34,473 nucleotides of DNA from a virus, in the IMG/VR virus record IMGVR_UViG_3300043435_000278, positions 1 through 34,473 of that record. One strand, written 5' to 3'. Position numbers and translations under genes: made by a program. Position 1 is the stretch's first letter; each line of letters starts with the position of its first letter. Shown piece after piece: positions 1 through 34,473 of the stretch. The notes beneath the pieces are model-generated. The model searched no databases and was not told the origin of the DNA. It saw nothing but the letters and a program-made list of their open reading frames with translations.

Positions 1-51
1 ACAAATACAACTACTTCATTAGAAGAGTTTAGAAAATTAGCATTTAAATAA
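1..51 (+). CDS. C-terminal end of a scaffold-like protein (partial, left edge)
   Basis: Reading frame 1 is open from the first base to a TAA and encodes a 16-residue tail with the sequence EEFRKLAFK at its end. It sits directly before the capsid gene, where a scaffold gene is expected. The partial gene at the right edge (33924 onward) ends in ...ENFK plus one extra A. If that A is the same base as the first A here, the two pieces give one 199-residue protein. That this is the same gene is an inference from frame and position. Confidence 0.6.
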   Translation, partial: TNTTTSLEEFRKLAFK

Positions 52-83
52 CAAAAATAAATAACAACTAAAAACAAAACAAA

Positions 84-1049
84 ATGGCATTTTCATTAGG
101 CACAATGACCGCTTATATTGAAGAAAATAAAGCGGACTTAATCACCAAAGCAATCCTTGGTGCAAAAACATTAGGATTAGGAGTAGATATCAGAACAGGT
201 ATCAAATCTTCTGCAAAGATTCCAGTATTAGAATCAACTGTACCATTTCAATCACTTGCTTGTTCTTTTACCTCTTCGGGTACTACAACAATAAATCAAA
301 TTGAAATTGCAACTGTAGGCATTCAGTTTTCAGAGCAATTCTGTTTAAATGATTTGAATGTTTACTTTACACAGAAGTATTTACCAGCAGGATCAAATGT
401 AGATTCAATGTCAATTGCACAACAAATCATTGATAGAAAAATTGCTCAAGTAGCACGTAACGTAGAACAAATGATCTGGCAAGGTAAAACAACTTACACT
501 AACTCAACTGTTTTAAAACAGATGAATGGTTGGCTTGCTACTATTGATGCAGGTTCACCAGTTGCTGCAACACAATCAACTTTAAACTCAACAAACGTGT
601 TGACTATATTTGATGACATTTATTCAAAAGTTCCAGCTGCTGCAATTGCAAATGAGCCAATCGTTGCTTTCTGTGGTTATGATACTTTCAGAATTTTAGC
701 TGCTAAGATTACTTCTACTTACGGAATTTATGGTTCTCAATACAACACTGATGGTGTTTGGAATAATTGGGAGTTAATGTACCCAGGTACTAACATGAAG
801 GTTATTGCCGTTAGCGGATTAAATAACGATAACCCAGTTGATACAGGTAGTTTGCCTACTCCAGCACGTAATCGTGTTATTGCAACTTACGCTTCTAACT
901 TAGTTTATGGAACAGATCTACAATCTGATACTGATACCATAGAAAGTTGGTTCTCTCAAGATGACCGAGTATATAAGGTCTTCGGTAGTTTTAGAGCAGG
1001 TTGTGCAGTAAAATTCATCGATCATGTAGTACAATATACAAACTCTTAA
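84..1049 (+). CDS. Major capsid protein (HK97-fold candidate)
   Basis: This 321-residue protein probably forms the icosahedral shell. I recognise it from size, composition and place rather than from a catalytic motif: it directly follows a protease gene and a scaffold-like gene in the circular order, and is followed by its own strong terminator. The N-terminus is helical and charged (residues 1-30), then beta-rich with Ser/Thr-rich segments, as in HK97-like coat proteins of Bacteroidota phages. The start is preceded by an A/C-rich leader (AAAACAAAACAAA) typical of highly expressed Bacteroidota genes and has no Shine-Dalgarno. Codon use is less extremely AT-biased than in early genes, which fits high expression. 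Confidence 0.75.
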   Translation: MAFSLGTMTAYIEENKADLITKAILGAKTLGLGVDIRTGIKSSAKIPVLESTVPFQSLACSFTSSGTTTINQIEIATVGIQFSEQFCLNDLNVYFTQKYLPAGSNVDSMSIAQQIIDRKIAQVARNVEQMIWQGKTTYTNSTVLKQMNGWLATIDAGSPVAATQSTLNSTNVLTIFDDIYSKVPAAAIANEPIVAFCGYDTFRILAAKITSTYGIYGSQYNTDGVWNNWELMYPGTNMKVIAVSGLNNDNPVDTGSLPTPARNRVIATYASNLVYGTDLQSDTDTIESWFSQDDRVYKVFGSFRAGCAVKFIDHVVQYTNS

Positions 1050-1059
1050 TTAATTAACT

Positions 1060-1079
1060 AAGGGGCGCAAGCCCCTTTT
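1060..1079 (+). terminator. Intrinsic terminator after the capsid gene
   Basis: A perfect 7-bp stem AAGGGGC / GCCCCTT (1060-1066 and 1071-1077) closes a GCAA tetraloop of the GNRA type and ends in four T. It lies 10 nt after the capsid stop codon. It probably ends or attenuates transcripts so that capsid mRNA accumulates, and protects its 3' end. Confidence 0.85.
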
Positions 1080-1094
1080 AAAATACTATAAAAT

Positions 1095-1604
1095 ATGCCT
1101 TGTACAATAATTGAAGGAATCACACTTGACTGCCGACAAGGTGCTGGCGGTATCAAGAAATTATACTTAACTGAATTTGCAAATGTAAGTTCAATCACTC
1201 AATCTTCAGGAGCAGTTACTGCAATTACTATGGCAAGTGGTAAAAAGTTTTGGACTGTTGAAGTTGAATTAGAAGATGCGCAATTAAACGAAGATGCAAC
1301 TGTATCTATTGAGAATGGAACAACTTTCTACGCTCAAACACTTACATTTAGTGTTTACAAAATGACTGCTAAAAATCGTAATATCGTTCGTCTATTAACA
1401 CAAAATAGATTAATGGTTATCGCTCAAGATGCAGACGATGTATATCACTTATTAGGTGAAACAAGAGCAATGCATTTAACTGCAAGCGCATCAACAACAG
1501 GTAAAGCAATGGGTGATAAAAATGGGTATTCAATTACCTTAACCGGTAAAGAGCCATTACCTGCTAACAAAGTAAACTCTGGCGTTATTGCTGGTTTATT
1601 ATAA
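1095..1604 (+). CDS. Structural protein, possibly major tail (tube) protein
   Basis: This 169-residue protein sits between two strong terminators right after the capsid gene, so it is probably made in large amounts. It is rich in short beta-type segments, with no signal peptide or membrane segment. Size, beta content and isolation as a single-gene transcript fit a tail tube subunit or an abundant head decoration protein. I find no other good tail tube candidate of this size in the window, which supports the tube reading, but there is no diagnostic motif. Confidence 0.45.
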   Translation: MPCTIIEGITLDCRQGAGGIKKLYLTEFANVSSITQSSGAVTAITMASGKKFWTVEVELEDAQLNEDATVSIENGTTFYAQTLTFSVYKMTAKNRNIVRLLTQNRLMVIAQDADDVYHLLGETRAMHLTASASTTGKAMGDKNGYSITLTGKEPLPANKVNSGVIAGLL

Positions 1605-1625
1605 TCTCTGTTTTATTTGGTTAAG

Positions 1626-1652
1626 AAGGTAGCCCGTAAGCTACCTTTTTTT
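1626..1652 (+). terminator. Intrinsic terminator
   Basis: An 8-bp perfect stem AAGGTAGC / GCTACCTT (1626-1633 and 1640-1647) with loop CCGTAA is followed by a run of T to 1652. It lies 22 nt after the preceding stop codon and separates the abundant structural genes from the portal operon. Confidence 0.85.
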
Positions 1653-1665
1653 GTTTTAAAATAAT

Positions 1666-1681
1666 TATATTTGGTACTTAT
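1666..1681 (+). promoter_or_regulatory. TATATTTG overlapping a GGTACTTAT motif
   Basis: TATATTTG (1666-1673) matches the Bacteroidota TAnnTTTG element and shares its last G with GGTACTTAT (1673-1681), 6 nt before the ATG at 1688. It lies directly after a terminator, so a new transcript must start here to express the portal operon. No correctly spaced upstream TTTG is visible. GGTACTTA recurs before four other late genes (see findings). Confidence 0.5.
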
Positions 1682-1687
1682 TATTAA

Positions 1688-2086
1688 ATGCAAATAATAA
1701 ATAAAAATTCAAACAATTATTTGATTTTCACTTTAAGTGAGAAAGTTACTTTGACTAATCCTTATTACTTGTTTTCATTCAAGCATCAGGTTGAAATGAA
1801 TCCAATTAATTTTATCACGTTTGATGTATCTTTATACAAAGATAGATACAATAAATTTTTAATTACTGAAACTACAGGCACTACCACATTAACAAGTGGA
1901 ATAGTATCATTAGCAGAAACAGGATTCTATGAGTACGCTATTTATGAGCAGGTAAGTTCAACTAATTTAGACTTAACTCAAACAGGAAATCTTTTAGAAA
2001 TAGGAATGGTAAAAGTGAATAGTAATAAACCGATATACATAGAATACGATAACGAGCCGAAAACAATTAAGACTTATGGAGAATAA
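1688..2086 (+). CDS. Small structural protein of the portal operon, function unknown
   Basis: The 132-residue product has no motif I can assign. It is beta-rich, with a repeated pattern of short strands and turns (for example ETTGTTTLTSG near residues 60-70), and has no membrane segment. The opening residues (KNSNNYLIFTLSEKVTL) resemble small head-fibre or baseplate-type domains that I associate with Bacteroidota phages, but this is weak. It overlaps the portal gene by 11 nt, implying coupled translation and a virion or assembly role. It is the first gene after the TATATTTG/GGTACTTAT element. Confidence 0.45.
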   Translation: MQIINKNSNNYLIFTLSEKVTLTNPYYLFSFKHQVEMNPINFITFDVSLYKDRYNKFLITETTGTTTLTSGIVSLAETGFYEYAIYEQVSSTNLDLTQTGNLLEIGMVKVNSNKPIYIEYDNEPKTIKTYGE

Positions 2087-3968
2087 ATTATACGAAGTTA
2101 TCAATCTTAAATTACAGGCACATAAAACACCTGTATTTAAAGAAGAAAAACAAAAAGAATGGATTATCTATGGAGCAGATAGAGAGGGCGGTTATTACAA
2201 TAATTACCCAGCTTACTTGTTATACTTGTACAATCGTTCTTCTAAGCATAACTCTTTTATCAATGGTAAGGTACTTTATATTTGCGGTGCTGGTGTTGGC
2301 TTTGATTCTGATGGCTTAACGCTACAAGATATAGCATTAGCAAATGACTTTATAAATAAAGAGAACGCAAATTACGATACACTAAAAGATATTGTAAAAA
2401 AATGTGTTTTAGATAAAAAACTTTTTGGAGGTTACTATTTAGAAATCATTTGGAATAAGGCAGGCACTAACTTTGAGATATTACATTTTCCTTATAACAA
2501 TTTAAGAAAGGCAAAGGATGGGGATGGTTATTGGTATTCAAAAGATTGGAGCAAGCAAAAGCAAAGTTCAGAAGATACCGACTTAGAATATATTGAACTA
2601 TTTAATCCCGAAGAGCCAAAAGGCAGACAAATATTTGTTGCAAAAGAATATAGACCTGACTTAGATGCTTACCCATTACCTGACTATGTAGCATCAACTG
2701 TTTATGCAGAGGTGGATGTTGAGTTATCTAATTACAGGTTGAATGCTATAAAAAGTGGTTTCAATGCAGGTACTATTTTAAACTTTGCAAATGGCAGACC
2801 AACAGATGAAGAAAGAGAAGTAATTGAAACAAAGCTAAAAGAAAAATTTACTTCAACAGATAGAGCAAATAGTCTATTAATTACTTTTAGTCAAACAGAA
2901 GCGAGTAAACCAACTATTGAACACTTAACACCTCAAAATGTAGACGAGCAATTAAATGGTTTAAACGACCAAGTTATACAAGAATTAATTATCGGACATC
3001 ACATTCCTAATCCATTATTGGTAGGTATCAAAACATCGGGTGAGTTAGGTACAAAAGACCAATTAAATGATAGTTATGAGTTGTATAAAAACACGTATAT
3101 CATTCCTAACCAAAGAGAAATTGAAAGGGATTTTAATTACCTTTTAAAACTTAAAGGATTTGTTAATCGTGTTTACTTAAAAGAATTAGACCCTATTGAA
3201 GAGCAGTTACCGGTAGAAGAAAAAATAAAGGTAATGACTAAAAATGAAGTACGTGAAATGTACGGATTACCTCCAATAGAAGAAGAAGTAAAGCCGATTG
3301 TTTCAAGTGCTATTCATAGGTTTGATGATACATGCGAACATTCATTTGCAAGTGAAAGTGAAGTAGATGAAATCATTGATGTATTTATGTTATTCGGTGA
3401 TGATGTAACCAACTACGAAATAGTAGAAGAAGATATAAACAAAGAGTTTTCATTTGCTGAAGTTACACCTTTATCAACTGTTTTAAAACGTGATATTATT
3501 GCGCTGTTAGAGAAAGATCCTTTATTGGATGACAAAACAATAGCCGATACATTACGAGTAAAAGAGGATAGAGTTCGTGACATCATGGATACACTTGTAA
3601 AGGATAAGCAAATTAATGTAAAAGAAAAAAACATAGGTGGACAGAAAAAAGCCATTAGAGTTCCAACACGTGATGCTATAAAAGTGGTTAAGGATTTAGG
3701 CAGTGATGCAGAAGATTATAAAATCATGTACACTTATGAGTGGAGGCCAGGAGTAAAACCTGACATTAGAGATTCAAGAGAATTTTGTTCAAAGTTATTA
3801 AGAGCAAATAAAATGTATAGCAGAGCGCAAATAGAACAGATTAGTAATATAGTAGGTTGGGATGTTTGGAATTATCGAGGTGGATGGTGGACACGTAAAG
3901 GAGGTAAGGTTACTACAAGATTTTGCAGACATATTTGGAGTTCAAAATTAGTAAAAGTTAAAAAATAA
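2076..3968 (+). CDS. Portal protein with winged-helix-like and MuF-like C-terminal extension
   Basis: At 630 residues this is longer than a typical 400-500 residue portal. Residues ~30-400 look like a portal (DNA entry ring): an aromatic N-terminus, then a hinge region with NPLLVG and LGTKDQLNDSYELY around 312-337, where portals bind the terminase side. Residues ~465-518 (LSTVLKRDIIALLEKDPLLD...VKDKQI) read as a winged-helix unit. Residues ~548-625 contain DSREFC (C571), a WDVWNYRGGWWTRKGG segment and CRHIW (C617, H619), similar to the tail domain of Mu gpF-type minor head proteins. The stop overlaps the next start (TAATG). Portal confidence is high; the extension is read by motif only. Confidence 0.8.
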   Translation: MENKLYEVINLKLQAHKTPVFKEEKQKEWIIYGADREGGYYNNYPAYLLYLYNRSSKHNSFINGKVLYICGAGVGFDSDGLTLQDIALANDFINKENANYDTLKDIVKKCVLDKKLFGGYYLEIIWNKAGTNFEILHFPYNNLRKAKDGDGYWYSKDWSKQKQSSEDTDLEYIELFNPEEPKGRQIFVAKEYRPDLDAYPLPDYVASTVYAEVDVELSNYRLNAIKSGFNAGTILNFANGRPTDEEREVIETKLKEKFTSTDRANSLLITFSQTEASKPTIEHLTPQNVDEQLNGLNDQVIQELIIGHHIPNPLLVGIKTSGELGTKDQLNDSYELYKNTYIIPNQREIERDFNYLLKLKGFVNRVYLKELDPIEEQLPVEEKIKVMTKNEVREMYGLPPIEEEVKPIVSSAIHRFDDTCEHSFASESEVDEIIDVFMLFGDDVTNYEIVEEDINKEFSFAEVTPLSTVLKRDIIALLEKDPLLDDKTIADTLRVKEDRVRDIMDTLVKDKQINVKEKNIGGQKKAIRVPTRDAIKVVKDLGSDAEDYKIMYTYEWRPGVKPDIRDSREFCSKLLRANKMYSRAQIEQISNIVGWDVWNYRGGWWTRKGGKVTTRFCRHIWSSKLVKVKK

Positions 3969-4531
3969 TGGCAACAATACTTTTAGTCACTGCGACTTAC
4001 ATAAAAGACTATACACCAATTGATCCTAATGTTGATGAAAAATATATCCGCATAGCAATTGAAGAAGCGCAAAAGATTCACATACGTGAATACATTGGCA
4101 GTGGTTTATACGATGAAATAATAGGGCAAGTAAACAACAACACTATAAGTGCTTTGAACACTACCTTATTAGACAATTATATTATTCCTGCATTGAAGTG
4201 GTGGGCAGTAGTTGAGGTAATTCCATTCTTAGTTTATAAAATGACAAATAAGTCAATAGTAACAAAGAATAGTGATAACAGTTCAACGATTGAAAGAACT
4301 CAATTAGACTTCTTAACCAATACAGCAAGCGACAAAGCACAATACCATACACAAAGGTTAATTGATTACTTAATGGAATACTCTGATGTATATCCTTTAT
4401 ACGATAATCCTGGAGATGGTTTTGATACTATCATTCCACGTTCAAACAGTTATGATAGTGGCATTTGGTTAGGGCAACAAAGAGAATATATTAGCTATGA
4501 AGAAAAGTTTGAAAAAAGATATAAAAAGTAA
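3968..4531 (+). CDS. Head-tail connector (adaptor) protein
   Basis: This 187-residue, mainly helical protein follows the portal with a 1-nt TAATG overlap, the usual place of the first connector ring (gp6/gp15-like adaptor). Its pattern, an early YI.IAIEEAQ.IHIREYIG helix pair, then a WWAVVEVIPFLVYKMTNK helix and a C-terminal helix with HTQRLIDYLMEYSDVYPLY, matches DUF6712-type connector proteins of Bacteroidota phages as I remember them. It should sit between portal and tail. Confidence 0.65.
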   Translation: MATILLVTATYIKDYTPIDPNVDEKYIRIAIEEAQKIHIREYIGSGLYDEIIGQVNNNTISALNTTLLDNYIIPALKWWAVVEVIPFLVYKMTNKSIVTKNSDNSSTIERTQLDFLTNTASDKAQYHTQRLIDYLMEYSDVYPLYDNPGDGFDTIIPRSNSYDSGIWLGQQREYISYEEKFEKRYKK

Positions 4532-4631
4532 AAAGGAATTGAAGTTTGATAAAAAAGTTCAATGCTTAAAAAAGTGTTTAAATGATAACATTAAACCAGG
4601 TAATAAAGAACCTCAACAATATAGCAAATAG
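4497..4631 (+). CDS. Possible 44-residue Lys-rich ORF bridging a gap
   Basis: An ATG-to-TAG frame covers the 50-nt space between the connector gene and the next gene, overlapping both. The product is very Lys-rich (about 14 of 44) with two Cys. In such a densely packed operon a 50-nt gap is unusual, which is the only argument for it. An A-rich sequence easily yields Lys codons by chance, so this may not be a gene. Confidence 0.25.
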   Translation: MKKSLKKDIKSKKELKFDKKVQCLKKCLNDNIKPGNKEPQQYSK

Positions 4632-5190
4632 TCACTATCAGATTTCATCTTTTGGAAATGGTAGTGTAACGGAGTTTGCGACAAGTGGCATAACAAATTA
4701 TCCTGCAATGTGGGTTGATTACCAACCTGCACAGGTGCAAGGTAGAAGTTATACTCATGTAGTTACTGTTTATATTGCAGACCGACTTATAAAAGGCAAA
4801 AAGAATGAGTTAGAAGTATTGAGCGATGTTCAGCAGATATGTTTAGATATTATTGCACAATGCCAATCTACTATTTATGGTTGGAGTTTAGTAAGTGATA
4901 ACGTAACTTTAAATCCATTTTATGAGCCACGTTTTGATGACGAAGATGCGGGTTACTATTTTGATTTAACATTTAAAATTCCTTTTGACTATAACCGATG
5001 TCAAATACCTTTTACAACTTCACCAAGTGCGAGTACTTACACATCATGTAATCCTGTTACTATCTACAATCAGAATGGGCAAGTAATAACACAAATAGAT
5101 GCAGGAGGTACTTATACAGTGATACAAGTTAGCACAATAGATGGAGGTTCAAGTTCTACGATTTATAGCAATCAAATAATACAGGCATGA
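4582..5190 (+). CDS. Putative tail terminator / neck protein
   Basis: The 202-residue protein lies two steps after the portal, the usual place for neck and tail-terminator proteins. The first 150 residues alternate helix and strand (an ELEVLSDVQQICLDIIAQ helix followed by PFYEPRFDDEDAGYYFDLTFKIPF), consistent with the alpha/beta fold of gpU-like terminator subunits. The last 50 residues are a Ser/Thr-rich beta tail (VTIYNQNGQVITQIDAGGTY) with a small-domain look. It overlaps the fibre gene by 4 nt (ATGA). Confidence 0.4.
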   Translation: MITLNQVIKNLNNIANSHYQISSFGNGSVTEFATSGITNYPAMWVDYQPAQVQGRSYTHVVTVYIADRLIKGKKNELEVLSDVQQICLDIIAQCQSTIYGWSLVSDNVTLNPFYEPRFDDEDAGYYFDLTFKIPFDYNRCQIPFTTSPSASTYTSCNPVTIYNQNGQVITQIDAGGTYTVIQVSTIDGGSSSTIYSNQIIQA

Positions 5191-6413
5191 GTACATTAAC
5201 AGCACAGATACAATTAAGAAGAGATACATCGGCAAATTGGACTACTAACAATCCGATATTATTAGCAGGTGAAGTTGCATTTACAAGTGATGTATTTTAT
5301 ACAGGCACAGATCAACAAAGATTTAAAATAGGTGACGGAGTTCAAACATGGTTACAATTAGATTACGTTCCTGAGGGAGGAGCAAGTGCTTATCCTGAAA
5401 ACTTATTTTTAACAGTTATAAATAAGACTACTGATAATCTTTTAGCAAGTGACTATAAAGTTTTAAAAGTAATTACTGCGCAAGGTGGAAGATTAGCTGT
5501 TGATTATGCTTTAGCGGATAGTGATGCAAATAGTGCTGATACGATTGGAGTTGTTTATGAAAATATAAATAATAATCAAGAGGGCAGAATAATTACAATC
5601 GGTGAAATAACAGGAATAAACACTACGGGTAATTTACAAGGTGAAACGTGGGCAGACGGTGACTCATTATTTCTTAGTGATACTATTGATGGCGGAATAA
5701 CTAATATTAGGCCGACTGCACCTAACCATGGAGTTCGTTTGGGTTATGTAGTTAATGTAAATGCTAACAATGGTAAAATTTATGTTAAGATTGATAACGG
5801 ATATGAATTAACGGAAATTCATGATATTTACGCACCAACACCAACAAATAATGATGGGATATTTTGGAGTTCAGGAACGACACGTTATGAAAATAAAAGC
5901 ATTGCAACTGTTTTAGGTTATACAGCTGAAAACGTATCTAATAAATCAAGTTCATTTACATCAAGCTCAACAACTACCTATGCAAATACAAAAGCATTAG
6001 TAGATGGACTTGCTACAAAACCTATTATTTTGTTTGCTCAAATGCAATCAATTAATCCAGCTGATGCTACTATTTATTTTTTTGGAAACATACCATTTAC
6101 ACCATCTAATGCATTACCGGGTTCAAGGTTTATTCCTATTCCTCAAAACATGACTCTAAATCAAATAATACTAACGATAAGGTGTGTGCCAGGAAGTAAT
6201 GAAGCAACAACATTTTCACTTTATAAAAATGGTTCTTTATTAGGTTCTTTGCCAACAACTGTTGATTTTTCAATAGCAAATCAAATGGTAATGCAAAGTA
6301 ATCTTAATTATTCATTAGTGGCAGGAGATTATTTAGAAATATCATTTGTTAATACATGGACTACAACAAATCCAACAGGAGTAGTAATAGCAGCGCAATT
6401 AATAGGAATATGA
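5187..6413 (+). CDS. Tail fibre / receptor-binding protein
   Basis: The N-terminus, IQLRRDTSANWTTNNPILLA followed by GEVAFTSD and FKIGDGVQTWLQL, is the virion-anchoring domain seen at the start of many phage tail fibres (Mtd N-terminal type). A middle part of ~70-280 has repeated Asn/Gly-rich beta units, and the last ~130 residues (from ILFAQMQSINPADATIYFFG) look like a beta-sandwich tip. It is 408 residues long. It probably contacts the host surface. Three further small tail genes follow with minimal spacing, as expected for a fibre module. Confidence 0.7.
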   Translation: MSTLTAQIQLRRDTSANWTTNNPILLAGEVAFTSDVFYTGTDQQRFKIGDGVQTWLQLDYVPEGGASAYPENLFLTVINKTTDNLLASDYKVLKVITAQGGRLAVDYALADSDANSADTIGVVYENINNNQEGRIITIGEITGINTTGNLQGETWADGDSLFLSDTIDGGITNIRPTAPNHGVRLGYVVNVNANNGKIYVKIDNGYELTEIHDIYAPTPTNNDGIFWSSGTTRYENKSIATVLGYTAENVSNKSSSFTSSSTTTYANTKALVDGLATKPIILFAQMQSINPADATIYFFGNIPFTPSNALPGSRFIPIPQNMTLNQIILTIRCVPGSNEATTFSLYKNGSLLGSLPTTVDFSIANQMVMQSNLNYSLVAGDYLEISFVNTWTTTNPTGVVIAAQLIGI

Positions 6414-6565
6414 AATATATAATATCACAACAAATAACAGGAAAATACATTGTCACTTATATAGGTGGTGAATACGATGGGTTAATCGAGTTTTATGCTG
6501 ATGACATAAATCACCCTGTAACAGTTATTAGATATGGTTACACAAAAGATATTAATAGTATATGA
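6410..6565 (+). CDS. Small protein of the fibre module (51 residues)
   Basis: I start this gene at the ATG that overlaps the fibre stop (ATGA); an upstream in-frame extension would overlap the fibre gene by over 50 nt without need. The product is short, beta-prone (KYIVTYIGGEYDGLIEFYADD) and soluble. Its function is unknown; its place suggests a fibre chaperone or small tail component. Confidence 0.5.
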   Translation: MKYIISQQITGKYIVTYIGGEYDGLIEFYADDINHPVTVIRYGYTKDINSI

Positions 6566-6585
6566 TTATAAATTAAAAGAATAAT

Positions 6586-6594
6586 GGTACTTAT
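6586..6594 (+). promoter_or_regulatory. GGTACTTAT motif
   Basis: An exact copy in the short space between two tail genes, 14 nt before the ATG at 6609, preceded by A/T-only sequence. It is one of the recurring late-gene copies described in the findings. Confidence 0.45.
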
Positions 6595-6608
6595 TTAAAA
6601 CTATAAAC

Positions 6609-6890
6609 ATGGCAAACGCATTAAGATTAACAGCAAATGGTGGCTGCGAGTATATTGATAACGCAAACGCAAGAACAGGTAAAAAATATTTTTGCTTTAT
6701 CGTTCAAGCTGATACAGTAGTTGGAACATTAACTGGTGGCTTTGCACCAGATACAACAACTGATTATTTAACATCAATAGGTTTAAGTGGTAAAACATTA
6801 AAGCAAGGCGCTATCATTTATGCTCCTGGTGATGCTATTTTCACTAACCTTACATTGACAAGTGGCACAATCATAGCTTATTCAGAATGA
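6609..6890 (+). CDS. Small virion-type protein (93 residues)
   Basis: The product is a Gly/Thr-rich beta protein with the features ANGGCEYIDNANARTGKKYF at the start and YAPGDAIFTNLTLTSGT near the end, a pattern of small self-contained beta domains found as decoration proteins in phages. The leader ATAAAC-ATGG resembles that of the capsid gene and it begins right after a GGTACTTAT motif, so it may be strongly expressed. A head or tail decoration role is an inference. Confidence 0.5.
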   Translation: MANALRLTANGGCEYIDNANARTGKKYFCFIVQADTVVGTLTGGFAPDTTTDYLTSIGLSGKTLKQGAIIYAPGDAIFTNLTLTSGTIIAYSE

Positions 6891-7009
6891 TAGGATTAGG
6901 CATAGGAATAAGCACATCTGTTAATGGTGGGTATGTTCAAATTTCAGTTGTTTCAACTGTATGGAATGATGCATTAACTTGGGATGATAGTAGTAACTGG
7001 ACAGAATAA
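6887..7009 (+). CDS. 40-residue protein coupled to the upstream gene
   Basis: This short frame begins on the ATGA overlap with the preceding stop and ends in TAA 8 nt before the next gene. The N-terminal half is small and hydrophobic (IGLGIGIST); the C-terminal half carries a repeated Trp/Asp pattern, VWNDALTWDDSSNWTE. Coupling at both ends and a non-random composition support a real gene. It is probably a minor tail component; no function is known to me. Confidence 0.6.
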   Translation: MIGLGIGISTSVNGGYVQISVVSTVWNDALTWDDSSNWTE

Positions 7010-7017
7010 AATAAAAT

Positions 7018-7461
7018 ATGGCACAAATAACAAGCATATCTAATGGAGAAGCATTATCTTCAGTTAGAACAAAATTAAACGATGTAATAACGAATGTAAA
7101 TTTACTTGATCCGACTGACTGGGTTGATTATTCAGCAACATCAACTATTGTAGGGTGGAGCAGTAGAACAACAACACTAATAAGATATAGAATAATTGGT
7201 AAGCAAATGTTTGTACAATTTAATTTAATAGGCACATCAAATTCAACTTCCGTTACATTTACTTTACCAAACAATTCCGTAAATTTATCATCATCATTAA
7301 CTCATTTTGGAACAAATAATGGGGTAAATGTAGGTGTTTGTCATGGCACACCTTCTGGAAATTCAAATGTAATTACTTTGTACGCAAGTGCGGTAACGGC
7401 AGCTTGGACTGGATCAGGATCAAAGTCAACAAGAGGTCAATTTTTTATTGAAATAGCATAA
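7018..7461 (+). CDS. Receptor-binding tip protein candidate
   Basis: The 147-residue protein has a short helical N-terminus with GEALSSVRTKLNDVITNVN, a pattern that trimerises in fibre proteins, then a beta domain starting DWVDYSATSTIVGWSS and IRYRIIGKQMFVQFNLIGT. The second part matches the form of small C-terminal head domains at the tips of fibres. It may be a separate tip subunit attached to the fibre at 5187-6413. It is in the fibre module with an A-rich leader. Confidence 0.55.
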   Translation: MAQITSISNGEALSSVRTKLNDVITNVNLLDPTDWVDYSATSTIVGWSSRTTTLIRYRIIGKQMFVQFNLIGTSNSTSVTFTLPNNSVNLSSSLTHFGTNNGVNVGVCHGTPSGNSNVITLYASAVTAAWTGSGSKSTRGQFFIEIA

Positions 7462-7462
7462 T

Positions 7463-7684
7463 ATGATATTATATACAGCAACAAAAACAGAAACTAAGCA
7501 ATTAAACATTAGTAATGTTGAAAGCACTCATTCAGTTGTTTATTTAAACAATGTGATATATGATGATGTAATATTAGCACAGGGTAGCGTTAATTATCCT
7601 AATTTGCGAGTATTGGAAATATCTTTTAAGTCTGGAGATGTTTTAACTGCTGATGACAATCCTTTAATTAATTATTCTATATGA
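7463..7684 (+). CDS. Small protein of the fibre module (73 residues)
   Basis: Located 1 nt after the preceding stop and overlapping the next start by 4 nt, so it is firmly in the operon. The product is beta-prone and soluble without Cys (HSVVYLNNVIYDDVILAQGS, then LRVLEISFKSGDVL). No family is recognised. The position points to a fibre accessory or chaperone. Confidence 0.5.
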   Translation: MILYTATKTETKQLNISNVESTHSVVYLNNVIYDDVILAQGSVNYPNLRVLEISFKSGDVLTADDNPLINYSI

Positions 7685-7875
7685 AAGAAGCTTTAGAGTT
7701 AATAAAGAAACATGGAGCAACTGCTGTACTTGTTTTATGGTTATGGCACACTCACAATAGAGTTGAACATTTAGAACAGAAACTTTACAATTGTTTAGAA
7801 CGTGAACATTTACAAAATTTATACACGAAGCCAAACGAAGCGGTAATACCTAAAAAAATAGAAGATGAAGCTTAA
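7681..7875 (+). CDS. Small membrane-anchored protein with coiled coil (lysis module)
   Basis: The 64-residue protein has a short hydrophobic stretch at ~13-22 (ATAVLVLWLW) then a heptad-like segment NRVEHLEQKLYNCLEREHL. A single N-terminal anchor followed by a coiled coil is the layout of inner-membrane spanin (Rz-like) proteins and of some holin partners. It is directly before the candidate lysin and overlaps it by 11 nt. The hydrophobic stretch is short for a full membrane helix, so the role is uncertain. Confidence 0.45.
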   Translation: MKEALELIKKHGATAVLVLWLWHTHNRVEHLEQKLYNCLEREHLQNLYTKPNEAVIPKKIEDEA

Positions 7876-8290
7876 AGTAGTAAGGGAAACTAAAAACGAT
7901 GTATGTACCATTGGAAAACTATTTATTAATGATGTTTTCTTTTGCTATACATTAGAAGATAAAGACAGAGGATTGAAGCAATCAGATAGCCTTTTATTTA
8001 TCAATGCTAAAAAGATTTTCGGTTTGACTGCAATACCTACAGGCTTTTATAAATTAATAATTAATCAAAGTCCAAAGTTCAAAAGGTTATTACCTCGTAT
8101 CTTAGATATAAAAGGATTTGACGGTGTTCTCATCCACAGAGGGAACACAGCGGATCACAGTCTCGGTTGTTTGCTTGTGGGATATAAAAAAGGTGAAAAT
8201 TCAATCTTTGAAAGCACAAAGGCAGAAGCTGACTTAGTGGATAAATTAATGAAGCACAATGCTGAGATACATACTATTGAGATAGTGTAA
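7865..8290 (+). CDS. DUF5675-like protein, candidate lysis enzyme
   Basis: The 141-residue protein has GFDGVLIHRGNTADHSLGCL near residues 84-103, with H91, H98 and C102. This His...Ser-x-Gly-Cys arrangement recalls the YkuD L,D-transpeptidase signature and is conserved in DUF5675 as I remember it. Nothing else in the window looks like a muramidase or amidase, and the two neighbours are small membrane proteins, so a cell-wall role in lysis is the best reading. It has no signal peptide, so it would need a holin. Enzyme activity is inferred. Confidence 0.6.
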   Translation: MKLKVVRETKNDVCTIGKLFINDVFFCYTLEDKDRGLKQSDSLLFINAKKIFGLTAIPTGFYKLIINQSPKFKRLLPRILDIKGFDGVLIHRGNTADHSLGCLLVGYKKGENSIFESTKAEADLVDKLMKHNAEIHTIEIV

Positions 8291-8297
8291 AAAAAAA

Positions 8298-8317
8298 CCT
8301 GCTCATTTCTGAACAGG
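8298..8317 (-). terminator. Hairpin, terminator-like in the minus direction
   Basis: CCTGCTC (8298-8304) and GAACAGG (8311-8317) pair with a six-base loop, with one C/A mismatch on + and a G-U pair on -. It is preceded by a run of eight A, so the minus transcript would end in U. On the + strand it has no T run. It may stop antisense transcription or act as a 3' end structure of the lysin message. Confidence 0.45.
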
Positions 8318-8382
8318 CTGTTATAACTAATGAAAACACAAAGAACGAAGACAAATATATAATAATTTAAAACAATAAACAA

Positions 8383-8589
8383 ATGTTATTACAAGTAGTA
8401 CAAGACACATTAACAACAGCAGTTAGTGAAGTAGTTAATACAGCGGTAGCCATTCATGAAGTTACTGGCGGAGGAACAATTATTCAGGGAATTGACAACG
8501 GTGTTGTAGGTTCAATGCTAACTATGTTAGTAGCTGGAATAATTAGATACTTTGAAAAAAGAAAAATTAAAAGAAAAGCAAATAAGTAA
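8383..8589 (+). CDS. Candidate holin (68 residues)
   Basis: One hydrophobic segment at ~40-57 (GVVGSMLTMLVAGIIRYF) is followed by a strongly basic C-terminus (EKRKIKRKANK). The N-terminal 38 residues are amphipathic and weakly hydrophobic. One membrane helix with a basic tail just after a lysin candidate fits a small holin or a phage membrane-disrupting peptide. It is the last gene before a strong terminator, and its AATTTAAAACAATAAACAA leader is A-rich. Confidence 0.5.
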   Translation: MLLQVVQDTLTTAVSEVVNTAVAIHEVTGGGTIIQGIDNGVVGSMLTMLVAGIIRYFEKRKIKRKANK

Positions 8590-8613
8590 CCTATATTTCT
8601 ATATTTCTTAATT

Positions 8614-8638
8614 AAGCCACTTAATAGTGGCTTTTTTT
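8614..8638 (+). terminator. Intrinsic terminator closing the late operon
   Basis: A perfect stem AAGCCAC / GTGGCTT (8614-8620 and 8627-8633) with loop TTAATA is followed by seven T. It lies 25 nt after the holin-like gene and separates late from early genes. Confidence 0.85.
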
Positions 8639-8701
8639 ATTGAAAATAATTAGCTTGATAATCAATAAGTTATATAAATTATTTAAAATTATTTTATTAG
8701 T

Positions 8702-8735
8702 TTTGTAAAAGTAATTAATAAACTCTTTATATTTG
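8702..8735 (+). promoter_or_regulatory. Early promoter, Bacteroidota type
   Basis: TTTG (8702-8705) and TATATTTG (8728-8735) are 22 bp apart, matching the Bacteroidota primary sigma pattern (TTTG, ~20 bp, TAnnTTTG). It follows the late terminator and precedes the first early gene at 8759, so it should be read by the host polymerase directly after infection. Confidence 0.75.
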
Positions 8736-8758
8736 CGTATAATTAAAACACAAACAAA

Positions 8759-8935
8759 ATGAACATTCAAGATTTAAAAAACGCAATCACTACACAAGAA
8801 GAATTAGAATTAGTTGCAAAAGAAATTTGGTTTATGCACTTTACTAATTTAATTAAATTAGGTTTCTCATTAGATTTTGCAACTAAACAAGCAACAAGAA
8901 ACGCAGAAAGACAAGTAAATTTATTAACTAAATAA
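8759..8935 (+). CDS. First early protein (58 residues), unknown
   Basis: This is the first gene behind the early promoter, with an A/C-rich leader ending ACAAACAAAATG. The product is helical: residues 1-28 are acidic/amphipathic (LKNAITTQEELELVAKEIW) and residues 29-58 are basic (LDFATKQATRNAERQVN). It has no Cys and no membrane segment. Immediate-early small proteins of phages often bind and redirect host proteins, but I cannot name a target. Confidence 0.65.
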   Translation: MNIQDLKNAITTQEELELVAKEIWFMHFTNLIKLGFSLDFATKQATRNAERQVNLLTK

Positions 8936-8947
8936 TCAATAAACACA

Positions 8948-9187
8948 ATGAAAGTAACAATAGACAAAACAGAAAAAGTAGAAATAGAGGTGCAACTACC
9001 TCTATTCACAAAAGACGGCAACAGGTATTGGAAGATTGAAGAACATCAAACTATTCAAGTATGCCTATGGTCAGATGAAATAATGATTAAAAAAGTAGAT
9101 TGGGCAATGGAATACCCATGTGCTTATGAGCAAATTACAGAAGAACAATTTAACGAAGTAGTAACAAAAGCAAAATCAATAATATGA
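8948..9187 (+). CDS. Early protein of unknown function (79 residues)
   Basis: Acidic, mixed alpha/beta protein opening with VTIDKTEKVEIEVQLPLFTK, then RYWKIEEHQTIQVCLWSDE, which look like consecutive strands, and a C-terminal helix EEQFNEVVTKAKSI. It overlaps the next gene by 4 nt. No family is recognised; it belongs to the early operon. Confidence 0.6.
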   Translation: MKVTIDKTEKVEIEVQLPLFTKDGNRYWKIEEHQTIQVCLWSDEIMIKKVDWAMEYPCAYEQITEEQFNEVVTKAKSII

Positions 9188-9531
9188 ACAAAGATGTTTT
9201 TCATGGATTCATCAACGGAGTTGTAGCCATGTATCAATTAGGAAGCAGTTTAGATTACCATTTACTTATGCAATGGGAGTGTGAACGAATAGGAAATAAT
9301 AAATTAAGAATTACTTGCGATTATTGTTATGAACGATATGATAGGCTTTTAAGTCCAGGGGATTATGAAACTCCACCACAATATGAAGAAATCGAAAACA
9401 GGGATAAAATAGTAATTGAAGTAACCGATAGAGATACGATTGAAATAGCAAAGCAAATCAATAATGAAATCTTAGATTATCTTTCAACCATTCATCCAAC
9501 TTACACAGTAGACAATAGTATATTATTATGA
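9184..9531 (+). CDS. Early protein of unknown function (115 residues)
   Basis: The product is acidic, with a CDYCYERYDR segment (two Cys, C-x-x-C) near residues 44-53 and a long helix RDTIEIAKQINNEILDYLST. One CxxC is not enough for a zinc site alone. It is coupled at both ends (4-nt overlaps), so it is a real member of the early operon. Confidence 0.6.
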   Translation: MNKDVFHGFINGVVAMYQLGSSLDYHLLMQWECERIGNNKLRITCDYCYERYDRLLSPGDYETPPQYEEIENRDKIVIEVTDRDTIEIAKQINNEILDYLSTIHPTYTVDNSILL

Positions 9532-9737
9532 AAATAACAGAAAAAATAAAACAGCACATTGACGAATATTATTCGTTTGGAGACCAAACTCGCGTCAGAA
9601 GATACGGGATTGATAAAGGAAAAAAGTTTAGCCTTGTAACAATTAACAAGGCTTTTAAAACAGGTAATTGTAGTGATGAACTACTTGATTTAATAATTGA
9701 ATTTTATTTATATAAAAAAGAAAAATATGGAAAATAA
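9528..9737 (+). CDS. Small HTH-like early protein (69 residues)
   Basis: A helix-turn-helix arrangement is plausible: SLVTINKAFKTGNCSDELLD followed by LIIEFYLYKKEKYGK, with the TI.KAF.TG.CSDEL pattern common in small DNA-binding proteins of Bacteroidota. The N-terminus is basic (RVRRYGIDKGKKF). It could be an early transcription regulator. It overlaps its neighbours on both sides. Confidence 0.5.
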   Translation: MKITEKIKQHIDEYYSFGDQTRVRRYGIDKGKKFSLVTINKAFKTGNCSDELLDLIIEFYLYKKEKYGK

Positions 9738-9933
9738 TTTTAATGTAGATGGTATGTCAGGCTTCGGCATAATCAACTTAAAAAAAATAAAAAATTGTGA
9801 AGCTGAGTTATTGGATGTTGCTCAACAAGTAGGTGTGAATAACAGATTAGAGATATTTAATGCTGAATTAATAGATAGATATATCTTTTTAAAAAATGAA
9901 TTAAATGTATTAACTAATAATTTTCTTAATTAA
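9727..9933 (+). CDS. Early protein of unknown function (68 residues)
   Basis: I choose the ATG at 9727, which overlaps the preceding stop region by 11 nt, over a frame extension to 9697 that would overlap the earlier gene by 41 nt. The product is helical and acidic (KNCEAELLDVAQQVG, LEIFNAELIDRYIFLKNEL), possibly a short coiled coil. No family is recognised. Confidence 0.5.
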   Translation: MENNFNVDGMSGFGIINLKKIKNCEAELLDVAQQVGVNNRLEIFNAELIDRYIFLKNELNVLTNNFLN

Positions 9934-9943
9934 TTATTTATAT

Positions 9944-9951
9944 TATCTTTA
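9944..9951 (+). promoter_or_regulatory. Weak promoter element before the recombination genes
   Basis: TATCTTTA resembles the TAnnTTTG element except for the last base and lies 17 nt before the SSB-like gene. No well-spaced TTTG is seen upstream. It may raise expression of the recombination genes above the upstream early genes. Confidence 0.3.
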
Positions 9952-9967
9952 CAAAAATTTAAAAACT

Positions 9968-10207
9968 ATGGAAAATAAAAACAACAGCGGAGCAATCTTT
10001 AAGAACTCCAAAAAGACAAATGAAAAACAACCTGACTATCAAGGAACAGTTAATGTTAATGGTAAAGAGATGCAAGTATCCCTTTGGATAAAAGAAGCTA
10101 AGAATGGTAACAAGTATTTTAGTGCATCATTCCAGGAGCCATTTAAAAAAGCTAATCAGACTGATAATAAGTTTAGAATAGATAGTAAAGATGATATGCC
10201 ATTTTAA
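9968..10207 (+). CDS. SSB-like protein with acidic DDMPF tail
   Basis: The 79-residue protein ends in RIDSKDDMPF, the acidic-hydrophobic tip that single-strand DNA-binding proteins use to recruit partners. The body (PDYQGTVNVNGKEMQVSLWI, then NGNKYFSASFQEPF) reads as successive strands of a small OB-like domain. It is directly followed by an ERF annealing protein. It probably coats ssDNA during replication/recombination. Much shorter than standard SSB (~110 residues or more), so it is a mini version, or a DUF736-like relative. Confidence 0.65.
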   Translation: MENKNNSGAIFKNSKKTNEKQPDYQGTVNVNGKEMQVSLWIKEAKNGNKYFSASFQEPFKKANQTDNKFRIDSKDDMPF

Positions 10208-10219
10208 AAACCAATAACA

Positions 10220-10705
10220 ATGAAAACAGAAAACAAAGAACAAACACTAACACAAAGATTGCTTGAATTTCAGAAACAAGTTAATGTGATTAAAAAGGAT
10301 GCAAAGAATCCACATTTCAAAAACACTTACGCTACCTTAAAACAGGTATTGTCAGAAGTTAAACCAATACTTTCAGAAGTAGGTTTATTGATTACTCAGC
10401 CAATAGATGAGCGTGGAATAGGTACAGTTATAACAGATGGCAAAGATTCAATCAGTAGTTTTATTGCTATGCCTGTTGGATTAGCACCCCAGCAAATCGG
10501 ATCTGCAATAACGTACTTTCGTAGATTTACTTGCTCCAGTCTTTTATGCTTAGAAATTGATGATGACGATGCCGAGTATACAAGATTACCATTTGCATCA
10601 AAAGAAGTAATGCAAAAAGCTAAATTAGGTAAATACACTATTGAACAAATAAAAACTAAGTACACAGTATCAAAAGAAATGGAGGCCTACTATGAATCTA
10701 TTTAA
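10220..10705 (+). CDS. erf: ERF-family ssDNA annealing protein
   Basis: ERF proteins anneal complementary single strands and can circularise phage DNA. The family core is easy to see: KDAKNPHFKNTYATLKQVL (residues ~26-44), then PQQIGSAITYFRRFTCSSLL (~90-109) and an acidic run DDDDAE. It is 161 residues, close to the length of the core domain. The C-terminal ~40 residues are Lys-rich and helical. It sits between the SSB-like and Gp157-like genes and overlaps the latter by 14 nt, forming a recombination set. Confidence 0.85.
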   Translation: MKTENKEQTLTQRLLEFQKQVNVIKKDAKNPHFKNTYATLKQVLSEVKPILSEVGLLITQPIDERGIGTVITDGKDSISSFIAMPVGLAPQQIGSAITYFRRFTCSSLLCLEIDDDDAEYTRLPFASKEVMQKAKLGKYTIEQIKTKYTVSKEMEAYYESI

Positions 10706-11174
10706 TATTAAGCAAGAATATATCAATTTAGTAAATACTATAATTGATAATAATGGTGAGCTAAGTCCTGAGTTATCTCAGGCTTTAGCCATCAATGAAA
10801 CAGAATTAAAAGAGAAAGCTATTAACTATGGTTATGTTATAAGATCATTTGAATATGAGAATGATATTATAGATGCTGAAATCAAAAGGTTAAAAGCATT
10901 AAAAGAACAAAAAGAAAAAGCTATCCAAAAATTAAAGGATGCTGTTTCAGATGCTATGAATCTTTATAGTATTGAAAAAGTAGAAAGTCCTGCATTAAAG
11001 TTATCTTTTAGAAAATCAGAATCAGTTGAAATATCTGAAAACCTGGATAAAAGATTTATGATTGAAAAAGTAACTTTTCACCCGGATAAGGTAGCCATTA
11101 AAGAAGCTATTAAAAAAGGTGAGCAGGTAGAGGGAGCAGTTTTAGTAATTAACCAAAATTTACAAATAAAATAA
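10692..11174 (+). CDS. Gp157-like protein (Siphovirus Gp157 family)
   Basis: The layout matches the family: a helical N-terminus, a long coiled coil (FEYENDIIDAEIKRLKALKE then QKEKAIQKLKDAVSDAMN, ~58-97), and a beta C-terminus starting IEKVESPALKLSFRKSESVE. Family members travel with ERF/RecT recombination modules and have been linked to phage resistance in streptococci. It is 160 residues. The last ~35 residues (KVTFHPDKVAIKEAIKKGEQ, VEGAVLVINQ) are also typical. The molecular role is not settled. Confidence 0.8.
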   Translation: MNLFNIKQEYINLVNTIIDNNGELSPELSQALAINETELKEKAINYGYVIRSFEYENDIIDAEIKRLKALKEQKEKAIQKLKDAVSDAMNLYSIEKVESPALKLSFRKSESVEISENLDKRFMIEKVTFHPDKVAIKEAIKKGEQVEGAVLVINQNLQIK

Positions 11175-11347
11175 CCACGCTTTTATGAAACACCCCCCCC
11201 TATACTTCTTATACGAAATTTTTTTGATGAGAATTTTTTTTGAAAAAAATGGCAAAATAAAGCGTGAAAGCGTGGAAACATTATAAACAAAGGAAAGTAA
11301 CAAAAAATAAAACGTGTATAAAGCGTGGTGAAAGCGTGGAAACATTA
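11175..11347 (+). repeat. Iteron-like AAAGCGTG(G) repeat block, candidate origin or operator
   Basis: The 187-nt gap holds an inverted CCACGCTTTT (11175-11184), a GCGTG pair with AAACATTA (11261-11283), a variant AACGTG (11311-11316) and a second GCGTG pair with the same AAACATTA (11321-11347). So AAAGCGTGG occurs as two similar pairs about 60 bp apart plus one inverted copy. There is also a run of eight C (11193-11200). It lies just upstream of the replication genes. Confidence 0.6.
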
Positions 11348-11361
11348 ATAAAACACAAAAA

Positions 11362-11646
11362 ATGGAAAAACAATTAACAATAGAAGAAGCAAAACTTGAA
11401 TTTGAAAGCCATTTATTAATTGGTTTATTCAAGGCAACAATTGAGCAAAGCACTCACTTAACAGGAAAGTATAAACAGAAGATGCTGGCTGACTTCAATT
11501 TATGGCAAAGAATCGGTTTTAAACTTTTAGAACAACTTGAAACAAGAAATATAACTCAAGGTGAATACTTAGATAAAATAGGAGATATTTATCACACTAT
11601 GAATTCAAGCATGAGAGAAGAATTTTATAAAGGTTTGGATAATTAA
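11362..11646 (+). CDS. Protein of unknown function (94 residues)
   Basis: An all-helical protein (IEEAKLEFESHLLIGLFKAT; KYKQKMLADFNLWQRIGFKL; EEFYKGLDN at the end), no Cys, no membrane segment. It is the first gene after the iteron-like block and ends right at the -33 element of the next promoter. The place between origin-like repeats and primase suggests a replication accessory, but no family is recognised. Confidence 0.6.
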   Translation: MEKQLTIEEAKLEFESHLLIGLFKATIEQSTHLTGKYKQKMLADFNLWQRIGFKLLEQLETRNITQGEYLDKIGDIYHTMNSSMREEFYKGLDN

Positions 11647-11665
11647 AAAATAGTTTGTATATTTG
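11634..11665 (+). promoter_or_regulatory. Promoter of the replication operon
   Basis: TTTG (11634-11637) and TATATTTG (11658-11665) are 20 bp apart, an excellent match to the Bacteroidota consensus. The -33 element overlaps the end of the upstream gene. Transcription would begin near 11670-11673, at the left arm of the inverted repeat. Confidence 0.7.
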
Positions 11666-11674
11666 TAACCAATC

Positions 11675-11738
11675 ACGAGCCATGATTAAAATATTAAAAT
11701 ATAGCCCTTTACTTTGCCCGGTTTTATACATGGCTCGT
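11675..11738 (+). promoter_or_regulatory. Long-range inverted repeat in the primase leader
   Basis: ACGAGCCATG (11675-11684) and CATGGCTCGT (11729-11738) are perfect 10-bp inverted repeats 44 nt apart. The left arm contains the start codon of a 30-codon ORF, so folding of the RNA would hide that start. The position, just after the transcription start and before the primase, suggests a regulatory RNA or a protein-binding site. Confidence 0.55.
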
Positions 11739-11774
11739 ACTAACCAGCATTGTAAGGGGTTTATAATTTTATGA
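11682..11774 (+). CDS. 30-residue leader ORF coupled to the primase
   Basis: An ATG-to-TGA frame fills the space between promoter and primase and its stop overlaps the primase start (ATGA). The product has two Cys (LLCPVLYMARTNQHCKG, C12 and C24), one hydrophobic half and a basic middle. ATGA coupling is the norm in this genome, and the composition is not simply AT-rich noise. It could be a true tiny protein or a leader peptide whose translation controls primase expression. Confidence 0.45.
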   Translation: MIKILKYSPLLCPVLYMARTNQHCKGFIIL

Positions 11775-14092
11775 AAGTAACTATATTTAAAAACATCAAG
11801 GAGACTTCTACTCCTTTTATCAGAGATATTGACTTTATCCTTAATAGAATAAAGAATGGTAATTCTAAGGATTTAATTAATCAAATTAGAAATGATAAAG
11901 TAAATAGGGAACAACTAAAAAAGAATTTACCTTCAATTTGCTTTTCAGGTATTTTTAAGAATAGATCAGTAAAAGGGTTACTGGAACACTCAGGTTTAAT
12001 TTGTTTGGATTTTGATAAGTATTCTGATTCTAACGAATTGGTTACATTTTATAACCAATTAAAAGAGGATGAATTTACCTACGCTTGTTTTATATCCCCA
12101 TCCGGTGATGGTATAAAGTTATTGGTTAAAATACCTGCAGAAGTAGAAAATCATAAACTATACTTTGAAGCATTAGATGAATATTACAATAATGAACACT
12201 TTGATAGTTCAGTAAGTGATGTTAGCCGGGTTTGTTTTGAATCTTATGATTCCAATATTTATATTAACAAGGATTCATCTATTTGGAATAAGAAAATAGA
12301 AAATAAGATATATTCTTATGAATCTAAGGCACCAACTATTAAACTAACCAATGAGAATGAAATTATTAAAAGGTTATTTGTTTGGTTTGAAAAAAACTAT
12401 GGTTTAATAGTAAATCAAAGAAATGTTAATGTATTTAAGTTTGCTGCTGCACTATCTGATTTTGGTGTATCTAAACTTGAAGCCATAAGATTCTGCAATC
12501 AGTTTGCATCTGAAGGGTTTGATTATAAAGAAATTGAAACAATAATTAACTCAGCTTACAAACGTGGAGCAGGTAATTTTGGGATGAAATACTTTGAAGA
12601 TAATGAAACTTTAAACTTTGTAAAAAAAGAAATTAAATCCGGTAAGCAGTTAGATGAAATAAAAAAGACTATTCCAACTATTGATGATGATTCATTAAAA
12701 CAGATTAAGGATGATGCTACAATCAATAACTTTTGGGAGATAACCAAAAATGGTGTTAAGATTAATCATTATGACTTTAAGTTATGGCTTCAATCTAATG
12801 GGTTTTATAAGTATTATCCTGAAGGTAGTGAATCATTTATATTTGTTTACATATCCAATAACCTGGTTGATAATACCAATGAAGTAAAGATAAAAGAGTT
12901 TGTATTAAATGAAATGTTGCAAAACTCTGAACATCAAGTATATCAGCATTTAGCAGACCGTTCAAAGTATTTTAGAGAAGAATATCTAAATATTTTAGAT
13001 CCAATTGACTTAAAGTTTAAAGAAGATACTATTGAAACAGCTTACATTTATTTTCAGAATGGTGCTATTAAGGTAAAAAAGAATGGTATTGATTTAATTG
13101 ATTATTTAGACCTGGATGGCTTTGTTTGGAAAAAACACATCATAGATTTTGAAATTACTCATGTTGAAAATATTGAATGTGACTTTAAAAAATTTATCTA
13201 TTTAGTAAGTAATAAGGATGAACAAAGAGAAATATCGCTACAAACTACAATAGGATATTTAATGCACTCATTTAAGACATCAGCAAATAATAAGGCAGTT
13301 ATTTTAAATGATGAAACAATATCCGAAAATCCCAATGGTGGTTCCGGTAAAGGTATATTTTGGAACGCACTAAGCAAAGTTAAAAGAGTAGCAGATATTA
13401 ATGGAAAATCATTTAGTTTTGATAAATCCTTTCCTTATCAAACAGTCTCAGCAGATACTCAGATATTAGTGTTTGATGATGTACATAAAAACTTTAAGTT
13501 TGAAAATCTATTTTCTGTAATTACTGAGGGAATAACATTAGAGAAAAAGAATAAAGATGCTTTTAAAATACCGGTAAGTAGAAGTCCTAAAATATTAATA
13601 ACCACAAATTATACCATTGGAGGTGTTGGTGGATCATTTGAACGTAGAAAGTGGGAACTTGAATTTTCTGCACATTTTAGCTCAAAACATACACCATTGA
13701 ATGAATTTGGTAAAATGCTTTTTGAAGAGTGGACTAATAATGAATGGATAAAATTTTACAACTTCATGCTTAGATGCTTACAGCTTTATTTAACTAATGG
13801 CTTAGTATCTTATGACTTTCAAAACTTAGAAATAAGAAAATTCATCAAAGAAACTTGTTTTGAGTTTTATGAATGGACTAATGAGGGTATTATAAAAACA
13901 AATGAAAGTTTTGAGAAAAATTATTTATACAACACATTCTTAGAAGATTATCCTGACTGGAGAAAGTTTAATCTAAGTCAAAAAAGATTTTGGCAATGGA
14001 TAGATAAATACTGCGAATTTAAAAAGTTAGAATGTAAGAAAAGTTATAACACAATGGGAACAAGAACAGTTGAATTTTATGAAACTACGTGA
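11771..14092 (+). CDS. Primase-helicase: BT4734-like N-terminus plus SF3/D5-type helicase
   Basis: This 773-residue protein should open and prime the phage origin. Residues ~1-185 match the BT4734/VirE N-terminal type found in Bacteroidota (GLICLDFDKYSD, ACFISPSGDGIKLLVKIP, SDVSRVCFESYD). A PriCT-like helical linker follows (~200-275). The helicase part has Walker A NGGSGKG (522-528), Walker B ILVFDD (565-570), motif C ILITTN (608-613) and an Arg-finger-like ERRK (624-627). It overlaps the next gene by 14 nt. Domain boundaries are approximate; the helicase call is firm, the primase activity of the N-terminus is inferred. Confidence 0.85.
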   Translation: MKVTIFKNIKETSTPFIRDIDFILNRIKNGNSKDLINQIRNDKVNREQLKKNLPSICFSGIFKNRSVKGLLEHSGLICLDFDKYSDSNELVTFYNQLKEDEFTYACFISPSGDGIKLLVKIPAEVENHKLYFEALDEYYNNEHFDSSVSDVSRVCFESYDSNIYINKDSSIWNKKIENKIYSYESKAPTIKLTNENEIIKRLFVWFEKNYGLIVNQRNVNVFKFAAALSDFGVSKLEAIRFCNQFASEGFDYKEIETIINSAYKRGAGNFGMKYFEDNETLNFVKKEIKSGKQLDEIKKTIPTIDDDSLKQIKDDATINNFWEITKNGVKINHYDFKLWLQSNGFYKYYPEGSESFIFVYISNNLVDNTNEVKIKEFVLNEMLQNSEHQVYQHLADRSKYFREEYLNILDPIDLKFKEDTIETAYIYFQNGAIKVKKNGIDLIDYLDLDGFVWKKHIIDFEITHVENIECDFKKFIYLVSNKDEQREISLQTTIGYLMHSFKTSANNKAVILNDETISENPNGGSGKGIFWNALSKVKRVADINGKSFSFDKSFPYQTVSADTQILVFDDVHKNFKFENLFSVITEGITLEKKNKDAFKIPVSRSPKILITTNYTIGGVGGSFERRKWELEFSAHFSSKHTPLNEFGKMLFEEWTNNEWIKFYNFMLRCLQLYLTNGLVSYDFQNLEIRKFIKETCFEFYEWTNEGIIKTNESFEKNYLYNTFLEDYPDWRKFNLSQKRFWQWIDKYCEFKKLECKKSYNTMGTRTVEFYETT

Positions 14093-15326
14093 CTATCAGC
14101 TTAGTATATCCATTCAAGCGTGGAATAAATTAGCACTTTATAAAATAGTTTATATTGCTGCTGAAGTTAGAACTGGCAAAACATTAATGGCTTTGAATAC
14201 TGCTCATTTATGTAATGCAAATAATGTTTTATTCTTAACCAAGAAAAAAGCAATAGATTCTATTTTAAACGATTATAAAGCGATGGGTTATACTTATAGC
14301 CTTACAGTGATAAATAATGAATCTCTGCATAAAATAGAGGGTAATTTTGATTTATTGATTAGTGATGAACATCATAGAAATGGTGCTTTTCCAAAGCCTA
14401 ATAAAATAACTAAACTTATAAAAGAAAATTATTCTCACTTACCAATGATATTTTTAAGTGGCACTCCACATCCTGAAAACTATTCTCAGATATATCACCA
14501 GTTTTGGATAAGTGATAATTCACCATTTAAACAACCTAACTTTTATAGATGGGCAGATGAATTTGTAACTAAAAAAACTATGTATGTAGCCTATGGTGAA
14601 GCTTTTGATTACTCAAATGCTAATAAAGAAAAAATTGATATTTATACATCAAAATACTTTATAACCTTTACTCAAAAGAATGCCGGTTTTACATCAAAAG
14701 TTGAAGAACACATACTTAGAGTGCCATTGCAACAAAAGACTTATAACCTTATTGAATTGTTAAAAAATGACTTAGTGATTAAAGGCAAAACAGAAGAAGT
14801 CTTAGCAGATACTCCTACAAAACTATTGACTAAATTACATCAATTATATTCAGGAACCATAAAGTTTGAAAGTGGTAATTCAAAAGTAGTTGATTTCTCA
14901 AAAGCTGAATTTATCCGCAAAAAGTTTTTTGGTCAAAAAATAGGTATTTTCTATAAGTTTAAAGAAGAACTTAATGCTTTACAACAAACATTTGGTGACT
15001 TGCTTACTACTGATTTGACAGAATTTGACAATTCAGATAAATCCATTGCATTACAAATTGTATCCGGTAGAGAGGGTATTTCTTTAAAACACGCTGAAAT
15101 TTTAGTATATTACAATATAGATTTTAGTGCAGTTTCTTATTGGCAGTCACGTGATCGTTTAACAACAATGGATAGATTAACCAATAAAGTATACTGGATA
15201 TTCTCAGAAAATGGTATTGAGGACAAAATCTATAAGGCAGTAATGAGCAAAAAAGATTATACAACTAAATTATTTATAGATGATTTTAGAATCAAAAATA
15301 CAGGCAAAAATAATCAAGTATTATGA
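14079..15326 (+). CDS. SF2 (SNF2-type) DNA helicase
   Basis: I start at the ATG at 14079 (MKLRDYQL), not the in-frame TTG at 14070, giving 415 residues. Motifs: the Q-like RDYQ at 4-7, Walker A EVRTGKT (29-35), Walker B SDEHH (95-99), motif III LSGTP (126-130) and motif VI QSRDRLTTMDR near 355. This is a stripped version of the SNF2-like helicases found next to phage primases, probably for fork reversal or strand remodelling. It overlaps both neighbours (14 nt and 47 nt). Confidence 0.8.
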   Translation: MKLRDYQLSISIQAWNKLALYKIVYIAAEVRTGKTLMALNTAHLCNANNVLFLTKKKAIDSILNDYKAMGYTYSLTVINNESLHKIEGNFDLLISDEHHRNGAFPKPNKITKLIKENYSHLPMIFLSGTPHPENYSQIYHQFWISDNSPFKQPNFYRWADEFVTKKTMYVAYGEAFDYSNANKEKIDIYTSKYFITFTQKNAGFTSKVEEHILRVPLQQKTYNLIELLKNDLVIKGKTEEVLADTPTKLLTKLHQLYSGTIKFESGNSKVVDFSKAEFIRKKFFGQKIGIFYKFKEELNALQQTFGDLLTTDLTEFDNSDKSIALQIVSGREGISLKHAEILVYYNIDFSAVSYWQSRDRLTTMDRLTNKVYWIFSENGIEDKIYKAVMSKKDYTTKLFIDDFRIKNTGKNNQVL

Positions 15327-15540
15327 ATCATTAGATTACTATGTAATTAAATTGATTAAGACTAATAAAAACGGAATACCTGACTTATTATGTTTAAAAG
15401 ATGGCACTGGCTTTTTTATAGAGGTTAAAAGTGAAAAAGGAATAGTAAGTCCATTACAGAAATATAGGCATGAAGAATTAACTAAATACGGATTTGAAAC
15501 AATAATACAAAGAGACGATAACTTAAAACCTTTAAAATGA
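15280..15540 (+). CDS. VRR-NUC domain nuclease
   Basis: A stand-alone VRR-NUC domain of 86 residues, PD-(D/E)xK fold. Key residues: E4, GIPDLL (D35), IEVK (E48, K50) and SPLQ (Q60), all in the expected order and spacing. Stand-alone copies in phages follow helicases and are thought to cut branched DNA. It overlaps the helicase gene by 47 nt. Confidence 0.85.
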   Translation: MILESKIQAKIIKYYESLDYYVIKLIKTNKNGIPDLLCLKDGTGFFIEVKSEKGIVSPLQKYRHEELTKYGFETIIQRDDNLKPLK

Positions 15541-15541
15541 T

Positions 15542-15656
15542 GTTATGGATTGGCGGACTTGAATGTGTGGCAGGTAAGGCGCACACCGCACAGGTAAGGT
15601 TGGGAACACCTATATTTAACCCGACATTATCCGCCTTACATAACATAACGTTATGT
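15542..15656 (+). repeat. GC-rich hairpin segment with palindrome and direct repeat
   Basis: Unlike its surroundings, this stretch is about half G+C. GTTATG...GGCGGA (15542-15557) pairs with TCCGCC...CATAAC (15630-15644) across 72 nt. CAGGTAAGG occurs twice, 20 bp apart (15571, 15591). ACATAACGTTATGT (15643-15656) is a perfect 14-bp palindrome. A 50-codon frame (15537-15689) runs through it but looks incidental. The segment resembles a foreign insert. Confidence 0.5.
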
Positions 15657-15779
15657 GGCTTTGTGATGTTGCCGAAAAAACACACCTAAAACTTTAAATT
15701 TAATACAGATTATGCAAGTACAAGAACGACTTGAAAATAAACCAAAAGTAGGCAATAGCACAAAACCGATGTTAGGTGC
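15656..15779 (+). repeat. Imperfect inverted repeat over the methyltransferase start, ending in GTTAGGTGC
   Basis: Left arm TGGCTTTGTGATGTTGCC (15656-15673) and right arm GGCAATAGCACAAAACCG (15751-15768) match at 14 of 18 positions, 16 with G-U pairs. GTTAGGTGC follows at 15771-15779. The methyltransferase ATG lies between the arms. A related element lies before the next gene. Confidence 0.5.
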
Positions 15780-16860
15780 AGTTCCTGTTCACAAATTTCC
15801 TTACAATTGGAATTTAAAAGATGCAAACTTTACAAAAGACAAAGGCAAGGTATTTAGTTGTTTTGCTTGTGGTGGTGGTTCAACAATGGGTTATAAATTG
15901 GCTGGATTTGATGTAATAGGACACAATGATATTGATAAAAAAATGATTGAAGTTTATAAAGCAAATCATAACCCTAAATATTCATTTTTAGAAAGTATTA
16001 CAACTTTTGCAAAAAGAAAGGATTTACCAAAAGAACTTTACGAACTTGATATTTTAGATGGTTCGCCACCTTGTAGCAGTTTTTCAATGGCTGGAAATAG
16101 AGAAAAAGACTGGGGCAAAGAAAAGGTGTTTAGAGAGGGACAGGCTATGCAAGTTTTAGATACTTTATTCTTTGATTTTATAGATTTAGCAAAAGAGTTA
16201 CAACCAAAAGTAGTAGTTGCTGAGAATGTAAAAGGATTGTTATTGGGAAATGCAATTGATTATGTGCGTAAAATTTATAAGGCGTTTGATGAAGCTGGGT
16301 ATTATTGTCAACATTTTTTATTAAATGCTTCAAAAATGGGAGTGCCACAACGGAGAGAGAGAGTCTTTTTTGTATGTTTACGAAAAGATTTAGCACCAAA
16401 ATTTCTTGAAAGTATAGATATGTTTACTGAACTACCTAAAATTAAAATGGAATTTAATGATAAAGAAATACCTTTTAAAGATTTTGATAGTGGTAAAACG
16501 GGCAGAAAAATAACAAAATGTATATTAGAATGGTATGACAAAACAGATATAGGTGAATCAGTAGGTAATTGCATAAGAAGACACGGATTTAAAGAAAAAT
16601 TATTTTCATATTCAAAATTAGATCCTAATAAGCCTTTAAAAACAATTCTTTCAGCTTATGATAGTGGGGAATTTAGACACGACACACCACATTATTTACA
16701 CGAAGAAGATATAATTAAGGGTGGAAGTTATCCAACAGATTATAATTTTTTAGATGTTAAACCTAAATACCTTGTAGGTATGAGTGTCCCACCTTTAATG
16801 ACAAAAAGAATAGCAGTAGAAATATATAATCAATGGTTAAGTAAAATATCATTAGTATAG
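15712..16860 (+). CDS. C5-cytosine DNA methyltransferase
   Basis: The 382-residue protein has the expected order of motifs: I FSCFACGGGSTMGYKLAGFD (48-67), IV DGSPPCSSFSMAG with catalytic C121, VI AENVKG (170-175), VIII QRRERVFF (213-220) and a C-terminal motif X GMSVPPLMTKRIAVEIYNQW. The specificity region is at ~225-350. It should make 5-methylcytosine. No restriction enzyme is beside it, so protection of phage DNA from host restriction is the likely role. Its first ~25 residues share the (M/L)LGAV pattern with the next gene product and lie inside an inverted-repeat element, suggesting the gene came as a cassette. Confidence 0.9.
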   Translation: MQVQERLENKPKVGNSTKPMLGAVPVHKFPYNWNLKDANFTKDKGKVFSCFACGGGSTMGYKLAGFDVIGHNDIDKKMIEVYKANHNPKYSFLESITTFAKRKDLPKELYELDILDGSPPCSSFSMAGNREKDWGKEKVFREGQAMQVLDTLFFDFIDLAKELQPKVVVAENVKGLLLGNAIDYVRKIYKAFDEAGYYCQHFLLNASKMGVPQRRERVFFVCLRKDLAPKFLESIDMFTELPKIKMEFNDKEIPFKDFDSGKTGRKITKCILEWYDKTDIGESVGNCIRRHGFKEKLFSYSKLDPNKPLKTILSAYDSGEFRHDTPHYLHEEDIIKGGSYPTDYNFLDVKPKYLVGMSVPPLMTKRIAVEIYNQWLSKISLV

Positions 16861-16888
16861 AGCGTGGGAAAATTTTATCCTAATTGAG

Positions 16889-17010
16889 CATAACGGATTG
16901 CAGATTGGCGTTGTTGCCTCACAAATGTTTAATTGAAACACTAAATTTAATAATATGGAAAATGATAATTTGAAAACGGAAAGCAATAACGCCAATGTGC
17001 TGTTAGGTGC
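16889..17010 (+). repeat. Second imperfect inverted-repeat element, ending in GTTAGGTGC
   Basis: The segment starts with CATAACG, as does the end of the GC-rich segment before the methyltransferase. ATTGGCGTTGTTGC (16904-16917) pairs with GCAATAACGCCAAT (16983-16996) at 13 of 14 positions, 14 with a G-U pair, with 65 nt between. GTTAGGTGC follows at 17002-17010. As in the first element, TAAATTTAATA and a start codon lie between the arms. Confidence 0.55.
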
Positions 17011-17230
17011 TGTAAAATGTGCGGAGGGGTGGCATGATGGCTCATGTTGTTGTAACTGCAAAAATCAAATTGAACTATTTAAACACCCTTGGAATAAGGT
17101 AAACAAAGGCTCAATTATGGAAAGCACCGAAATGTATGCCTGTATAAGTCAATTTGATTGCGATAAGGAATACAAGGGGATAATATTTGAAAATAAACAT
17201 GGTATGTGTGAGATGCACGTGCGTAGGTGA
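16955..17230 (+). CDS. Cys-rich small protein (91 residues)
   Basis: The product carries GWHDGSCCCNCKNQ (residues ~29-42), then a conserved-looking HPWNK...GSI block, YACISQFDCD and GMCEMH, for eight Cys and several His, enough for one or two metal sites. I remember similar Cys-rich proteins as scattered accessory genes in Bacteroidota genomes. Its N-terminus shares LLGAV with the methyltransferase and is encoded in the repeat element. It has no membrane segment. The function is unknown; a zinc protein is an inference. Confidence 0.6.
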   Translation: MENDNLKTESNNANVLLGAVKCAEGWHDGSCCCNCKNQIELFKHPWNKVNKGSIMESTEMYACISQFDCDKEYKGIIFENKHGMCEMHVRR

Positions 17231-17237
17231 TTTTATT

Positions 17238-17246
17238 GCACCTAAC
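17238..17246 (+). repeat. GCACCTAAC, inverted copy of GTTAGGTGC
   Basis: Located 7 nt after the stop of the Cys-rich gene. It is the exact reverse complement of the nonamer at 15771 and 17002, so GTTAGGTGC and GCACCTAAC bracket the Cys-rich gene body. This gives the segment a mobile-cassette outline. Confidence 0.5.
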
Positions 17247-17321
17247 TTACATATTTGCGAATATTTATAGCGACTTATTTAACATCAAAACAATTAGAAT
17301 ATCAAATAATTAAAATTATTA

Positions 17322-17501
17322 ATGACAAACATGATAAAAGAATATATTTTAAAAGTATACAGAAACAATCTTTTAATTGATTTAATATACTTTAATACAA
17401 GACAGGAAATGGATAAATATATTGAAGAAAACAATCTTTTATTCAAAGTTTATTTAATGAAAAAAAATGTAAAATATTACTCATACGATTATAATTTATA
17501 A
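17322..17501 (+). CDS. Small protein of unknown function (59 residues)
   Basis: A frame with ATG, 59 codons and TAA. The product is basic with many Tyr/Asn (YILKVYRNNLLIDLIYFNTR, EENNLLFKVYLMKKNVKYYS), likely strand-helix-strand, without a membrane segment or Cys. Composition is like other small early genes here. A second ATG lies 9 nt downstream. No family is recognised. Confidence 0.5.
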   Translation: MTNMIKEYILKVYRNNLLIDLIYFNTRQEMDKYIEENNLLFKVYLMKKNVKYYSYDYNL

Positions 17502-17511
17502 TAAAACAAAT

Positions 17512-17655
17512 ATGAAAACACAAAACAACATGACTTCACTAATCAGCCAAGCTGAATGGTGGGTAAAGAAAACAGAAGTAAACCAAGTTCGTGGTAACTT
17601 TAATTGGAAACTATACATGAAGCTAATTGAAATAAAACGAAATGAAAAAAAGTGA
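17512..17655 (+). CDS. Small protein of unknown function (47 residues)
   Basis: ATG-to-TGA frame with a good A-rich leader. The protein has a Trp-rich basic core (AEWWVKKTEVNQVRGNFNWK) and looks like one or two amphipathic helices. It overlaps the next tiny frame by 14 nt. The use of a GC-moderate Trp/Gly/Arg mix argues against chance. Confidence 0.5.
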   Translation: MKTQNNMTSLISQAEWWVKKTEVNQVRGNFNWKLYMKLIEIKRNEKK

Positions 17656-17713
17656 TTACCAATTTATTTTATTTGCAATATTTTTAATAGTTTGTTTACT
17701 TTTGCGTAAATGA
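17642..17713 (+). CDS. 23-residue membrane peptide
   Basis: A tiny frame from ATG to TGA, with basic start, one hydrophobic helix (FILFAIFLIVCLLL) and RK end, the layout of single-helix membrane peptides. It overlaps the previous gene by 14 nt and the next start by ATGA. The promoter of the next gene lies inside it, which could instead explain the sequence. Confidence 0.35.
   Translation: MKKSDYQFILFAIFLIVCLLLRK
17672..17704 (+). promoter_or_regulatory. Promoter of the sigma-like gene, probably leaderless
   Basis: TTTG (17672-17675) and TACTTTTG (17697-17704) are 21 bp apart, a full match to the Bacteroidota pattern. The start codon at 17710 lies only 6 nt after the -7 element, where transcription should start, so the message would have almost no leader. 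Confidence 0.65.
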
Positions 17714-18207
17714 ATATAACCGACCTGCTTACTGATAAAAAGTATTTGCAAATAAGCAGGAACGTCTGTCGAAATCATAACTTGTTACATGATTTACACT
17801 CAGAAGCTATTTTAGTTATATTGGAGAAAAAAGTAGATATTAACACTATTAGAAACTTAGAGCATTACTTTTCAACTGTTGTTTGGATGACCTGGCACTC
17901 AAACAAGTTTAAAAAAAAATACCTTAATGATTTTTTGGAGTTCTTTGAATATTACGATTATGACTTGATAGATGAAAGCATTGAACATTCAGACTTTACA
18001 CCAGCTTATAACTTTATTGATCGTGAGCCAAAAACAGATACTGAATACTACGAAATCAATTTATTCAAGTTATATTTAGAATTAGGATCTATTCAGGCAG
18101 TAAGTAGGAAAACAAAGATACCTTACCAAACAGTATTTTACGATTTAAAACAAATAAAAGAGCAAATAATAAATGATAAAACTTTTAATCAAAGCGAACC
18201 TGAGTAA
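17710..18207 (+). CDS. Sigma-factor-like transcription regulator
   Basis: The 165-residue protein resembles a small phage sigma/RinA-type regulator: an N-terminal region with HDLHSEAILVILEK and FSTVVWMTWHSNKFKKKY (like region 2), a Tyr/Asp-rich linker, and a C-terminal HTH, SIQAVSRKTKIPYQTVFYDL followed by KQIKEQI (~127-153), like region 4. It has its own host-type promoter. It is a good candidate for the switch to late genes. It overlaps the sugar genes by 35 nt, so it may also be coupled to them. Confidence 0.6.
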   Translation: MNITDLLTDKKYLQISRNVCRNHNLLHDLHSEAILVILEKKVDINTIRNLEHYFSTVVWMTWHSNKFKKKYLNDFLEFFEYYDYDLIDESIEHSDFTPAYNFIDREPKTDTEYYEINLFKLYLELGSIQAVSRKTKIPYQTVFYDLKQIKEQIINDKTFNQSEPE

Positions 18208-19216
18208 CTTAAATGGACTATCGTTTCATCGGTTATACGTTCCATTCTCAAAAATAAGCGACTTAAATGAGTTTAAATGCGATGTTTATCCCGACTTATC
18301 AGTATTGAGTGATGCTGAACTTAAAGGCTATGATGCTGTTGTTTATCAACGTGAAATTGATGTACATGGTAACTCACTTGAATTAATTAACAAATATCAC
18401 AAGTTAGGACTAAAAGTAATTTTTGATATTGACGATATGTGGGTGCTACCTCATGACCATTACCTTTACAAAGTATATCAACAATATAAGATAAAGGAGC
18501 AAACAGAAGAAATATTAAAAGCTGTAGACTTAGTTATTACAACCACAAAAGTAATGGCTACCAAAATAAGTAAGTTTAATAAAAAAGTTGAGGTTATTCC
18601 TAACTGCTTAGACTTAGATGATCCACAATGGCAACCTAACAAAATTAAAAGTGATTTAACACGATTTGGTTATGTGGCTGGTGTATTCCATTCAAAAGAT
18701 ATTGGAATCATTCAGCAACCTATTTTAAAAGCATACAGGCATAATTTAAATACAGGTTTTGTTTTAGGTGGTTGGAATAATAATAAAGACTATAACTTTT
18801 ATGAAACTGTAATGAGTGGCAATAACTTCGATATGTTAAAATATAGCCGAGTAAACTCTTTGCCAGTACATGAATACGGTAAGGCTTACAATGATACAGA
18901 TGTTTCATTGATACCTTTACAGAGGAATATTTTCACTGAGTGCAAATCAGAAATTAAACTACTTGAAGCTGGAGCACATAAAAACCCTGCAATAGTTTCA
19001 AACGTGCTACCTTACAACATGTTTCCAAAAGAAACTGCAATATTTGTAGATAACCACGATGTAAATGGCTGGTTTAAAGCAATTAGGAATTTAAGCAAAG
19101 ACAAAGTATTATTTGATGAAAAAAGCAAAGCACTAACTGAATATACAAAACAACATTACAATATAAACAAATGGAGCGAAATCAGAAAACAGATTATAAA
19201 ATCGGCATTGGTGTAA
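18173..19216 (+). CDS. GT-B fold glycosyltransferase (GT4-like)
   Basis: A 347-residue glycosyltransferase. The first half has Rossmann-like strands (YDAVVYQR, GLKVIFDIDDMW ~83-94, VDLVITTTKVMATKISK) and VEVIPNCLD ~140-148. The second half carries FGYVAGVFHSKD, then the donor site region SLIPLQRNIFTECKSEIKLLE with the E-x7-E type pattern and NPAIVSN. It probably transfers a sugar from a nucleotide-sugar donor to a surface or virion glycan. Acceptor and sugar are unknown. Confidence 0.75.
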   Translation: MIKLLIKANLSNLNGLSFHRLYVPFSKISDLNEFKCDVYPDLSVLSDAELKGYDAVVYQREIDVHGNSLELINKYHKLGLKVIFDIDDMWVLPHDHYLYKVYQQYKIKEQTEEILKAVDLVITTTKVMATKISKFNKKVEVIPNCLDLDDPQWQPNKIKSDLTRFGYVAGVFHSKDIGIIQQPILKAYRHNLNTGFVLGGWNNNKDYNFYETVMSGNNFDMLKYSRVNSLPVHEYGKAYNDTDVSLIPLQRNIFTECKSEIKLLEAGAHKNPAIVSNVLPYNMFPKETAIFVDNHDVNGWFKAIRNLSKDKVLFDEKSKALTEYTKQHYNINKWSEIRKQIIKSALV

Positions 19217-19803
19217 CAACAACACCAAACAGATCAGAATACATTGATACCTGGAGGAAAAACTTTGAAAAGGTTAAGCCTAAACACTATCATTTACACA
19301 TTCATGAAGATGTAAGTTATAAAGGAGTTGCTTATTCAAAGAATCAAAATCTTAAAACTTTGAAAGATTGCGATTACATTTTTCTATTTGACGATGACTG
19401 TTACCCAATTAAAGAGGGATGGGCAGAATACTTTATAAACTCAAACGAACAACATTTATTATTCTTAAATCATACTCATAAGGTTTTAGCACGTACAGGA
19501 AACGTGGAACACTTTAACGATTGCGGTGGAGTGTTTATGTTTATAACAAGCGAAGTATTAAATAAAGTTGGTTATATTAACTCAGCTTATGGACGTTATG
19601 GATTTGAACATGCTGGCTACTCTAATCCATAACCTTATCAACAATTAGTAAATACTAAGAAATATCTTTATGCTATGGATTATAGCATAAAACATAGAAG
19701 CTCATTAACTGATGAAGAAAAAATAAATGAAATAAAAAAAAATAGTAAAATATTTGTCAATGAATTAAATGATAAAAACTATTTTATTAAATTTGAAGAA
19801 TGA
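19171..19803 (+). pseudogene. GT-A glycosyltransferase interrupted by an in-frame TAA
   Basis: The frame from 19171 encodes 153 residues (GIGVTTTPNRSEYI; DDD at 74-76 in YIFLFDDDCYP; FNDCGGVFMFITSEVLNKVG; GRYGFEHAGYS), then TAA at 19630-19632. The same frame stays open for a further 56 codons (LVNTKKYLYAMDYSIKHRSS, EEKINEIKKN, NYFIKFEE) to a TGA at 19801 that overlaps the next start by ATGA. So the original gene was 210 codons plus one, broken by one stop. The N-terminal part holds the DDD site and could still work. TAA is a normal stop elsewhere here, so recoding is not expected. Confidence 0.75.
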
Positions 19804-20492
19804 AAATACTTTTTAAGTTAGCAACACGATCAAGACCAGAAAAAGCACGTGCAAGTATTAATAACATTATAAGTAATTGTAATTCAAACCAATATCAAAT
19901 ATTAGTTTCAGTTGATAAAGATGATGAAACAATGCAAGGCTTCGACCACGAACATGAATCAGTATTTATGGTTGATGGTACTTCAAAAAATAAAATAGAT
20001 GCTATAAATCGTGACATTGAACTTATTGACGATTGGGATATTTTAATCAATACTTCAGATGACATGCTTTTTTTACATCGTGGATTTGATACAATTATCA
20101 GGCAAGATTTTAAAAGGCATTTGGATCAGGTACTACATTACTCTGATGGTAATCAACATTCAAACATAATGACAATGAGCATAATGGGTAGAGCCTATTA
20201 TGAAAGGTTTGGTTACGTTTATCATCCTGACTATAAATCACTTTGGTGTGATGCAGAAGCTACAGAAGTAGCATGGTTAATGAATAAGTATGAATACATG
20301 GGTGACTTAAAGGTATTATTTAGACACATGCATCCTGCGTGGGGATTGGCAGAATACGATGAACAATATCGTAAAACAGAAAGTCAGGAGCTTTGGGATA
20401 ACGATTACCGAGTATTTAAAGAACGCAAAACGAGAAACTACGATATACCAGACCATTTAATAATTAATCCACCTAAATACTACAATGTATAG
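19800..20492 (+). CDS. GT-A fold glycosyltransferase
   Basis: The 230-residue protein starts with a typical GT-A entry, FKLATRSRPEKARASINNII, then YQILVSVDKDDETM and a metal-site DD at 87-88 in NTSDDMLFLHRGF. GRAYYERFGYVYHPDYKSLW marks the acceptor half with an acidic CDAEATEVAWL helix. It overlaps the FkbM-type gene by 8 nt. The substrate is unknown; the DxD-like position makes the class likely. Confidence 0.7.
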   Translation: MKILFKLATRSRPEKARASINNIISNCNSNQYQILVSVDKDDETMQGFDHEHESVFMVDGTSKNKIDAINRDIELIDDWDILINTSDDMLFLHRGFDTIIRQDFKRHLDQVLHYSDGNQHSNIMTMSIMGRAYYERFGYVYHPDYKSLWCDAEATEVAWLMNKYEYMGDLKVLFRHMHPAWGLAEYDEQYRKTESQELWDNDYRVFKERKTRNYDIPDHLIINPPKYYNV

Positions 20493-21084
20493 TCAAAACA
20501 ATGAAGAGCAAGTAATATTAGATTACTTTGGCAATAAGATAGGTAATTTACTTGACATCGGAGCAAACGATGGGATTACTTTATCAAACAGCAGAAAATT
20601 AATTGAATTAGGATGGAGCGGTGACTTAATAGAGCCATCACCTACTGCCTTTGCAAAACTAAAAAAGTTATATTCAAGAAAGAAAAAAGTAAATACTCAT
20701 AATATTGCTTTATGTGATGTTAGTGGTAAAATGAAATTTTATGAAAGTGGAACTCATTTAAATAATGGAGATACTGATTTATTATCTACTTTATCATTAA
20801 CAGATAAACAGAAATGGGAATCAACAACTGAGTATACAGAAACAGAAGTAAATGCATTAACCTGGAATGATTTTCAAACAGGTAAACTTTATGACTTTAT
20901 AAATATAGATGCTGAGGGATATGATCTAATAATTTTAAAGCAATTAGATTTATTTGACTTAGGATGCTCATGCCTATGTATTGAACATAATGGCAAAATA
21001 CTTAATCAGATATTGGAAGAAGTTAAAAAGTATAATATGAGAATAATATCTCAGAATTTGGAAAATGTAATTTTGGCAATATGA
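20485..21084 (+). CDS. FkbM-family SAM-dependent methyltransferase
   Basis: The SAM site is clear: motif I LLDIGANDG (22-30), IEPSP (49-53) as the acidic loop after strand 2, IALCDVSG (74-81) and FINIDAEGYD (138-147) as the FkbM catalytic strand. It is 199 residues, usual for the family. FkbM enzymes O-methylate sugars or polyketides; in this sugar operon a glycan acceptor is likely. It overlaps both neighbours. Confidence 0.85.
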   Translation: MYSQNNEEQVILDYFGNKIGNLLDIGANDGITLSNSRKLIELGWSGDLIEPSPTAFAKLKKLYSRKKKVNTHNIALCDVSGKMKFYESGTHLNNGDTDLLSTLSLTDKQKWESTTEYTETEVNALTWNDFQTGKLYDFINIDAEGYDLIILKQLDLFDLGCSCLCIEHNGKILNQILEEVKKYNMRIISQNLENVILAI

Positions 21085-21743
21085 AAGATATTTTTAAATA
21101 CATTGAAGATATTATAAATTCAAAAGATAAATTATTAATATTTGAATTTGGAATGTGTGATGCACATCATTCATATAAAATCATGGATTTAATTCAAAGT
21201 AATAAAACTTTTGAATATTATGGATTTGAGCCTGTAGATTATTTATACAATCAAATCAAAGATTATAAAAAAGATTATCAAAATGGTTCGTTCACTATTG
21301 TAAATAAAGCAATAGGAGATAAAGATGGATTGGTTGATTTTTATCAAAGTGGTGGACAAAAAATAGTTGATGGGATAAACACAGAAAATTATTATGGCAG
21401 TTCATCAATCAATGAACCTAAAGAAGTTTTAACATATTGGCCAGAAATGACTTTTGAGAAAAAACAAATTGAATCTATAAAGTTTGATACTTATGTAAAA
21501 GAAAATAATTTAAATGATAGAGTAATTGATTTTATTTGGGCAGACATTCAAGGTGCTGAGATAAACTTAATTAAAGGAGGTAAAAACACTTTTAAAAATG
21601 TAAAATATTTTTATACTGAATATTCAAATGGTAATTTATACAAAGGAGATAAAGGTTTAAAAGGTATATTAAAGCTATTGCCTAATTTTGAAATAGAATG
21701 TGATTATCAAGGTGATGTACTTCTAAAAAATAAATATTTATGA
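21081..21743 (+). CDS. Second FkbM-type methyltransferase
   Basis: A 220-residue relative of the previous gene: LIFEFGMCDAHHSYKIMDLI in place of motif I, YYGFEP as the acidic loop, TIVNKAIGDKDGLVDFYQSG and WADIQGAEINLIKGG, the FkbM DxQGAE signature. Motif I is degenerate (FGMCDAHHS instead of GxxxG), so SAM binding may differ. The duplication of FkbM genes suggests two methylation positions on the same glycan. Confidence 0.75.
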   Translation: MKDIFKYIEDIINSKDKLLIFEFGMCDAHHSYKIMDLIQSNKTFEYYGFEPVDYLYNQIKDYKKDYQNGSFTIVNKAIGDKDGLVDFYQSGGQKIVDGINTENYYGSSSINEPKEVLTYWPEMTFEKKQIESIKFDTYVKENNLNDRVIDFIWADIQGAEINLIKGGKNTFKNVKYFYTEYSNGNLYKGDKGLKGILKLLPNFEIECDYQGDVLLKNKYL

Positions 21744-22321
21744 TATTATCAATACTTATTCCAACTGTTCCACAAAGAGCAAGACTTTATTTAGAACTAA
21801 TCACAGAACTAAATAATCAAATAGAAATGGCTAATGCCTTCGGACTTGTTGAAGTTATTACAGATGATGCACCGGTAGGAGCAAAAACAACAGGACAAAA
21901 GAGAAACGATTTAATAATGTCGGCACAGGGTAAATATGTTTGGTTTATTGATGATGATGACATGATAATGCCGAATGCTATTAATAACATACTGCCTGCA
22001 TTAGAACTTAATCCTGATGCTTTGGCTATCAATGGAATAATGACTACAGATGGCAATAATATGAAACAATGGTATATCAGTAAAGACTTTGAATATAGAG
22101 CAGACTTTACAAAAGGATTTGAAATATACATAAGACCGACAAACCACATAACACCGGTTAAAAGAGAAATAGCAAAACAAGTTAAATTCAAGAATCAATC
22201 TAACTTTGAAGATTATGAGTATTGCATGGAACTTAAAAACTTAGGATTGGTTAAAACAGAAGTAGAAATAAAAGAAGCTGTTTATCATTACAGATATATT
22301 TCAACTAATAAATTATATTAA
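21740..22321 (+). CDS. Family 2 (GT-A) glycosyltransferase
   Basis: This is a standard GT2 core of 193 residues: SILIPTVPQRARLYLELITE, TDDAPVGAKTTGQKRNDLIM, the metal site FIDDDDM (D71-D74) and an acceptor-side NFEDYEYCMELKNLG with the ED pair. It lacks a membrane segment. Overlaps of 4 nt upstream and 1 nt downstream place it in the sugar operon. Confidence 0.8.
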   Translation: MILSILIPTVPQRARLYLELITELNNQIEMANAFGLVEVITDDAPVGAKTTGQKRNDLIMSAQGKYVWFIDDDDMIMPNAINNILPALELNPDALAINGIMTTDGNNMKQWYISKDFEYRADFTKGFEIYIRPTNHITPVKREIAKQVKFKNQSNFEDYEYCMELKNLGLVKTEVEIKEAVYHYRYISTNKLY

Positions 22322-23022
22322 TGAAAATTGCCTTTTGCACATACGCAAGTAAATGTTATAAGTATTCTTACGCAGATGCTGATCGTTATTTTCATTATGC
22401 CGATAGATTAAAAGAATCATTAAAAGGTGTTGATTTTCATTTATTTACTGAAAATAACCTTAAACATCCTGGACATGCAAACTTACCTTATTCATTTAAA
22501 CCTTATGCTATTCAGCAACTTAGGAAAGATTATGACATAGTAGTGTGGGCAGATAGTTGTGTTTATTCAATTAAAGACTTAAACAAGTTTATTGAATACA
22601 TAAATATAAATGGATTTGTATTTTTTGATAATTTAGGCTACACAATCGGAGATTACACTTCAGACCAGTGCTTAACTAATTTTAACATGGATAGAAAAGA
22701 ATCCTTTGAGCACCCTATGATAATGGCTTGCTTAATGGGATTTAACTTTAAAAATCATTTAGCTACTAAATTATTCAATGAGTATTTTAAAGCAACTCAA
22801 ACATACGGAAACTATGAAGGAGACTGGACTAATGAATCAAATCAAGTTAGTAAAGATAACAGGGTAAAAGGACACCGACATGATCAATCAGTCATGAGTA
22901 TTATTTTAGCAAAAGAGAAAATAAAACCTTTACACCCTCATTCCACATTCTTTGCTTATTTTGGTAATCCAGGTCACTTACCTCATGCAGAATCAGTTTG
23001 TTTACTTAGTCAAGGATATTAA
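22321..23022 (+). CDS. Glycosyltransferase-like protein (GT-A, GT8-like outline)
   Basis: The 233-residue protein has FCTYAS at the first strand, SFKPYAIQQLRKDYDIVVWA leading into DS at 78-79 (WADS as DxD-like site), FFDNLGYTIGDYTS and the C-terminal GHRHDQSVMSIILAKEKI block typical of GT-A enzymes of the galactosyl type. The function is assigned by these motifs and the operon. It ends 1 nt into the next gene. Confidence 0.65.
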   Translation: MKIAFCTYASKCYKYSYADADRYFHYADRLKESLKGVDFHLFTENNLKHPGHANLPYSFKPYAIQQLRKDYDIVVWADSCVYSIKDLNKFIEYININGFVFFDNLGYTIGDYTSDQCLTNFNMDRKESFEHPMIMACLMGFNFKNHLATKLFNEYFKATQTYGNYEGDWTNESNQVSKDNRVKGHRHDQSVMSIILAKEKIKPLHPHSTFFAYFGNPGHLPHAESVCLLSQGY

Positions 23023-23246
23023 TGATACAACTACTTGCAACTACTTACATAATAGCAAAATACATTCCTAAGCCTAAATGGTTAATGAGAAAACCTTTCA
23101 CCTGTCCGCTATGTTTAACTTATTGGAGTTTCTTAATTTATCAAATAATAAACTTTACAACTTATTTTGATTTATTGACTATTCCTTTTACCTTTGCTTT
23201 ATTGGCATCACTAATTGAACAGGTAAACGATAGGTATTTATTATGA
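23022..23246 (+). CDS. Small membrane protein with CPLC motif (DUF1360-like)
   Basis: 74 residues with hydrophobic segments around residues 2-13, 31-44 and 50-65. The FTCPLCLTYWSF motif (CxxC followed by W) is the mark of DUF1360-type membrane proteins seen in phages and Bacillus. It overlaps the next gene by 4 nt. Its role is unknown; a membrane-bound partner of the sugar enzymes is one option. Confidence 0.55.
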   Translation: MIQLLATTYIIAKYIPKPKWLMRKPFTCPLCLTYWSFLIYQIINFTTYFDLLTIPFTFALLASLIEQVNDRYLL

Positions 23247-23440
23247 TTCCACAAAACATAGCAGAGCAGTTAATCAAATGGGAGCAGATGGGTAAGAACT
23301 ACTCACCTACTTTTAATTGGACTGAACTAAATGAACTTGCTATTAAATGTGGGAACAGTCCTTTTAATTTAGGTTGTGGAGATTGCAGAAAACAACTACT
23401 CGAATACTTACTTGCAGTTATAAAAGAAAATGAAAAGTAA
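23243..23440 (+). CDS. Small Cys-containing protein (65 residues)
   Basis: A helical protein with three Cys near its middle (IKCGNSPFNLGCGDCRKQLL), of which CGDC is a CxxC pair. It may bind a metal. It is coupled to both neighbours (ATGA upstream, 11-nt overlap downstream). No family is known to me. Confidence 0.5.
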   Translation: MIPQNIAEQLIKWEQMGKNYSPTFNWTELNELAIKCGNSPFNLGCGDCRKQLLEYLLAVIKENEK

Positions 23441-23591
23441 TATAAAATTAATTAATGCAATTATTTTTACTTTATTGTTTGGAGCAATACCTTACATGTT
23501 TAATTGTAATAAATTAACATTAATTATTATATCAATACTTTTTTCTTTATTTTTAAGTTATTATTTATTTATTTATGGAGAGCGTAAATAA
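23430..23591 (+). CDS. Small membrane protein (53 residues)
   Basis: Covers the otherwise empty space 23441-23574. Two hydrophobic helices (INAIIFTLLFGAIPYMF and TLIIISILFSLFLSYYLFIY) joined by FNCNK, with a positive N-terminus (KSNIK) and GERK end. It overlaps both neighbouring genes (11 and 17 nt), which supports it as a real gene. A second holin or an anti-superinfection protein are options. Confidence 0.55.
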   Translation: MKSNIKLINAIIFTLLFGAIPYMFNCNKLTLIIISILFSLFLSYYLFIYGERK

Positions 23592-23778
23592 CCCAAAACA
23601 CTATGGAGGGAATACAACCTATGAAGCTATTAAAGTAATAGAAGCATGGGAACTAAACTTTCATTTGGGCAATGTAGTTAAGTACATAAGCAGAGCAGGT
23701 AAAAAAGATACAAATAAGACCAAAGAGGACTTATTAAAGGCTCAATGGTATTTAGATAGATATATTGGTACTTTATAA
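23575..23778 (+). CDS. DUF3310 protein (SaV-like / gp1.7-related)
   Basis: The whole 67-residue protein matches the DUF3310 signature: NPKHYGG, YEAIKVIEAWELNFHLGNVV, KYISRAGKKDT and EDLLKAQWYLDRYI. The family includes nucleotide-kinase-linked phage proteins of the T7 gp1.7 type. It may take part in nucleotide metabolism. It directly precedes the terminase genes; a near-match GGTACTTTAT covers its last codons. Confidence 0.85.
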   Translation: MESVNNPKHYGGNTTYEAIKVIEAWELNFHLGNVVKYISRAGKKDTNKTKEDLLKAQWYLDRYIGTL

Positions 23779-23783
23779 ATAAA

Positions 23784-24161
23784 ATGAGCGACAAATCCGA
23801 CACATTAAAAGCAAAGATGTTAGATGCACTTGAAAAGCATTTAAACATTGTTACTACTGCATGTAAAGAGGTAGGAATACATCGTGATACTCATTATGAA
23901 TGGTTAAAGAAAGATAAAGAGTATAAACGTAAAGTAAAAGAGATTGACAATGTAGCTTTGGACTTTGCAGAGTCAGCTTTGCACCAACAGATAAAAAAAG
24001 GAAATCCGTTATCTACAATGTTTTATTTAAAATGTAAAGCGAAGAAAAGAGGTTACATTGAGCAACAGGATGTTAAGATAACTGGCAATATGAAATTTAA
24101 GGCAGACTTTGGCGAAAGCAATACTATACACACCACACAAGAATCAGAAGATAATACATGA
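23784..24161 (+). CDS. terS: Terminase small subunit
   Basis: This 125-residue helical protein starts with a DNA-recognition HTH: LNIVTTACKEVGIHRDTHYE and WLKKDKEYKRKVKEID (~21-56), the pattern of phBC6A51-type small terminases, followed by an oligomerisation helix (VALDFAESALHQQIKKGNPL) and a loose C-terminus. It lies directly upstream of the large subunit and overlaps it by 53 nt. Confidence 0.8.
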   Translation: MSDKSDTLKAKMLDALEKHLNIVTTACKEVGIHRDTHYEWLKKDKEYKRKVKEIDNVALDFAESALHQQIKKGNPLSTMFYLKCKAKKRGYIEQQDVKITGNMKFKADFGESNTIHTTQESEDNT

Positions 24162-25314
24162 TGCTATAAATAATGGCAATCAAAAGTATTATGTTATTAA
24201 TATAGGCAGGCAGTTTGGGAAAACCTTACTTGCTTTGAATCAACTTTTATTCTGGGCATTAAACAATAAGAAAGTTAAATGTGCATGGGTTTCACCGGTA
24301 TACAAACAATCAAAGAAAGTATTTGAAGAAGTTTATAAAGCATTTGCACGAAGACCAGAGATTTACCGAAAGGTAAATCAATCTGACTTAATACTCGAAT
24401 ACATAACAGGATCAACTATTCAATTTTTTAGTTCAGAGCGATTTGATAACATTCGTGGTTTCACATTCGATTATCTGGTATGTGACGAGTTTGCATTCAT
24501 GGATGAAAAAGCATGGACTGAAGTATTAAGAGCAACTGTACTTGTAAAAGGTAAAAAAGTATTATTAATTAGCACTCCAAAAGGTAAAAACCATTTTTAC
24601 CAGATGCACCAACTTGATGGCATCAATAATCAGTACAAGTCCTTTACAATGACTTCCTACGATAACCCAATGATTAACCCGAAAGAGATTGACGATGCAA
24701 AACTGACTTTACCCGAAATGATATTCAGGCAGGAGTATTTAGCGGAGTTTGTAGATGGTGGCCAGATGCTATTTAACAACCGACAACATTCGGATAACAA
24801 ACCATTAGGCAAATGTTATGGCGGTATTGACTTAGGTAGAGCAGATGACTACTCAGTACTTTCAATATTCAATGAAAGAGGTGAGCAGATATTTATTGAA
24901 CGCTGGAGACATAACGATTGGAACAGCATTATAAAAGCAATAGCAAGTAAATTAAAAGAGTTTCAAGTAAACACTACCATAGTTGAGGTTAATTCAATAG
25001 GTGATGTTATATTTGAGTTACTGCAAAAGGAATGCGGAAGCTATACACGTATTGAGCCATTTATCACAACTGCATTAAGTAAAAAGGAAATAGTTGAAAG
25101 TTTAATAGTGGCAAACCAAAACAAAGAAGTGATATTTACCAATGTGGACTGGTTAGACAAAGAACTTGAAATGTTCACATACGAATACAACCCAAAAACA
25201 AGAAACATAAAATACAGCGCACCTAATGGATTCCATGATGATGGGGTAATGGCTACATGCCTATCATACCATTGTTACCTGCAGAATGCAAAAGGGCGAT
25301 ACATATTAATTTAA
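24109..25314 (+). CDS. terL: Terminase large subunit (TTG start)
   Basis: Packaging motor and nuclease. Walker A GRQFGKT (33-39), Walker B YLVCDE (122-127), coupling motif ISTPKG (154-159). Nuclease half: D241 in GGIDLGR, E293 in IVEVN, D377/D378 in FHDDG. The frame has no ATG near its start: the conserved YTPHKNQKIIHDAI begins at residue 7, so TTG at 24109 is the best start, inside the small-subunit gene. At 401 residues it is compact. A TTG start inside the overlap may keep its level low. Confidence 0.9.
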   Translation: MAKAILYTPHKNQKIIHDAINNGNQKYYVINIGRQFGKTLLALNQLLFWALNNKKVKCAWVSPVYKQSKKVFEEVYKAFARRPEIYRKVNQSDLILEYITGSTIQFFSSERFDNIRGFTFDYLVCDEFAFMDEKAWTEVLRATVLVKGKKVLLISTPKGKNHFYQMHQLDGINNQYKSFTMTSYDNPMINPKEIDDAKLTLPEMIFRQEYLAEFVDGGQMLFNNRQHSDNKPLGKCYGGIDLGRADDYSVLSIFNERGEQIFIERWRHNDWNSIIKAIASKLKEFQVNTTIVEVNSIGDVIFELLQKECGSYTRIEPFITTALSKKEIVESLIVANQNKEVIFTNVDWLDKELEMFTYEYNPKTRNIKYSAPNGFHDDGVMATCLSYHCYLQNAKGRYILI

Positions 25315-25317
25315 AAA

Positions 25318-25326
25318 GGTACTTAT
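25318..25326 (+). promoter_or_regulatory. GGTACTTAT motif before the tail assembly chaperone
   Basis: An exact copy 4 nt after the terminase stop and 2 nt before the next ATG, preceded by TTTAAAAA. Too close to the start for a standard promoter with leader, unless the message is nearly leaderless. Confidence 0.45.
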
Positions 25327-25328
25327 TT

Positions 25329-25952
25329 ATGATGAAGCTATCAATACCCAATAGTTGGCAGAATATATCAATTGAGAAATTTCCATTGATATTTGATGTT
25401 ATTCGTGATGACTTAGACGATAACGAAAAGAATATAAGAATATTATCTATACTATCCGATGTTAATGTAAATGAAATAAAAAAGATAAACATAGAGGGTA
25501 TAAAGAAATTAATTGATAAAATTCAATTTGTATTTAAAATGGAGTTTCCAAAAGAGAAACATAAATTTAAGCACAATGGGTTAAATTGGGTAGTTAATTA
25601 CGATATAACTAAAATAAGTGCAGGAGATTTTATATCATTAAGTAAGCTAACAGAAAACGAAGATGCTATAATTAATAACCTGCCACAAATAGTAGCAGTA
25701 TTTATTCAGCCATTCAGGTATAAGTGGTTTAGAGTAGATGCTATTGAAATGGATTATACAGCAAAGGTTAATCATTTAAAGAGTGTAGATGTTGGAACGA
25801 TATATCCGATAGCGGTTTTTTTTTGCTCAATTATCGGCAGTTTATCAATAGATATAGAGGACTATTTGGAAAAGCAAACTCAGGAGGTGAAGAAGATATT
25901 GATGAACGAACTGAACAGCAAAAGCACAATGAATACTGGGGATGGTACATAA
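25329..25952 (+). CDS. Tail assembly chaperone, zero-frame product
   Basis: 207 residues in the zero frame, starting MMKLSIPNSW; ATG at 25329 or 25332. It is an alpha/beta protein (VNYDITKISAGDFISLSKLT in the middle) two steps before further tail genes and upstream of the tape measure, the typical place of gpG-type chaperones. It carries a T9 run at 25816-25824 around codon 163-165. Slippage there gives a longer product (next entry). The zero-frame end (LEKQTQEVKKILMNELNSKS) continues for 42 residues after the slip. Confidence 0.6.
   Translation: MMKLSIPNSWQNISIEKFPLIFDVIRDDLDDNEKNIRILSILSDVNVNEIKKINIEGIKKLIDKIQFVFKMEFPKEKHKFKHNGLNWVVNYDITKISAGDFISLSKLTENEDAIINNLPQIVAVFIQPFRYKWFRVDAIEMDYTAKVNHLKSVDVGTIYPIAVFFCSIIGSLSIDIEDYLEKQTQEVKKILMNELNSKSTMNTGDGT
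25817..25823 (+). other. Probable -1 ribosomal frameshift site (T TTT TTT)
   Basis: In the zero frame the codons read GTT TTT TTT TGC, so the heptamer T TTT TTT is a canonical X XXY YYZ slippery sequence. A -1 slip enters the overlapping frame that is open to 26077. The run is nine T long in all. Confidence 0.65.
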
Positions 25953-26077
25953 CATTGGACTTAATTTCTGATAACGATAGAACAAAATGGGATTATTACT
26001 TACAGATGAATATAGTTTCTTTTTTAAATTATTTAAGTTACTTCAAAGATAAAGGCAAATGGCAGTCGGCAAATTAA
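25823..26077 (+). CDS. Frameshifted C-terminal extension of the tail assembly chaperone (GT-type)
   Basis: This frame has no ATG and begins at the slip site; it encodes 84 residues, so the fusion would be about 249 residues. It ends WGWYITLDLISDNDRTKWDY followed by VSFLNYLSYFKDKGK, a Trp/Asp-rich pattern that I know from chaperone extensions of siphoviruses (W..L...L..D..K then LNYL.Y.KDK). Such gpGT-like products recruit tail tube subunits and tape measure protein. It overlaps the next gene by 19 nt. Confidence 0.6.
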   Translation: MLNYRQFINRYRGLFGKANSGGEEDIDERTEQQKHNEYWGWYITLDLISDNDRTKWDYYLQMNIVSFLNYLSYFKDKGKWQSAN

Positions 26078-26580
26078 ATGAAAAATCACGTAAGGAATTA
26101 GATGATTTTTTAACCGATACAGAAGATAGTATTGATACATCGTTAAATGATAGTATTAATAAGTTTTTAAAAAGAGTTAAAAAAAATATTTATAAATATG
26201 GTTTTGATGCAAGTGGTAATTTATATCAGTCTTTAAAATCATTACCTACAAAGAAACGTGATGGCTTATTAACTGCTCGTGTTGAGATAGCTGACTATTG
26301 GGAGGATTTAGAAAATGGAACTAAACCAAAAGGATATACAAAAGAAAACAGAAAACAATTACAGCCACGTATTTTAGCGTGGATAAATACAAAAGATAGT
26401 TTACTCGCAATTGCTAATGATGAAAAAGAAAAAAAGAGTTTATCCTATGCAATAGCAACTAATATATTAAAAAACGGAACAATTAAAAGATTTAATTACA
26501 GAGGTAAAAAATTCTTAACCGATGAATTACCACAATTAGAAAAAGACTTTATTGAAGAATTTTCAAAACCTGAAGAATAA
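26059..26580 (+). CDS. HK97 gp10-like tail/neck component
   Basis: A 173-residue protein with a helical N-terminus (EKSRKELDDFLTDTEDSID), the ASGNLYQSLKSLPTKKRDGL segment, ARVEIADYWEDLENGTKPKG and FNYRGKKFLTDELPQLEKD, the general outline of gp10-like neck or tail-completion proteins (NGT near a W/Y-rich middle, then a helix). It overlaps the chaperone extension. The class is tentative. Confidence 0.5.
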   Translation: MAVGKLNEKSRKELDDFLTDTEDSIDTSLNDSINKFLKRVKKNIYKYGFDASGNLYQSLKSLPTKKRDGLLTARVEIADYWEDLENGTKPKGYTKENRKQLQPRILAWINTKDSLLAIANDEKEKKSLSYAIATNILKNGTIKRFNYRGKKFLTDELPQLEKDFIEEFSKPEE

Positions 26581-27800
26581 TGGCACTACAAATATACAAT
26601 ACACCTAACAGCTACGCACCAGCTTATAACCAAATGATATTTACATTAAGCAGTGATAATGTAGCACAACCTAATTTTAGATACATAGCCGATGTTTACA
26701 TGAATGGGAGCAGTGAATATACACGTTTGCAATGCGCACCTAATCCAACTAACAGTAGCGGTGTTTTCGATATAAGTGGAATTGCTCAAAACTTTTTAAG
26801 TCAGGATGCTGATGACAATACAACCACTTTTAAACAATGTGGAAACTCAATAGCTTACTATCAAGTGCAGTTTGGTGAACAGTATGGTGCGAGTAGTGGA
26901 ATAACTAACTACACTAACCTTACAAATAGAACAGGATATTGTTTTAATGGGATATTTGATCCATTATTATTTTTAGACTTTGCAACTAACACTTATGTTT
27001 TAAATAGTTCATCTACTCAATTCTTAACAGATAGGCCTACATTTGAAACGAGGTCAGGTGAGAAACTTATTTTAGGTTTTATGGTTAGTGCTGAAGCTGT
27101 TGCTTACAATTTAGAAATAATTAGTTACTATGACGATGGTACTATATTTAATACAGTAAGGACAACTAATCCTTACAATAGTTTATTAAATAGAGCAGAT
27201 AGAAGTATTAATGTACGTGTTGACCATGACTGGTTAAGTAGTTTGGTTAATGCCGATTTATCGTTTGGTAGCACTCCAATATTTTCAGCAAGTTATGATT
27301 ATTACGATGTAAGGATAAAAAGTTTAGCAGGAACAGTAGTAAGTGAAACGATTAGGATTTATCCAGGAGAAGATATTTGTACTAAGTATTCACCGATTAG
27401 ATTTAAGTTTATGAATAATTATGGTAAATACGATTACTTTACTTTCACCAATGCAAAGACAAAAACAACTGCTATAAAACGTAACACATTTAAAAGTAAT
27501 CCGAATGATTGGAGTGGTGTTAATTACAATTACAATCGAATGAGTAGGGGAGTTGTACAATATGAAACTATTTTAGATGATACGATTACAATTCAATCAG
27601 ACTGGATAACAGAAGCTGAATCCGCATGGTTGGAACAATTAGTTACAAGTCCCGATGTTTATATTTACGAGGGTGCTAATTTAGTTTCAGTTAATATTAC
27701 TGATTCAAGTTATGCGACTAAGTACGTTGCAAGTGAGCAGTTATTTAATTTAAGTGTAACATTCCAATATTCACAAAATAGAAAAAGACAAAGAAGATGA
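26580..27800 (+). CDS. Tail tip / baseplate protein (406 residues)
   Basis: The 406-residue protein is beta-rich with a Tyr/Asn/Thr bias and a Cys pair near residues 80 and 119, looking like a distal tail or baseplate wedge protein. It lies 1 nt after the preceding stop and overlaps the next large tail gene by 4 nt. SRGVVQYETILDDTITIQSD near 320-340 and a WLEQLVTSPDVYIYEG segment suggest a C-terminal beta-sandwich. I recognise no family by name. Confidence 0.5.
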   Translation: MALQIYNTPNSYAPAYNQMIFTLSSDNVAQPNFRYIADVYMNGSSEYTRLQCAPNPTNSSGVFDISGIAQNFLSQDADDNTTTFKQCGNSIAYYQVQFGEQYGASSGITNYTNLTNRTGYCFNGIFDPLLFLDFATNTYVLNSSSTQFLTDRPTFETRSGEKLILGFMVSAEAVAYNLEIISYYDDGTIFNTVRTTNPYNSLLNRADRSINVRVDHDWLSSLVNADLSFGSTPIFSASYDYYDVRIKSLAGTVVSETIRIYPGEDICTKYSPIRFKFMNNYGKYDYFTFTNAKTKTTAIKRNTFKSNPNDWSGVNYNYNRMSRGVVQYETILDDTITIQSDWITEAESAWLEQLVTSPDVYIYEGANLVSVNITDSSYATKYVASEQLFNLSVTFQYSQNRKRQRR

Positions 27801-30718
27801 TACTAACAAGAATTTACATTAATAATGAAGAGATAGATTTAAAAGACGATGTATCAATTCCTCTTAACTTCAATATTGCGGATATACGTGAACCTGAAAA
27901 GAAAAGCACTACATGGAGCAAGACTGTTGTATTACCTGGTTCTTCGTTTAACAATAATCTATTTTCAAATATATGGAATGTTAATGCAGTCATTGATAGT
28001 TCAGGCACTACTAACTTTAATCCAAACTTTAATCCGAATCTAAAAGCAAAGGCAGAAATATATTATAACAATGCTTTGCAGTTTACCGGTATTTGCCAAT
28101 TGCTGAATGTAAATGTTACCGATAAATACGAAGTTGAGTATGAGGTAGCTTTCTTTGGTGAACTTCAAAACATTTATCAATTCTTTACAAATAAGTTTTT
28201 GAGGGATATAGACTTAACTCAGTACGACCATAAATACACTTTACACAATCAGTATTTAAGTTGGCTTACTGATTATACAAATGGATATGTTTATCCACAT
28301 ATTGATTATGGATATTCGGTAAATAGTCAGTTTAGAGTTGAGCATATTTTCCCTGCTATCTACATTAAGACTATTTTAGATAAAATGTTTAGTGAAGCTG
28401 GATATAGTTATCAGTCCAACTTCTTTGATAGTGAAATGTTCAAACATTTGATATTGCCCTATTCAGGTTTATCTACTTTAAAGCTAACAGCTGAGCAAGT
28501 AAGGGAACGAACAATGCGAGCAAGTAAGGTTTCAACTCAAAGTGTTTTAAACGATTTAGTTGCACCACAAAGTCACTTAATAAGTTTCACAGATAAAACA
28601 ACACCTCCAAACTTTGATGGCGGTAATCATTGGTATGATATTAATGGCGGTGCTACATTTCAAACATTTGTAGTGCCTAAGTCAGGGACTTATAATTTAA
28701 CAGCTTACATAAAAGCTAACATAACACATCAACCGAGTACAGCGACTGCAGAATTAACTCAACCACGTAGGCATGTAGGACAAATGGGTATATTTAAAAA
28801 TACTACTCAAATGATTGCAGGCCGTAATTGTTGGATGAAAGCAATACCTGCAAATGCAAACATAGATGATTCATTTATGTTTACAGCATCAACAGGAACA
28901 GTTATTACAAGTGGCACAACTTCATTAGATAGCGAGGGAACATTTACACTTACTACTTATTTAGCTGAAAATGATATTTTACAATTCAAGTATTTAGAAG
29001 GCACAGGAGCGTATAACTTAACTCAATCAGGTAGTGTATTAATTGATAGTATTTATAAAAGTGGCGGTGTATTACAAACACATAATACTACTTCAAACTT
29101 TAATATGAATTTATTATCTGATTCATTTTTTTCTGTTTCATTAGCCGATACTAACATTCAAGAGGGTGATGACTTAACTCTAAATACTGTATTACCTGAC
29201 AAAGTACTTCAAAGTGAGTTTTTCAATTCAATAATTAAAATGTTTAATCTATTTGTCGAAATAGATAAGACTAATCCTAACAACTTAATAATAGAGCCAA
29301 GACCTACGTTTTATAGCAGTGGAGTTACACGTGACTGGTCGGATAAATTAGACTACTCAAAGGAAACTAAAATCATTCCAATGGGTGAACTTAATAATAA
29401 GACTTACCTATTTACTTACAAATCAGATACTGACTATTTCAATAACCTTTACCAAACACGCTATGCAGAAGTTTACGGACAGCAGAAGTATGATATTGAA
29501 AACGACTTTTTAAAAGGTGAGGTTAAAACAGAAGTAATATTTAGTCCAACACCTTTGGTTAATACATTAGGGCATGATAGAGTAATTTCAAAGATATACA
29601 GCGTTGATAGTAGTGGGGCAATTAAACCAACAAACGCAAACATCAGAATACTTTACTATGGCGGTTTAAAAGATACAGCATTTCAATGGTCGCACATTGC
29701 AAGTAGTGGTACTACATTAAGGACTAACTATGCTTATGCTGGTCATTTAGACGATGTTGAAAATCCTACATTTGATTTATCATTTGGAGTGCCACGAGAA
29801 GTAAATTATACACCAACACGCTATACTGCCAACAACCTATACAATAAATATTGGAGGGATTATATTGAGCAGATTGCAGATAAAGACTCTAAGTTATTTG
29901 TTGGTTACTTTTACTTAAATGAGTTTGACATTCAAGCCTTAGATTTTAGGGATAACTTTTATTTTGAAAATGAAGTTTGGAGGTTAAATAAAATAATAGA
30001 CTATGACAGAATAAACAACCAAACTACGAAATGCGAGTTTATCAAACTTAAAACATTACCACCTTACCAAGATGATAACGGAGTTGATATAAATGGCGGT
30101 TATGAAGAAATAGACAATATTAACCCTGCACCTACTTCGAGAGTTGGCACTACTTTTAATAACAACCATGTAGCAGATGGTGCAATAGTAAGTGGATTTA
30201 ACAATGTAGTTAATTCAGGTAAGGGAGTTATTGTAAGCGGTAGTGATAACTATGTAGGAGATGGTGCAACAAATGTAACGATAACAAGCTCAACTGGAGT
30301 TACTATATTAGACGGAATATCAAACGTATCTGTAACGAATAGCAGTGGGCTTACAATTATTGAATCAAATATTACTTACAATAACGGAATAAAGACTAAC
30401 AATAACGTATCTTATAAACAATACATTGCTTTATTAAGTCAAACAGGAATAACTGATCCAATAGTAAATGTTTTAGAAAATACATTGTCAGGTGAAATAA
30501 TATGGTTAAGAACAAACACCGGTGAGTATGAGGGTGAGTTAATAGGTGAGTTTACTTTTAATAAAACAACCATAAATTGTAGTAATACACAACCTGGTGA
30601 AATTAGGACAAACAGACAAAATAGTGATAAAGTAAATATTTACACTTATGATTCAACAGGAACACCTGCGGATGCACAATTACTTTATTCAACAATAGAA
30701 ATAAGAGTTTACAATTAA
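27797..30718 (+). CDS. Large tail tip protein with C-terminal beta-solenoid
   Basis: The 973-residue protein is the largest structural product. Its N-terminus (LTRIYINNEEIDLKDDVSIP, then REPEKKSTTWSKTVVLPGS) is typical of Bacteroidota phage tail proteins. The middle holds baseplate-like beta domains (to ~770). Residues ~790-880 repeat short turns such as VADGAIVSGFNNVVNSGKGV and NVTITSSTGVTILDGISNVS, a small beta-helix like those of fibre tips. The final ~90 residues form a beta-type domain. It is probably the tail-tip hub or side fibre. Confidence 0.6.
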   Translation: MILTRIYINNEEIDLKDDVSIPLNFNIADIREPEKKSTTWSKTVVLPGSSFNNNLFSNIWNVNAVIDSSGTTNFNPNFNPNLKAKAEIYYNNALQFTGICQLLNVNVTDKYEVEYEVAFFGELQNIYQFFTNKFLRDIDLTQYDHKYTLHNQYLSWLTDYTNGYVYPHIDYGYSVNSQFRVEHIFPAIYIKTILDKMFSEAGYSYQSNFFDSEMFKHLILPYSGLSTLKLTAEQVRERTMRASKVSTQSVLNDLVAPQSHLISFTDKTTPPNFDGGNHWYDINGGATFQTFVVPKSGTYNLTAYIKANITHQPSTATAELTQPRRHVGQMGIFKNTTQMIAGRNCWMKAIPANANIDDSFMFTASTGTVITSGTTSLDSEGTFTLTTYLAENDILQFKYLEGTGAYNLTQSGSVLIDSIYKSGGVLQTHNTTSNFNMNLLSDSFFSVSLADTNIQEGDDLTLNTVLPDKVLQSEFFNSIIKMFNLFVEIDKTNPNNLIIEPRPTFYSSGVTRDWSDKLDYSKETKIIPMGELNNKTYLFTYKSDTDYFNNLYQTRYAEVYGQQKYDIENDFLKGEVKTEVIFSPTPLVNTLGHDRVISKIYSVDSSGAIKPTNANIRILYYGGLKDTAFQWSHIASSGTTLRTNYAYAGHLDDVENPTFDLSFGVPREVNYTPTRYTANNLYNKYWRDYIEQIADKDSKLFVGYFYLNEFDIQALDFRDNFYFENEVWRLNKIIDYDRINNQTTKCEFIKLKTLPPYQDDNGVDINGGYEEIDNINPAPTSRVGTTFNNNHVADGAIVSGFNNVVNSGKGVIVSGSDNYVGDGATNVTITSSTGVTILDGISNVSVTNSSGLTIIESNITYNNGIKTNNNVSYKQYIALLSQTGITDPIVNVLENTLSGEIIWLRTNTGEYEGELIGEFTFNKTTINCSNTQPGEIRTNRQNSDKVNIYTYDSTGTPADAQLLYSTIEIRVYN

Positions 30719-30720
30719 AA

Positions 30721-30729
30721 GGTACTTAA
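30721..30729 (+). promoter_or_regulatory. GGTACTTAA motif (one-base variant)
   Basis: Begins 2 nt after the previous stop codon and ends 1 nt before an ATG (30731). One base differs from the other copies (last T to A). This spacing, one base from the start codon, argues that the motif itself is at or near the mRNA start or acts in translation. Confidence 0.4.
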
Positions 30730-30730
30730 T

Positions 30731-30862
30731 ATGAAAGAATTGATTTTAAAGGTTGGTAATGATTTAAAAAAAGGTTTTAAGTCAGCGCAAGTGTTGGCAA
30801 AACTATTTAATGAAAATCAATTAAATGAAAAGATAATAAAAAAGTTAAAAGGCAATGGCTAA
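30731..30862 (+). CDS. 43-residue protein before the tape measure
   Basis: A Lys-rich helical protein (LILKVGNDLKKGFKSAQVLA, KLFNENQLNEKIIKKLKGNG) that begins after the GGTACTTAA motif and overlaps the tape measure start by 8 nt. Its good start signal and coupling support a gene. It may be a small tape measure chaperone or partner. Confidence 0.6.
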   Translation: MKELILKVGNDLKKGFKSAQVLAKLFNENQLNEKIIKKLKGNG

Positions 30863-32843
30863 AAAGGTAACATTAGAAATAGATGTTGATTCAACTGGTG
30901 CTGTAAAAAATTTAAAACAAGTACAACAAGAAGCTGAAAACCTTGCTGTAAAATCAGCAGATAGTACTAAAAAAGCAAGTACATCATTTGCACAATTTGC
31001 TGGTAACTTAGTTAAATCATTAGGTGTTGTTGCTTTATTAGTTAAGGCTTTTGAAGCAATAAAAGAAGCCTTTACAGGAACACAAAGAGGTGCTGATTTG
31101 TTTAACACAGTAATGGGTACAATATCCACAATGTTAAAGGATTTTGTAAACTTTATATTTGACAACTTTGGTAAAGTAGTAGACTTTTTTAAGCAAGTAT
31201 TTGAGAATCCAATTGAATCAATTAAAAAGTTAGGAGATTTAATTAAGGAAAATTTAATTGAAAGGTTTAATTCTTTACTCGACACATTTGGGTATTTAGG
31301 TGAAGCATTAAGCAAATTATTTACAGGTGATTTTTCAGGAGCGTGGGAATCAGTAAAGAAAGCAGGAAAAGAATCTATTGATATAATCACAGGAGTTAAT
31401 AATACAGTTGACAAAACAGTTGAAGCAGTTACAGAAGCAGGTAAAGCTATTGCAGATTATACCAAAAAAGTATGGGATCAAAACGCTGCATTAGTTGAAG
31501 CTAAGAAACAAGCTGAAATAGCTGCAGCTTTAGCAAATAAACTTAAAGAACAAAAGGATAGAGAAGCCGAACAATTAAGGAATATAAGGGATGAAGAACG
31601 TAACTCTATTACTGAAAGAATAGAAGCGAACAATAAACTTTTAGTTGTATTAGATGACTTAGAAAAGCAATCATTAAAGTTGGCTGATATAAGATTAAGA
31701 GAGGCAAGTTTACAGTATAAGTTATCAGGTTTATCCTCTGATTATGCAAAGTTAATACAAGCTGAAGCTGAAAAGGAAGCAATAAGAGCTGCAATAGCAA
31801 GTCAACGATCAGAACAATTGCAAAATGACTTAGCATTAAATCGTGAGTATAACGATATGCTAAAATCACAAACAGAATCGACTGCAGAATTAGAAGTCGC
31901 AAATAAAAAGTTTGCAGCCGATATTATAAAAAATGATATAGAAAGAATAAAAGCACAAAGAGCAGTTTTAGATGAAGAGCGAAAAATACAACTTGAAAGA
32001 TTACAAAATGAGATAAATAGGCATAAGTTAGGTACTCAAGCAAGAGTTGATGCTGAAATAGCTTACAATGCTAAAAAGTTAGAATTAGATCAAGCGGTAG
32101 TTTTAAAGGATCAAGAATTAAAAGATGCTGAAATAAAAAGACTAAATGAAATTAACACATCTAAAATAAATTTAATAACAGATTTATTTCAAAGAGAACG
32201 TGCCGCTTTAGAATTAGAATATGCAGAAAAATACAGATTAGCTTATAATGATAGTCAAAGGCTTGAAGTTTTAGAAAAAGAAAAAGCATTAAAGTTAAGA
32301 GGTATTCGACAAGCGGAAATAACCAAGTATGCTCAAATGACTTCTGATGGATTAGGTGTATTAATGCAAATTAATGATGCATTCGATAAAAAAGATGAAG
32401 CATCAGCACGTAAAAGGTTTAAACTAAATAAAGCATTAGGAATAGCACAAGCAACCATTAATACTTTTATGGCGGTTAATGCTGCATTAACTGCTGGTGG
32501 TAACCCTGCAAAGTTAGCAACTGGTATTCAATTTGTAGAAGCTGGATTAGCATTAGCTACTGGTATTGCCAATGTAATTAAAATAGAACAAACTAAATTT
32601 GAAGCGGGTTCAACAGGTTCAGCACCAAGTGGTGAAAGTAACTTAGGCGCATTTAGTCAAGGTGGTGGCGGTGGCGCTCCAGGATTAACAGCACAAAACA
32701 CAGTTACACAACTTAACCCAGATGGCACAGTAGCAGGGCAAGGCAATAGAGAAATGCAACCAATGAAGGCCTATGTTGTGGAATCAGAAAGTAGAGCAGT
32801 AACAGAAAGAGTTAATAAATTAAGTAACCAATCAAAAATATAA
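30855..32843 (+). CDS. Tape measure protein
   Basis: A 662-residue protein that fixes tail length. The N-terminal ~50 residues include the usual VTLEIDVDSTGAVKNLKQVQ entry; ~50-80 is hydrophobic (SLGVVALLVKAFEAIKEAF); residues ~205-480 form a long coiled coil, Ala/Glu/Lys-rich; then a hydrophobic helix pair (~535-570: ALGIAQATINTFMAVNAALT, LATGIQFVEAGLALATGIAN); then a Gly-rich tail. At roughly 1.5 Angstrom per residue this predicts a tail of about 100 nm, short for a siphovirus but normal. Confidence 0.85.
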   Translation: MAKKVTLEIDVDSTGAVKNLKQVQQEAENLAVKSADSTKKASTSFAQFAGNLVKSLGVVALLVKAFEAIKEAFTGTQRGADLFNTVMGTISTMLKDFVNFIFDNFGKVVDFFKQVFENPIESIKKLGDLIKENLIERFNSLLDTFGYLGEALSKLFTGDFSGAWESVKKAGKESIDIITGVNNTVDKTVEAVTEAGKAIADYTKKVWDQNAALVEAKKQAEIAAALANKLKEQKDREAEQLRNIRDEERNSITERIEANNKLLVVLDDLEKQSLKLADIRLREASLQYKLSGLSSDYAKLIQAEAEKEAIRAAIASQRSEQLQNDLALNREYNDMLKSQTESTAELEVANKKFAADIIKNDIERIKAQRAVLDEERKIQLERLQNEINRHKLGTQARVDAEIAYNAKKLELDQAVVLKDQELKDAEIKRLNEINTSKINLITDLFQRERAALELEYAEKYRLAYNDSQRLEVLEKEKALKLRGIRQAEITKYAQMTSDGLGVLMQINDAFDKKDEASARKRFKLNKALGIAQATINTFMAVNAALTAGGNPAKLATGIQFVEAGLALATGIANVIKIEQTKFEAGSTGSAPSGESNLGAFSQGGGGGAPGLTAQNTVTQLNPDGTVAGQGNREMQPMKAYVVESESRAVTERVNKLSNQSKI

Positions 32844-32845
32844 AA

Positions 32846-33895
32846 ATGGAAAATTTACCTATTTATAAATTAGTAATAGATGATAGTGATGAGTTAGGAG
32901 TGGATTATATCGCTTTAGTAGATAGTCCTGCCATAGAAAAAACATGGTTTGCTTTTAAAGAACATAACTTTGAAAGTTATACTGACTATCCAAAACAAGC
33001 GAGTGAAAATGCTAAGATAGCTTTAAGATATGCAGAAGAAAACGGATGGGGTGATTGCTTAGAAGCAACAGGAAAAGCAAGAGCCAATCAATTAGCAAAT
33101 GGTGAAGCCATTTCACGTGATACGATTTCACGCATGGCATCATTTGAAAGGCATAGGCAAAATAGTCAAAAGGCATTAGGTGATGGATGCGGTAGGCTTG
33201 CATGGTTAGCATGGGGAGGTGATGCGGGTATTGAATGGGCGCAAAGAAAACTTGAGCAAATTGATAGACAAGAAATGGTTGTTAATCCACGTGCCGGTGA
33301 AAGTCATGATGATTTCATGTCACGTTGCATGGTAGTTGAAATTGAAGCAGGAAAAGAACCTGCACAAGCTAATGCTATTTGTCATAGTAAATGGGAAAAT
33401 AAAGGAATGAATGCACAATTTAAATTCTTTGCAAATCATGAAAGACGTTTAATATCTGGTCCACTTATGATATCGGATTTGCCAATTTATCGTGCCGATG
33501 AAAGTGGTGAGTACTATGTTGTATTTGATAAAGATCAGATTGAAAAGATAGCACAGCGTTTCTTTAAAAAAGGTTACAGCCACAATGTAAACATGATGCA
33601 TGATCCTGAAAGACAAGTTAATGGAGTTTATATGGTTGAATCTTTTATCATTGATAAAACACGAGGTATTAAAACACCAGAGGGATATCCAACATTAACA
33701 GAGGGTTCATGGTTTGGAACTTTTAAAGTAGATAATAACGAAGTTTGGAATGACTTTATTCGTACAGGAGTATTTAAAGGATTTAGTGTTGAGGGTGCAT
33801 TTGCACATCGAAAAGTAACTGAAAAGCCGATGACTGAAATAGAAAAGATAGCAGATAGAATACAATCATTAAGACAAAAAATAAAAAATATTTAA
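32846..33895 (+). CDS. Prohead protease, XkdF-like, with inserted domains
   Basis: Three parts are visible. Residues 1-35 (YKLVIDDSDELGVDYIALVD SPAIEKTW) and ~185-325 (LISGPLMISDLPIYRADESG, HNVNMMHD, GSWFGTFKVDNNEVWND, GFSVEGAF) match the XkdF-type capsid protease core. Between them lie a ~90-residue insert (ASENAKIALRYAEENGWGDC, ISRDTISRMASFERHRQNSQ, LAWLAWGGDAGIEWAQRKL) and a ~35-residue NPRAGESHDDFMSRCMVVEI segment, both seen in similar phage proteases. It lies just before the scaffold-like gene, as expected. The catalytic residues are not certain from sequence alone. Confidence 0.75.
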   Translation: MENLPIYKLVIDDSDELGVDYIALVDSPAIEKTWFAFKEHNFESYTDYPKQASENAKIALRYAEENGWGDCLEATGKARANQLANGEAISRDTISRMASFERHRQNSQKALGDGCGRLAWLAWGGDAGIEWAQRKLEQIDRQEMVVNPRAGESHDDFMSRCMVVEIEAGKEPAQANAICHSKWENKGMNAQFKFFANHERRLISGPLMISDLPIYRADESGEYYVVFDKDQIEKIAQRFFKKGYSHNVNMMHDPERQVNGVYMVESFIIDKTRGIKTPEGYPTLTEGSWFGTFKVDNNEVWNDFIRTGVFKGFSVEGAFAHRKVTEKPMTEIEKIADRIQSLRQKIKNI

Positions 33896-33900
33896 CAATA

Positions 33901-33909
33901 GGTACTTAT
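33901..33909 (+). promoter_or_regulatory. GGTACTTAT motif before the scaffold-like gene
   Basis: An exact copy 5 nt after the protease stop and 14 nt before the ATG at 33924. It could drive or enhance expression of scaffold and capsid genes, which lie behind it in the circular order. Confidence 0.45.
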
Positions 33910-33923
33910 TAAAAAGCAAAGCA

Positions 33924-34473
33924 ATGGAAAATAAAAAACAAAGTTTTAAAGAAGTGTTTTCGGATATGAAAGATTTATTCAAAGATATTTTCAAAGATGA
34001 AATATTAAATCAAAAATTTGCTGACTACAAGGCAAAGGATGGTTCAATAGTAAGAACAGATACTGAAGAAATCGCAGTAGGTTCAAAGTTGCAAGTTATA
34101 ACTCCCGATGGTGTTATGGATGTACCAGCAGAAGTAACTGAAATGGTTATTATGGTAGGTGAAGCAATGATGAAAATTTACGTTGAGAATGGAGTGGTAA
34201 AAGGAATGGAGCCATACATGGAAGAAGTAGAAGAAGAGATGCCACAAGAAATGGCAAATAATAAAGAAGAGTTTGAAGCAAAGTTTGCTGAGTTAAATGA
34301 AAGACTTTCAAAAATTGAATCAGCATTAGGTTTGGCTAATCAAGCAATGGAGCAAGCACAAGCTACTATCAACACTCAAAACGATTTAAACAGAAAACTA
34401 TTTGCTTTAATTGAAAAGGTTGCAGGTGCTCCAAGTGTCGAACCTAAATCAACTGCAAAGGAAAACTTTAAAA
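33924..34473 (+). CDS. Capsid scaffold-like protein (partial, right edge)
   Basis: 183 residues are present. The N-terminus is charged and helical (SFKEVFSDMKDLFKDIFKDE), a beta-like middle (AVGSKLQVITPDGVMDVPAE) follows, then an acidic linker (EEVEEEMPQEM) and a coiled coil (EEFEAKFAELNERLSKIESA, ANQAMEQAQATINTQNDLNR). The coiled coil and acidic linker, and the place between protease and capsid genes, suit a scaffolding protein. The frame leaves the window one base into a codon; the 51-nt tail at the left edge completes it. Confidence 0.65.
   Translation, partial: MENKKQSFKEVFSDMKDLFKDIFKDEILNQKFADYKAKDGSIVRTDTEEIAVGSKLQVITPDGVMDVPAEVTEMVIMVGEAMMKIYVENGVVKGMEPYMEEVEEEMPQEMANNKEEFEAKFAELNERLSKIESALGLANQAMEQAQATINTQNDLNRKLFALIEKVAGAPSVEPKSTAKENFK

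Follow-up and report, generated by a model that had tools for sequence, protein, structure and literature searches.

A putative integron-type cassette block with genes starting inside attC-like hairpins in a Bacteroidota-type phage

Analysis of a Bacteroidota-type phage sequence with terminase, portal and virion genes (the whole IMG/VR record of 34,473 bases, referred to here as the window) indicates that a block of genes at one site very probably consists of two integron-type cassettes standing at an attI-like site, with genes that are reversed and start within a hairpin, shuffled by a recombinase related to IntI. The block, situated between a VRR-NUC gene and a small ORF, contains a C5-cytosine methyltransferase gene followed by the gene of a 91-residue cysteine-rich protein (Table 1). 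It is CALIN-like, with two cassettes and no recombinase: the CALIN criterion (at least two attC sites, no integrase nearby) is met by the window, with the reservation that the record may be incomplete. The initial annotation had proposed an integron-like system, perhaps with a recombinase supplied in trans. This reading is supported by the present analysis, and the lack of any PF00589 match in the 34-kb record fits it.

Table 1. Features of the cassette block and its neighbourhood in the window
Feature	Position	Strand	Remarks
VRR-NUC gene	ends 15540		left neighbour of the block
Left flank of insertion site, ATGATGTTATGGAT	15537..15550	+	common to the empty site of L263/L267 and the occupied sites of L179 and L264
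"Cassette 0", stretch without ORF	15551..15645	+	possibly a gene-less cassette or remnant
Element 1, attC-like hairpin TAACG...GTTA	15646..15774	+	loop holds the methyltransferase start codon
C5-cytosine DNA methyltransferase, cassette 1 cargo	15712..16860	+	PF00145 E 4.3e-45; PHROG 116
Element 2, attC-like hairpin	16891..17005	+	Cys-rich gene starts in the loop
91-aa Cys-rich protein, cassette 2 cargo	16955..17230	+	tag MENDNLKTESNNANVLL from element 2
Cassette 2 end, GCACCTAAC	17238..17246	+	complement of its own start GTTAGGTGC at 17002
Right flank of insertion site (attI-like side)	17247..17280	+	kept in L179 and L263-L268
Small ORF	at 17322		right neighbour of the block

Both elements, the two copies of GTTAGGTGC (15771-15779 and 17002-17010), GCACCTAAC, TAAATTTAATA and the two start codons inside the elements have been located where the initial annotation had reported them. 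The bounds of the elements, given there as 15656-15779 and 16889-17010, have been corrected to run from TAACG to GTTA, with lengths of about 115-129 bases, and the start of the block has been moved from 15540 to about 15551. The significance of the proposed hairpins differs between the elements: the arms of element 2 (18 nt) are 89% complementary, the pairing of GTTAGGTGC with GCACCTAAC reaches 17 nt (88%), and the sense single DNA strand of element 2 beats all 200 shuffles in folding (z -3.8), whereas element 1 alone, as a single DNA strand, folds no better than shuffles (z -0.25). The covariance model R1, for which 28 elements from other contigs were used and the window was left out, matched element 1 with 81.0 bits (E 4.9e-17) and element 2 with 70.2 bits (E 1.3e-14) in a 2-kb region with the filters off; under the default cmsearch filters, applied to the whole window, both plus-strand elements were missed. 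The LLGAV-like motif noted earlier is indeed common to both genes, but it merely results from translation of the element's right arm and GTTAGGTGC end. A further GTTAGGTGC is present on the minus strand at 5718-5726 without an element.

The existence of an element family and its variable cargo are documented at the level of sequence. A search of viral contigs with the Cys-rich protein returned some contigs matched over the first 17-25 residues only, and these carry the element of the Cys-rich gene, with its tag, fused to quite different ORFs. Copies of element 2 with about 92-98% identity, fused to different genes, occur in about ten viral contigs, and 82-87% identical copies of element 1 are located before other genes in the Flavobacterium phages filifjonk9-1, snusmum6-1 and 11b. 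Pattern searches of viral contigs revealed tandem arrays of elements. A detector consisting of TAAC, stem and GTTA gave 232 matches compared with 7 in the reversed sequence; after removal of copies, 175 distinct elements were retained from viral contigs and cultured Flavobacterium phages, standing in arrays with varying genes and falling mainly into length classes near 85 and 111-127 bases. The arms of one element match each other with 15.6, against 6.4 for arms swapped between elements (n=175). The arrays meet the integron-array criterion (tandem one-gene cassettes, one hairpin site each, variable cargo). Chance inverted repeats are ruled out by the reversed-sequence and swapped-arm controls, and a known RNA family has been rejected, with no Rfam match above threshold. 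Three expectations formulated in the initial annotation, namely a family detectable by a covariance model, variable cargo and an empty site in related phages, have thus been fulfilled: R1 matches the window elements as well as dozens at other phage loci, one and the same element precedes very different genes, and related phages possess an empty site as well as other cargo at the window's place.

The window, with its terminase and portal genes, and the cultured phages carrying elements are proven phages; the terminase model phrog_2 was found in only 5 of 16 array contigs, so that a phage origin is not established for every contig with an array. R1 was also run on 352 kb of bacterial sequence (loci with pattern matches and flanks of Bacteroidota IntI genes) and gave only one weak match there, and chromosomal relatives of the elements have therefore not been found in this limited sampling. 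Pattern matches in bacterial genome contigs were mostly due to chance, and the examined flanks of Bacteroidota TIGR02249 genes contained no elements of the phage type. The TIGR02249 integron integrase model itself scored above its cut-off in 105 of 395 sampled Bacteroidota genomes (L149-L178).

The insertion site has been found both empty and variably filled. Its right flank is conserved in L179 and L263-L268 whatever cassettes, different or none, stand to the left of it. In L179, which is 95.7% identical upstream, four other cassettes are placed at the window's site between ATGATGTTATGGAT and TAACTTACATCTTTGCG. From this contig the empty site ATGATGTTATGGATATAACTTACAT was predicted beforehand and then found as ATGATGTTATGAATATAACTTACATCTTTGCG in L263 and L267, the flanks of which are 92-93% identical to the window; the empty site there is ATGATGTTATGAATATAAC, with the left flank as in the window. 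At the same place L264 carries the ORF-less stretch and one other cassette, and L265 carries three others, while the whole insertion-site region is absent from L180 and L181. Positions 15509-15644 are 94.9% identical in L264, there ahead of another cassette, and the ORF-less stretch is missing from L179, L263 and L267. This stretch possesses the inverted ends GTTATG..CATAAC and GGCGGA..TCCGCC, in L264 too, and is perhaps a gene-less cassette. Elsewhere in the window, a run of ORFs at 18173-23022 reads like glycosyltransferases and FkbM-type methyltransferases, which is unusual upstream of a terminase.

The cassettes are further characterized by their ends. The five bases after GTTA complement the five before the next TAAC perfectly in 41 of 64 cassettes and in at least four of five positions in 51 of 64, against 1.4% and 8.6%, respectively, for mismatched cassette pairs; the two sides of a single element are complementary in 1 of 64 only. 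This complementarity is the core/inverse-core rule of integron cassettes. The rule is broken (fewer than 4 of 5 paired) in 13 of 64 cassettes; within the window, cassette 2 (GTTAGGTGC..GCACCTAAC) obeys it and cassette 1, which starts with GTTAGGTGC and ends with GAGCATAACG, violates it. The agreement with the GTTRRRY core pointed out in the initial annotation is correct for GTTAGGT of the window, but the family mostly departs from it beyond GTTA (e.g. GTTATAA, GTTAGCA, GTTATGT). The classical core GTTRRRY / RYYYAAC is not met, and the constant part is GTTA/TAAC, with a GTTG/CAAC variant. The stems contain mismatches and G.T pairs, and no consistent bulges of the kind of the classical extrahelical bases have been identified.

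These ends bear on the possibility that the elements are mobile regulatory hairpins, i.e. modules of promoter and start spread between phages by homologous recombination without a site-specific recombinase. This explanation would account for one element standing before many genes, it agrees with the mosaic nature of phages, and neither the window nor any of the five cultured phages searched has yielded a recombinase. It is nevertheless regarded as highly improbable, given the cassette-specific self-complementary ends, the precise empty site, the abrupt junctions with few shared bases, and the tandem arrays that abut a recombinase gene.

Tyrosine recombinases of about 267-275 residues are encoded at array ends in other contigs. 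Twenty such loci were available, and in 16 of them at least two elements are located directly 5' of the recombinase gene; altogether 84 elements share the strand of the recombinase and 4 lie opposite, and the longest open frames are 70 sense and 9 antisense. No element stands between the recombinase and the adjacent cassette gene. The nnnnnTAAC that closes this gene is joined to a conserved TATATTATATATGTAA-like sequence, and TAAC-TATATTATATATGTAA between array and recombinase is conserved in most of the 20 loci and not in the window. Because the recombinase-side gene lacks an element there and ends at a conserved sequence, attI can be placed next to the recombinase gene, on its 5' side, and the integron criterion of an attI beside the integrase gene 5' end, with cassettes inserted there, is met at these loci. 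The attI of the L107 locus is TAACTATATTATATATGTAA; the window's own right-hand site (TAACTTACATATTTGCG) bears only a loose resemblance to the recombinase-side attI. The Flavobacterium phages tooticki and snusmum have one array boundary in common and different last cassettes. At about 6001-6252 of L132, a recombinase fragment (residues 1-84) has cassettes on both sides, as though a growing array had invaded or crossed the gene.

The recombinase-side boundary, together with the linkage between elements and genes, determines the direction of the cassettes. Homologous genes keep their upstream element (0.96-1.00 identity) and differ on the downstream side, as documented in about seven informative pairs. 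Since the hairpin is located at the 5' end of the gene and travels with it, the genes point to attI, opposite to those of classical cassettes, and the classical position of attC, 3' of the gene, does not apply. Of the 175 elements, 147 fold better as the sense strand (p 3e-23). In the integron orientation this gene-sense strand is the bottom strand, which is the best-recombined strand of classical attC sites according to PMC9892861. The classical direction, with attC behind the gene, was the first reading of the arrays and has been rejected in view of the boundary and the linkage. In its full form it would postulate ordinary integron cassettes in which the start of the next gene falls into attC by chance, giving translational fusions. 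That the gene-sense strand is the better folder, that genes are inherited with the upstream and not the downstream element, and that a conserved attI-like sequence replaces the element on the recombinase side of the adjacent gene make this very unlikely, even though hairpin, end rule and array would look alike either way and the longer spacer, on the left arm in gene direction, counts in its favour. It should be added that genes have swapped elements over evolution; this requires one more junction, at GTTA, and is not explained by the simple model.

The array recombinases have kept the catalytic motifs, and the alignment demonstrates that the IntI insertions between them are missing; the IntI-with-I2 criterion is not met, and the scores remain below the NCBIfam cut-offs, including TIGR02249. 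In a maximum-likelihood tree these enzymes are placed beside IntI, apart from Flavobacterium XerC/XerD-like proteins, with support of 95/96; an unrelated long-branch recombinase (L111) falls outside, and the rooting is untested. A second recombinase type (L108) had no other relatives in viral contigs at the sensitivity used. I2 has been described as necessary for cassette capture and as found in no other protein than IntI (PMC7790495). The balance tips slightly towards a phage-borne sister lineage of integrons with an I2-less recombinase and backward, self-starting cassettes, in which case hairpin capture arose, or works, without the I2 helix.

Where a single clear frame crosses GTTA (90 cassettes), the element contains an ATG in that frame in 59 cases; the other frames have one in 35 of 180. 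The distinct starts (n=51) are poor in G and carry A at -3, -6 and -11 to -13, which is the signature of initiation in Flavobacterium johnsoniae (PMC6847099). The Cys-rich gene contains no start codon from GTTA to its conserved domain, and its start is therefore forced inside the element; the unlikeness to normal integron cassettes remarked on in the initial annotation is borne out. For the methyltransferase, the ATG at 15768 is the last one possible ahead of the conserved core, and it still lies within element 1, which encodes the first ~20 residues. Untagged homologues, without an element, begin M-..-H[KR]F.Y.W, and the tooticki homologue has a different element in front and a different tag. 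In tooticki, an N-terminal peptide expected from a start inside an element is MRENISNTDQTK.

The start codons of the loop could also be incidental, with translation starting further downstream, and about one third of the clear frames do lack an in-frame ATG in the element, as do most elements of about 85 nt. This is considered very unlikely, because no ATG, GTG or TTG occurs from GTTA far into the frame in the Cys-rich gene and several other cassettes, and because the main-frame ATG is enriched about threefold in the context of Bacteroidota starts. A promoter in the hairpin loop is likely but has not been shown. The Cys-rich protein has no match in Pfam, PHROG, NCBIfam or PADLOC; its family (CCCNCKNQ...HGMCEMH; window and L025-L034) bears three different tags, or none.

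The preferred explanation, in which cassettes start their own genes and are moved by a recombinase, may be summarized as a mechanism, all activity in which is inferred from sequence. Each cassette consists of an attC-like hairpin and then its gene, and the cassette end complements the start of the gene body (GTTAnnnnn ... nnnnnTAAC), by which the full attC stem is proposed to be restored in the circular cassette. An IntI-related tyrosine recombinase, encoded beside arrays elsewhere and not in the window, probably acts on the hairpins; catalysis, strand and exact cut are inferred, the folded gene-sense strand being presumably recombined into double-stranded attI between TAA and CG (between G and TTA on the other strand). 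Seen from the insertion site the genes run backwards, towards attI, and the translation start, presumably the promoter too, would lie in the attC loop because no platform promoter could serve reversed genes. The cargo, DNA methyltransferases and small proteins, may help the phage against host defence.

A lineage neighbouring IntI, found at attC-like arrays without I2, would make the origin of integrons directly testable, and cassettes with their own start in the recombination site would be a new answer to the question of how captured genes are expressed. Phages that exchange methyltransferase genes and small genes of unknown function at one dedicated site would have a ready system for arms-race genes, and their cassettes offer a lead to many unknown phage proteins.

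Phage integrons and CALINs have already been published, with DNA methyltransferases among the cargo, including Polaribacter phage P12002L (PMC9892861, 2023); this paper counts 17 CALINs and shows that in E. coli IntI1 recombines one P12002L attC into attI1. These CALINs are similar in their attC-like sites, methyltransferase cassettes and phages without integrase. The sites of P12002L (L262, about 29200-40950) obey the end rule, display the GTTG/CAAC variant and have very short hairpins (TCGTTTTAATG loop). Sites of 45-60 bases like those of P12002L are present in L117 too. The main text of PMC9892861 notes divergent attC directions; that main text contains no start codons in attC, no reversed cassettes, no phage attI with empty or variably filled alleles and no I2-less phage recombinase. 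In the open literature, no report was found of arrays in which every gene points to attI and has its start within attC, nor of such arrays accompanied by a recombinase without I2.

Classical and chromosomal integrons share the arrays, the hairpin sites, the complementary cassette ends and the attI by the integrase 5' end. Genes of classical cassettes point away from attI, have attC downstream and usually lack a promoter (PMC8876359, PMC7790495); in contrast, the phage attC precedes the gene and holds its start, the recombinase is devoid of I2, and only GTTA of GTTRRRY is constant. In the atypical integrons of the Treponema type, intI is transcribed towards attI and the genes run away from it (PMC3607928), whereas the phage genes run towards attI, with the recombinase beyond it. 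Own promoters and ORFs in attI or attC are known in other forms (PMC8876359, PMC11014356). In short ORFs of attI1 and attC, such as ORF-11 (PMC8876359), a translation start in a recombination site likewise aids expression; there, a short separate ORF stops and re-initiation follows, whereas in the phage cassettes the start codon in attC is that of the cargo gene, and translation continues through the stem.
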